Of a stretch of DNA of 42,760 nt, positions 1-42,760 are shown piece by piece (the stretch's first letter is position 1; the number at the start of each line of letters is the position of its first letter). The notes beneath the pieces were generated by a model that saw only the letters and a list, made by a program, of their open reading frames with translations, did not search any database and was not told the DNA's origin. Both the position numbers and the translations under genes were made by a program. The stretch comes from a virus: IMG/VR virus record IMGVR_UViG_3300009788_000166, positions 1 through 42,760 of that record; one strand, written 5' to 3'.

Positions 1-130
1 CCGATAAGGGGGATGGTATTGAAGACCTCATAATCCCGATAAGGGGGATGGTATTGAAGACCTCATAATCCCGATAAGGGAGATGGTATTGAAGATCCCA
101 TAATTCCGATAAGGGAGATGGTATTGAAGA
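1..130. repeat. 35-bp tandem repeat array, left end
   Basis: Four head-to-tail 35-bp units start at 1, 36, 71 and 106; the last degenerates after about 130. Two variants occur: type A (units 1 and 36) and type B (unit 71), which differ at a few positions such as GGGGGATGG versus GGGAGATGG. The order A-A-B makes a 105-bp higher-order unit. Units abut with no spacer, so this is not a CRISPR array. It lies upstream of the sigma-like and terminase genes, and continues the right-end array if the molecule is circular. A replication origin, packaging site or partition-like site are all possible; sequence alone does not decide. Confidence 0.95.
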
Positions 131-160
131 TTTTAACGAAGTGATCCATAGGAATGTCTT

Positions 161-262
161 TGGGACACTCGCGACCTACAATGCCCAATTGGGGGTGACT
201 GCCTAATGGGATTGTGAAGATTTACGAATCGGAAATGGGGTGACTGCCCAAACGGAGTAACG
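161..262. repeat. Degenerate copy of the right-end repeat family
   Basis: This stretch carries the elements GCGACCTACAATGCCCA, GGGGGTGACTGCC, ATTGTGAAGAT and GGGGTGACTGCCCAAACGG, in the same order as related copies at 42293-42430. The left and right copies differ by substitutions and a short indel. The last copy runs directly into the Shine-Dalgarno site of the first gene, so the repeat family may contribute to that gene's leader. Functionally it could hold protein-binding iterons. Confidence 0.85.
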
Positions 263-748
263 ATGATCAGCGATAAATCATGGACGATTATCCTCGAAAA
301 TATGGCGTTGTGTAACGTTATCGCACAAAAATTCAAACCGCTCCCATCATATATCACTATCGAAGACCTGATAACTGGACCAGGTTTGACCTGTATGATT
401 AGGTGCGTTAGGAATTGGGACGCAAGCAAAGGCCGATTTTCGACATATGCTTATACATCAATTTATCGGTCAATGTCGCGGTATATCATGCAGATATATT
501 CAAAGAGGTCAACTGAAGTTGAAATTCTCGAAACTGAACCAGATATCGATGTGCGCGAAAAGAACGAATCTAAAATTGATGCGTATAATATACTTTCGAG
601 CGTGCCGAAATTTGATCGCACGATTCTTCTTATGAGGTATTGGCAATGTAAAACTTACGACGAGATTGCGTCATTTTTGGAGTGTTCAAAAACCCAGGCG
701 TTTATCTACCTCCAAGAGGCTATTGAACGATGCCGCGATACAAATTAA
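263..748 (+). CDS. Phage-encoded sigma70-like factor
   Basis: A 161-residue protein with the two-domain plan of a small sigma factor. Residues about 33-77 resemble region 2, with WDASKGRFSTYAYTSIYRSM matching the usual W-D-x-S-x-G-x-x-F-S-T-Y-A motif of the -10 recognition and core-binding helix. Residues about 108-157 resemble region 4, with a helix-turn-helix around TYDEIASFLECSKTQAF. It would redirect host RNA polymerase to phage promoters. The ATG at 263 has GGAG five bases upstream. It is the first gene after the repeat region and overlaps the small terminase candidate by 19 bases, so it may drive late (structural) transcription. The fold assignment is fairly secure; target promoters are unknown. 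Confidence 0.8.
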   Translation: MISDKSWTIILENMALCNVIAQKFKPLPSYITIEDLITGPGLTCMIRCVRNWDASKGRFSTYAYTSIYRSMSRYIMQIYSKRSTEVEILETEPDIDVREKNESKIDAYNILSSVPKFDRTILLMRYWQCKTYDEIASFLECSKTQAFIYLQEAIERCRDTN

Positions 749-1395
749 AGGGGGCTCCTCATGATGATAAATTTCGATGTACTGGCATTAAACGACGGAC
801 ACGGGAACGATGTAATAAGTGGGCTCTTAAGGGAAGTGATCGTTGTGAATTTCATAACGGTCGGCGATTCGTAGGCCGGGATAATTCAATGTCACGACGA
901 TTTATGAAATTTTTAGGGCCTACCTTAAAACGCAAAATAGAAGAACTGACTTCTGAACCGCATCATGATCAAATCAACTTATATGATGAAGTGGCTATTG
1001 CACGGTTGTCTGCTGTTCAAGCCCTTAAGCTTGCTGAACCTATTCTAAATGGGGAAGTGGATGTTAAGCCTGAGGTCGCTGCATTGGCAATGGAATGCTT
1101 ACGAGATGCGATGGATCATGTTAAGGATGTTGTTACAGCCGCTGCAAAAATTGAAGCGAATGCTGGTGGCAAAGTGTCACTGCGTGTCATTGATTTGATT
1201 GTTGTTCAAATCGTAGCAGCGATTCATGAGGTTTGTGCTGATGACGAGTTGGCTGATAAAATAGCATTGCATATTCGTGAAACTGTTCATATCCCTAATG
1301 AGGATACTCCTGTTAATGGGGTGGTTCATATCGGAGTTGAAAGTACCCCTGATGTAATGGTTATGGAAATGGATCAAAGCGTGTGCGGAATATGA
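730..1395 (+). CDS. Putative terminase small subunit
   Basis: A 221-residue protein directly before the large terminase, which it overlaps by ATGA. The N-terminus has a cysteine/histidine cluster, C-T-G-I-K-R-R-T-R-E-R-C then C-E-F-H-N-G, a pattern often seen at the start of phage small terminase candidates, followed by a predicted mostly helical middle. Small subunits recognise phage DNA and stimulate the large subunit. The assignment rests on position and the Cys/His module; no clear classic helix-turn-helix is seen. The C-terminal third is acidic with no recognised domain. Confidence 0.6.
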   Translation: MPRYKLKGAPHDDKFRCTGIKRRTRERCNKWALKGSDRCEFHNGRRFVGRDNSMSRRFMKFLGPTLKRKIEELTSEPHHDQINLYDEVAIARLSAVQALKLAEPILNGEVDVKPEVAALAMECLRDAMDHVKDVVTAAAKIEANAGGKVSLRVIDLIVVQIVAAIHEVCADDELADKIALHIRETVHIPNEDTPVNGVVHIGVESTPDVMVMEMDQSVCGI

Positions 1396-2681
1396 CATTA
1401 ACGCCAGCATGGACTATGTTAAGACCGCATGCAAAACAAATGGCTTTATGGCAATGTCCTAAAAGGTTTGTTGCAGTCCCCGCCGGCCGTGGATCGGGCA
1501 AAACTGAATTAGCAAAAAGACGGCTTGTCCGCTACTTAGCCGTTTCCAAACCATGGCCCGATCCACGGTATTTTTATGCAGCTCCAACAACAGCCCAAGC
1601 AGTTTTAATTGCTTGGGACCATTTCTTGTCATTGATTCCTCAAAAATGGATTGCGGATATTTATACGGCTAGTCGTCGTATAAAAACCATATTCGGAAGT
1701 GAATTACGAATCGTTGGTATGGACAAACCCCAACGAATTGAAGGAACACAATGGGATGGCTGCGTGCTCGATGAAAGTTGTGACCTTAAACCGAAGGTTT
1801 TTGATCTTAATGTACTCCCTATGTTACTTCATAGGGATGGTTGGTGTTGGAGAATTGGTGTTCCAAAACGACAAGGACCTGCCGCTAATGAGTTTCGGCA
1901 ATTCTACGAAAAGGCGATTACTGGAGAAATGGAAGATGGGGCTGGATTTTCGTGGCCCAGTTCTGATATTTTACCTCCAGGTGTAATCGCTGACGCTCGC
2001 GCTCGCATGGATATTAAGGATTTTCGAGAGCAGTTAGAAGCGAAGTTTGAGACAGCGGGTGGACAAGTATTCTATGCTTTTGATAGTGAGCGTAATGTCC
2101 GTTCTTGTTCCTATGACCCTCGAATGCCGATTATTGTTGGTAGTGATTTTAATGTCGACCCCATGTCATGGTGCATTGGGCATCGATACCAGGATCGGAT
2201 GGAATGGTTCGATGAAATTTTCAAACGAGATACGAATACCGCGGAATGCTTAGATTTGTTATGGGCTAGGTATGGTACTCATTCTGGAGGGTTTGAGTTT
2301 TATGGAGATGCAACATCATCCGCGAGAAAAACATCAGCATCATTGAGCGATTACAAACAAATTCTCAGTGACCCACGATTTATTAAAGTCGGTCGAACAG
2401 TCCATTATCCCTCTGCCAATCCGCCTCGTCGTGATAGGTTTGCCGCTTGCAATGCGATGTTTTGTAACGCAGCAAGCATATATAGAATGCACGTCGATAT
2501 GAGATGTGAGAATCTCATTACGGATTTGAAAAGTAGGTATTACCCACCTGGTAGTTCAGAGCCGGAAGACAGCGCCGACTTAGGGCATATGACTGATGCC
2601 ATGGGCTATGTGGTATATTCATTGTTCCCAATTGAAGTACCAGTGTCAACAAGCATTCAACAAATATACATGACGAAATGA
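1392..2681 (+). CDS. terL: Terminase large subunit (DNA packaging ATPase-nuclease)
   Basis: This motor pumps DNA into the prohead and cuts it. The ATPase half has the Walker A motif AGRGSGKT at about residues 31-38 and the Walker B/catalytic motif CVLDES near 124-129. The nuclease half has the acidic RNase H-like signatures VGSDFNVDP (about 250), FYGDATSS and DLGHMTDAMGY near the C-terminus. At 429 residues the length is typical. The ATG at 1392 forms ATGA with the stop of the preceding gene; a GTG nine bases upstream in frame is also possible. It is coupled by ATGA to the small gene that follows. Confidence 0.95.
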   Translation: MTLTPAWTMLRPHAKQMALWQCPKRFVAVPAGRGSGKTELAKRRLVRYLAVSKPWPDPRYFYAAPTTAQAVLIAWDHFLSLIPQKWIADIYTASRRIKTIFGSELRIVGMDKPQRIEGTQWDGCVLDESCDLKPKVFDLNVLPMLLHRDGWCWRIGVPKRQGPAANEFRQFYEKAITGEMEDGAGFSWPSSDILPPGVIADARARMDIKDFREQLEAKFETAGGQVFYAFDSERNVRSCSYDPRMPIIVGSDFNVDPMSWCIGHRYQDRMEWFDEIFKRDTNTAECLDLLWARYGTHSGGFEFYGDATSSARKTSASLSDYKQILSDPRFIKVGRTVHYPSANPPRRDRFAACNAMFCNAASIYRMHVDMRCENLITDLKSRYYPPGSSEPEDSADLGHMTDAMGYVVYSLFPIEVPVSTSIQQIYMTK

Positions 2682-2815
2682 AAATACATAAAAGAACAGG
2701 CCCTAGGGAAAGATGGTATAGTCTAGTCAGATGTGGAATTACAATGCTTAAAGAACATCTTACAAGAGACTGGAAAAAAGTAACTTGTAAGAATTGTTTA
2801 AGGACGAAAGGATAA
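2678..2815 (+). CDS. Small Cys-motif protein (45 aa)
   Basis: A 45-codon frame fills the gap between terL and the portal gene. It starts at the ATG overlapping the terL stop (ATGA) and ends four bases before the portal start. The product is basic and holds an early cysteine in LVRCG and a C-terminal V-T-C-K-N-C-L-R motif, a layout common in tiny phage zinc-binding proteins. With only three cysteines, zinc binding would need His17-like or partner ligands and is unproven. The precise fit between neighbours supports it as a real gene. Function unknown. Confidence 0.65.
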   Translation: MKIHKRTGPRERWYSLVRCGITMLKEHLTRDWKKVTCKNCLRTKG

Positions 2816-2818
2816 GTA

Positions 2819-4021
2819 ATGGACGAGGTCACTGGAGCACAATCTGTTGATGCACCATTTTTCTTTAGGGTTATTCAACCTCCGATGCCAAGTGCAGTTA
2901 CCTATGATACCTATCGGGCAATGCGAACTCATCCAACAATCGCGCTTGCACGGGCTTTGACTGTTGCACCGATCGTTGGAAGTGAATGGAGTGTTGAAAA
3001 TGTTAAAGATGCTCCAGATGAAGCGGTCGACTTAATTAAGGAAGATCTTTTTGGTATTCGTCCGCAAATAATGGAGCAGGCTCTGTATGCAGGGATTGAT
3101 TTTGGCTGGATGAGTTGGGAAAAGGTATTTGATATTCGAGGCAATCGATTGCATCTTCGAAAGTTAAAACCACTACTCCATGACATCACAAGTATCTTTA
3201 TTGACAAAATAACTGGGGCATTTGCTGGTGTTGAAAATAATTCAGTGACTTTAGAATTAGAGCGAACACTTCTTATCCCATGGAGGGTAGAAGGAACGAA
3301 TTGGTATGGGATTCCGTTACTTGAGAATGCTCGTAAGGTCTATGACCGATGGTTTCAAGTTGACGATGGGGCGTCACGATATGATACGAAGATTGCTGGT
3401 GCGAATTTCATTGTTCATTACCCTGGTGGAACTACTTCGGTCAACGGGGTTGAAACGAATAATTTTGAAATCGCAAAGGCTCTTTTGAACTCCCTTGAAT
3501 CAAGTGGTTCGATTGCCATTCCGCATTCACCTCTTGATTATGTTACTAAGCTCAACGAACAAACCCCTGATGCTTGGCGAATTGAATTGCTTTCCGATAA
3601 GTCAAGTAAGCAGCCGAGTTTTCTCGTCAGGTTGGAATACTTTGATAAGCTGCTTGTTCGTGCTTTGCTATGGCCAGAGCGCGCTTTGCTCGAAGGGAAT
3701 TATGGAACGAAAGCTGAAGCAAGTGTGCATGCAGGGGCGGCTTTACGAAATATGGAATTGATGGATGAGTATATAACCAGGTTTGTGAATTGGCATGTTG
3801 TTGATCAATTGCTTGCATTGAATTTTGGGCAAGCAATGAGAGGTGCAGTCCAACTTAAGTCATCACCAATTCTTGATGAGAAACGGGAATTCCTCCAAGA
3901 GATATTCTTGACAATCTTGAAAGACCCATCAGGGGCAATTGAATTGATGGATCAAATTGATGGGCAAGCAATTCAAGAACGTTTGAATGTACCCCTTCGG
4001 GAAGTCGAAGTTGAAAATTGA
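2819..4021 (+). CDS. Portal protein (Mu gp29-like / DUF935 type)
   Basis: A 400-residue protein after the terminase. Features of the Mu gp29-type portal family are seen: an early segment on single-subunit selection (TYDTYRAMRTHPTIALARAL), a central RLHLRKLKPL and LLIPWRVEGTNWYGIPLL region, and a helical C-terminus with LLVRALLWPERALLEG. The portal forms the dodecameric ring at the unique capsid vertex through which DNA passes and to which the tail is joined. The start has GGA upstream. The next gene is a MuF-type protein, the usual partner of this family. About 65 bases without a gene follow. Confidence 0.85.
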   Translation: MDEVTGAQSVDAPFFFRVIQPPMPSAVTYDTYRAMRTHPTIALARALTVAPIVGSEWSVENVKDAPDEAVDLIKEDLFGIRPQIMEQALYAGIDFGWMSWEKVFDIRGNRLHLRKLKPLLHDITSIFIDKITGAFAGVENNSVTLELERTLLIPWRVEGTNWYGIPLLENARKVYDRWFQVDDGASRYDTKIAGANFIVHYPGGTTSVNGVETNNFEIAKALLNSLESSGSIAIPHSPLDYVTKLNEQTPDAWRIELLSDKSSKQPSFLVRLEYFDKLLVRALLWPERALLEGNYGTKAEASVHAGAALRNMELMDEYITRFVNWHVVDQLLALNFGQAMRGAVQLKSSPILDEKREFLQEIFLTILKDPSGAIELMDQIDGQAIQERLNVPLREVEVEN

Positions 4022-4086
4022 GCCCTAATTTCTTAGTGCAGAAACAGTAACCAAATGGATGACCGTTTTGGAGTCTGTTGTTCAAA

Positions 4087-4923
4087 ATGACTGATAAACA
4101 CCGTGCTCGTTTAATGCTTAGGGATCAAAGCCAGCTGATCAGATTAGGGTCAGCGAAAGGCGCGAAAATCCTTGCTCCTTTTTTGAAAATAGCGATTCGT
4201 CATTTTCGAGATGGCCGTGATCCAACTCCAATAATTCTTCAAGGGCTGGATAAATTAAAAGACACGCTTGTGACACTTATGGAAAGTGGGCATTCTGCTG
4301 GGGTTTCACGGACAAAAACAAATGCTCCTCTTAAGTTATCATTTTCATCTACCACTACGTTTTTGAAAAAGAAAGCGAAGTTAACTGAAGCACAGGTCAT
4401 TGCGCTTGAAGCCCAGTATTCAGTTGAAGCTGCTCGAGTCATTCCAAAATTAAAAGGGAAGGTGGATAAAGCACTTCGTGCTGAGATTGAAATAATTGGG
4501 TCTCAAGGACTTACCACTAGAGATGGAATTATTGCGCTGAAGAAAAGTTTTGTGAATATTGGATTGGTTCCAAAATCAAATCATGCCATTGAAGCAGTTT
4601 TCAGAACACAAACACAAATAGCATATAGTGCTGGTCGGTGGGATGCAGAGCAGTCACCAGAAATTCAAGAAATTCTTTGGGGGTATAAGTATGTTACTGT
4701 TGGAGATGATCGGGTAAGGGATGAGCATGCTGCTCTTGATGGTACCACTTTACCAAAGGATGATCCGTTTTGGGATGTTGCTTATCCCCCAAATGGATGG
4801 AATTGTCGATGCCAAGTAATTTCAGTATTCGAGAAACGTGAAATTAAGCGACCAACAGGGACTGCGGAAATTGCACCTGGCTTTGACTTCAATCCAGGAA
4901 AATTGTTTGCGACCATAAAATAA
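4087..4923 (+). CDS. MuF/SPP1 gp7-type minor head protein
   Basis: The C-terminal half has the hallmark of the phage head morphogenesis (Mu gpF-like) family: D-D-R-V-R-D-E-H-A-A-L-D-G-T-T-L-P, then DDPFWD and PPNGWNCRCQV, with the conserved final cysteines. Such proteins bind the portal and are a minor head component needed for assembly or DNA ejection. The start is uncertain: this ATG lies 13 bases after a GGAG, while an in-frame TTG at 4078 lies four bases after it. No effector domain is fused to the C-terminus, which ends about 30 residues after the CRC motif. Confidence 0.88.
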   Translation: MTDKHRARLMLRDQSQLIRLGSAKGAKILAPFLKIAIRHFRDGRDPTPIILQGLDKLKDTLVTLMESGHSAGVSRTKTNAPLKLSFSSTTTFLKKKAKLTEAQVIALEAQYSVEAARVIPKLKGKVDKALRAEIEIIGSQGLTTRDGIIALKKSFVNIGLVPKSNHAIEAVFRTQTQIAYSAGRWDAEQSPEIQEILWGYKYVTVGDDRVRDEHAALDGTTLPKDDPFWDVAYPPNGWNCRCQVISVFEKREIKRPTGTAEIAPGFDFNPGKLFATIK

Positions 4924-4954
4924 TCCTCCTAGTTGGGGCGTATAGTATAAGGTA

Positions 4955-5917
4955 ATGTTACTAAAGCTCGATACATGCCAGCAATTTCAGCCAATCGCCA
5001 CTGAGAGTAAAGTTGAGGGCGTTCCTTCTCGAAAATTCCGTAAGGAAGTAATTCGTATTGGTGAATACGAAAAAGACGAAGTGAAATTCGAGGTCACGGC
5101 GTTGGCATTAGATAATTGGGTGAAGCAATTCCGCCGGATGAAACGCAATGGCGTGAAAGTCCCAATACCTTCTGTTCATGATTTTGAGGGTGATAGCGAT
5201 AAAAATCGCGGATGGGTTACCGACTTTTTCGTTGAGGGTGAATCATTGTTTATGGTTTGCGACCTCATTGGTGAAGATTCTCTGCTAGCCGCGGAACGTG
5301 CAGATGTTTCACTATATTCACCCCCTGATTTTGTTGATGGTAAAGGCAACAACTATAGCCGACCCATCGTTCATGTCGCTATGACGACGCATCCGGTGAT
5401 TCCCGGATTGAAGAAATTCGAACCTTTAGTTGCTTCATTGGAGAATAAAATGGACCTTGAGAAATTGGGAAAAGCACTTAAGCTTGATCTTACAAAAGAA
5501 AAAGCTGAAGATCAAATCGTCGCAGCGTTTGGAACACTTGCCGAGGAGTTAAAGAAGGCCAAAGAAAAGCCAGCGCCAAAGGCAGACCCGAAAAAACCAG
5601 CTCCGGATGCTACGTTGTTGTCACTTGCCGCCGACAATCGAACTATGAAATTGTCACAGCTCGTTGCAGCCGGCAAGATCACACCGGCCGTTAGTGACAA
5701 GTTGATGGCGATTTATATCGGGGAAGGGAATGCGGCATTGATTCTCAGTTTGCAAGAAAATCGTCAAGGCGATTTTGATGCTCTTGTTCTTGCTCTGTCA
5801 GAAAACGATCCGGTTAAGTTAGCGGAAACGACTGGTGGGCAAGTTCTTTCCAATCCATTGAAAGCAAAAGAAAACCCGTTAATCGCCGACGCTGAAGCGC
5901 GGGCGAAAGCGGTATAA
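4955..5917 (+). CDS. Prohead protease and scaffold fusion (Mu gpI-like)
   Basis: A 320-residue protein. Residues about 40-165 match the Mu I-type protease: a VPIPSVHDF segment carrying a His, GWVTDFFVEGESLFMVCDL, a serine-bearing A-D-V-S-L-Y-S-P-P segment, and HVAMTTHPVIPGL. The C-terminal half is charged and helical with a Lys/Pro-rich linker (KAKEKPAPKADPKKPAPD), typical of an internal scaffold released by proteolysis. It would shape and mature the prohead with the decoration and capsid proteins that follow. The assignment of the catalytic His and Ser is inferred from the family. A second ATG at about residue 165 could allow expression of scaffold alone, but I see no strong ribosome-binding site to support this. 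Confidence 0.85.
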   Translation: MLLKLDTCQQFQPIATESKVEGVPSRKFRKEVIRIGEYEKDEVKFEVTALALDNWVKQFRRMKRNGVKVPIPSVHDFEGDSDKNRGWVTDFFVEGESLFMVCDLIGEDSLLAAERADVSLYSPPDFVDGKGNNYSRPIVHVAMTTHPVIPGLKKFEPLVASLENKMDLEKLGKALKLDLTKEKAEDQIVAAFGTLAEELKKAKEKPAPKADPKKPAPDATLLSLAADNRTMKLSQLVAAGKITPAVSDKLMAIYIGEGNAALILSLQENRQGDFDALVLALSENDPVKLAETTGGQVLSNPLKAKENPLIADAEARAKAV

Positions 5918-5954
5918 GGTAAGAATTCCTCTGAACTTTTCTGGAGATTGAAAA

Positions 5955-6629
5955 ATGACTTTGCAAACTGAAGATATTGTCATCGGCGATGTGGTAAAGA
6001 TGGAACATCCCAGTGACTATTCACGGGAAGAAGCGGTCGTGGCTGATGGTGAAACACTCGTTGTTGGGACTATCTGCACAAAGGACGCATCGACAGATCA
6101 ACTTTCGGCGCTTACCGTTGAAGTGGATGAAGTTCAGTTGATCGCGATTACGGGAACCTTAACCGCGGGTACGTTTACTCTGACGTTTGTGGATCTTAAC
6201 GGCGATGTTCATACGACCGATCCCATTGCGTATGATGCAATTACTTCGGCGATTCAAACTGGAGTTGATACGGCACTTGGTGCGAGTAAAGTCACTGTCG
6301 GAGGTACAGCGATTACGGCAATGACGTTTACGTTTGACGGCACAGGTTATGCCGGGTTGGCACAAACGAAAATCGTATTGGATACTTCCAGTTTGACCGG
6401 CGTTGAAGATAACGCAGTAGGTGTAACTACCGCGGGCGGTGTTGGTGGAACATTGGAGTTGTCTATTGCACTTGAGAAGGTAACGACTTCTGGTTCAACA
6501 GCGAAGATTCCTGCTCTTGAACGTGATGCAATCGTTGCAAGTACGAAACTCGCTTATGGTGGCGCAACTGTGGCACTGACTGATGCAAAATTGAAAACAC
6601 AAGGAATTCTTGTTCGAACGTCTGTATAG
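5955..6629 (+). CDS. Head decoration protein with inserted domain (lambda gpD-like)
   Basis: The two ends resemble the lambda D family: residues about 1-57 include EAVVADGETLVVGTI, and the last 50 include ALERDAIVASTKLAYGG and GILVRTSV. Between them (about 58-170) lies an extra Thr/Gly-rich predicted beta domain with GTFTLTFVDLNGDVHTTD and VTVGGTAITAMTFTFDG. Lambda gpD is about 110 residues; this protein is 224, so the insert doubles it. Decoration trimers sit on the capsid and stabilise it against internal pressure; the insert probably faces outward. It lies between the protease and the major capsid gene, the lambda order. Confidence 0.8.
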   Translation: MTLQTEDIVIGDVVKMEHPSDYSREEAVVADGETLVVGTICTKDASTDQLSALTVEVDEVQLIAITGTLTAGTFTLTFVDLNGDVHTTDPIAYDAITSAIQTGVDTALGASKVTVGGTAITAMTFTFDGTGYAGLAQTKIVLDTSSLTGVEDNAVGVTTAGGVGGTLELSIALEKVTTSGSTAKIPALERDAIVASTKLAYGGATVALTDAKLKTQGILVRTSV

Positions 6630-6667
6630 CCACTAACGGCTAGCGCTTTTGAAAGTGGAGAAGACTA

Positions 6668-7666
6668 ATGAGTATGGTTGATGCCTTTAAGGCTAGTACA
6701 TTCAACACAATTTCGCTTTCGAGCTCAATGAACAGGCTCCCGTTCAAGCCGTCGCGAATTGCGCAAATGGGTTTGTTTGGAACTAGGGGAGTCAGAAATC
6801 GTTCAGTGGTCTTGGAAATCATTGACGGAGTTTTGTCGCTATTGCCGACAGCTCCGTGGGGTACTCAAGGTTCATTGGGTACGACAGTCGCACGGAAAGC
6901 GAGAAACTTCGCTTGCTTACACATCCCACATGACGATGTGTTGCTGGCTGCGGATGTTCAAGATGTTCGGCAATTCGGCAGCGAAGATTCTGAAGCCGGT
7001 GTAATCCAAGCAGTCAATGATAAGTTGACTGTTATGCGTCAACGGCATGAAGTGACTTTGGAACATCTTCGTGCTGGCGCGATCAAAGGCAACATCTTGG
7101 ATTCTGATGGATCAACGGTGTTGTTCAACTTGTTCACTGAATTCGGAATTTCCGAAACGACTGTGGCATTTTTGCTCGCTTCTGAAACGACGACTGCTCG
7201 GGAATACTGTTTGGATGTTGCTCGTGCTATTGAAACCGCTCTCGGCGGTTTGGTTTATGACCACATTCATGCTTTCTGTGGAACAGAATGGTTTGAGAAG
7301 TTCATTAAAAATGCAGATGTTTCTGGTGGTTATGATCGCTGGCAACAAGGTGAATTTCATCGAAATGATCCCCGCAGTGGTTTCAACTTTGGTGGAATTA
7401 TCTTCGAGGAATACCGCGGATCAATTGGCGGCGTAACTTTTATTCCGACGGCGGAAGCAAGATTTTTCCCGGTCGGTGTTCCTGGTTTGTTTGAAACGTA
7501 CTTTGCTCCTGCGGACTTTATCGAAGCGGTTAACACTGTTGGCCTTCCGATGTACGCCAAACAAAGCGTGATGGAATTCGACCGCGGAATCAAATTGCAT
7601 ACTCAAAGTAATCCCCTGCCGATGTGTACGATTCCTGGTGTCCTCATTAAGGGATCAACTGACTAA
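6668..7666 (+). CDS. Major capsid protein (lambda gpE-like)
   Basis: A 332-residue HK97-fold capsid protein of the Phage_cap_E type. Supporting segments are MGLFGTRGVRNRSVVLEIIDG, the R-K-A-R-N-F-A-C-L-H-I-P-H stretch, QFGSEDSEAGVIQAVNDKL, and the C-terminal EARFFPVGVPGLFETYFAPADFIEAVNTVGLPMYAKQ region. The length is close to lambda E (341). The ATG has GGAG seven bases upstream. A strong hairpin follows the stop. Expected to be the most abundant virion protein. Confidence 0.92.
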   Translation: MSMVDAFKASTFNTISLSSSMNRLPFKPSRIAQMGLFGTRGVRNRSVVLEIIDGVLSLLPTAPWGTQGSLGTTVARKARNFACLHIPHDDVLLAADVQDVRQFGSEDSEAGVIQAVNDKLTVMRQRHEVTLEHLRAGAIKGNILDSDGSTVLFNLFTEFGISETTVAFLLASETTTAREYCLDVARAIETALGGLVYDHIHAFCGTEWFEKFIKNADVSGGYDRWQQGEFHRNDPRSGFNFGGIIFEEYRGSIGGVTFIPTAEARFFPVGVPGLFETYFAPADFIEAVNTVGLPMYAKQSVMEFDRGIKLHTQSNPLPMCTIPGVLIKGSTD

Positions 7667-7686
7667 GGTTACCAGGTCATTGCTCC

Positions 7687-7714
7687 AGTCGTCCCCTTTA
7701 ATTAGGGGGCGACT
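7687..7714 (+). terminator. Strong hairpin downstream of the major capsid gene
   Basis: AGTCGTCCCCT pairs with AGGGGGCGACT to form an 11-bp stem with one G-U pair and a TTAATT loop. There is no T-run after it, so it may act as a partial terminator, an RNase processing stop or a 3'-end stabiliser that raises capsid mRNA, rather than a complete intrinsic terminator. Confidence 0.65.
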
Positions 7715-7734
7715 ACACTCTTGAAAGGAAAAGT

Positions 7735-7812
7735 ATGAACGCTACTTTACAGGAATTGATCAGGAATATCATTATCCTGATCATGGCGTTTTTTGGTTTC
7801 GTCATTGCGTGA
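7735..7812 (+). CDS. Tiny single-span membrane protein (25 aa)
   Basis: A 25-codon frame with a good Shine-Dalgarno site (GGAAA, about six bases upstream). The product is nearly all one hydrophobic helix, ending IIILIMAFFGFVIA. Its stop overlaps the GTG start of the next membrane protein (GTGA), which supports expression. It may belong to a membrane or lysis cluster with the next two genes, but a function cannot be assigned. Confidence 0.5.
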   Translation: MNATLQELIRNIIILIMAFFGFVIA

Positions 7813-8045
7813 CAATACCAAAAGACAAGAATGGATCGCATTGGATCAAGGCTAATGTTTTGATGACCGCGGTGGTTCTTGGTCTTGGTGGATGGTTTGG
7901 CATCCGGAGTATACAATTCGGTGAAGAAATTGCTACAATGCGGGCAACAATGTATACTCTTAAGGATGCCCAAAAACTAGAGCGAGCATTAACTGCGAAA
8001 ATCACTAATCTTGAAATCGCGATCGCTCGTAAGGAAAGATCATGA
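7809..8045 (+). CDS. Membrane protein with coiled-coil tail
   Basis: A 78-residue product. A short polar N-terminus is followed by one hydrophobic span, NVLMTAVVLGLGGWFGI (about residues 16-33), then a charged predicted coiled coil (LKDAQKLERALTAKITNLEIAIARKERS). This topology fits an inner-membrane spanin subunit or a small tail/head accessory protein. It starts at a GTG overlapping the preceding stop and ends by ATGA overlap with a lipoprotein gene. An inner-membrane coiled-coil protein next to a lipoprotein is the classic i-spanin/o-spanin pairing, but no endolysin is adjacent. Confidence 0.55.
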   Translation: MTIPKDKNGSHWIKANVLMTAVVLGLGGWFGIRSIQFGEEIATMRATMYTLKDAQKLERALTAKITNLEIAIARKERS

Positions 8046-8305
8046 AAAAATTACTGTTGGTGTTACCATTATTTTTTATGGTCACTGGTTGTCTTCGAGT
8101 TTCAGTTGATCAGCCTAATAACGTAACTGAGATTTGTTTCGTTGCGGGCGATGAGGATAACACTGTTTTCGGTGCGAAGGTATCATTGGATGAAATCAAA
8201 TTAAGTTCTGATGTCCCGACGCACGTTTATAAAACATGTGAAAAAGGTGTCAGTTGGGTTTTTAAGATTCTTGGTTGGGTCTTTAAGTTATGGCCTATTC
8301 TGTAA
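8042..8305 (+). CDS. Putative lipoprotein (o-spanin candidate)
   Basis: An 87-residue product with a lipoprotein signal: basic MKK, a hydrophobic stretch and the lipobox V-T-G-C, placing the lipidated cysteine at residue 17. The mature part is mostly polar and ends in an amphipathic, Trp-rich hydrophobic segment (VSWVFKILGWVFKLWPIL), unusual for an outer-membrane spanin. It is coupled by ATGA to the coiled-coil membrane protein upstream, and its end overlaps the head-tail connector gene. Together these could be a two-component spanin for outer-membrane disruption, implying a diderm host. This is inference from topology and order only. Confidence 0.55.
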   Translation: MKKLLLVLPLFFMVTGCLRVSVDQPNNVTEICFVAGDEDNTVFGAKVSLDEIKLSSDVPTHVYKTCEKGVSWVFKILGWVFKLWPIL

Positions 8306-8703
8306 GAACTGATCTTGATAATGTTTTCGGTAAAAACAACATTGATTCATGGGCGGATTTAGATGCTGATGAAGATGCAGCGAAGATAACAGCACGAATA
8401 GCGGCCGCGATTGTTACTGCCGATGACATGATCGATTCATGTATGAGAAATGGGCCGTATCCACTTCCTCTTGTAGACCAAGCAGCGGCTACTCCGATTG
8501 TTATTCGTGATGTGTCTTCAAAACTTGCTGGAGTTTGGTTATACGAAGCACGTGGTGTAATAGATATGACACCTGATGGCATTGCAGTGCATCGATTGCA
8601 ATGGCATAAAAGAAGCGCGAAAGATATATTGCGCGATTTGATTGCTGGTAAGCTTCGTTTAGATAGTGTCACAGTTGAGTCATTCGCTCCGGAGGTAATA
8701 TGA
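8290..8703 (+). CDS. Head-tail connector (Mu gp36-like / DUF1320 type)
   Basis: A 137-residue helical protein with an acidic N-terminal half (NIDSWADLDADEDAAKITARI), a central P-Y-P-L-P-L motif and a long helix VIRDVSSKLAGVWLYEARG. This pattern and the position after the capsid gene fit the Mu gp36/DUF1320 family, which joins the portal to the tail as an adaptor ring. It overlaps the lipoprotein gene by 16 bases and the next gene by ATGA. Confidence 0.75.
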   Translation: MAYSVRTDLDNVFGKNNIDSWADLDADEDAAKITARIAAAIVTADDMIDSCMRNGPYPLPLVDQAAATPIVIRDVSSKLAGVWLYEARGVIDMTPDGIAVHRLQWHKRSAKDILRDLIAGKLRLDSVTVESFAPEVI

Positions 8704-8960
8704 TAACACCTGCAGAAGCTTTTGGTATTGATCAGTGTATTCAGTTGATGGGCCATAAACATCCAACAGCTGTATTTCTGGCGAATGAAATTGCTTCGGT
8801 AACTCCAAAAGAGGGAACCGGAGTTGAAACGCAGACTGGTATTGATATGGCCGTAAAACTTTGTATTGATAAGGGTATTGCATATCCAAATCAAGCAAAC
8901 TTGAAATTTTTGTTCACACGTGGCGATGAACGTAAACCTCTAAAAAGGAAACGCAAATGA
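8700..8960 (+). CDS. Hypothetical protein in head-tail module
   Basis: An 86-residue product of unknown function with no recognised domain. It is soluble, with a basic C-terminus (RKPLKRKRK). The start has GAGG upstream and overlaps the connector stop by ATGA; its own stop overlaps the next start by ATGA. Position suggests a role in virion assembly, but nothing in the sequence proves this. Confidence 0.7.
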   Translation: MITPAEAFGIDQCIQLMGHKHPTAVFLANEIASVTPKEGTGVETQTGIDMAVKLCIDKGIAYPNQANLKFLFTRGDERKPLKRKRK

Positions 8961-9271
8961 GTTGGTTAATTGTACTTTTACTTTCGTTCACGGCTGTCGC
9001 AACTCCCACCGAAACTGAACAGCAAATCGAGTCTTGGATTGATGACGAGGTCGTTAGGAGTGCTTGTGTTGAAATAAGTCATGTTCACGAACCCCCGTGC
9101 ACCGATATGTATGAGTTTCAATGTCCGGGAGGCTGTCCAGGACAACCTGGTGTGTGTGCTCAGTTTATGTCTGTATGTGTCGGAGAACTTTTCCCTGGTA
9201 GTGAAACGGTTTGCTGGCAGTTTGAATGTTTCACGACAGTGCCAATATGTGTGCAATGTTTCCCACTTTGA
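8957..9271 (+). CDS. Secreted cysteine-rich protein
   Basis: A 104-residue product starting with a clear signal peptide (MSWLIVLLLSFTAVATP) and no lipobox. The mature part has ten cysteines, with a Gly/Pro-rich centre C-P-G-G-C-P-G-Q-P-G-V-C, suggesting several disulphides and an exported, compact fold. It is wedged between head-tail joining genes, coupled by ATGA, yet does not look structural. A role at the host envelope (superinfection exclusion, lysis control) is possible. I do not recognise the family. Confidence 0.65.
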   Translation: MSWLIVLLLSFTAVATPTETEQQIESWIDDEVVRSACVEISHVHEPPCTDMYEFQCPGGCPGQPGVCAQFMSVCVGELFPGSETVCWQFECFTTVPICVQCFPL

Positions 9272-9272
9272 A

Positions 9273-9740
9273 ATGTCCGACGTAAGAATAAATCTGAAGC
9301 CCCTATTAAGACTCGGAAACGTTCCAACAACTGTCTTTAGTCAGTGGGCTGCGAGGTATCGAGCTTTTGTTAATGAAAGGTTCGTGACATATTCACGAGG
9401 TGGTGGAAATTGGAAACCTCTCAAACGAAAACGTCGACGCGGCAAGCGAGCAAGAGCATCTTTACTTCGGGATACAGGAACATTATTCGCAGCTCTAAAC
9501 GTGGTATTTTCAGGAGCTGCAGGACAATTGCAGAAATTGATTCCGAAGGGGATTCGCGTTGGATTTGGTGGTCCTGGGAAACATCCCAAGGCGCTCATTA
9601 CCGTTGCGGAACTTGCTGCAGTTCATAATTTTGGGTTAGGGCGAGTTCCTAAACGCGAAATTATTGTTGATCCTAGTATAAAAGTTCTTAACGAGATGGC
9701 AAACGACATAAAGAGATTTTGGAATGGCCGTCGGAGTTGA
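9273..9740 (+). CDS. Virion morphogenesis / tail completion protein (Mu gpG-like)
   Basis: A 155-residue protein. The signature R-D-T-G-T-L-F-A-A-L followed by a beta-rich part, IRVGFGG, then AELAAVHNFG and PKREIIVDPS, fits the phage virion morphogenesis/tail-completion family, where the late V-x-N-F-G and P-x-R motifs are typical. A very basic stretch (KPLKRKRRRGKRARA) lies near residue 50. The chosen ATG is one base after the previous stop. It overlaps the next gene by 17 bases. Confidence 0.75.
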   Translation: MSDVRINLKPLLRLGNVPTTVFSQWAARYRAFVNERFVTYSRGGGNWKPLKRKRRRGKRARASLLRDTGTLFAALNVVFSGAAGQLQKLIPKGIRVGFGGPGKHPKALITVAELAAVHNFGLGRVPKREIIVDPSIKVLNEMANDIKRFWNGRRS

Positions 9741-10245
9741 TCCACTTAGCATAGTGCATAATGCACTATGGACAATGCTTGAAGTTAATGCCGCTCTGGT
9801 GGCATTGGTCAAAGTTGGAAATCGCGTTAAGTATGATAACGTATTTAAGTTAGCACGTAAAGATGTTCTTAGTCAAGCGGACTTACCAGAAGTTTCAATT
9901 GTGCCTGCTGGTTCTTCGTTTGGAATTCAACAAACGAGCAATGGCACGAGGGTGTCACAATTCTATGAGTGTCGGTTGGTGACTGATGAATTGCGACTTG
10001 GACAGATTGGTGGATTTCTTCCTATTAAATGGGAAGTGATGCGTTCGTTTATTAACTGGCAAGCAACGCTATCCGCGTTAGTGTGGACTGGAAATACATT
10101 TGTAAAGAAACTCGCAATGACTGCAACTTCCGATAGTCTTATTGACACGGAGTTGACACTCGAAAGAGGTTTTGCTGGTTGGGTTTCATTGATGCAATTC
10201 GATGTTGAAATGTGGTTTCGCACGTTAGATGCGCAAGTAACATAG
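9724..10245 (+). CDS. Putative tail terminator protein
   Basis: A 173-residue protein in the usual place of the tail terminator, directly before the tail tube gene. It has an N-terminal helix (IVHNALWTMLEVNAALVALV) and a mixed alpha/beta body with ECRLVTDELRLG and a C-terminal MQFDVEMWFRTL strand, compatible with the lambda gpU/minor tail fold. No diagnostic motif is visible, so the assignment is mainly positional. Confidence 0.55.
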   Translation: MAVGVDPLSIVHNALWTMLEVNAALVALVKVGNRVKYDNVFKLARKDVLSQADLPEVSIVPAGSSFGIQQTSNGTRVSQFYECRLVTDELRLGQIGGFLPIKWEVMRSFINWQATLSALVWTGNTFVKKLAMTATSDSLIDTELTLERGFAGWVSLMQFDVEMWFRTLDAQVT

Positions 10246-10254
10246 GAGCTTAAT

Positions 10255-11082
10255 ATGTCAGTGCTTAGTGGAACAGATGGCGTAGTTGATGGTGTGAACA
10301 CAGTTCAAAAGTGGTCAATCAATTCAACTGCTGACTTACAAGCATACGTTGCAAGTAATACGAAACAGGGTACTGTTCGTGTTGCAGGCAATAAGGATTG
10401 GACGGGAACATTTGAAGCGTATGGTCATACTCCGATTCACTTTCCAGGTGATTCATTTACCGCCACTCTGTCAATTGACGAAACAAACGGAGTAGTGGCA
10501 GCTGCAATTTGTGATGAAGTTGTTATTGAATGGGATATCGAAGCGGGCGCAATTATTAAATACACAACATCATTCAGTGCGAATGCTGATTTGGTATTCG
10601 GTGCAGCAGCGGCAACGGATGTCACTGTTCCTGTTGTATTCTCATCGATTGGTACGAAACTCGAATCAGCTGAACCAATTGCAGTTCCGGTCTTTACGGA
10701 AATCATAAACATTCGAACTATGACATTGACCATCACTCGTTCGAATCAGGCATATGTAAGTAGTGGAACTGCTGGAAGTACTCGACGGGTGAAAGGAAAC
10801 CTTGATTACACATTCAGCTATACATTATACGAAGCTGATCCAACGTTATTGATTGCTGCAAACGCCGTCAAGCACCTAAAGGTGTTTGTAAATGCGACGT
10901 TATTCTGGGAACTCAAATGGGTGCGATTTGGGGAAGTAAGCAATCTCGAAGTGGACATTGAAGGGGCGACTTTAGTCGGACCAACTCAAAGCGCTGGGAT
11001 GGAAGGTTTCACTGATGTTGCTGGGACTGCGACTGAAGGATATATTAAGGATCCAGCAACTACTACACTCTGGCCAGTGTAA
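10255..11082 (+). CDS. Major tail tube protein
   Basis: A 275-residue beta-rich, acidic protein after the terminator candidate and before the chaperone and tape-measure genes, which is the standard siphovirus order. It contains GTVRVAGNKDWTGTFEAYGHTP and ATLSIDETNG, typical of tube proteins. It would polymerise into the tail tube through which DNA passes. It starts after GGAG and ends with TAATG overlap to the next gene. No Ig-like decoration domain is evident. No sheath gene is near, consistent with a non-contractile tail. Confidence 0.7.
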   Translation: MSVLSGTDGVVDGVNTVQKWSINSTADLQAYVASNTKQGTVRVAGNKDWTGTFEAYGHTPIHFPGDSFTATLSIDETNGVVAAAICDEVVIEWDIEAGAIIKYTTSFSANADLVFGAAAATDVTVPVVFSSIGTKLESAEPIAVPVFTEIINIRTMTLTITRSNQAYVSSGTAGSTRRVKGNLDYTFSYTLYEADPTLLIAANAVKHLKVFVNATLFWELKWVRFGEVSNLEVDIEGATLVGPTQSAGMEGFTDVAGTATEGYIKDPATTTLWPV

Positions 11083-11591
11083 TGAATTTATATCAGGTAG
11101 CTGCTACACCTTTAGTATTAAAGGGGTTAAAGTTTCGACCATTGACAATTGGGAATCTTGCTGAGTATGAATTCTGGGCAATTTCTACTTTTCCCAATAA
11201 TGATCGTGCAATGGCTTTACAGTGCGCCGATGCTTGTGTTGATGGTCTTATAAAACTTCTCACCCTTAGTTCACACAAATCAGAACGCAAGATAAAGAAA
11301 TTACTTCGTTCTGATGCAACGTTAGTAGCAATAAATGACAAGGTGTTGCCACATATACTTGGAACTTCATATAAGGGCGAGGAAAAATCGAAAAAGGGTG
11401 ACACTGACTGGTCATGGATATTTCGGGGTTTGGCGGAATTGTTTAATTTTACGCCAAGTGTTGTTAATGCAATGACCATTGACCAGGTAACTGCATACCT
11501 GGTTGAGAAAACTAAGAAATTTGATACTCTCGGTGAAGCAACTGAATATATTCGGAGACTGAAAAGTGGCAAAAGCATCAGCGATAATTGA
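11082..11591 (+). CDS. Putative tail assembly chaperone
   Basis: A 169-residue, mostly helical protein between tail tube and tape measure, the place of the gpG/GT-type chaperone. It begins LYQVAATPLVLKGLKFRPLTIGNLAEYE, resembling tail chaperone N-termini, and has basic and acidic helices. In many phages a programmed frameshift gives a longer form. Here the next frame is already the tape measure (26-base overlap), so I see no separate extension. Assignment is positional. Confidence 0.55.
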   Translation: MNLYQVAATPLVLKGLKFRPLTIGNLAEYEFWAISTFPNNDRAMALQCADACVDGLIKLLTLSSHKSERKIKKLLRSDATLVAINDKVLPHILGTSYKGEEKSKKGDTDWSWIFRGLAELFNFTPSVVNAMTIDQVTAYLVEKTKKFDTLGEATEYIRRLKSGKSISDN

Positions 11592-13629
11592 TCTAATCGC
11601 TAATGATAAGCGCTTCCGTAAAGCGATGACCGGGATTCAAGGCCTTATGGGAAAGGTCAAGGCTTCAATGGAAGCCGTTTCGCGGGCTGCTCGAAGGACA
11701 TTGCTTGTCGGTGCTGCAGCCATTGCAGGTTTTCTTCGACTCCAATCCCTCCAAATCAAAGCCGAAACAAAACTTGCAGCTGTATTAAAAGCGACTGGAG
11801 GTGCAGCAGGATTATCCGCTGAACAATTAAATAAGTACGCAGCAGAATTACAAGCGGCTACGGGTGTTGGTGATGAATTGATTATCAACATGCAGGCAGT
11901 ATTAGCGACATTCAGAAACATTAAGGGTGATGTTTTTAAGGATGCTACAAAGGCCATTGTTGATATGGCTGCTGTACTTGATACTGATTTGAAAAGCGCT
12001 GCAATTCAAGTTGGCAAAGCGTTGAATGATCCCATACGAGGAGTAAGTATGCTCACTCGTGTGGGAATTACCTTTACAGATCAGCAAACAGACATGATTA
12101 AGTCATTCGTTGAAATGGGTGATACTGTTTCAGCGCAAAATGTAGTTCTTACTGAATTACAAATGCAATTCGATGGGGTCGCAGAAGCGTTAGGGAAAAC
12201 ATTACCGGGTCAAGCATTAAAGGCTAAAAGCGCACTTGGAGATTTAGGGGAAAAGATCGGTGCAGTATTTACACCTGCTGCGATTAAACTTTTCAAAGCC
12301 ATTGTTAAACTCTCACGGCGGAGTAGTCGGTGGGTTACGGATAACGCAAAGTTAATTGTATCCCTTACAGCCACGACCGCTACTATCGCTATAGTGGCAG
12401 TGGCGATTCCTATTCTTGCCGGAACCATTGCTGTTCTTTCTAAATCACTTGTCATATTACAAGCGACTCTGTTACTTACTCGTGCGAAACTTGCGGCTCT
12501 TCCAGCGTTGATCACTGCCATTAACGCTTCAATTGTCGCAGCAGCGGCTGCGGTAGGGTTGCTTGTTATTCAATATGGAAGAATGCGTTCTGAAATAAAA
12601 GCAATTCGTAAATCATTAGGCGAAGCGACGACGTCACTAAATGAAGCGTCAACAGCTGGTCGCGAATTAAAAGAAGCTTTAGAAATTGAAGATTTTGGAA
12701 CTGCGTTAGAGGCCTCTAAACGAAAAACTGAAGCATTAAAGAATGCTGTCAGAGGCCTTACAGCTCAAGTTGCTGAGTTAGAAGAGGGCGGAACAAGTTT
12801 CGTATTTGGCGATGAAAATCAAGAAGCGTTATTACGCAATACTAGGCAGCAAATTCGAAGATTGAATCGTCAAATTGAAGATTCTGCTGATGAAGAAAAA
12901 CGTGTAAATGACTTGCTCGTGTCACGTTTGAGACTTGAAAAGGAAATTGCAGATAAGAAAGCAACATCAGCCGCTGCTGAGGCGAAATTCATTGCGGATA
13001 ATGCAGTGGCTGTTGAAGGCATTCGAAAAACAAATCAAGAAATCGCCGTGTTGAAAGGGGAAATTACTCAGCAGCAAGCGGACTTTAATGATTTGTTTTC
13101 TCAAGGTGTCAACGCTGCATTGGCGGCTGCATTGATTGAGGCTAAAACCGTTAAAGCTAAAATTGTTGCACAACAGGCAGAAAAGAAAGCCACTAAAGAT
13201 AAGCAACAAGCAATACAAAAATCAATGAGAGCTGAAGCGGCTGCGATTCGTGAATCGTTACTTACCGATAAACAGCGACTAGCAAATGACATTGCTCGAG
13301 TTAAGTTACTCGAACAGCAGGGATTCTTGACACGGCAAGAGACTGCAGAAAAGATCAAGCAGCTTAAGGCTCAAACAGAAATCAATAATCAAACTGGGAA
13401 AGTATTATCTGCACAAGCATTGTTTTCACGCATACAAGAATCAGCTGGTTCGAGGTTTGCACCTGGAGGTACACAAGCTATTTTGCAGCAATTGACTAAT
13501 CACATTCAAGCTGCGACACGTGAGAGTCAAAATAATAAGCGTCTAGTTACGGGTTCGGTGGATCGATTTAGAGAGTCGTTTGAACAAGTCGCTGAAGATG
13601 CGACACTGGTGGGTCGTTTTGGCACTTGA
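11566..13629 (+). CDS. Tape-measure protein
   Basis: A 687-residue protein that sets tail length. It begins AKASAIIDLIANDKRFRKAM, a typical tape-measure start, followed by ALA-rich helices, two hydrophobic segments (about 260-300 and 310-340: TATIAIVAVAIPILAGTIAV and AASIVAAAAAVGLL-like), and a long charged coiled coil to about residue 600. At the usual 0.15 nm per residue the tail would be about 100 nm. No peptidase or lysozyme domain is visible. Start is GTG at 11566, inside the chaperone gene, with GGAG upstream. Confidence 0.88.
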   Translation: MAKASAIIDLIANDKRFRKAMTGIQGLMGKVKASMEAVSRAARRTLLVGAAAIAGFLRLQSLQIKAETKLAAVLKATGGAAGLSAEQLNKYAAELQAATGVGDELIINMQAVLATFRNIKGDVFKDATKAIVDMAAVLDTDLKSAAIQVGKALNDPIRGVSMLTRVGITFTDQQTDMIKSFVEMGDTVSAQNVVLTELQMQFDGVAEALGKTLPGQALKAKSALGDLGEKIGAVFTPAAIKLFKAIVKLSRRSSRWVTDNAKLIVSLTATTATIAIVAVAIPILAGTIAVLSKSLVILQATLLLTRAKLAALPALITAINASIVAAAAAVGLLVIQYGRMRSEIKAIRKSLGEATTSLNEASTAGRELKEALEIEDFGTALEASKRKTEALKNAVRGLTAQVAELEEGGTSFVFGDENQEALLRNTRQQIRRLNRQIEDSADEEKRVNDLLVSRLRLEKEIADKKATSAAAEAKFIADNAVAVEGIRKTNQEIAVLKGEITQQQADFNDLFSQGVNAALAAALIEAKTVKAKIVAQQAEKKATKDKQQAIQKSMRAEAAAIRESLLTDKQRLANDIARVKLLEQQGFLTRQETAEKIKQLKAQTEINNQTGKVLSAQALFSRIQESAGSRFAPGGTQAILQQLTNHIQAATRESQNNKRLVTGSVDRFRESFEQVAEDATLVGRFGT

Positions 13630-14473
13630 TTATGAAGAATTAAAAGGCTCACCAGTTGAACGTGGAGGGCTCGATAACTTTTCTGCAACAATGACTGTTT
13701 TAGTCAATTGGGATGACAGACATTCATTTATGCGAGAGTGGGCGGGTTGGATGCGAGTATATCCTCATTCGTCTATATTTTCTACGGCAATTAGATGTAT
13801 TTCTGCACGGTCCGTGCCATTTGGGGGTGAATTAGGAACTGGCATAGAAATCCCCACGGCCTTAGGTAGTTTAACCAAATATGAAAAGGCGAAAATTACT
13901 TTAGAATTTGGTAATCCTAATGCGAATTCAATCGATACTGCGGGAGGTTCACCGGGATCTCAAATAACTATTCCTCAAATCTTGAATCAATTCACTGAAG
14001 ACTTTGAACCATTTAGTGAATTTCAAACTTTACCACATGAACTTTTTCAATGGCAAGACGGGACATTATTAAAGCCAAATGAATCCCCTGGAAAACAAAC
14101 CGTTGGTTTTAATTACGTTGTTACTCGCCATAATTTGTTTGGTGAATCCGTCGCAAACCTTATGACCTTTGTTGATCATGTTAATGTTGGGCAACTTATT
14201 GGGCTTACCCCATTGTTAGAGGGATTTGTTTTTGCTCCTGAAACGTTATTATTTGGCACTCCAACAATTCGTTCCAGAGGGACTTCGATATTTGGTATCA
14301 AAGCCATTGATTTTACAATGCGCTTTAGTTATAGACCGGCGGGATGGAATACTTTTTGGCGTGGAGATAAAGTGGTAGTTGGAGGAGTTGGTGGGTATGA
14401 CACTATCCATTTGAAGGGTGCTTCAAATCCACAATATAGAAATTTTCCTACGAAAAGCTTTTTGGGCATATGA
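13598..14473 (+). CDS. Distal tail protein candidate
   Basis: A protein of about 291 residues, of unknown family, directly after the tape measure where distal tail (Dit-like) proteins lie. It is beta-rich with aromatic residues: VLVNWDDRHSFMREWAGWMR, KTVGF-like beta strands, and AIDFTMRFSYRPAGWNTFW near the end. The start is uncertain: the ATG used here overlaps the tape measure by 32 bases; an in-frame TTG at 13619 has GGTGGG upstream. The stop overlaps the next start by ATGA. Confidence 0.55.
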   Translation: MRHWWVVLALDYEELKGSPVERGGLDNFSATMTVLVNWDDRHSFMREWAGWMRVYPHSSIFSTAIRCISARSVPFGGELGTGIEIPTALGSLTKYEKAKITLEFGNPNANSIDTAGGSPGSQITIPQILNQFTEDFEPFSEFQTLPHELFQWQDGTLLKPNESPGKQTVGFNYVVTRHNLFGESVANLMTFVDHVNVGQLIGLTPLLEGFVFAPETLLFGTPTIRSRGTSIFGIKAIDFTMRFSYRPAGWNTFWRGDKVVVGGVGGYDTIHLKGASNPQYRNFPTKSFLGI

Positions 14474-15780
14474 TTGATAAAGTAATACGTGGTGATGGGA
14501 TTTCTGCATCCCAATGGAATATGCTTGTTCGCAAAGCGAATAGGCGTATTACGGGTCCGCGTGTTATTGAAACGCCAGATGGTTGGCATATTCGTGATCA
14601 ACCATTGCAAGAAGGTGGAACTGGCACTGGAGTTCAACAATTCATTATACAAAGTATCGCCGCTGATTCATTTCAATGTTTAACGTGGGATGGTACTGAT
14701 TTAGGGACAGAGCTTGTCACTGTCGTTAAACCTTTTATTCATCGTCAATCCCCGTGGGATGGACAAGTTCGAGAAAATACGTTGTATACCTATATAAATG
14801 ATCAACAGAGAATAGCTACCGATACACTTACGTCAATAGCTATAATTGAGTTATTGACTCCGAGATATTTAGTCGGTGATATTGTCTATGCTTCAAAGCC
14901 AATTGGCGGGGGTATTGATCCGACAATTGAAACGGTCGATGATGATACTTGGTTAGACGATAATCGAGATGGGCGATCTTGGCTATCATTTGATCCTAGC
15001 CAAAATACAACTACGCAACAATTTAAGATAATAGATATCAATAATGATTTTATAACATGTTTCGTATGGGATGGCCTTTTATTAGGAACTGTTCCATTTA
15101 CAATTGTTAAGCCGTATACCTTACGCCGTTCCCCTTGGGATGGTTTAACTCGTGATGGTATATCATACGTATATACTGATTTTCAGATTCGTAATGCAAC
15201 TAATGAAGAAGATACTGTTGAAGAAAAGGTCGAACCAAAGTATCTTATTAACGATGTGATTTATGCGTCACGTCCTATTGGTGGGGATATTGCTGATACT
15301 GATCTTTCTCCATTACAGTTAAGTACTGCATGGTTAGACGACAATCGAGATGGTCGGCAATGGCTTGGACCAGGATCCGGCGGAACAGTTGTTAAGCAAT
15401 TTGTAATTACGGATTCCAATAAACGTGATTTTCTTATTTGTCGTGCTTTAAGTGGTATCACTGTTAGTGGTGATGAAGTACTTCTCATTAAACCATGGTT
15501 ACTTAGGTATACTCATTGGAATGCAGGTTCTGGGGGTGTTAGTCGAAGCGGTATTCAATTTTTCTATTCAGGTGCACAAACTCGTCGGGCGACTCGACTA
15601 ACTGATGAATTGGATGAATTCCAAATAGTAATTCCGAGATACCGTTCTGGGGATACCCTTTACGGATCACGTCCCAATGTAGGAAGTTTTCATGATATCA
15701 ATTTGGAAGGATTTATTACCAATGAACAATGGTTAGATGATAATCGTGATGGGCGTGCTTGGGCAAAGATTTTTGCATGA
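14470..15780 (+). CDS. Tail protein made of three internal repeats
   Basis: A 436-residue protein whose body is three tandem modules of about 125 residues. Each runs from a Q-F-x-I-x-D strand through C-x-x-W-D-G and a KPxxLRxxxWDG segment to a P-R-Y-x-x-G-D-x-x-Y-A-S-x-P-I-G-G motif, and ends in the near-invariant W-L-D-D-N-R-D-G-R at 161-169, 288-296 and 421-429. The third module is most diverged. The N-terminal 50 residues are unique. I do not recognise the family. Position suggests a tail tip, baseplate or fibre-base component. It is coupled by ATGA on both sides. Confidence 0.7.
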   Translation: MIDKVIRGDGISASQWNMLVRKANRRITGPRVIETPDGWHIRDQPLQEGGTGTGVQQFIIQSIAADSFQCLTWDGTDLGTELVTVVKPFIHRQSPWDGQVRENTLYTYINDQQRIATDTLTSIAIIELLTPRYLVGDIVYASKPIGGGIDPTIETVDDDTWLDDNRDGRSWLSFDPSQNTTTQQFKIIDINNDFITCFVWDGLLLGTVPFTIVKPYTLRRSPWDGLTRDGISYVYTDFQIRNATNEEDTVEEKVEPKYLINDVIYASRPIGGDIADTDLSPLQLSTAWLDDNRDGRQWLGPGSGGTVVKQFVITDSNKRDFLICRALSGITVSGDEVLLIKPWLLRYTHWNAGSGGVSRSGIQFFYSGAQTRRATRLTDELDEFQIVIPRYRSGDTLYGSRPNVGSFHDINLEGFITNEQWLDDNRDGRAWAKIFA

Positions 15781-16439
15781 CAACTAAATTTGATTCATTC
15801 GATAGCTCTGAGCTTGGTACTTTTGTTGAATCTCCATTGGGAGTGAGAAATCGCTTAATGCCATTAACTATTTTATTGTTTATCGCCATTGATGAAGCTA
15901 GCCCATATACGGATACTCCAAATCCTGAAACTGGTCCGCAATGGTATCGAGATGATGTTGATGAATATAACTCTTTTGTGAACGTATTGAGAGTAGTCCA
16001 TGGCATTCATGTAAAAAATATCGTTATGCAACCGCTTGATTCAGAAGAGTTTACTGACTTAGATCTAAATGCGTTGGTACCAGCCGGTGAATCGCATTCG
16101 ATATTTAATTTTTTTCTAGCATTCAGACCTGGTTCGGTATCTCAGTATATTACAGCGCTTGATACCATATTAAATGAGGCAGCCGGCGTTCGATTTTCAG
16201 AGAGGGATGTGTTAATTGTTCTTGCAATTGATGATAGCGGTTCAGTGACAAGAGCAGATATAGAACCCACAATTTCCAATTTTATAAGTTTAATTGAAGA
16301 AGGGGTCGCTTACCCAAGAGTAACTATAGACGATCGAGGGTCGTTAAGACCGATATTTGAGGATGGGGGAGTGGCACAAAATGAAAGATGGGTTTTGGCG
16401 TTTACTACAATGTTAAGAGAAACGGATATTAGACCATGA
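15777..16439 (+). CDS. Hypothetical tail-region protein
   Basis: A 220-residue protein with the start chosen at the ATG that overlaps the previous stop (ATGA). It includes a strand-rich N-half (PLTILLFIAIDEASPYTDTP) and a C-half segment VLIVLAIDDSGSVTRADIEP that looks like the D-x-S-x-S metal site at the first strand of a von Willebrand A fold. Only about 70 residues follow, too few for a full VWA domain. The protein probably belongs to the tail tip, because it sits between two tail genes and is coupled to both. Function unknown. Confidence 0.6.
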   Translation: MTTKFDSFDSSELGTFVESPLGVRNRLMPLTILLFIAIDEASPYTDTPNPETGPQWYRDDVDEYNSFVNVLRVVHGIHVKNIVMQPLDSEEFTDLDLNALVPAGESHSIFNFFLAFRPGSVSQYITALDTILNEAAGVRFSERDVLIVLAIDDSGSVTRADIEPTISNFISLIEEGVAYPRVTIDDRGSLRPIFEDGGVAQNERWVLAFTTMLRETDIRP

Positions 16440-17674
16440 TTAAACATCAGTGGGTTACGATTGACGGTGATATGGCAAATCCTGCAAGCTGGTCAGATGG
16501 AGTTGTTCCAGCTGTCGCGGCTGTGACGGTATTGACACTTACCGCAAACGCGGGTAATACAGAGCAAGTAGTTTTGGATGTGAAGACATATACATTCCAA
16601 ACGGTCTTAACCGATGTGGATGGAAATGTTTTAATTGGTGCAAGTGCAAGTGATTCACTTGACAACTTAATCGCTGCGATTACCCTTGGTGCTGGAGCGG
16701 GTACTTTATATGCCGCATCGATGACACTACATCCATCAGTCACAGCGGTAGCCGGAGCGGGTGATACGATGGATGTAACTGCGAAGGACAAAGGTACTGA
16801 CGGTAATTCAATTGCTTCAACAGAGACTCTCGCTACTGGTTCGTTTACCGCTGGTGTTTTAGCGGGTGGAACAATTTGGGATACTGATGATGAAATCATT
16901 GTCACTGGTGAAGCAAATGTTGCCTTTACAGCGAACCTTGATTGGGACACAAACGTGTCACCTTCATTGCGTGTTGCACGTATGAATGTTAGTGAAAAAT
17001 TTACAGCAGCCGTTGCAGCATCGGGGAATCAGCTTACTCTCCAGTTGGACAAGTTAAATTACAATGGCTCTGGGGATATCCACTTAAAGAATACTCTTGC
17101 CGGTTCGAGTAGCACAAATACACCAATGTATTCAATTGGTTCACGATCGGCGATCACTGTTTGGTTAGACGGAGTGATTGGTGCAATATGGAATACGGGA
17201 GCTGCAATTATTGAAGTACTTGCGGGTTCCACTATCAGCCCGAGTAGTGCAGCAGCTGGTGTTTTCATCAATCTTGGTATTTCAAGTAAAATGAATATAC
17301 GGGGGCAAGACGAAGTTGGCCCACAAATACTTGTAGCGATGAGAGGTGTCATTAACAACGAACGAAAACAAGCAGCAGGTACTACCTTTATTGTAATTGC
17401 AAAACTTGGTATCATAAACCAAACTGGAAAGCTCAATGTTATTGACATATTTCTAGTTAACCTTGGTGGTCAAATGAACTATGCCCCAGTTAATGATCCT
17501 GGGTCATTTGGTCCGTTTATGGAAATGCTGTCGGGTGTGAATGTATTTAGTGATACATTGTTTGACATTACCACTGCGTCACCAGTGATTGGTCCTGATG
17601 CAGTATTCGTGGAAGGATCGATCGATCCTTTGGTTACTGGGTTAATTGACTTAAGGAAGGATTATCCGTTATGA
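16436..17674 (+). CDS. Tail fibre/spike-like protein with inserted domain
   Basis: A 412-residue, Gly/Ala/Thr-rich, beta-rich protein. A first W-x-x-x-A-S-W-S-D-G-V-V-P motif is interrupted at about residues 29-142 by a domain with VVLDVKTYTFQT, GASASDSLDNLIAAI and GTDGNSIASTETLATG, a module I know as widespread in phage tail and capsid-associated proteins. After it the main fold resumes with WDTDDEIIVTGEANVAF. The downstream protein has the same N-terminal arrangement without the insert. The repetitive strands after residue 170 suggest a beta-helix. Likely a host-binding or tail tip protein. Confidence 0.65.
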   Translation: MIKHQWVTIDGDMANPASWSDGVVPAVAAVTVLTLTANAGNTEQVVLDVKTYTFQTVLTDVDGNVLIGASASDSLDNLIAAITLGAGAGTLYAASMTLHPSVTAVAGAGDTMDVTAKDKGTDGNSIASTETLATGSFTAGVLAGGTIWDTDDEIIVTGEANVAFTANLDWDTNVSPSLRVARMNVSEKFTAAVAASGNQLTLQLDKLNYNGSGDIHLKNTLAGSSSTNTPMYSIGSRSAITVWLDGVIGAIWNTGAAIIEVLAGSTISPSSAAAGVFINLGISSKMNIRGQDEVGPQILVAMRGVINNERKQAAGTTFIVIAKLGIINQTGKLNVIDIFLVNLGGQMNYAPVNDPGSFGPFMEMLSGVNVFSDTLFDITTASPVIGPDAVFVEGSIDPLVTGLIDLRKDYPL

Positions 17675-18525
17675 GTGATCAATTACTTATCGGCGCAGAT
17701 GGCAAATGGCAGACAGCGGCTAATTGGGATCCTGCAGGGACAGTCCCTGTCACCGATGAATTGGCAGGAATTCCCGACACACAAAATTCTAATATCACTG
17801 ATTCAACTGGGTCAGCAAAAACCGCCAAGTTGGAAGATTTAATAACACATCCGGGGTATGCAAAATCTTTTGGAGTGTCGGGATCTCCCATTCAAACGTC
17901 GGCCAAACTTGTTCATGTGATGGGTGCAGGTGATTTCTTTTTCGAGACTCATAAAAATGGTGGTAGCGCCTTTGTCACTGATGAGGTCCGAGTTGAAGCA
18001 GCAAATCCAAATGCTCATGTAGAAATTGGAAGTGACGCAGTTGAAGGGACTAGCACGATTGCACTGATCACGGCTTTACGTGGTAATATCATAATCCCTG
18101 GTAATACACTCTTCGTCGCAAGCACTGGCTTAGTTGCGGTTGACGAAGTCGATGGTAGGGATGATGTGAATCTTAGTATTGTTTCAACTGCCGGAACATT
18201 ACCAGAATTCACACAGCGCTCTGGAAAATCGTTTGTTGACAACGTAGTGACACGAATGACATTGAACGGTGGTGAATGTGTCAAGGATGTGAATAAGGTT
18301 ACCACCATTGATATTTTCGAAGGGGGTGTTCTTGTTTATAATCACGGTGCTGTCGCAGGTGAAGTTATCATCTGTCGGGTACATAGTGGTGGTGTCTTAG
18401 ACTTGACACAAAATTCGCTGATCAAGGTGTTTGATTATGTTATTCGACACCGTGGCGGAGTAATCCATAAACTTAAGGGATTACATACCTTTACGAAGTA
18501 CGATCAAATTGAGGAAGAGGGATGA
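17671..18525 (+). CDS. Tail fibre/spike-like protein, paralogue of upstream gene
   Basis: A 284-residue beta-rich protein starting LLIGADGKWQTAANWDPAGT, which parallels the start of the preceding gene (W...A.W..G..P) but without its inserted domain. The rest (GDFFFETHKNGGSAFVTDEV, GGECVKDVNKVTTIDIFEGG) looks like irregular beta-helix rungs. Coupled by ATGA to both neighbours. Probably a structural tail appendage; no catalytic motif is seen. Confidence 0.6.
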   Translation: MSDQLLIGADGKWQTAANWDPAGTVPVTDELAGIPDTQNSNITDSTGSAKTAKLEDLITHPGYAKSFGVSGSPIQTSAKLVHVMGAGDFFFETHKNGGSAFVTDEVRVEAANPNAHVEIGSDAVEGTSTIALITALRGNIIIPGNTLFVASTGLVAVDEVDGRDDVNLSIVSTAGTLPEFTQRSGKSFVDNVVTRMTLNGGECVKDVNKVTTIDIFEGGVLVYNHGAVAGEVIICRVHSGGVLDLTQNSLIKVFDYVIRHRGGVIHKLKGLHTFTKYDQIEEEG

Positions 18526-18917
18526 TTGTTCTGCCGATGCAGTATGGTGATGGTGTCATGGGGACTCCGAGCGACGAAACGATTAAAATTGGGAGGTTCA
18601 CGATTCCCGATAATAATTTGTCGCTCTTATTCCTTCGTGTCATGTTTATTGGGGGTACTTTACTTGCTGACTTGGCAATCCATCTCGATGTGAAACCTAT
18701 TAAGCAGCAACCTAAATCAGTGTTCAAGTTATTCACGTGGTTAGACGTCGGTGCTACTAAACAAATCAATGCTCGATTTACTGATGATGAACGTGATGCT
18801 TGGCAGTTTATGAAAAGTGATCAGTTAGTTCTTGAATGGACGAATCCTGAAATAGGTACCATCAGTTGGGTTGCACAATTAGGATTAACAAATGGTCTTG
18901 ATTCACGTAACAGATGA
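18522..18917 (+). CDS. Hypothetical tail-region protein
   Basis: A 131-residue protein of unknown family, beta-rich with a LLFLRVMFIGGTLLADLAIHLD segment that is too amphipathic to call a membrane span. It is ATGA-coupled to the fibre-like gene before it and overlaps the next fibre gene by 26 bases, so it is probably part of the same tail tip complex. Confidence 0.6.
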   Translation: MIVLPMQYGDGVMGTPSDETIKIGRFTIPDNNLSLLFLRVMFIGGTLLADLAIHLDVKPIKQQPKSVFKLFTWLDVGATKQINARFTDDERDAWQFMKSDQLVLEWTNPEIGTISWVAQLGLTNGLDSRNR

Positions 18918-19755
18918 ACAAGTCCCTGGAACTGGGGATGTTATAGGGCCAGGAAGTTCCATTGTTAATAGATTAGCATTGTTCGTTGATGGCACGGGAA
19001 AGGTCATTAAACAAGGAACTGTCACTCATCCATCAGCAAACAAACTCGCCGAAATCGACAAGTTGCAGGCTGTGTCAGCCAACATTGATATACTGCATAG
19101 TGATGCGTCGATCGGTGTTCGACTCCATGGCAGTGCAAGTGGCGTCAACTACCTTGATATTTTGGGTACTACAACTGGTGTACCCCCAAGTATCACAGCT
19201 AAAGGCGAAACGAATGTTGGGATTGATATAGTCGCCAGAGGTACTGGTGACATACGGTTGATACCCATCACTGGCAAGACTATTATCACAGGAGTCTTGG
19301 ATGTTACAGGAGGAGCAAATTTCTCAGGAACCGTATTAAATATAAACGCTACTAATCCAGCTTTTGGCTGTGTAGATACCACAAATACTTGTATTGTAGC
19401 TATGCAGGCTCAAGATACATTTGGTTTCTTTGGAACAACCTCGAATCATCCCGTCAACATAGCAGTAAACAATTCAATTAAAGTGAGGATAACCGCATCA
19501 GGAAATATGGCAATAGGGGTGGTCACTGATCTTGGTAGACTTCACGTAGATCAAAACTCAACAGGAGGGGCAATACCTGTTTTGTATCTCGACCAAGCAG
19601 ACTTAGGTCAACCGATGATTGAGTTCAACACCACAATTCAAACAGGCGGCCCCATCGAAGAAGATGTAGCAAAGACACTTACGACCACGCATTTTATCAA
19701 AGTGGTTATTCCTACCGCCGGAACAGTGTACATCCCTTGTGGAACAATAGCATAA
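18892..19755 (+). CDS. Putative tail fibre protein
   Basis: A 287-residue Gly/Thr/Asn-rich protein with features of trimeric fibres: GKVIKQGTVTHPSANKLAEI, repeated short strands (GTGDIRLIPITGKTIITGVL; LDVTGGANFSGTVLNI), and a segment NMAIGVVTDLGRLHVDQNS typical of fibre shaft or knob regions in which T/G-rich turns alternate with strands. The C-terminus is a compact beta part with HFIKVVIPTAGTVYIPCGT. No chaperone-type (S74) autoprotease motif is seen. Likely host recognition. It is the last gene of the structural block. Confidence 0.65.
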   Translation: MVLIHVTDEQVPGTGDVIGPGSSIVNRLALFVDGTGKVIKQGTVTHPSANKLAEIDKLQAVSANIDILHSDASIGVRLHGSASGVNYLDILGTTTGVPPSITAKGETNVGIDIVARGTGDIRLIPITGKTIITGVLDVTGGANFSGTVLNINATNPAFGCVDTTNTCIVAMQAQDTFGFFGTTSNHPVNIAVNNSIKVRITASGNMAIGVVTDLGRLHVDQNSTGGAIPVLYLDQADLGQPMIEFNTTIQTGGPIEEDVAKTLTTTHFIKVVIPTAGTVYIPCGTIA

Positions 19756-19767
19756 AGGTAAATCACA

Positions 19768-19986
19768 ATGGCACTAACAATAACTCTGAAACTCTCTGAT
19801 ATGAACGAGGCACAGGTGGTGTTGGCTCTTGACAACATGATTGGTGGTTATCGCTTAGATCGTGAAACGGATAAGGATATGATTTATAGATGGGCGCGCA
19901 TTCAGTTTGCCAATTTAGTTGAAACCGACAAACAAAGAACGGTTTTACAAGGCCCTATACGTGACCCTGATATTGTTACCCGCTAA
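19768..19986 (+). CDS. Hypothetical protein
   Basis: A 72-residue product with AAAGGT upstream of the ATG. It starts with a short strand (LTITLKLSDM) followed by a helical part (EAQVVLALDNMIGG) and a charged middle. No family is recognised. It lies 12 bases after the fibre gene, and a small unknown gene follows. Confidence 0.65.
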   Translation: MALTITLKLSDMNEAQVVLALDNMIGGYRLDRETDKDMIYRWARIQFANLVETDKQRTVLQGPIRDPDIVTR

Positions 19987-20000
19987 TAGAAAGGAACAAA

Positions 20001-20288
20001 ATGAAAATTGATGTAACACAAACGCTATTGGATCCAGAAGGTGAATCATTAAAAGATTTACGGTATATGCTTAGAACAGCATTATTGCAAGGGGAGGCTA
20101 CTGACACTGGTGAAATAAAATATGCAAAGGTTGCTCTTGCTATGAGAATCCAAAATAATATCGAAGTAGATTTTTCTATTGATGATTTGGCTATGACTAA
20201 GAAAGCGTGTATAGCCTTGACTCCTTGGCCATATACTTTGGTAATAGATATTTTAGATCCTAAAGGAAAAGATATACCAAAAGAATGA
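20001..20288 (+). CDS. Hypothetical protein
   Basis: A 95-residue acidic protein with a strong AAAGGA ribosome-binding site. Segments SLKDLRYMLRTALLQ and EIKYAKVALAMRIQNN suggest helices. The family is unknown to me. It is coupled by ATGA to the cysteine-cluster gene that follows. Confidence 0.7.
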   Translation: MKIDVTQTLLDPEGESLKDLRYMLRTALLQGEATDTGEIKYAKVALAMRIQNNIEVDFSIDDLAMTKKACIALTPWPYTLVIDILDPKGKDIPKE

Positions 20289-20479
20289 GTTGTGTTGGGT
20301 TTTTAGATGTAGTTTTACAGTCAGACGATAATCCACTTGATTATCGTATCCGATCTAAGAATAATGTACTCATGCTTCAACATCAAACCAATGGGGATTG
20401 TATTCATTTAGTTGACGGCAAATGCGAAGTACATAGCAAAGTGCCAGAAGCATGTCGCAATGAACGATCATCGTCTTAA
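20285..20479 (+). CDS. Small Cys-cluster protein (YkgJ-like motif)
   Basis: A 64-residue protein whose C-terminal half holds C-I-H-L-V-D-G-K-C-E-V-H then P-E-A-C-R, resembling the C-x(6-8)-C-x(7-8)-P-x-x-C-R arrangement of YkgJ-type zinc/iron-sulphur proteins. The canonical family has a fourth cysteine near the start; a candidate is Cys3. Metal binding is an inference. It overlaps the next gene by 20 bases. Confidence 0.6.
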   Translation: MSCVGFLDVVLQSDDNPLDYRIRSKNNVLMLQHQTNGDCIHLVDGKCEVHSKVPEACRNERSSS

Positions 20480-21029
20480 AATTCTCAAGCAGCAAGAAGA
20501 CGCTGGAAAAATTCGAGTTGCGCGATATGAGTATTATTGTCCACATCATAAAAGGTGGCACGGTGTAGGTTTTTCTGGAAAGAGAGATACCCTTAAATTT
20601 CGTGGAAATGAATTACGTGATACAGTTTTAGATCATGCCGCGAATGCTACGATTTTTGGTTGTTTAGTTGCTCGCAAGAATAATGCGGACTGTAAAAAAA
20701 GGTACCATGAAAAAATAGCAAAGAGGGATAAAAAACTTATCTCTGAAATGCCCGTAAAATTTGTGATTGACGAAACCCGATTTATGACACTTGTATTTAG
20801 TCTTGTTAATAAACAACCAATGCAACATCGTGAAGAATTATTATCACGATGTAATTTTGCGTTGGTAAAAGCAGCACGAAGATATGAAACTATTGGTCGA
20901 AATGCGGAGAGTTTTGGAACCTATGCAAAAGCAACTTTGAAATATGTAATTACGAATTATTTTTATGAACTCGCAAAATTTCCCACAGTTGAATTTGATG
21001 ATGCACGTACGTCGGAAAGAAATCTTTGA
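20460..21029 (+). CDS. Zinc-module plus sigma-region-2-like protein (paralogue 1)
   Basis: A 189-residue protein with two parts. Residues about 16-70 form a Cys/His module: Y-Y-C-P-H-H-K-R-W-H-G-V-G, LDHAANATIFGC. Residues about 125-170 (HREELLSRCNFALVKAARRY, then F-G-T-Y-A-K-A-T-L-K-Y-V-I) match the sigma70 region 2 consensus E-D-L-x-x-x-x-x-x-L-x-x-A-x-x-x-[FY] ... F-x-T-Y-A. No region 4 helix-turn-helix follows. The start is the ATG at 20460, overlapping the Cys-cluster gene; an in-frame ATG at 20412 is less likely. The next gene is a paralogue. It may bind RNA polymerase core as a sigma or anti-host competitor. Family not known to me. Confidence 0.65.
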   Translation: MNDHRLKILKQQEDAGKIRVARYEYYCPHHKRWHGVGFSGKRDTLKFRGNELRDTVLDHAANATIFGCLVARKNNADCKKRYHEKIAKRDKKLISEMPVKFVIDETRFMTLVFSLVNKQPMQHREELLSRCNFALVKAARRYETIGRNAESFGTYAKATLKYVITNYFYELAKFPTVEFDDARTSERNL

Positions 21030-21573
21030 AAGGTTGGAAGCTGCTGGTGAAATACGAATTGCCCGTATAGAATTTCGGTGTAAGATATGTCGGAAGTGGC
21101 ATGGTGTTGGCACATTCGGTCTTGAGGGTGGAGATAATTTACGGATGGCTACGTTAGATCATTATGCGAATTCAGGAACGTTTGGCTGTTACAAATTATT
21201 GAAAAGATGTATTCGTAACAAAGCAAATTACAATTCCCAAAAACGGCATGATGACTATATAAAGCATCGACCTCCTCTCAAACCTCGAAAACAGAAAGTT
21301 AAAAAACCAATAGTGATTCATGAAGAACGATTCATGGGCATTATTAAAACAATCGTTGGATGCTCGAGTTTGAAACATCGGGATGAACTAATTTCCGTAT
21401 GTAATCTTGCTTTAGTAAAAGCGGCAAGGTCATTTGAAAAAGTAAATACAACGGAAGTAGGTTTTCCAGCCTATGCTCGTGTAGCATTAAATCATGCTGT
21501 CAATGCGTATTTCAACGGAATAAAAAATAATGCTAATTTACATGCCAATATCGCAAGAACCAATAGAATTTGA
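20998..21573 (+). CDS. Zinc-module plus sigma-region-2-like protein (paralogue 2)
   Basis: A tandem paralogue of the preceding gene, of about 191 residues. It repeats the Cys/His module (E-F-R-C-K-I-C-R-K-W-H-G-V-G, then LDHYANSGTFGC) and the sigma-region-2-like part (HRDELISVCNLALVKAARSF, then F-P-A-Y-A-R-V-A-L-N-H-A-V). Here the zinc knuckle is complete as C-x-x-C. There are two adjacent ATG codons at 20998 and 21001, 31 bases inside paralogue 1. Divergence is large but the order of motifs is the same, so the duplication is old. Likely function in transcription control; unproven. Confidence 0.65.
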   Translation: MMHVRRKEIFERLEAAGEIRIARIEFRCKICRKWHGVGTFGLEGGDNLRMATLDHYANSGTFGCYKLLKRCIRNKANYNSQKRHDDYIKHRPPLKPRKQKVKKPIVIHEERFMGIIKTIVGCSSLKHRDELISVCNLALVKAARSFEKVNTTEVGFPAYARVALNHAVNAYFNGIKNNANLHANIARTNRI

Positions 21574-21670
21574 GTTTGATGGAGAGGTAACGGTATATTT
21601 GATTTGGACCGAGTTCACATCTGGAGCGCATGGCTGGCCTCTACCGCGTCCGGATGACTCTGGTATATAG
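21542..21670 (+). CDS. Candidate small protein (42 aa)
   Basis: A 42-codon frame starting inside the end of paralogue 2. The N-terminal half is acidic and beta-prone (EFEFDGEVTVYLIW) and the end is Pro/Gly-rich (HGWPLPRPDDSG). Overlaps of this size are normal in this genome, and the composition looks protein-like. No recognised family. It is supported by context only. Confidence 0.35.
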   Translation: MPISQEPIEFEFDGEVTVYLIWTEFTSGAHGWPLPRPDDSGI

Positions 21671-21804
21671 ATAGTAGTGGCTAATCGGTACAGGGCGTTC
21701 CTAAATTGACAGTTTAATTAGTGAACTGAAAGTTTTTCTATATTTTTGGCCCCAGGCTATGTACATGGCTTTAGATCTAGGGTAATATCCGGATACTAGC
21801 TCTT
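21671..21804 (+). promoter_or_regulatory. Intergenic region before the helicase; possible operator
   Basis: About 134 bases without a gene separate the structural block from the replication block. A TTGACA hexamer lies at about 21707-21712, followed by an inverted repeat CAGTT-TAATTAGTG-AACTG. No well-placed -10 hexamer 16-18 bases after TTGACA is seen, so this is a weak promoter candidate. The inverted repeat could bind a regulator. No clear ribosome-binding site precedes the helicase ATG. Confidence 0.35.
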
Positions 21805-23676
21805 ATGAAATATGAAAATATCATTGAATCATTTCGCAATTCGTTGTCCGATGACGATACTGAAAAGTTTGATCGGTGCCATTTACGTGACACTGATCGC
21901 CTTGACATTCGGCTCAACAAACGAGATAACTTTACTCTGCGTGTAATGCACCAAGACGGTGAAAAACGCGGAAGTTATCGAGCTGAAGATACTTTATACC
22001 ACCTGCCTGAATGCCACAAGAATTATCGAACAGCAATTTGGACCGGAGCTGCGACTGATTTCAATGTTCTTGCTCTGCTTCAAATGTGGCCAATAGAAAA
22101 AATTATCTTTGATGATGAATCGAAAATAGTTTTTGATTATCTGCTTGCCCGCTATTTACAACAGATGGTGCATTTGAAAATAAAGTCTACTGCTAATGGT
22201 TCACTCGTCTTTCGTGATTCAAAAAAATTCCCTTTGATGAAATGTCAGCGGATTGGGTTACAAGGTATTTTGCGACAAGAGAGTGCCGCTTTGTTTATGG
22301 AGCAAGGCACTGGAAAAACCCCAACTACTATCGCACGGATATGTAATGAATGCAGTGATAAGATGCAGCGAGTACTTATTGTCTGCCCAAAAAACGTGCG
22401 ACAGAATTGGCTGAATGAATTTAAGAAATTTTCCACAGTACCAGGTAAAGCAGTGGTGCTTCGTGGGGTTGAATTGAATCGTGTTAAATTACTTATTGAG
22501 ATGATGAAAGAGGAGGAAGAATATAAATGGTCAGCAACAATCTGTTCTTATGATATTGTAGGCCAAACATGGAAAGCCATGTCGATGGTTAATTGGGATT
22601 TAGTAGTTCTTGACGAATCTCACTTTATCAAATCTCCAGCGACTAAACGTTTTCGACATATTCTTCTACTAAGAAGTAGGTCAAAAGCTCGAATGATTTT
22701 AACGGGCACTCCGGTTACTAATACTCTTTTTGATTTGTACGCGCAATTCGAATTTCTTGGAAAGGGCCTCAGTGGTTTTGGGTCATTCAAAGCTTTCAAG
22801 AATTATTTTGGAAGATTCACGAATAATGGGAAATTTAGTAAGTTAATTGATTACAAAAACATTCCCGTGATTCGAGAGCGGTTGGCGAGATTATCATATA
22901 TCATCACTAAAAAAGAAGCACTTCCCGACTTACCTGAAAAAGTCTATGACATTGTTGAAGTTGAAATGACCGCTGAGCAAATGAAATTTTACAAGACTCT
23001 CCGCGATCAGTTGATATTGGAAATTGAAAGTGAACTTGAGAAAGAGCAAGTGCTCACTGCTACCAATATGTTTGTAAAACTTCTTCGTCTTTCTCAAATC
23101 ACATCTGGATTTATATCTTGGGATACCGATGATGGTAGCAAGAATATAACACCGATAGATCCAAATCCTAAGATGGAAATGTTAGTGGAGTTGTTCAAAG
23201 AGAAAGATGAATTTGAAAAAACGATTATCTGGGCTTGTTGGGTTCCTGATATCAAAATGATTGATGCTCGATTAACACAAGAGGGAATTGATCATGTACT
23301 TTATTATGGTGCAACAAGTGATAATGATCGTGAGATTGCAACGGCTCGTTTTAATGGAGATGACAAATGTAAGGTCTTTGTTGGAAATCCTGTCACTGCG
23401 GGAGTTGGATTAAATCTCTTAGGGAATGAGGGCAAGTGCGACGTAACTCATGCAATTTATTATTCCCAGAATTGGTCGATGGTTACACGTACTCAAAGCG
23501 AAGATAGGTGCCATCGAAAAGGCACTAGAAAATCAGTTCGTTATACCGACCTTTGTGTTCTTCGGACTATTGATGAAGAAATACGTGCTCGGGTTGTTGA
23601 GCAGCGAATTACAGCCACCGCTGTACAAGATATTAAAGGCATTCTAAAAAGATTGTCAGAAAGTTTTGGAGATTAA
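21805..23676 (+). CDS. SNF2/DEAD-type superfamily 2 helicase
   Basis: A 623-residue SF2 ATPase. The N-domain has Walker A in EQGTGKT (about 166-172), the DEAH-type box VVLDESHFIKSP (about 268), and motif III-like MILTGTPVTN. The C-domain has AGVGLNLLG and the motif VI-like R-T-Q-S-E-D-R-C-H-R-K-G, with arginine finger candidates. The [DE]ESH and QSEDRCHRKG signatures are those of the SNF2 group, found in many phages as a replication or recombination translocase. The first 160 residues are specific and unrecognised. It opens the replication half of the genome. Confidence 0.9.
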   Translation: MKYENIIESFRNSLSDDDTEKFDRCHLRDTDRLDIRLNKRDNFTLRVMHQDGEKRGSYRAEDTLYHLPECHKNYRTAIWTGAATDFNVLALLQMWPIEKIIFDDESKIVFDYLLARYLQQMVHLKIKSTANGSLVFRDSKKFPLMKCQRIGLQGILRQESAALFMEQGTGKTPTTIARICNECSDKMQRVLIVCPKNVRQNWLNEFKKFSTVPGKAVVLRGVELNRVKLLIEMMKEEEEYKWSATICSYDIVGQTWKAMSMVNWDLVVLDESHFIKSPATKRFRHILLLRSRSKARMILTGTPVTNTLFDLYAQFEFLGKGLSGFGSFKAFKNYFGRFTNNGKFSKLIDYKNIPVIRERLARLSYIITKKEALPDLPEKVYDIVEVEMTAEQMKFYKTLRDQLILEIESELEKEQVLTATNMFVKLLRLSQITSGFISWDTDDGSKNITPIDPNPKMEMLVELFKEKDEFEKTIIWACWVPDIKMIDARLTQEGIDHVLYYGATSDNDREIATARFNGDDKCKVFVGNPVTAGVGLNLLGNEGKCDVTHAIYYSQNWSMVTRTQSEDRCHRKGTRKSVRYTDLCVLRTIDEEIRARVVEQRITATAVQDIKGILKRLSESFGD

Positions 23677-23677
23677 A

Positions 23678-23995
23678 ATGGTATATTTTCTGCAGTGTGT
23701 TTCTCCAAATTTTGATGTGAAAAGTGCATCTCGCTTTGGGGAAATTCAGTATATCTTCAAAGATGGGGAAGGACGATGTAGTGTCTTTTCTACTCGTGCA
23801 TATTGCGATGAAATCGTAAGCAAGTTACATGCTCAAAAATTTGATGAAAACGATTACTTCGCATTAACGGGTGGCGTAGTCGCGGTCAGTTTAGCATTAA
23901 CTGCAATCGTAGAAGAATTTGTAACCGTGAACGTTTTAATTTATAGCGTTCGGGATGGCTCTTATGTTCATAGGATTGTGAATAATGACGAATGA
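23678..23995 (+). CDS. Hypothetical protein
   Basis: A 105-residue product, ATG chosen with GGAG six bases upstream. It starts VYFLQCVSPNFDVKSASRFG and holds a hydrophobic GGVVAVSLALTAIVEEF segment that might be a buried helix rather than a membrane span. No family is recognised. It overlaps the ribbon-helix-helix gene by 11 bases. Confidence 0.6.
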   Translation: MVYFLQCVSPNFDVKSASRFGEIQYIFKDGEGRCSVFSTRAYCDEIVSKLHAQKFDENDYFALTGGVVAVSLALTAIVEEFVTVNVLIYSVRDGSYVHRIVNNDE

Positions 23996-24212
23996 TCAAA
24001 AACATTCAATTGCACCAACTGCTTCGCAAAAACCCCCGAACAAAGTAAAATTAGGAATTTCAATTCCTCCTGATTTGAAAGATCTAATCGTAGCAGTTGC
24101 CAACGAAAAGAAAGTTTCAATTTCTGATATGTGTTCGCATTACATTGCTCATGGCTTAAAGCATGAAGGGTGGGGAATTCGTGAAAGAAATACATTACCC
24201 ATGGATGGATAA
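23985..24212 (+). CDS. Ribbon-helix-helix DNA-binding protein
   Basis: A 75-residue product. A flexible N-terminus is followed by K-V-K-L-G-I-S-I-P-P-D-L-K-D-L-I-V-A-V-A and K-K-V-S-I-S-D-M-C-S-H-Y-I, the strand-helix-helix pattern of Arc/CopG-type repressors, which dimerise and insert the strand into the DNA major groove. It probably regulates phage transcription, with targets unknown. It is packed among small genes upstream of the replication block. Confidence 0.7.
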   Translation: MTNDQKHSIAPTASQKPPNKVKLGISIPPDLKDLIVAVANEKKVSISDMCSHYIAHGLKHEGWGIRERNTLPMDG

Positions 24213-24375
24213 TAAGGTTATTCCTGATCCGCCACCCGAAATAAAGAAGTGCCAAGTACATCGATTTCCTGGGGTTAAGGCGGAAGACCATACAGACCCT
24301 GGTCCATTTCGTCGGTGTGGATGTGATTCATGTAAACGGATATTAAAACTTATGGAGAAGAAAAATGCCCGATAG
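24181..24375 (+). CDS. Small protein with cysteine pair
   Basis: A 64-residue product from a GTG with GGGG five bases upstream (an ATG at 24163 is also in frame). The end has R-C-G-C-D-S-C-K-R and an earlier C-Q-V-H-R-F, so zinc binding is possible. Proline-rich N-part (VIPDPPPEIKKC). Unknown function. Confidence 0.55.
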   Translation: MKEIHYPWMDNKVIPDPPPEIKKCQVHRFPGVKAEDHTDPGPFRRCGCDSCKRILKLMEKKNAR

Positions 24376-24574
24376 AATCATGGCAATCAAATTCCTTCCG
24401 AAGAATCTTAATGAGATTCAAGAAATTCTCGGGGTTAAAAATCTGAACTCAGGTCTTCGAGGGTATGTCTTTAACCTAAATCCTGGGTGTCTTCATGAGG
24501 GTGAATGGTTAGTCGAAGCCGATGGAAAGTTCTTTGCTTGCAACCCAAAATACTTTGAAAGGATATTTGGATGA
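24365..24574 (+). CDS. Hypothetical small protein
   Basis: A 69-residue product with GGAG upstream. It contains NLNEIQEILG, LRGYVFNLNPG and EGEWLVEADGKFFACNPKYFE, a compact alpha/beta pattern seen in small conserved phage proteins of unknown role. It is coupled by ATGA to the next membrane protein. Confidence 0.65.
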   Translation: MPDRIMAIKFLPKNLNEIQEILGVKNLNSGLRGYVFNLNPGCLHEGEWLVEADGKFFACNPKYFERIFG

Positions 24575-24693
24575 GTCTTAAGGAATTTTTAGTGGTGGTT
24601 CTTTTAGGCGTTATTATCTGGGTTCTTTATACTCAGATACAGCGAATGAATAGCGAAACTCGAACAGTGAATCGACAAGTCTATGAAAGATAG
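24571..24693 (+). CDS. Small single-span membrane protein (40 aa)
   Basis: A 40-codon frame starting at the ATGA overlap with the previous stop. One hydrophobic span, LKEFLVVVLLGVIIWVLY, is followed by a polar charged tail. Its stop is overlapped by the next gene. Typical of small phage inner-membrane peptides; no function assigned. Confidence 0.6.
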   Translation: MSLKEFLVVVLLGVIIWVLYTQIQRMNSETRTVNRQVYER

Positions 24694-24859
24694 ATATCTG
24701 GGTGATGGTGTGTACGCGTCATTTGACGGTGAAAGTGTTATTCTTGATCTTCGTGGTCAAGATAATACAACTCGGGTTGTTCTAGAACCAGGCGTGCTCA
24801 ATGCCCTTAGCCAATTTGCAGATGATGCCTATGCTAGCGTATCAAAATCCGGATCATGA
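24683..24859 (+). CDS. Small conserved-type phage protein (58 aa)
   Basis: A 58-residue product starting KDRYLGDGVYASFDGESVIL, a pattern common among short phage proteins of unknown function (Y-L-G-D-G-V-Y-A-x-x-D-G). The ATG overlaps the end of the previous membrane protein. Its end overlaps the following zinc-finger gene by 29 bases. Confidence 0.65.
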   Translation: MKDRYLGDGVYASFDGESVILDLRGQDNTTRVVLEPGVLNALSQFADDAYASVSKSGS

Positions 24860-25028
24860 GGGAAATCACAAGGTATACCGTACCGGGAAAGAATGTATAG
24901 AAAAGGGATGTAAACAACCGGCTGGAACTGCGTGGTGTGATCATTGGTGCTTTGATTGTAACGTGAAACGGATAGACAAAATCACTAAGCGGTTGGAGGA
25001 TATTGATGCTAACTGGTCAACGCCTTAA
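24831..25028 (+). CDS. Small zinc-finger protein
   Basis: A 65-residue product, start chosen at ATG 24831. Cysteines and a histidine are spaced as C-I-E-K-G-C ... W-C-D-H-W-C-F-D-C-N, consistent with a treble-clef or knuckle zinc site. A basic/helical tail (RIDKITKRLEDID) follows. Possibly nucleic-acid or protein binding. Embedded in a run of overlapping small genes. Confidence 0.6.
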   Translation: MLAYQNPDHEGNHKVYRTGKECIEKGCKQPAGTAWCDHWCFDCNVKRIDKITKRLEDIDANWSTP

Positions 25029-25398
25029 AGAAATTCAGGTACTCGAAGCGCTAGCGAGTAAAGGTCCATGGCGATGGGAGGGAAATGCGAAATATTGTGA
25101 TGTATATCTTGGTTCACGATTAAATACTGTGATGACGTTTGAGCGTTGGGGAATGAGAAGGGCAGCCCCGACATTCGTAGTTGATGGAATTATTACACAC
25201 TCCAAGCAATTAGTTCAATTTGAAGTGGGCGATCCAAATATCGTTGGGATTCATACAAAAGATCCTTCACGCTATCGAGGTGATATTTGTGGAATTGCAC
25301 ATCCTGATGCTCAATTCATTGCTGAGTCACGACAAATGGTTTCTGAACTATTACAGGAAGTTATAGACCTAAGGAGAAAACATGAAAGATTTGATTAG
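25006..25398 (+). CDS. Hypothetical protein
   Basis: A 130-residue product, ATG with GGAGG seven bases upstream (an adjacent TTG is less likely). The composition is Trp/Arg-rich at the front (GPWRWEGNAKYCDVYLG), and it ends in helices (FIAESRQMVSELLQEVIDL), resembling widespread small phage proteins that start L-x-x-L-A-x-x-G-P-W. Role unknown. Its end overlaps the next membrane protein. Confidence 0.65.
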   Translation: MLTGQRLKEIQVLEALASKGPWRWEGNAKYCDVYLGSRLNTVMTFERWGMRRAAPTFVVDGIITHSKQLVQFEVGDPNIVGIHTKDPSRYRGDICGIAHPDAQFIAESRQMVSELLQEVIDLRRKHERFD

Positions 25399-25573
25399 CG
25401 GTATTATCGCTGTGGTAATTATCTCTGCGTGTGTTTATGGCTGTGGTTTAGTGATGTATAACCTAGGTCATGATGCTGCGACAGAAGAGTGGCGTCAATT
25501 TGTCATTGACATTGACGCGGCTCATTGGGTCGCTGATGAAAAGACTGGCGAAGTGAAGTTAGTCTTGAAATGA
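25382..25573 (+). CDS. Small membrane protein
   Basis: A 63-residue product with an excellent AAGGAG site. A hydrophobic segment GIIAVVIISACVYGCGLVM (about 7-25) acts as a membrane anchor or uncleaved signal, followed by a polar domain. Function unknown. Coupled by ATGA to the next gene. Confidence 0.65.
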   Translation: MKDLISGIIAVVIISACVYGCGLVMYNLGHDAATEEWRQFVIDIDAAHWVADEKTGEVKLVLK

Positions 25574-25824
25574 TTTGGACTCAATACTATGCTGCAAAGG
25601 GAAGGGAGGTTTGGCACTTGTTTGATCCGAGCAAATACCAGAGCAAAAAACTCTCACTTTGTAAGCGTGCAGTATTTCGACCGAAGTCGAGAAATGGTTA
25701 TACCCCCGGTGATCATGCTGAATTTATCACACATGGTCGTTTTGTTAACTCCGGTCGAATTCCACAGCCATTATGTTATCATTGTCTTCTATATTGTGAA
25801 TTCAAAGACCGGAGATTTCAATGA
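25570..25824 (+). CDS. Hypothetical protein with cysteines
   Basis: An 84-residue product beginning IWTQYYAAKGREVWHLFDPS, with an internal LCKRAVF and a terminal P-L-C-Y-H-C-L-L-Y-C-E. The Cys/His cluster suggests zinc binding. Family unknown. ATGA coupling on both sides. Confidence 0.6.
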   Translation: MIWTQYYAAKGREVWHLFDPSKYQSKKLSLCKRAVFRPKSRNGYTPGDHAEFITHGRFVNSGRIPQPLCYHCLLYCEFKDRRFQ

Positions 25825-25994
25825 CACCGATTAAAATCAAGGTTCGTAAATCGTTAGGGCACATGTGGTTTGTCACAGTGACAGTTGATGACATTATTGT
25901 TTTCAGTACAATGAGAAAAACGAATTGTCAAGCTGAAAAAGCGGCTTATAACTGGATTGCGTCTATTGATGAAAGGAATATCATCAATGTCTAA
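25821..25994 (+). CDS. Hypothetical small protein (57 aa)
   Basis: A 57-residue product between two coupled genes: ATGA overlap at its start, eight-base overlap at its end. It has two to three strands (IKIKVRKSLGHMWFVTVTVDD) and an amphipathic helix at the end, suggesting a small ferredoxin-like or double-stranded-RNA-binding-like fold. No assignment is possible. Confidence 0.6.
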   Translation: MTPIKIKVRKSLGHMWFVTVTVDDIIVFSTMRKTNCQAEKAAYNWIASIDERNIINV

Positions 25995-26358
25995 TTACGG
26001 TATGGAACTTATACTTGATCTTCATGAATGTGATTCGAGTACGTTTACAAGGGAAAGCATTAAGGGATTTTGTATAGAGTTATGCGACTTGATCAATATG
26101 GAAAGATGTGATTTGCATTTTTGGGATGATATGTTTGTACCAGAGAATGAAAAGCAAACACACCCAAAAACAAAAGGGACTAGTGCAATTCAATTTATCA
26201 TCACTAGTTCAATTGTAATTCACGCTCTTGATTTGTTAAATGCGGTATATGTAAATATTTTTTCGTGTAAAGATTTTGACGCTCTTGAAGCCGCTGAATT
26301 TACCGCAAAATGGTTTGAGTCAAAGGAATTTACAACTATAGTGGTGGCGAAAAAATGA
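25987..26358 (+). CDS. AdoMet-decarboxylase-like protein (SpeD/SpeH-related)
   Basis: A 123-residue protein that resembles prokaryotic S-adenosylmethionine decarboxylase along its length. ELILDLHECDSSTFTRESIK matches the H-L-x-x-D-x-x-x-C-D start. The central TSAIQFIITSSIVIHALDLL corresponds to the strand bearing the self-processing serine (usual context E-S-H-x-x-x-H), here T-S-S-I-V-I-H at 73-79. AVYVNIFSCKDFDALEAAEF corresponds to the V-D-x-F-T-C-G segment with Cys94. The enzyme makes decarboxylated AdoMet for polyamine synthesis; the glutamate before serine is missing, so autocleavage to a pyruvoyl enzyme is uncertain. Some phage members cleave AdoMet as an anti-restriction activity, so that role is also possible. 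Confidence 0.7.
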   Translation: MSNYGMELILDLHECDSSTFTRESIKGFCIELCDLINMERCDLHFWDDMFVPENEKQTHPKTKGTSAIQFIITSSIVIHALDLLNAVYVNIFSCKDFDALEAAEFTAKWFESKEFTTIVVAKK

Positions 26359-26582
26359 GAAAAGAAGTTAAGCGTTTTGCAAATGACATGGAGAAGACAC
26401 TTCGTATTCATGACAAAACCAAATCACATTGGTCAAATGCAACTAGAACTTATCTCTTAGGCAAATTAAGAGACGAAGTTGAAGAACTCGACAATGCAAT
26501 TGCATTGAGAGGCAATCAAGATATTAGAGCCGAAGCAATTGACGTCGCGAACTTCGCAATGATGATTTGGGATAACGCATGA
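26355..26582 (+). CDS. MazG-like small NTP pyrophosphohydrolase
   Basis: A 75-residue all-alpha protein. G-K-L-R-D-E-V-E-E-L-D-N-A-I-A followed by E-A-I-D-V-A-N-F matches the E-x-x-E ... E-x-x-D metal-binding motifs of the MazG/all-alpha NTPase family. These enzymes hydrolyse NTPs or dNTPs to monophosphates. The protein is shorter than full MazG. Coupled by ATGA to both neighbours. Confidence 0.75.
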   Translation: MRKEVKRFANDMEKTLRIHDKTKSHWSNATRTYLLGKLRDEVEELDNAIALRGNQDIRAEAIDVANFAMMIWDNA

Positions 26583-26758
26583 AAATTGATGAAATCAAAT
26601 GTCCGAAGTGTGATATGTTACAGGAATTCGATGACGGTTATGAAGGTCTCGTAACTTATTGGGGTGAGGATGGTTATCCTGTTGAAATCTGGTGTAGTAA
26701 TTGCGACCACATATTCAAGGTACAAGAACAGGTTATACGAACTTATGAATATAAGTGA
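26579..26758 (+). CDS. Zinc-ribbon protein (59 aa)
   Basis: A 59-residue product with paired motifs C-P-K-C (about 8-11) and C-S-N-C (about 39-42), a zinc ribbon. The spacer is acidic and aromatic. It starts by ATGA overlap with the MazG-like gene, which supports the start. Likely a small nucleic-acid or protein adaptor. Confidence 0.65.
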   Translation: MKIDEIKCPKCDMLQEFDDGYEGLVTYWGEDGYPVEIWCSNCDHIFKVQEQVIRTYEYK

Positions 26759-26930
26759 CAAGCAGCTGGCATATGAATTCGCAAGGCAAGTCTACTTGTG
26801 TAGTGGTCTTGGGCAAAAGCAGCAAGAGGAATTACTCGCGAACGCATGGAAAACTCACATGCGGTGGACGTGTGAAGATTGCGATAAATCATATACCTTT
26901 GGAAAAGGGCATGTCTGTAACAAAGTGTAA
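26745..26930 (+). CDS. Small protein with C-terminal zinc knuckle
   Basis: A 61-residue product. An N-terminal helical half (DKQLAYEFARQVYLCSGLGQ) is followed by W-T-C-E-D-C-D-K-S-Y-T-F-G-K-G-H-V-C, a C-x-x-C ... H-x-C knuckle. The start at 26745 overlaps the zinc-ribbon gene by 14 bases. Confidence 0.55.
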   Translation: MNISDKQLAYEFARQVYLCSGLGQKQQEELLANAWKTHMRWTCEDCDKSYTFGKGHVCNKV

Positions 26931-27138
26931 ACGTTGTGAGCTAATGGATATTTGGTGGAGTATACCTGATCAAAGTGTTTTACCCTCAACATCCGCGCTC
27001 GCTAGTCTTGATCGAATCAATCGATACGTGGATCATTGTATTATCTCTCTTGATTATCAACTGGAAGCATTGGCTGATGATTTCAAAGAGATACAAGTTG
27101 AAATTGATTTTCTTGATAAATCGATAGGATGTATATGA
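26911..27138 (+). CDS. Hypothetical protein with C-x-x-C start
   Basis: A 75-residue product from ATG 26911. It begins with K-C-K-R-C-E-L and then forms long helices with leucine/isoleucine periodicity (YQLEALADDFKEIQVEIDFL), likely a coiled coil. One C-x-x-C pair alone would need a dimer to bind zinc. ATGA coupling to the next gene. Confidence 0.55.
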   Translation: MSVTKCKRCELMDIWWSIPDQSVLPSTSALASLDRINRYVDHCIISLDYQLEALADDFKEIQVEIDFLDKSIGCI

Positions 27139-27494
27139 TACAAATTAAACAAACTCGATTCGCTGATAAGGGTAATTGCTACCAAGCTTGTTTAGCATCT
27201 CTTCTTGAATTGCCACTTGAACAAGTACCTGATTTTTGTAATGAGTTTCGTTCTACTTGGCTTATGGAAGTTCAAATCTGGTTAGGTGGTTTATATGATC
27301 TTGGTCTTTTACATGTAGCTCCTGCTGACACCCAAGTTATCCCACCAAATACATATCATATAATTACTGGTATGAGTGATCGAGGTCGTATGCACAGTGT
27401 CATTGGCAAAGATCGTAAGATGGTTTTTGATCCACATCCTAATGGCACGGGTTTAATTAAAGTAGAGGTCTTTGAATTTTTAGTGAGGTTATGA
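27135..27494 (+). CDS. Papain/C39-like cysteine hydrolase candidate
   Basis: A 119-residue protein. The motif KGNCYQACLASLLELPLEQV places a Cys15 at the start of a helix, H87 lies in RMHSVIG and D99 in VFDPHPN, the Cys-His-Asp order of papain-like and C39-like folds. Related small phage and bacterial proteins have this layout, but their activities are mostly unknown. The ATG at 27135 has AGGA in the correct position and is used rather than 27129. Could be a peptidase or a transglutaminase-like enzyme. Confidence 0.55.
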   Translation: MIQIKQTRFADKGNCYQACLASLLELPLEQVPDFCNEFRSTWLMEVQIWLGGLYDLGLLHVAPADTQVIPPNTYHIITGMSDRGRMHSVIGKDRKMVFDPHPNGTGLIKVEVFEFLVRL

Positions 27495-27495
27495 G

Positions 27496-27738
27496 ATGAG
27501 AAAATTCAGACAAAAGTCTGTTATCGTTGAGGCTACCCAAATAGACTCAGAGTCATTTTCATATAGTCAACGTATCCAGGGATTTTTTTATAACCTACGG
27601 GATTTGACTATAACGTTTCATACTCCAAATGGAATGGTGAAATGTCGGATTGGGGATTGGATCGTTAAAGGACCTGATGGGGGGTATACCCGCTGTTTTG
27701 CTAAATCATTTTTAATGGCTTATGAGGAAGTTCAATGA
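27496..27738 (+). CDS. Small phage protein, KxxVVxEAxQ family
   Basis: An 80-residue product starting M-R-K-F-R-Q-K-S-V-I-V-E-A-T-Q and ending G-D-W-I-V-K-G-P-D-G-G-Y ... F-x-x-x-Y-E, a pattern common in small phage proteins of unknown function (beta-rich, G-D-W-I-[IV]-[KR]-G). Coupled by ATGA to the next gene. Confidence 0.75.
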   Translation: MRKFRQKSVIVEATQIDSESFSYSQRIQGFFYNLRDLTITFHTPNGMVKCRIGDWIVKGPDGGYTRCFAKSFLMAYEEVQ

Positions 27739-28310
27739 ATGTACTTGATAAACTACTTGACGACTTCGATACCGTTGAGCGTGAACATCGATTGATCTAT
27801 GAGACCATATTAGAGTGTCAAGCTTTTGCCATAAAGAATTCCAATGAGGATGTTGTCGATATGTGCTTTACACTTAAGAACATGTCGAAATACTGCGACG
27901 ACTTACGAAAGGAAATGAATCGTGTTCGTGAGTCACTTGAACGAATTGTTTGTTTGCGGTGGACACAGGATTCACTGAACCAAGACATTAGTGATGTTGA
28001 AGTGACAATCACTGGCAAAATCGCAACCGCAGTTCCCACAATTAAAACGATGACTTCACTTCCACATAAGGATAAGAACCCTGAAGCGTATGTTGCTTTT
28101 ATGAAAAGGATTGGTGTCAGTAGTGTGGCATTAAGTGAAGGCTTAACAATACCGCATTGGCCGTCAGTTGTTGGATATATCACCGCTTTAGCCGAGAAAG
28201 GAGAGCCATTACCAAAAGAGCTCGACGTGAGTAGTTCATACCCAATTTATAGTCTAGTAATAAGAAAGGTCAAAGATGGCAAGAAAAAAGAAACCGATCG
28301 TAAGGATTAA
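27735..28310 (+). CDS. Hypothetical replication-region protein
   Basis: A 191-residue protein. The first 90 residues are helical and charged. The middle (SLPHKDKNPEAYVAFMKRIGV, then GLTIPHWPSVVGYITALAEKGEPLP) is soluble and mixed. It overlaps the SSB-like gene by 35 bases, so both are probably expressed together in replication. Family unknown. Confidence 0.7.
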   Translation: MNVLDKLLDDFDTVEREHRLIYETILECQAFAIKNSNEDVVDMCFTLKNMSKYCDDLRKEMNRVRESLERIVCLRWTQDSLNQDISDVEVTITGKIATAVPTIKTMTSLPHKDKNPEAYVAFMKRIGVSSVALSEGLTIPHWPSVVGYITALAEKGEPLPKELDVSSSYPIYSLVIRKVKDGKKKETDRKD

Positions 28311-29082
28311 CAAAGCGGCTCAACTCCCTTCGTTTATGAAAAATGAAGAACCAGTTGGGATGGAACAACTTAGAACGTATATGATTCCGCCACGATTGAA
28401 GATCGTGCAAAAGCAAGCGAGTGAAGAATTGCTTGCGGAATTTGGTATTGGTGACGTTATTGTGTCGCCAATGAATCACTTAGTTTCTGAAATGGAAACC
28501 TCTAGCAAAGGTCAGCCAACTGGGGATTCGGATGGTTTTAATTTCATACCGATTTTCTTCTTCCCTGAATGGTGCGTGTGGAATGATTACAAATTGAGAG
28601 GTTCAGCGCCGACAATTCTGGAGCGCTCCCTTGATCCGATGTCTGAAGTTGCCCTTTGTGCGAAGAATCCGTCAACTCGAATCAAGCAACATCCAGACAG
28701 TAAAGATTTGAAAATTCGTTATGTGGAGCATTTGAATTTCATCATCCACATTCCGGGTCTTGATGATTATCCAATTATGTCATTCGCTAAGGGTGGTCAT
28801 TCTCGAGGCAGTTCGTTTTGTGCGCTTGCACGTCAACGAAAAGCGCCATTATTTGGTTGTGTATTTCATGCTCGTCAAAAACAACTGACAAATGAAGGAG
28901 GGTCATGGTGGGTTCTTGATATCCAAAATCCCGAAGATAGTCAATGGGTGGAGGATAAAGAAAAATTCGCTGAATTCAAAAAGATGCATGAAGAGTGCAA
29001 AAAGGCACATGTAAATTCTCTCATTACCCCATCTTATGATGACGATGACGAGTCGCCAGCACCCGAATCTAACGAGTACTAA
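28276..29082 (+). CDS. Putative single-stranded DNA-binding protein
   Basis: A 268-residue protein directly before the primase-helicase. It has a basic N-terminus (ARKKKPIVRINK), a beta-rich central part with many aromatic residues (FNFIPIFFFPEWCVWNDYKL; HLNFIIHIPGLDDYPIMSF), and an acidic C-terminal tail (YDDDDESPAPESNEY). A basic/aromatic core plus acidic tail is the usual design of phage SSB proteins, whose tails contact polymerase and helicase. There is no recognisable OB-fold signature by eye. Confidence 0.55.
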   Translation: MARKKKPIVRINKAAQLPSFMKNEEPVGMEQLRTYMIPPRLKIVQKQASEELLAEFGIGDVIVSPMNHLVSEMETSSKGQPTGDSDGFNFIPIFFFPEWCVWNDYKLRGSAPTILERSLDPMSEVALCAKNPSTRIKQHPDSKDLKIRYVEHLNFIIHIPGLDDYPIMSFAKGGHSRGSSFCALARQRKAPLFGCVFHARQKQLTNEGGSWWVLDIQNPEDSQWVEDKEKFAEFKKMHEECKKAHVNSLITPSYDDDDESPAPESNEY

Positions 29083-31929
29083 ATGGATTTGAGCTCGATC
29101 AGCGCCCTTGCTGAATTTGAACGGCTTGGGTTATCATACGAAGCAGTAGGTGACACGGAAGTCAAATGCAAATGTCCTTTTCATGAGGACACGATACCCT
29201 CCTGCAGCATCAACATTCTAAAAAACGTATTCAAATGTCACACAGCGGGTTGTGGAGCTGCTGGTGATATCATTAGTTTTATCGCAGGGGTTCTTAAGAC
29301 TACACGAAGTGTTGTTTTTGCGGACCTCAAACGTACTTATGATTTATCAGCCCCTAAGTCGATTAGCTTAGAGACTGTTGAAAAGTACCATGAAGCAATT
29401 TGGAATCATAAGCCACTACTCTCTGAATTACGAAAACGGTGTGTCACTGATGATACCATTAAAACGCATCGTCTTGGGGTATTTCGAGGTCGTATTACAA
29501 TTCCAGTATTTGATAGCGAAGGTCGATGTATAAATATCCGAAGGTATTTGCCAGGAGCTCTCAATACTGGAAAAATGAGAAACATAAAAGGGTATGGGAC
29601 GAATGCCTTATACCCAATTGGGCAACTCGAATATCCTGAAATTTTGGTTTGTGGTGGCGAGGTAAAAGCCCTTGTCGCCTCAAGCCTTTTGAATGAACAT
29701 AATATCGGGGCCATTAGTACAACAGCCGGAGAAGGCAGTTGGCATCCTGATTTTAATTCCCACTTCGTCGATAAAAAAGTGTATGTCTGTTTTGACATTG
29801 ATTCAGCTGGGATTAAAGCCGCGAATAAGATTTGCTGTTTGTTATATGTTAAGTGTGAATGGGTTGGTAACTTATCTCTCCCTCTGGACTTTGAAAAATA
29901 TCCACATGGGGATATCAATGATTGGGTTGCAGAGGGGGGAGATGCTAATGAACTTCTGAGACTTTTCAAAGCCACTGCGAAATGGGAACCACAAGCCGTT
30001 ATTGAAATTGATACTTCAGAAGCAATTGATGTTGAATTAACCGATTCGGTTGCGGCTGAAAATGTAGGCAAGCTCATCAATGTTGAAGCAATGATAACTG
30101 CCATGGATGAGTCACCTTATGTAATACCTAAAAAGGTAATGGCAATGTGTGGGAGGAATCAACCATGCTGTGATGAATGTCCAATTTATCTTATTCCACG
30201 AAATGACGATAACCAGTGTGAAGCGATTATCCTTGCAAATTCCCCATCGATTTTAGATATGATTGAATCACCAAAGCGACTACAGCATGGCATTATCCTT
30301 GAAGCCCTTAAAATACCACCATGTAAAGACGTTAAATTTGAAGCAATTGAATATCACAATGTAGAAGATTTGAGACTCAGCACTCGATTAGAAATTTCCA
30401 ATGTAGCTTCAAACCATATGATTCAGCAAGCGATGTATGTTGGTCGAGGGATTGCTCTCAATGAGAATTACGAAATGAAAGGAAGGATGTATCCACATCC
30501 AAAAACTCAACAATCCGTTTTACTCATCACTGAAAAGAAACCAGTCTCGGATACTTTGACAAATTACAAACCAACTCCCGAAGCACTTCAGGCATTAGAA
30601 ATTTTTAATCCGAAGCGTTGGGCAGAAAAGGAGTTGCAAGAAAAACTCGATGAGATATACTTTGACCTGGAGGAGAATGTAACAAAGATTTTTATGAGGC
30701 GACAGTTGCATGTCGTTCTTGATCTTGGCTGGCATAGTGTTTTGTTAATTGATTATGAAAATAAGCCAGTAAAAGGGTGGACTGAGATTTTGGTTCTTGG
30801 TGATAGTGCTCAAGGCAAATCAGAAACGACTCTCAAATTGATGGATCATTACGGCCTAGGCGAAAAGGTCGAAATGAAAAATGCTACTGTTGCTGGATTA
30901 CTAGGCGGGTTGCACCAATTAGGAAATCGATGGTTCGTTTCATGGGGAACAATACCGACACACGATCGTCGCTTAGTGATCCTTGAGGAGTTGAAAGGAG
31001 CACACCCGAAGTTAATCGCAAAGCTCACTGACATGCGTTCGTCAGGAATTGCTGAGATTCCAAAAATTCAAAGGCGGAAAACTCATGCCCGTACCCGCTT
31101 AATTGCTTTATCAAATCCAAGATCAGACAGACCAATTTCTGCTTACAACTTTGGGATTGAAGCAGTGAAAGAATTGATTGGCAATCTTGAAGACATCCGC
31201 CGTTTTGATTTGATCATAATGCTGTCCGCGGATGATGTTGATTCAAAAATTATCAATGAACCCAGGTCATTGCGAACTCGTCCACCTCATGTTTATACGA
31301 ATCAACTTTGCAAGGAATGTGTGCTATGGGCGTGGACAAGAAAATCCGACCAGGTTGAAATAGACGACGAAGTAATGTCACTCCTTTTAGAAGAAGCAAC
31401 GAAACTTTGTGATACATTTACAGAAGAAATTCCAATCGTCGACAAGGGGAGTATTCGGCTGAAAGTCTTAAGGCTCTCAACAGCTCTCGCTTGTCGAACT
31501 TTCTCTCACAAAAACTACGAAATCGTAGTAGTGCGACGATGCCATGTCTTATATATTGTCAACTTACTTAGAGACATCTATTCGTCAAAAGCTTTTGGGT
31601 ATGGAGAATACTCTCGTATGACGAAGTCTATGACACAGTTGATTAACGTAGACCTCATTAAGCAAAAAATCATTCAAACCCCATTTCCCTCTGATATGAT
31701 CAGACAAATGCTCCATAGCGAGAATATCGAATTGCGAGATATTTGTGATTGGTGTGCATGGGGGATGGAAGATGCTGCCGAGTTGTTGTCACTCTTAGTG
31801 AGAAAACACGCGTTGAAACGTGTCAAAAATGCGTATCAAAAAACTCCGCAATTCATTGAGTTGCTAAAGCAGATTGAAGGAACGGCGGAACAAAGACCAG
31901 AGTTTATAGGAGAAAGTGATGAATTCTAA
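29083..31929 (+). CDS. Primase (CHC2-TOPRIM) fused to MCM-like AAA+ helicase
   Basis: A 948-residue fusion. The N-terminus has a CHC2 zinc finger (C31, H34, C52, C57) for template binding. A TOPRIM domain follows, with L-V-C-G-G-E-V-K-A near 186 and CFDIDSAG near 236, which synthesises primers. A second cysteine cluster (C-G-R-N-Q-P-C-C-D-E-C) lies near 360-370. The C-terminal half is AAA+: Walker A GDSAQGKS at about 574-581, an acidic box LVILEEL at about 631-637, sensor 1 LIALSNPR near 674, and a D-I-R-R-F-D-L-I-I-M-L segment like the MCM arginine-finger motif. It would unwind and prime the fork for the family A polymerase. MCM-type helicases are unusual in phages. Confidence 0.85.
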   Translation: MDLSSISALAEFERLGLSYEAVGDTEVKCKCPFHEDTIPSCSINILKNVFKCHTAGCGAAGDIISFIAGVLKTTRSVVFADLKRTYDLSAPKSISLETVEKYHEAIWNHKPLLSELRKRCVTDDTIKTHRLGVFRGRITIPVFDSEGRCINIRRYLPGALNTGKMRNIKGYGTNALYPIGQLEYPEILVCGGEVKALVASSLLNEHNIGAISTTAGEGSWHPDFNSHFVDKKVYVCFDIDSAGIKAANKICCLLYVKCEWVGNLSLPLDFEKYPHGDINDWVAEGGDANELLRLFKATAKWEPQAVIEIDTSEAIDVELTDSVAAENVGKLINVEAMITAMDESPYVIPKKVMAMCGRNQPCCDECPIYLIPRNDDNQCEAIILANSPSILDMIESPKRLQHGIILEALKIPPCKDVKFEAIEYHNVEDLRLSTRLEISNVASNHMIQQAMYVGRGIALNENYEMKGRMYPHPKTQQSVLLITEKKPVSDTLTNYKPTPEALQALEIFNPKRWAEKELQEKLDEIYFDLEENVTKIFMRRQLHVVLDLGWHSVLLIDYENKPVKGWTEILVLGDSAQGKSETTLKLMDHYGLGEKVEMKNATVAGLLGGLHQLGNRWFVSWGTIPTHDRRLVILEELKGAHPKLIAKLTDMRSSGIAEIPKIQRRKTHARTRLIALSNPRSDRPISAYNFGIEAVKELIGNLEDIRRFDLIIMLSADDVDSKIINEPRSLRTRPPHVYTNQLCKECVLWAWTRKSDQVEIDDEVMSLLLEEATKLCDTFTEEIPIVDKGSIRLKVLRLSTALACRTFSHKNYEIVVVRRCHVLYIVNLLRDIYSSKAFGYGEYSRMTKSMTQLINVDLIKQKIIQTPFPSDMIRQMLHSENIELRDICDWCAWGMEDAAELLSLLVRKHALKRVKNAYQKTPQFIELLKQIEGTAEQRPEFIGESDEF

Positions 31930-32350
31930 AGTCAAGGCTTTTATGGAAAAACACGGACATGACATCAATGTGACACTACCGTGTTCCTATCAGCACCATT
32001 TGCATACGACCTCTAAGGTATTAAAAGATTGGTCAAGGCTAATGGAAAAGCAACTTCCTAATAATGACCCAAGAATAATGTGTGCACATTTAATGTGTGA
32101 GGAACTTGGGGAAGTCCTTGAAGCGATGTGGAAAGGTGATGAGCTGTTGTTACTGGATGGACTTGCCGATTTACTTTATGTCGTATTTGGAGTAGCGGTT
32201 ACGTTTGGGTTGCCTATTGAAAAGGCATTCGATGAGATACACCAATCAAATATGACAAAAGAAGTTCATCCCAATGACCCCCGTTGTCGTATCAAAGGTG
32301 ACAGTTATATAGCACCGAATTTGCAAAGGATTCTCGATGAAAACTATTGA
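31919..32350 (+). CDS. MazG-like nucleotide pyrophosphohydrolase
   Basis: A 143-residue protein. LMCEELGEVLEAMWKGDELL and LDGLADLLYVVFGVAVTFGL match the E-E-x-x-E ... D-x-x-D motifs of PRA-PH/MazG-like phage proteins, which hydrolyse dNTPs. ATG 31919 has GGAG about nine bases upstream and replaces a GTG three bases before. Together with thymidylate synthase and dCMP deaminase it would tune dNTP pools. Confidence 0.75.
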   Translation: MNSKVKAFMEKHGHDINVTLPCSYQHHLHTTSKVLKDWSRLMEKQLPNNDPRIMCAHLMCEELGEVLEAMWKGDELLLLDGLADLLYVVFGVAVTFGLPIEKAFDEIHQSNMTKEVHPNDPRCRIKGDSYIAPNLQRILDENY

Positions 32351-33284
32351 CGGGTTATGGAAACAAGCAATTGACGATACAATACAATATGGAAATTTTG
32401 TTGATAGTCGTCTTGGATGGAGTCGTGAATTGATCGGTTGGCAAGGGAAGCTCGAGGCCTTTGACCATACCTTTCTAACAAATAAACGGCGGAAACTTTC
32501 AATTGAATATGCTCATGCCGAAGTTTTGTGGCACCTGGCTGGCACTAATACTTTGGAAATGATTCTGGCCTATGCTCCTCGTTATGATCGGTGGGCGAAT
32601 CATGGTGAAGTGTGGGGAGCGCATGGTTGGCGACGAACTAATGACCCCGGTTTACTCCGCGAAACTAATGGAGACGGGTATATAGGCTGTCAATTAACTC
32701 GCTTGATTGGCTTGCTCCGTGAAAATAAGAATGATCGCCGTTGTGTTATGACGATATGGAATGGCGGTGACATTGTTCATGCTCTTCATAACTCTAAAAA
32801 GGATATCCCGTGTATGCTTACGTGGCAATTCCTTTTGCGAGATGGTAAGTTGGATATGATTTGCACTATGAGAAGTAATGACATTTGGCTTGGTATGCCC
32901 TATGATATCTATACAAATACCTGCTTCATGCGTGTCATTGCCTGGTCACTCGGTGCAAAGATGGGAAGGTATATCCATCAAGTCGGCAGTTTGCATCTGT
33001 ATGAAAAATACTATGACCGAGCTGAAGAAGCATACCAAGCAAAAATTGATCACACCCCTCATGGATATAATGAACTTGAACGTGTTCAATTTTTCAAAGA
33101 GGCAACTCGAGCTGTGAGGCAGGAAAGGGTAATACGAATAGGTCAACAACGTATCCAGCTCGTAGAAATAAATCCAGTATTTTGGGATTGTGTTCAGATA
33201 TGTGCATCGAAATGGATTGGGATAAATCTCAGTGACATTCAGTCGACTCTTTTGAGGAAATGTTATGTTGATAGTAGAAGGTAG
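32337..33284 (+). CDS. Thymidylate synthase family protein, possibly dCMP-specific
   Basis: A 315-residue ThyA-family protein. The catalytic cysteine is Cys159 in IPCMLTWQF. The phosphate-binding segment is RSNDIWLGMP (R179, S180, D182). H220 and Y222 in S-L-H-L-Y match the ThyA T-H-L-Y signature. The usual nucleobase-reading asparagine (E. coli N177, in P-F-N-I) is Asp190 here, in P-Y-D-I. In T4 dCMP hydroxymethylase and in ThyA Asn-to-Asp mutants this change selects dCMP over dUMP. So the enzyme may make 5-hydroxymethyl- or 5-methyl-dCMP rather than dTMP. It starts inside the MazG end and overlaps the kinase gene by 20 bases. Confidence 0.88.
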   Translation: MKTIDGLWKQAIDDTIQYGNFVDSRLGWSRELIGWQGKLEAFDHTFLTNKRRKLSIEYAHAEVLWHLAGTNTLEMILAYAPRYDRWANHGEVWGAHGWRRTNDPGLLRETNGDGYIGCQLTRLIGLLRENKNDRRCVMTIWNGGDIVHALHNSKKDIPCMLTWQFLLRDGKLDMICTMRSNDIWLGMPYDIYTNTCFMRVIAWSLGAKMGRYIHQVGSLHLYEKYYDRAEEAYQAKIDHTPHGYNELERVQFFKEATRAVRQERVIRIGQQRIQLVEINPVFWDCVQICASKWIGINLSDIQSTLLRKCYVDSRR

Positions 33285-33801
33285 TGATTGTGTTGGAAAG
33301 ACAACGTTTTGTCACAAACTTATTAAAGCCCTTGAAGATCATGGGCCGTGGATTTATCAGCATTTAGATCCACCACCGCCACTGTGGCACTTTCCAAAAA
33401 GTTACTTTCCAATAATGTCACAGCACATCATACAAGACCGATTCCACATGTCTGAAATTGTGTATAGTGAAGCACGAGAAATGGAACCTAGATTATCTTG
33501 GAATGACTACCGAACAATTGATGCAATCCATCGGTGTCTCGGCGGTGTCACTGTAGTATTGACTGCTAATGCTCAAGTAATTGAACATAATTATTCGAGC
33601 AATGAATTGTATTCCCTTGAAACAGCTCTCAAAGTAGATAGGTTATTTCGACATCATATTGATAACCCCCAAGTTGATTGTGATTTTCACTGGAATAGCC
33701 ATGGTTTTTATCCCGATCAAGAATTCCTTGAACGTGTTTTGATGTTATACCTCGAACGACAGGAGATTTGTTATGCAACGACGGTTGGAAAAACTATCTA
33801 A
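33265..33801 (+). CDS. Deoxynucleoside monophosphate kinase (thymidylate-kinase-like)
   Basis: A 178-residue P-loop kinase with LIVEGSDCVGKTTF at residues 2-15, the G-x-D-x-x-G-K-[ST] form of thymidylate and dNMP kinases. The segment IIQDRFHMSEIVYS resembles the D-R-[FY]-x-x-S DR(F/Y) motif of TMP kinases. It would phosphorylate the nucleotide made by the upstream synthase, including a modified one. Overlap with the upstream gene implies coupled translation. Confidence 0.8.
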   Translation: MLIVEGSDCVGKTTFCHKLIKALEDHGPWIYQHLDPPPPLWHFPKSYFPIMSQHIIQDRFHMSEIVYSEAREMEPRLSWNDYRTIDAIHRCLGGVTVVLTANAQVIEHNYSSNELYSLETALKVDRLFRHHIDNPQVDCDFHWNSHGFYPDQEFLERVLMLYLERQEICYATTVGKTI

Positions 33802-34186
33802 GTTTTGTGACTTCGCCAGGTCACTCGCGGAATTGTCACCTTGTACTCGCCGACAAAATGCAGCGATTATATTTTCCGATGATTTTCGGGAGATATATTC
33901 AATTGGCTATAATGGGCCTCCAGTTAAGATGCCTAATAACTCATGTATGTTCGATAATTGTACTTGCGCACATGCAGAAATAAATGCCATCATCAAAATG
34001 GGTATGATGGGTGGCATTATGTTCACCACTAAAAGCCCATGTATAATATGCGCAAATGCGATATTGAATTGTCAGAAAATTCATACGGTGATTTATGATA
34101 AAGAACATCGTGATTTGAGTGGACTTGAACTAATCAAAATGGCAGGATTGATCGTATGCAAGTATTCGGAAATAATGGTCATCTAA
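33773..34186 (+). CDS. dCMP deaminase
   Basis: A 137-residue cytidine-deaminase-fold protein with H67-A68-E69 (C-A-H-A-E-I-N-A) and P-C90-I-I-C93, the zinc and proton-shuttle signature. The length and layout fit dCMP (deoxycytidylate) deaminase, which converts dCMP to dUMP. Next to a synthase that may prefer dCMP it could balance pools, or supply dUMP if that enzyme is a true thymidylate synthase. It overlaps the kinase and polymerase genes. Confidence 0.88.
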   Translation: MQRRLEKLSKFCDFARSLAELSPCTRRQNAAIIFSDDFREIYSIGYNGPPVKMPNNSCMFDNCTCAHAEINAIIKMGMMGGIMFTTKSPCIICANAILNCQKIHTVIYDKEHRDLSGLELIKMAGLIVCKYSEIMVI

Positions 34187-35976
34187 TTGAGAGTATTAAA
34201 GAACTCCCAGACTTAAAAGGTCAAGAGCTTGTCATTGACTTTGAGACCACGTCTGGGGATCCAAAACTCAACAGTCTAAATCCGTGGTTCAACTGCAAAA
34301 TCGCCGGCATTTGTATCACGACGATGAAGCATGCGGAGGCTTGGTATATTCCGCTTAGGCATCGACGATATAACTTATCGTATGGACCGGTGCGAGAGTG
34401 GTTTAATGACATGCTCTCGACCTCTTTGAGGTGGATCAATCACAATATCAAATACGATGTGATGGTTGCGTTAAACGAAGATCTCATTATTGAACATCCT
34501 GAACTGGTTGACACGTTGACACTTGCAAAAATTGTCAACTCAGATCGCTACCAGTATTCATTGAGTTCGTTGAGTCATGAATGGTTAGACCATGACATTT
34601 CACACTATGAGGAGAGACTAAAAGCCTGGTTGCGAAATGAAAAATCTAAAGATTATGGGGACGTTCCAGCTCACATCATGGCTGAATATGGTTGTCAAGA
34701 TGTATTGACGACTAAGCGTCTCTACCAATATATCTTGGATCGTATTCCTGAACAGTGTCAGCGAGTCGTCGATACTGAAATTAAATTAACATCGGTCTTA
34801 TGCGACATTGAACGAAAAGGAATGCGTATTGATCCAATGACAGTTAAAAAGAAGCTGTACACTTGCCTAAGATCGATGATCGAGATTGAAGAAAAATTAC
34901 ATGAATTAACAGCGACACCGATTCGACCCCACACTAACGCGGATTGCTTTGATGTTTTATGCAACCGTTATGGTTTACCAGTGCTTGGGACAACGGATAA
35001 AGGAGACCCCTCTTTTGATAAGTATGCCCTTGCTTCGTATACTCGCCATCCAGAGGTAAAAGGTTCAGCTTGCCTAAAACAAATTGTTAAATTGCTTTTG
35101 GATTATCGCAAATTACATACTTTGCATAATTTCTTCTTGGTGCCATATTCTGAATTAGCAATTGACGGCGTCATGCACCCGTCATATAACCAATCGGTTC
35201 GAACAGGTCGAATGTCTTGTCGAAAACCGAATGCTCAACAGCTCTCAATTGAAGCAAAAGAGTTAATCATCCCAGCTCCGGGAATGTGGTTAATGGATGC
35301 GGACTATTCACAAATCGAATTTCGCATTATCGTCCATTACATCAATAACCTAAAAGCCATTGCTGCTTATCTGGACGACCCTCATACAGATTTTCATGTG
35401 TGGGTGGCAGAAATGTGTGGGATAACAAGATCGCCAGCGAAAAATATCAATTTCTGTATGGGCTTTGGAGGTGGTAAAAAACGAGTTCTTACGATGCTCG
35501 AAGGAAATATGGAATTGATGAAAGGCGTTGAGGCGGATAACTTTAAGCAGTATTGCAAATTGCGAGCCAAATCAGTTTATATGAAATACCATGACACTTT
35601 ACCAGAACTCAAACAAGTGTCGAACCAGGTCGCTCGAGTAGCTCAAAATAGGGGATACGTTTATAACCTCTATGGTCGCCACAGGCACTTGCCAATGAAA
35701 GCGGCATGGAGAGCTTTCAATAGTATCGTTCAAGCATCGGCTGCTGATATGATTAAAGAGGCCGTTGTAAATACTTCACCAAGATTCAACCCGGAAATCA
35801 GAGCCACAGGCTCGTCACAAATTGCCGTTGTTCATGACGACATTCTCTTTGAGACTGGTGATTATAAAAAGCTGTTACCGTTAGTGAGGAAAGTGATGGA
35901 AAGTCCATCAGTAACCCTTCGAATTCCAATCAAAATCGATTCAGGAGTAAGCAATGAAAACTGGGCAAAATGCTAA
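34156..35976 (+). CDS. polA: DNA polymerase, family A, with 3'-5' exonuclease
   Basis: A 606-residue polymerase. The N-domain has the exonuclease motifs IDFETT (about 27-32), N-H-N-I-K-Y-D and Y-G-C-Q-D. The polymerase domain has motif A DADYSQIEFR (about 380-390), the O-helix R-S-P-A-K-N-I-N-F-C-M-G-F-G, and motif C VHDDILFE (about 560). The E. coli Phe762 position is Phe here and the Tyr766 position is Phe. No 5' nuclease domain is present. It would copy the phage genome with the fused primase-helicase. It overlaps the reductase gene by 23 bases. Confidence 0.95.
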   Translation: MQVFGNNGHLIESIKELPDLKGQELVIDFETTSGDPKLNSLNPWFNCKIAGICITTMKHAEAWYIPLRHRRYNLSYGPVREWFNDMLSTSLRWINHNIKYDVMVALNEDLIIEHPELVDTLTLAKIVNSDRYQYSLSSLSHEWLDHDISHYEERLKAWLRNEKSKDYGDVPAHIMAEYGCQDVLTTKRLYQYILDRIPEQCQRVVDTEIKLTSVLCDIERKGMRIDPMTVKKKLYTCLRSMIEIEEKLHELTATPIRPHTNADCFDVLCNRYGLPVLGTTDKGDPSFDKYALASYTRHPEVKGSACLKQIVKLLLDYRKLHTLHNFFLVPYSELAIDGVMHPSYNQSVRTGRMSCRKPNAQQLSIEAKELIIPAPGMWLMDADYSQIEFRIIVHYINNLKAIAAYLDDPHTDFHVWVAEMCGITRSPAKNINFCMGFGGGKKRVLTMLEGNMELMKGVEADNFKQYCKLRAKSVYMKYHDTLPELKQVSNQVARVAQNRGYVYNLYGRHRHLPMKAAWRAFNSIVQASAADMIKEAVVNTSPRFNPEIRATGSSQIAVVHDDILFETGDYKKLLPLVRKVMESPSVTLRIPIKIDSGVSNENWAKC

Positions 35977-36640
35977 GGTCGCGTTAGTTACTGGGGCTTC
36001 ATCTGATATTGGACGTGCCATTGCATTGGCACTTTCTGATGCTGGTTATGATATTGCGATTCACTATAATAAGTCTCAAATAAAGGCTCAATCGTTGCGT
36101 TCGCAACTTCCTCAGAGTATTCTTCTACCGTGCGACTTGAACCAGACCGAAATTGTTCCAACCATAATTCATGCGACGATTAAACACTTTGGACGTTTGG
36201 ATGTGTTGGTGAACAATGCTTCGGTTTTTCGAGATGACAAGCATTATACTAATCGATGGGAAGAAACTCTTAACATAAATCTCATCGCCCCAATGACGTT
36301 GTGTTATCATGCTGAACAATATGTTAGTCATATTATCAATATCTGCGATATTATCGCTGAACGGCCTTGGAAGCATCATGTGTCATACGCTGTTTCGAAA
36401 TCCGGACTTGCAACTTTGACTCGCGCATTGGCTATTCACTTTGCACCTAGGGTCAGAGTCAATGCAGTGTCGCCTGGTTTTATATCAGGTGGGCCATCTG
36501 AATACTTGAAAAATAGAATTCCGCTTGGGCGAAATGGTACTCCTGATGAGGTTGCAGAAGTCGTCCGTTTTTTGGTTGAGTCAAGTGGCTTCATCACGGG
36601 CCAGATTATTTCGGTTGACGGCGGACGATTACTCCAGTAG
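35954..36640 (+). CDS. Short-chain dehydrogenase, FolM/PTR1-like reductase
   Basis: A 228-residue SDR protein. It has the T-G-A-S-S-D-I-G cofactor loop, LVNNASVF, a Ser/Tyr/Lys catalytic set around 130-148 in H-V-S-Y-A-V-S-K-S-G, and the C-terminal IPLGRNGTPDEVAEVVRFL and GQIISVDGG. HYNKS after strand two resembles FolM and pteridine reductase PTR1, which reduce dihydrofolate or dihydropterins with NADPH. In a nucleotide-synthesis cluster it may regenerate tetrahydrofolate after the synthase step. A true dCMP hydroxymethylase would not make dihydrofolate, so its presence argues for a methylating (dTMP or 5-methyl-dCMP) reaction. Confidence 0.8.
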   Translation: MKTGQNAKVALVTGASSDIGRAIALALSDAGYDIAIHYNKSQIKAQSLRSQLPQSILLPCDLNQTEIVPTIIHATIKHFGRLDVLVNNASVFRDDKHYTNRWEETLNINLIAPMTLCYHAEQYVSHIINICDIIAERPWKHHVSYAVSKSGLATLTRALAIHFAPRVRVNAVSPGFISGGPSEYLKNRIPLGRNGTPDEVAEVVRFLVESSGFITGQIISVDGGRLLQ

Positions 36641-36725
36641 GCATACGCTTGAGAGAGCTGTTTTTATTGTGGTCACTGGCGTTTATGGCGCGTTCTGGAT
36701 CGTTTTAGAAAGTGTGATTTGGGTT

Positions 36726-36757
36726 TTGAAAAACATTAACGCAAAGAGTGTTAGAAT
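36726..36757 (+). promoter_or_regulatory. Weak sigma70-like promoter candidate
   Basis: TTGAAA at 36726-36731 and TAGAAT at 36752-36757, separated by 20 bases, longer than the optimal 17. Placed just upstream of a structured element at 36769-36843, so transcription could begin near there. Low confidence. Confidence 0.35.
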
Positions 36758-36768
36758 AGAGAGGAGCC

Positions 36769-36843
36769 CATGGTTGACCCGTGTGGTAAACGGGCATGTA
36801 ATATGCCTCGGACTTTTCGAAAGCTCCTTAGAAGCCAACCATG
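36769..36843 (+). ncRNA. Candidate structured RNA, tRNA-sized
   Basis: A 75-nt element closed by a perfect 8-bp inverted repeat (CATGGTTG and CAACCATG). Inside lie CCCGT-GTGGTAA-ACGGG, a GGCAT-GTAAT-ATGCC hairpin sharing two bases with the first, and GGA-C-TTT-TCG-AAAG-C-TCC. The layout and the D-loop-like GTGGTAA recall a tRNA, but there is no T-arm abutting the closing stem, no 7-nt anticodon loop with U33 and no CCA. It may be a degenerate tRNA-like, a regulatory RNA, or a leader hairpin. It overlaps a 36-codon frame. Confidence 0.4.
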
Positions 36844-36880
36844 TGCTTTAGGCGCGTTTCTGAGCCCGAAACAAGCATGA
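36770..36880 (+). CDS. Candidate small basic protein (36 aa)
   Basis: A 36-codon frame with GGAG five bases before its ATG. The product is basic with three cysteines (DPCGKRACNMPRTFRKLL). It overlaps the structured element almost exactly, so one of the two readings is probably accidental. Low confidence. Confidence 0.3.
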   Translation: MVDPCGKRACNMPRTFRKLLRSQPCALGAFLSPKQA

Positions 36881-36931
36881 AATCAGCCTTGAAAAAAACT
36901 TGAAAAAATCTGGTTTTGTGCTGTACAAACC

Positions 36932-36959
36932 TTGAAACTCGGTGTATAACTAATATAGT
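36932..36959 (+). promoter_or_regulatory. Sigma70-like promoter for the early small-gene block
   Basis: TTGAAA at 36932-36937 and TATAGT at 36954-36959 with a 16-base spacer, in the 110-base AT-rich interval after the candidate RNA. The gene at 36991 begins about 30 bases downstream. A related sequence (TTTGACTCG ... TATAATATAG) occurs at 37467-37485 before another gene, suggesting a shared promoter type. Confidence 0.6.
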
Positions 36960-36990
36960 TGAATGACACTAAATCTTATAGAGAAGTGAA

Positions 36991-37314
36991 ATGAAAATCG
37001 AAGAAATCAAGCTCAACGGAAAAAGAGCTTGGAAAGTTGAATGTGCACATCGTTGCGAAACTTTTCCAAAACTCAGACTCGCTTGGGTTGCTATGAAAGC
37101 TCGAACTTGTTGTGGGAAAAAAGAACTTCAAATCTGGCCATACGTTCCAACGAATAAGGAATGGGAAGAACTTCCATGGAATGCTGCAAAAATCGCTGCA
37201 GAGAAGAAGTGGAATTCAAGCCATGAATTGCAATTCATTGGATGGTATGCGGATTCGAAAATTGTATTTGTATTTCAGCTATTTGGTAAAGGGAATGTTG
37301 AGGTGACGAAGTGA
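36991..37314 (+). CDS. Hypothetical early protein
   Basis: A 107-residue protein behind the best promoter in this region. It is basic, with cysteines in E-C-A-H-R-C-E and R-T-C-C-G-K-K, aromatic-rich (EWEELPWNAAKIAAEKKWNS), and ends in a hydrophobic FQLF. The Cys-His arrangement suggests a possible zinc-binding protein. The family is not known. Coupled by GTGA to the next small gene. Confidence 0.65.
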   Translation: MKIEEIKLNGKRAWKVECAHRCETFPKLRLAWVAMKARTCCGKKELQIWPYVPTNKEWEELPWNAAKIAAEKKWNSSHELQFIGWYADSKIVFVFQLFGKGNVEVTK

Positions 37315-37451
37315 AAAATCAAATCGAACAATTCGATGATTTGATGTACGAAGATTCTCAAGGTTTGATCGATGAAGCGACTTTCAAATCGCGTTTCGAA
37401 AAAATCTACCCAAACCTACATTTCGAAACATGGAAAAAAAATCAAGTTTAG
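37311..37451 (+). CDS. Small protein (46 aa)
   Basis: A 46-codon frame starting at a GTG that overlaps the previous stop (GTGA). The product is acidic then basic (NQIEQFDDLMYEDSQGLIDE, FEKIYPNLHFETWKKN) and helical. The position, in-frame coupling and protein-like composition support it. No known family. Confidence 0.6.
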   Translation: MKNQIEQFDDLMYEDSQGLIDEATFKSRFEKIYPNLHFETWKKNQV

Positions 37452-37466
37452 ACGTGTACTTTTCGA

Positions 37467-37485
37467 TTTGACTCGTCTATAATAT
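37467..37485 (+). promoter_or_regulatory. Promoter-like motif before a small gene
   Basis: TTTGACTCGTC-TATAATATAG resembles the promoter at 36932-36959 (TTGAAACTCG ... TATAACTAATATAGT) with a deletion between the two blocks. TATAAT is a perfect -10 but TTGACT is only four bases upstream, so the motif might be a degenerate copy or a truncated promoter with an extended -10 start. Confidence 0.4.
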
Positions 37486-37525
37486 AGTAATGAACGCAAC
37501 AAAAACCATATTGAAAGGAAACGAA

Positions 37526-37702
37526 ATGATCGTCAATCACTGCCTTTTGAACCGCCTTTATGATACTCTCACTCAAACCTCTGGATGGAAACCCTTGCGA
37601 ATTCTTGAAATGATCGATGATCTTGAATTGCTTGAAGCGTTTCCATGTGATGAGTTTGCGGCTGATGTCATTGAAGCCTTGGACTTTTATAGGATTTGGT
37701 AA
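37526..37702 (+). CDS. Small acidic protein (58 aa)
   Basis: A 58-residue product, start chosen at ATG 37526 with AAGGAA six bases upstream; an ATG 36 bases earlier is in frame but has no such site. It is helical and acidic (ILEMIDDLELLEAFPCDEFAADVIEALDF). Its TAA stop is the first base-pairing strand of the downstream ribozyme. No known function. Confidence 0.65.
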   Translation: MIVNHCLLNRLYDTLTQTSGWKPLRILEMIDDLELLEAFPCDEFAADVIEALDFYRIW

Positions 37703-37764
37703 GTCGAAACGCACTGAGGTGCGTCGTGGAAGTTTGAGCGACTTCCACCTGATGAGACTGCTCA
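37702..37764 (+). ncRNA. Type II hammerhead ribozyme, copy 1
   Basis: All hammerhead core elements are present. Stem II: AGTC (37702-37705) pairs with GACT (37756-37759). GAA at 37706-37708. Stem III: C37710-C37714 pairs with G37719-G37723 around a TGAG loop, plus the A37709-T37724 pair. Cleavage triplet GTC ends at C37725. Stem I: 37726-37733 pairs with 37741-37748, an 8-bp stem with loop TTGAGCG. Core CTGATGA is at 37749-37755. The first pair of stem II is G-C as required (10.1-11.1). Stem II is the open one, so it is type II. Loop bases TGAGC (37735-37739) match GCTCA (37760-37764), a possible pseudoknot. Predicted cut: after C37725. Confidence 0.92.
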
Positions 37765-37778
37765 CTATGGAGAAGACT

Positions 37779-38012
37779 ATGGAAAAGTATGAAATCACAA
37801 TGCGAATAACGGTAAGTGCGAATGGAGAAGCGGAAGCTTCGAGAATCGCGCACATGGCAATTCCAGAAGTCAATATCGAAATGGTTGATGAGTATACTAC
37901 CAATTGCAAAATGGTTGATCGGTATTGTGATCAATGCCAAAAACCCGGTGGAAGTTTCCAAGTTGATGATTCATGGCTCTGTCATGAGTGCTGGAAGGCG
38001 GTGGCGAAATGA
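37779..38012 (+). CDS. Small zinc-ribbon protein (77 aa)
   Basis: A 77-residue product. The C-half has C-D-Q-C and, 15 residues on, C-H-E-C, a zinc ribbon; the N-half (EITMRITVSANGEAEASRIA) is mixed alpha/beta, a ferredoxin-like arrangement. The start at 37779 has GGAG six bases upstream within the ribozyme's conserved tail. The next gene is a paralogue with the same layout. The leader is therefore a self-cleaving one. Confidence 0.7.
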   Translation: MEKYEITMRITVSANGEAEASRIAHMAIPEVNIEMVDEYTTNCKMVDRYCDQCQKPGGSFQVDDSWLCHECWKAVAK

Positions 38013-38215
38013 GATTTTTAGTCAAGACTGAAACGATCGTTGAAGCGATGGATAAGAATTGCGCAATCGGACAAGCACGAAGCAATTTCCTCAGCTCTGA
38101 AGTTGAGGTTATCGAAATTCGCAAACCACAACCGCATTGTGATTTGTGTGGCAAGCAAGCGAATCTTAGTTTTCATCACGGTCATGCACTTTGTAGTGCG
38201 TGCTGTTCGAAATGA
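38009..38215 (+). CDS. Small zinc-ribbon protein, paralogue
   Basis: A 68-residue product with C-D-L-C and C-S-A-C, two zinc-ligand pairs separated by a His-containing loop (HHGHAL). The N-half (FLVKTETIVEAMDKNCAIGQ) parallels that of the preceding gene, so the two are probably tandem duplicates. ATGA coupling. Confidence 0.65.
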   Translation: MRFLVKTETIVEAMDKNCAIGQARSNFLSSEVEVIEIRKPQPHCDLCGKQANLSFHHGHALCSACCSK

Positions 38216-38279
38216 ATTTTGCCCGTGTGGGTAGAATCATCTAAACGACACTATGTGTCATAAACGAAGGAGAAATGAA

Positions 38280-38636
38280 ATGGCGAAGAACAAGAAAAAG
38301 AAGACGACTGAGAAGAGAGTTGTGAAGCCGCGAGCAGAATACCCGGTTGCTAAGGATGCGGCATTGGAAGCAACACCGGACGATTTCAATTTCAAGAAAT
38401 TCCCTTTGCTGAAGCGGGAAGTTTTCAAGGATGACGGTTTTTGGTATCTTCACCGTGCAGAGGGTGGGGAATTCAAAGCCGCCGAGTTGAGAGCAAAGGC
38501 GGAAGAGTTCCTGAAATTCGGGAATGTGAAAGACCGACTGAAGGCTTCCAAATTGCGCAAGATGCAAGACAAGATGGAAGAGCTCAAAGCGGAATTGGAA
38601 GCGGCTGGTGTGGATGTGGAAGACCTTCTCAGCTAA
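38280..38636 (+). CDS. Lysine-rich charged early protein
   Basis: A 118-residue product. The N-terminus is strongly basic (MAKNKKKKTTEKRVVKPRAE) and the C-terminus is a coiled coil (LRKMQDKMEELKAELEAAGV). AGGAG is nine bases upstream of the ATG. A basic, coiled-coil protein could bind DNA or host RNA polymerase. The TAA stop lies directly before ribozyme copy 2. Hairpin GACAC-TAT-GTGTC at 38247-38259 precedes the gene. Confidence 0.7.
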   Translation: MAKNKKKKTTEKRVVKPRAEYPVAKDAALEATPDDFNFKKFPLLKREVFKDDGFWYLHRAEGGEFKAAELRAKAEEFLKFGNVKDRLKASKLRKMQDKMEELKAELEAAGVDVEDLLS

Positions 38637-38700
38637 GTCGAAAGCGCACTTCGGTGCGCTCGTTGGAATTTGAGCGATTCCAGCCTGATGAGACTGCTCA
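38636..38700 (+). ncRNA. Type II hammerhead ribozyme, copy 2
   Basis: The same architecture as copy 1 with compensating changes. Stem II: AGTC (38636-38639) with GACT (38692-38695). GAA at 38640-38642. Stem III: six pairs, GCGCAC (38644-38649) with GTGCGC (38654-38659) around a TTCG tetraloop, and the A38643-T38660 pair. The cleavage triplet is CTC ending at C38661. Stem I: 38662-38669 with 38677-38684, again 8 bp (one G-U) and the identical TTGAGCG loop. CTGATGA is at 38685-38691. The loop bases TGAGC (38671-38675) match GCTCA (38696-38700). The conserved downstream SD and gene start lie 15 bases on. Confidence 0.92.
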
Positions 38701-38714
38701 CTATGGAGATTAAC

Positions 38715-38900
38715 ATGACGGTTATTATTCACACACGCTTCAAAAACAAAATGTGGATATGGGAAATTGAAACTGCATTTGGTTCACTTCATTCAGCTAG
38801 TGATTTTGAAACAGAGGTTGTTGCATTGAGCAATGCCAATCGGATGTGGACAGAGTTAAGGCAAGCAGCGACTTTGATATATTTAGGGAGTGAAAACTGA
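38715..38900 (+). CDS. Small hypothetical protein downstream of ribozyme 2
   Basis: A 61-residue product, ATG with GGAG six bases upstream inside the ribozyme tail. It starts TVIIHTRFKNKMWIWEIETA, a beta pair, followed by a helix (VALSNANRMWTELRQAATL). No family is recognised. It overlaps the next gene by one base. Confidence 0.65.
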   Translation: MTVIIHTRFKNKMWIWEIETAFGSLHSASDFETEVVALSNANRMWTELRQAATLIYLGSEN

Positions 38901-39094
38901 TGTACACGGTTCACAATTTTGCTACGAAGAAGTCATTACAAGAATCATTTCAACAAGGCCATATAATTCGGGTATACCAACCTGGACTTGGATCAACGGA
39001 AGGCAATCATGTCATTGAAGGTCCACATGGAATTCACAAGTGGTATCAGAAAGTTGTAGTTAAGAATGGAGTTATAACGGAGTTGAGAAAATGA
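38900..39094 (+). CDS. Small protein, tandem paralogue 1
   Basis: A 64-residue product: V-H-N-F-A-T-K-K-S-L-Q-E-S-F-Q-Q-G, then IEGPHGIHKWYQKVVVKNG. The motif F-x-T-K-K-x-L and the later KW-x-Q-x-V-x-V recur in the next gene, so they are tandem duplicates. Possible small phage regulatory protein; function unknown. Confidence 0.6.
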   Translation: MYTVHNFATKKSLQESFQQGHIIRVYQPGLGSTEGNHVIEGPHGIHKWYQKVVVKNGVITELRK

Positions 39095-39255
39095 AAACGG
39101 TCCGAGATTTCAAAACGAAAAAGGCACTGCGAACAGCGTTTGAACGCGGTGACAAGATCAAGACAACGGGAGTGGTTAACGGGTATGATACCATTCAAAA
39201 ATGGTCTCAGCGAGTTCGAGTTGAGAATTCGATTATTATGGAGATGATTCGGTGA
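39091..39255 (+). CDS. Small protein, tandem paralogue 2
   Basis: A 54-residue product with KTVRDFKTKKALRTAFERGD and I-Q-K-W-S-Q-R-V-R-V-E-N, parallel to the preceding gene but shorter. Coupled by ATGA to the previous stop and by GTGA to the next start. Unknown function. Confidence 0.6.
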   Translation: MKTVRDFKTKKALRTAFERGDKIKTTGVVNGYDTIQKWSQRVRVENSIIMEMIR

Positions 39256-39425
39256 CACCTATAGAACGATCACGACAACGAATTACTGATGCAAAAGTGT
39301 ATTTGCGTTTGCTCAAAATTCGTAGTCAATTACGTCCACATATGCTGCAATTCAAATTGGATCTTGAAAAGCGGATTGTGGACGAGACTGAGAAAATTGA
39401 AAGGATGCAGTTATGCTCGTCTTAA
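39252..39425 (+). CDS. Small basic coiled-coil protein (57 aa)
   Basis: A 57-codon frame from a GTG in GTGA overlap. The product is basic and helical (RSRQRITDAKVYLRLLKIRS, then FKLDLEKRIVDETEKIERMQ), probably a coiled coil. It runs into the start of the csrA remnant. Confidence 0.55.
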   Translation: MTPIERSRQRITDAKVYLRLLKIRSQLRPHMLQFKLDLEKRIVDETEKIERMQLCSS

Positions 39426-39542
39426 GTCGCAGAGTCAATGAAACGATATTCGTTGGTGATATTGAAATAATGATCATCAAAAGTGCGGATTGGAATTAAC
39501 GCACCGAAAGATGTTCCTATTCTTTGAGGAGAATTCTATGAA
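39413..39542 (+). pseudogene. csrA: Broken csrA (carbon storage regulator) remnant
   Basis: The ATG frame reads MLVLSRRVNETIFVGDIEIM, the classic CsrA N-terminus, but stops at TAA 39497 after 28 codons. Just after it, in the +1 frame, R-I-G-I-N-A-P-K-D-V-P-I-L (39486-39524) is the CsrA middle, followed by TGA 39525 in place of the usual Arg of H/L-R-E-E, then G-E-F-Y-E. Relative to a normal 60-residue CsrA about 20 bases are missing between the halves. CsrA binds ANGGA RNA motifs and regulates translation. The remnant's 3' end supplies the GAGGAG Shine-Dalgarno site of the next gene. Confidence 0.8.
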
Positions 39543-39720
39543 GGGATGGCTGGTACTCAGAGGGACACGAGCCCGCCTGAGCGACTTCTCGGAAAAGAAT
39601 GCTTGGGAAGCGCTGGAAAAAGCACGTAGATATCGCGCTCATGAAATCACGAACGTTGTAAGGGTGAAAATTATAGACGGAAAGGTGACACTCGATGAAG
39701 GATCAAATAAAACAACTTGA
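39538..39720 (+). CDS. Small protein using csrA-derived ribosome site
   Basis: A 60-residue product with GAGGAG six bases upstream of the ATG. It starts KGWLVLRGTRARLSDFSEKN and is basic, with one helix (AWEALEKARRYRAHE) and an acidic end. Family unknown. Overlaps the next gene by 26 bases. Confidence 0.65.
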   Translation: MKGWLVLRGTRARLSDFSEKNAWEALEKARRYRAHEITNVVRVKIIDGKVTLDEGSNKTT

Positions 39721-39970
39721 GGCTCTTGAGTGGTATTACGATAAACGTCTTAAAGATCAATTTCGGATTGATGCGCAAGATGCTTTTGATAAAGCCGTTT
39801 TGAAATACGATGAGGCAATGAATGACATCAAAACGGCCCCTGATGATCTTGCAAAGGTTCGACAGCAACTTGTTGGTTTGCGTCAGCAAATGAAGGTTGA
39901 GCCATATCGGAAAAAGATTGCAGCACTTAAAAAACTGAAGGAGCGACTTGATGGAGTGCAAACTGACTAG
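39695..39970 (+). CDS. Coiled-coil protein
   Basis: A 91-residue, almost fully helical protein (IKQLEALEWYYDKRLKDQFR, then LAKVRQQLVGLRQQMKVEPY, IAALKKLKERLDGV), with heptad-like spacing. It overlaps the VRR-type nuclease gene by 20 bases. May act as an adaptor or DNA-packaging accessory; unassigned. Confidence 0.65.
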   Translation: MKDQIKQLEALEWYYDKRLKDQFRIDAQDAFDKAVLKYDEAMNDIKTAPDDLAKVRQQLVGLRQQMKVEPYRKKIAALKKLKERLDGVQTD

Positions 39971-40274
39971 AAAGATTTGTAAATTGTGGCGAGCTGATGG
40001 CGCTATGATTTGCACGACGGATAGTGTTGGCTGGCCTGATCGATGGGTTGGCTGGCATGGTTGGGAATGGTGGTTGGAATTCAAAGAAAATTCAGAAGTT
40101 AAACCTCATCAAAAGCATGTCTTGGATAAACTTCGAGCGATTGACATTGGCGCTTGGGTAATTCGCATTCGTCCGAATTGGTGTGATATTGAATATCCCG
40201 ATGGTCGTGTCGTAAGAGAAAAAGTCCTTTGGGACGATGTTTTGCATACCCTCCAGGTGCTGTCTTGTACGTAG
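39951..40274 (+). CDS. VRR-NUC-type endonuclease
   Basis: A 107-residue PD-(D/E)xK nuclease candidate. G-W-P-D30-R, then E-W-W-L-E43-F-K45, then K-P-H-Q54 and a final I-G-A-W-V-I-R-I-R strand match the VRR-NUC fold (G-x-P-D ... [DE]-x-K ... Q). These small phage nucleases act on Holliday junctions or flap structures. An in-frame TTG immediately precedes the ATG. The product is Trp-rich. Position after a coiled-coil gene, not next to the polymerase, is unusual. Confidence 0.75.
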   Translation: MECKLTRKICKLWRADGAMICTTDSVGWPDRWVGWHGWEWWLEFKENSEVKPHQKHVLDKLRAIDIGAWVIRIRPNWCDIEYPDGRVVREKVLWDDVLHTLQVLSCT

Positions 40275-40366
40275 TTGGAGATGGCAACATTATCCACTTC
40301 TGGACGGGGTGGATTGAAACGGACCGAAAGGGTGAAATGGTAATGTGGAGGGCTGCCTCAAAGTGA
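40265..40366 (+). CDS. Low-confidence small ORF (33 aa)
   Basis: A TTG-started frame of 33 codons, overlapping the nuclease end by ten bases, with sequence YVVGDGNIIHFWTGWIETDR. It is GTGA-coupled to the next frame. A near-repeat (GGAGATGGCAAC) appears about 130 bases downstream. The TTG start and lack of a Shine-Dalgarno site keep confidence low. Confidence 0.3.
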   Translation: MYVVGDGNIIHFWTGWIETDRKGEMVMWRAASK

Positions 40367-40644
40367 GACAACGGCCAGGTTCGAAACTCTTTTGGCTTTG
40401 GAGATGGCAACGTTTTCCGTGGACTGGAATGAGAAAATGCTATAGCCCTAAGGACCAGATTGAAAGCCCAAGGAATTCGCACCCCCTTCTTCTATATGCT
40501 ATTATGCGTCAAAAAGCTACTTTTTATTGGACTATCCTTGGGTTGGGAATTGTTCGGTCCTATAGGGCTGAATTTGGCCAAAGGGCCTGGTTTGGGAAAT
40601 GTTGCCATCTGCAAAAAGGGCTTTATGTTTCGGTCAAGAAATAG
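40363..40644 (+). CDS. Low-confidence Trp-rich ORF
   Basis: A 93-codon frame from GTG 40363, GTGA-coupled to the preceding small frame. The product is rich in W, R and F (SKLFWLWRWQRFPWTGMRKC), which could indicate an artefact. In another frame the same DNA encodes the upstream extension of a zinc-ribbon protein (from TTG 40460), so only one is probably real. Confidence 0.25.
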   Translation: MRQRPGSKLFWLWRWQRFPWTGMRKCYSPKDQIESPRNSHPLLLYAIMRQKATFYWTILGLGIVRSYRAEFGQRAWFGKCCHLQKGLYVSVKK

Positions 40645-40795
40645 TAAACGTATTAAGCGCTTGAAATTGCTTAATGAATTAGTACCAAGTCGTCGATGCG
40701 GAATTTGTCAAATCGTCAAACTCGAAAGTACCAAGTGGGTTGTCTATGACCACAAAGCGATTTGCAAAAGTTGTTTTATGAAAGGTAAAAAATAA
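40625..40795 (+). CDS. Small zinc-ribbon protein
   Basis: A 56-residue product from ATG 40625, with AAAGGG five bases upstream. It has a basic N-part (SRNSKRIKRLKLLNEL) and a C-x-x-C ... C-x-x-C ribbon (C-G-I-C, C-K-S-C). The same frame extends upstream to TTG 40460 with a hydrophobic segment (FFYMLLCVKKLLFIGLSLGW), which would make a membrane-anchored form. It closes this block before the regulator gene. Confidence 0.6.
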   Translation: MFRSRNSKRIKRLKLLNELVPSRRCGICQIVKLESTKWVVYDHKAICKSCFMKGKK

Positions 40796-40797
40796 TT

Positions 40798-41196
40798 ATG
40801 CCATCAATGGATGAATTAGATCAACAATTTCGTTATGAGAATCAGTTACCATGTCGTCAATCAAAGGTCAAAGAGGATAAATGTGTGAAAAAAAGGAAAA
40901 CAAATGCGGAGTTAATAAAGGAGTTACGTTGTCAAGTGGATATAAAGCATCGTATTCAGGTCGATGCGTTAGGATTGTATTTAGAGGGTGTTAAAGTACC
41001 ACTTAGGAGAGATGCGAGAAAAGTGTTAATTGATATTGCATGCGTTGATTGGAAAACAGTTTCTCAAATCAGTGATGAAACGGGTTTGACACTGATTCAA
41101 ATTAGGAATGTTCTTTATAATCCTCTGTTTAGGGGAGTATATATGATTAGGAAATTGATGGGCAATCGGGTTGAATTTATGAAAGGGAAGAAATGA
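40798..41196 (+). CDS. Putative winged-helix-like regulator
   Basis: A 132-residue protein. The first half is basic and polar with scattered cysteines. The second half has DWKTVSQISDETGLTLIQIR, reading as helix-turn-helix (Q-I-S-x-x-T-G-L-[TS]-x-x-Q-[IV]), followed by a wing-like NVLYNPLFRGVYMIRKLMGN. It may bind DNA, possibly the nearby repeat region. It is coupled by ATGA to the ATPase gene. Confidence 0.55.
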   Translation: MPSMDELDQQFRYENQLPCRQSKVKEDKCVKKRKTNAELIKELRCQVDIKHRIQVDALGLYLEGVKVPLRRDARKVLIDIACVDWKTVSQISDETGLTLIQIRNVLYNPLFRGVYMIRKLMGNRVEFMKGKK

Positions 41197-42224
41197 TCGC
41201 ATCACATGTTTTAACGTTGACTCCAGATTATGTCAGCACCTGGTCACTTTGGGAAGCGGTTCGTGAGCTCTTGCAAAACGCAATTGATCAGCGGACATTG
41301 AACAAGTCGCGTATTATCTTCGAGTATGAAGATGAGAAGTTGACCATCGGGTCGACGAACGCATATCTCAGCCCTAAGACGTTGTTGTTAGGAATGACCG
41401 ATAAACGCAATGACGCAACCATCGGTCAATTTGGTGAAGGATACAAGTTGGCAATGCTGGTATTGACTCGCATGTCATACGACGTCAAACTTCGCAACGG
41501 GTCGGAATTATGGGTTCCGGCGTTTGAATATAATGAGGAGTATGAGTCACATGTGCTTGTGATAAATAGGTATGAGGCGGAAGATTGTGGTGGCGTATTT
41601 TTCGACATTACGAATGTCAGTGAAGATGGCTTTGGTGACATTGCAGAAAAGTATTTGCCTGATGTTCCTCTTGACGTTATCTTGGACGAAGATCACTTAC
41701 GCAAAAAGGTCTTTCTCGGTGGGCTGTTTGTTTGTGAGATTGATGATCTTGAATACGGTTATAACTTCGCACCTCGCCGCCTGGTCCTAGACCGTGACAG
41801 AGGTATGGCATCTTCGTTCGATGTTTCTTGTGCTACATCCGCAATATGGTCTCGTGTCGATGATGATAAGAGACTTTATGCGAATCTGTCCGCTGGAGGG
41901 TTAGACACCTCCTTTGTCAATGTATCGCGAGTGTCCACAAATCGCTATGTCGTTGAGCAATACTTAAAGGAAACGCCCAATGCCATTCCAGTGTCATCTG
42001 ATGATGAAGCAAAACGCCTAATTGCTGCTGGCAATACCGTACGTCGAGTGCCAACAGCGTTATGTAACTTGCTCCGAAGAATGCACAAGTTCGTATTCAA
42101 TCGTTCAGGTACTCCCTGCGAGAGGCTGGAGCGATTCCAGCAGCAGTTTGGCCGTTTCATGAATGATGAAGCGAAGACGGAATGGAAATCGATCATGGAG
42201 GCCTCAAAGGAGTGGAATGGTTGA
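41193..42224 (+). CDS. GHKL (Hsp90-like) ATPase
   Basis: A 343-residue protein with a Bergerat fold signature: W-E-A-V-R-E-L-L-Q-N29-A as the N-box, and the G-Q-F-G-E-G-Y-K-L-A glycine-rich lid at about 78-87, preceded by a G-M-T-D segment. It lacks kinase, dimerisation-histidine and CATH domains, so it is neither a histidine kinase nor a topoisomerase. The C-terminal 200 residues are unrecognised, with a long basic/acidic helical tail. A role in DNA handling or host takeover is possible. The stop is followed directly by the repeat region. Confidence 0.75.
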   Translation: MIASHVLTLTPDYVSTWSLWEAVRELLQNAIDQRTLNKSRIIFEYEDEKLTIGSTNAYLSPKTLLLGMTDKRNDATIGQFGEGYKLAMLVLTRMSYDVKLRNGSELWVPAFEYNEEYESHVLVINRYEAEDCGGVFFDITNVSEDGFGDIAEKYLPDVPLDVILDEDHLRKKVFLGGLFVCEIDDLEYGYNFAPRRLVLDRDRGMASSFDVSCATSAIWSRVDDDKRLYANLSAGGLDTSFVNVSRVSTNRYVVEQYLKETPNAIPVSSDDEAKRLIAAGNTVRRVPTALCNLLRRMHKFVFNRSGTPCERLERFQQQFGRFMNDEAKTEWKSIMEASKEWNG

Positions 42225-42237
42225 ATGTGCGATAAAA

Positions 42238-42430
42238 GGGGCGACTGCCCAAACGGATTGTGAAGATCTACTAATCGAAAATGGAGATAAAAGGGGTGAC
42301 TGCCCAAACGAACCTAGAAAGCGACCCACAGGGATATCTCAGGGAAACTCGCGACCCACAATGCCCAGTTAGGGTTGTTAGGGGGTGACTGCCCAGACGG
42401 ATTGTGAAGATCTACTAATCAAATTTATTC
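42238..42430. repeat. Degenerate iteron-like repeats at the right end
   Basis: Three copies of a GGGG[CT]GACTGCCC core begin at 42238, 42293 and 42381. Copies 1 and 3 continue with ACGGATTGTGAAGATCTAC and CTAATC. GCGACCCACA occurs at 42321 and 42351. The set is related to 161-262 at the left end. The cores are themselves short inverted repeats (GGGC-GACT-GCCC). Such an array near a helix-turn-helix gene may bind an initiator or terminase. Confidence 0.85.
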
Positions 42431-42467
42431 CATATATGGGAGCAACCGTGGGCAGTCGCTCCCTAAC
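42376..42467. repeat. 18-bp inverted repeat with 55-base spacer
   Basis: GTTAGGGGGTGACTGCCC (about 42377-42394) is matched on the other strand by GGGCAGTCGCTCCCTAAC (about 42450-42467), 16 of 18 positions pairing. The spacer contains the ATTGTGAAGATCTAC element. It could fold as a large hairpin in single-stranded DNA or RNA, or be a two-site protein target. Confidence 0.75.
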
Positions 42468-42470
42468 AAA

Positions 42471-42760
42471 TAAGATAGTATTGAAGACCTCATAATTCCG
42501 ATAAGGGAGATGGTATTGAAGACCTCATAATTCAGATAAGGGGGATGGTATTGAAGACCTCATAATCCCGATAAGGGGGATGGTATTGAAGACCTCATAA
42601 TCCCGGTAAGGGAGATGGTATTGAAGATCCCATAATTCCGATAAGGGGGATGGTATTGAAGACCTCATAATCCCGATAAGGGGGATGGTATTGAAGACCT
42701 CATAATCCCGATAAGGGAGATGGTATTGAAGATCCCATAATTCCGATAAGGGAGATGGTA
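42471..42760. repeat. 35-bp tandem repeat array, right end
   Basis: A partial unit at 42471-42497 leads into seven full 35-bp units starting at 42498, 42533, 42568, 42603, 42638, 42673 and 42708, and an 18-base partial at 42743. The A-A-B order repeats, giving a 105-bp period. Bases 42638-42760 equal 1-123, so the two arrays are one array if the molecule is circular. The unit number may be collapsed in assembly. Confidence 0.95.

Follow-up and report, generated by a model that had tools for sequence, protein, structure and literature searches.

Positions 37702-37764 of the window, the whole 42,760-nt stretch analysed here, are well supported by sequence and predicted folding as a type II hammerhead ribozyme, and the RNA is predicted to self-cleave after C37725. 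Another copy, diverged from the first, is found 936 bp downstream, and its presence bears out the label "copy 1" used in an earlier note made from the sequence alone. Copy 1 is a member of an already known ribozyme class; type II hammerheads, their pseudoknot, and their clusters in prophages have all been described (Perreault et al., 2011). The fit of such ribozymes between the stop codon of one gene and the start of the next is apparently less documented than the class itself. Judging from the sequence and by analogy with published relatives, we think it likely that this cis-cleaving hammerhead is a processing site between the cistrons of a polycistronic phage transcript.

We checked the elements of copy 1 base by base (Table 1). 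The complete core and all three stems are present where the earlier note had placed them, as are the GTC triplet and the G-C first pair of stem II that it had reported, and the placement of the element between two tailed-phage genes holds as well. The invariant core of the class (GAA, A15.1-U16.1, an NUH triplet, and CUGANGA) is intact. Three helices are seen in the free fold and in the covariation of relatives, with stems I and III closed by loops and stem II open. The open stem II, from which type II topology had been claimed, was upheld by both the free fold and the scan for core plus stems. The unconstrained minimum-energy fold consists of exactly the three hammerhead stems in both copies, and its energy is only modestly better than that of shuffled sequences (z of -1.6 and -1.7 for the two copies). 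A ninth pair, G.U, is possible in stem I of copy 1. The contact between the stem I loop and the tail, commonly a pseudoknot in this class, is found here as a 5-bp pseudoknot in which UGAGC at 37735-37739 in the stem I loop pairs with GCUCA in the 3' tail. It was not mentioned in the earlier note, although the end coordinate given there takes it in.

Table 1. Positions in the window of the two predicted ribozyme copies, the parts of copy 1, and the flanking reading frames.
Feature	Position	Strand	Basis
Copy 1, predicted type II hammerhead ribozyme including pseudoknot strand	37702..37764	+	pattern scan, fold, Rfam, model built here
Copy 1 stem II 5' strand AGUC (AGTC), pairs with 37756-37759	37702..37705	+	sequence, fold
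Copy 1 core GAA	37706..37708	+	
Copy 1 stem III hairpin, 6 bp including A15.1-U16.1 (A37709-T37724), loop UGAG	37709..37724	+	sequence, fold
Copy 1 cleavage triplet GUC; predicted cut between C37725 and G37726	37723..37725	+	sequence; cleavage inferred
Copy 1 stem I hairpin, 8 bp (37726-37733 with 37741-37748), loop UUGAGCG	37726..37748	+	sequence, fold
Copy 1 core CUGAUGA	37749..37755	+	
Copy 1 stem II 3' strand GACU (37756-37759), then pseudoknot strand GCUCA (37760-37764)	37756..37764	+	
Copy 2, predicted type II hammerhead ribozyme	38636..38700	+	scan, fold, model built here; no Rfam match at E<=1
ORF upstream of copy 1, 70 aa from first ATG, no assigned function; stop TAA 37700-37702	37490..37702	+	
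GGAG Shine-Dalgarno-like box of gene downstream of copy 1	37769..37772	+	
Small ORF downstream of copy 1, CxxC...CxxC motif, no assigned function	37779..38012	+	
ORF upstream of copy 2, 118 aa, no assigned function; stop TAA 38634-38636 overlaps stem II	38280..38636	+	
GGAG Shine-Dalgarno-like box after copy 2	38705..38708	+	
ORF downstream of copy 2, 61 aa, no assigned function	38715..38900	+	

The 3' part of copy 2 is 86% identical to that of copy 1 over 50 nt. Its predicted cut falls after C38661, and its pseudoknot pairs 38671-38675 with 38696-38700, the two words UGAGC and GCUCA being identical in both copies. All eight pairs of stem I are preserved between the copies: from copy 1 to copy 2, pairs 3, 5, and 7 have both bases replaced (G-C to U-A, A-U to G-C, and G-C to A-U) and pair 2 changes from U-A to U.G. 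Stem III has 7 bp, one pair more than in copy 1. The cleavage triplet is CUC with G15.2-C16.2, a combination found in only 3 of 190 ribozymes among the matches listed, and cleavage of this copy may be slower.

The earlier note held a chance origin to be very unlikely, and the controls rejected it. Scanning the window for core plus stems returned only the two copies, and the same scan of 100 windows randomised with nearest-neighbour composition preserved found no element whose stems reached this length. We also scanned IMG/VR with the core pattern, which gave at least 120 stretches; counts for relatives here refer to the matches listed. Both stems form in 137 of the 155 viral matches listed to the bare core pattern. 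With the interiors shuffled, both form in only 5 of 3100, and the share is also lower among pattern matches from bacterial and archaeal genomes (30 of 121).

A search with the Rfam Hammerhead_II model had been proposed as a check. For copy 1 this gave a clear match, with RF02276 as the best family (32.4 bits, E of 2e-5 when 121 nt were searched alone), but the score is below the curated gathering score of 37, which is a detection threshold and not a class-defining feature. Copy 1 was absent from the report of the whole-window Rfam search, and copy 2 had no match. A model built here from 46 sequences, with both copies in its training set, gave 64.5 bits for copy 1 and 51.8 for copy 2, the next match in the window scoring 9.1. 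An intrinsic terminator, that is, a GC-rich hairpin with a U tract, was rejected for both copies; there is no U tract and no terminator call at either. Reading frames are open through the elements, but we rejected coding sequence as their explanation because the differences between the copies keep base pairing, which coding constraint does not explain.

The three stems covary across 46 and 148 distinct related sequences (alignments A1 and A2, respectively) among the matches listed. In A1, 17 of 18 pairs have two-sided changes, and the covariation score is 0.690 as compared with 0.163 for shuffled and at most 0.091 for slid alignments. The corresponding score for A2 (150 matches), which was fitted to the model and leans towards it, is 0.814 versus 0.165 when shuffled. 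The four central positions of the pseudoknot are paired in 110-117 of 128 relatives, compared with 74-93 when partners are shuffled, and 5 bp or more form without a break in 114 of 190 ribozymes versus about 15 with swapped tails. Stems that diverge with pairing kept, around a nearly invariant core, indicate from the sequences that the folded RNA is under selection.

Both copies fit closely between their neighbouring genes. Each upstream TAA stop shares its last A with the stem II strand, which begins at that base, and a GGAG box follows the pseudoknot strand, with the likely ATG beginning 15 nt after that strand. There is an extra in-frame ATG (CTATGGAG) at 37767 and 38703, 12 nt ahead of the likely start and overlapping the Shine-Dalgarno box, and judged by position the downstream proteins could begin there, four codons earlier. 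In relatives, whose ORFs were called mechanically, 110 of 166 cases among the matches listed have the upstream stop ending 3-6 nt ahead of GAA. The exact peak at -3 is partly a selection effect, because the search pattern that supplied most loci requires GTC/GAC in stem II and favours an overlapping TAG. No upstream stop (0 of 166 among the matches listed) ends at -2 to +10. The next ATG lies a median of 27 nt after CUGANGA. Again among the matches listed, 141 of 174 cases have a Shine-Dalgarno-like box ahead of this ATG, versus 24 in shuffled controls. All copies are on one strand in each of the 40 multi-ribozyme loci listed. The flanking genes of the window copies are small and without known relatives; for the 118-aa protein before copy 2, no relative was detected in IMG/VR. 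Paralogy of the two small CxxC ORFs was not supported (E of 0.12). This phage has a ribozyme at only 2 of its many gene junctions, and processing would therefore not be general in it.

The largest set of copies was in another uncultured phage, IMGVR_UViG_3300033551_000003 (G007; L009, L016, L259), where a search of the whole record gave 32 matches as compared with 2 here. They span 18.6 kb (42611-61252, L259) on one strand, between successive genes, and are of the same type and stop-to-start position as the window copies. Most are followed by a TTAGGAG-type box and by an ATG situated 7-28 nt beyond the matched sequence. No ORF begins close enough to the copy at 56885, the calls of the upstream stop are in part ambiguous, and several copies have altered core letters (e.g. 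CCGATGA and CTGAAGA). Some share with the window the 16-mer CTGATGAGACTGCTCA, which comprises the core and the same pseudoknot word. The array region encodes transposase-like, ATPase, and HNH endonuclease proteins and many without assigned function, and no protein relationship to the window phage was detected in the 20-kb ribozyme region. Other records had 13 matches (G015), 10 (G025), or 6-8 (several), and most had one or two. Among 31 whole records searched, 12 had no model match, and 11 of these 12 had entered only through exact CTGATGAGACTGCTCA, so this 16-mer alone is often a chance match. Copies are more alike within a genome (identity of 0.582) than between genomes (0.496; at most 0.531 with shuffled labels), which suggests from sequence comparison that they have spread within genomes. 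In the 20-kb L259 stretch, Rfam at its threshold reported 7 copies versus about 30 with the model built here. The threshold thus misses most copies in such an array, and type II hammerheads are probably under-annotated in phages.

If copy 1 is a processing site between cistrons, the pseudoknot of loop I with the 3' tail would dock stem I on stem II in the folded RNA, which would then cleave itself after C37725. The upstream mRNA would have the stem III hairpin directly past its stop codon and a 2',3'-cyclic phosphate as its terminus, and the one downstream would begin with a 5'-OH, the stem I hairpin, on which the pseudoknot can persist, and the Shine-Dalgarno box. Both product ends would probably slow decay, giving the neighbouring genes independent mRNA lifetimes; such protection is expected from the chemistry of cyclic phosphate and 5'-OH ends and from general bacterial RNA decay.

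Several lines of evidence argue for processing: the complete core and stems, the covariation, the compensatory changes between the two copies, the precise placement from stop to Shine-Dalgarno box, the one-strand multi-copy loci, and the 32 copies in one phage. Published relatives also cleave in vitro and in Escherichia coli and need the pseudoknot, which is required for fast cleavage at 0.5 mM Mg2+ (PMC3088659). In that study clustered prophage copies cleaved in vitro and a triple array cleaved in E. coli, and the authors already proposed that long phage transcripts are processed into mRNAs the length of an operon or a gene; a later paper called the role of bacterial and phage hammerheads an open question (PMC6155905). 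Counting against processing are the sub-threshold or absent Rfam scores, the rare CUC of copy 2, and the presence of a ribozyme at only two junctions.

The described type II hammerheads (RF02276; PMC3088659) share with the window copies the core, three stems, open stem II, and pseudoknot, as well as a phage context with several nearby copies flanking small genes. The window copies differ in that copy 1 scores under the Rfam threshold and copy 2 has CUC with G15.2-C16.2. Similarly, several of the Agrobacterium tumefaciens prophage hammerheads around ardA flank single genes, but the genes and host are different and those copies are active by experiment (in vitro and in E. coli), whereas activity here is predicted. 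The text of PMC3088659 uses neither "stop codon" nor "Shine-Dalgarno", and the exact stop-to-Shine-Dalgarno fit is undescribed there. In the literature searched, which covered few subscription journals, we found no description of this stop/start register or of arrays this large. The register and the 32-copy phage make the mRNA-processing hypothesis directly testable. A bolder idea, which we put forward tentatively, is that in some phages type II hammerheads are general gene punctuation, with about one per junction, the exact fit from stop to Shine-Dalgarno box, single-gene mRNAs with ribozyme-made protective ends, and possibly ribosome-coupled cleavage.

The ribozyme could be active but used mainly for regulation, with cleavage acting as a readout of whether the flanking genes are translated, or being controlled by that translation or by a ligand or ion. 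The stop touches stem II and in relatives the start follows at the short distance given above; by the established size of the ribosome footprint, ribosomes at both sites would reach ribozyme strands. However, this tight spacing could merely reflect compact phage genomes, and neither an alternative structure nor a domain for ligand binding was seen. Bcep176, a natural core variant from phage, prefers Mn2+ (PMC7151607), but the core is canonical in both window copies. We consider regulation unlikely to be the main use.

Another possibility is that these elements are mainly dispersed repeats that spread in phage genomes or supply the homology by which small gene cassettes are shuffled, with cleavage being incidental or serving the spread. 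Both the higher identity within genomes and the small flanking genes without known relatives fit this idea. It appears quite improbable as the main explanation, because the divergence of stems with pairing kept around a nearly invariant core points to selection on the folded RNA and the stop-to-Shine-Dalgarno placement is too exact for neutral spread. The Rfam results, below threshold for copy 1 and absent for copy 2, would also fit a decayed, inactive hammerhead retained only as an intergenic hairpin pair. Such a relic is very hard to reconcile with the catalytic residues and pseudoknot intact in both copies or with the lack of a U tract or terminator call there, and the Rfam threshold likewise passes over most of the L259 copies. 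Processing between cistrons is the reading we prefer.

The window is a 42.8-kb IMG/VR tailed-phage record with genes for terminase, portal, major head protein, tape measure, helicase, primase, and DNA polymerase. DNA similarity to GenBank phages gave nothing useful; by DNA polymerase the nearest relatives are L140 (IMG/VR, 40%) and MW202657 (37%). Synteny of the ribozymes was not supported, with no match in the stretches adjoining the DNA polymerase genes of these two relatives; MW202657 has one weak 26-bit match away from that neighbourhood. A 343-aa phrog_6077 protein at 41193-42224 has no hammerhead before its gene, whereas its 26% identical relative (L086:7431-8354, minus strand) starts directly after one (L086:8420-8484, minus strand).

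A 35-bp tandem repeat occupies both record ends (1-130 and 42473-42760) with an exact 123-bp terminal overlap inside it, so the overlap probably reflects either a circular assembly whose closure falls within the repeat or an end joined through the repeat. Adjoining the tandem array, 42231-42470 holds repeats of GGGGTGACTGCCCAAACG and a partial inverted copy. A candidate structured RNA at 40255-40630 (fold z of -2.65, no Rfam match) contains near-identical segments at 40275 and 40398 (GGAGATGGCAAC), each of which can pair with 40593-40615, and this suggests alternative folds. Thymidylate-synthase-like and kinase-like genes lie at 32337-33801; the MW202657 counterpart is annotated as a pyrimidine hydroxymethylase, and the window phage may therefore carry modified DNA bases.
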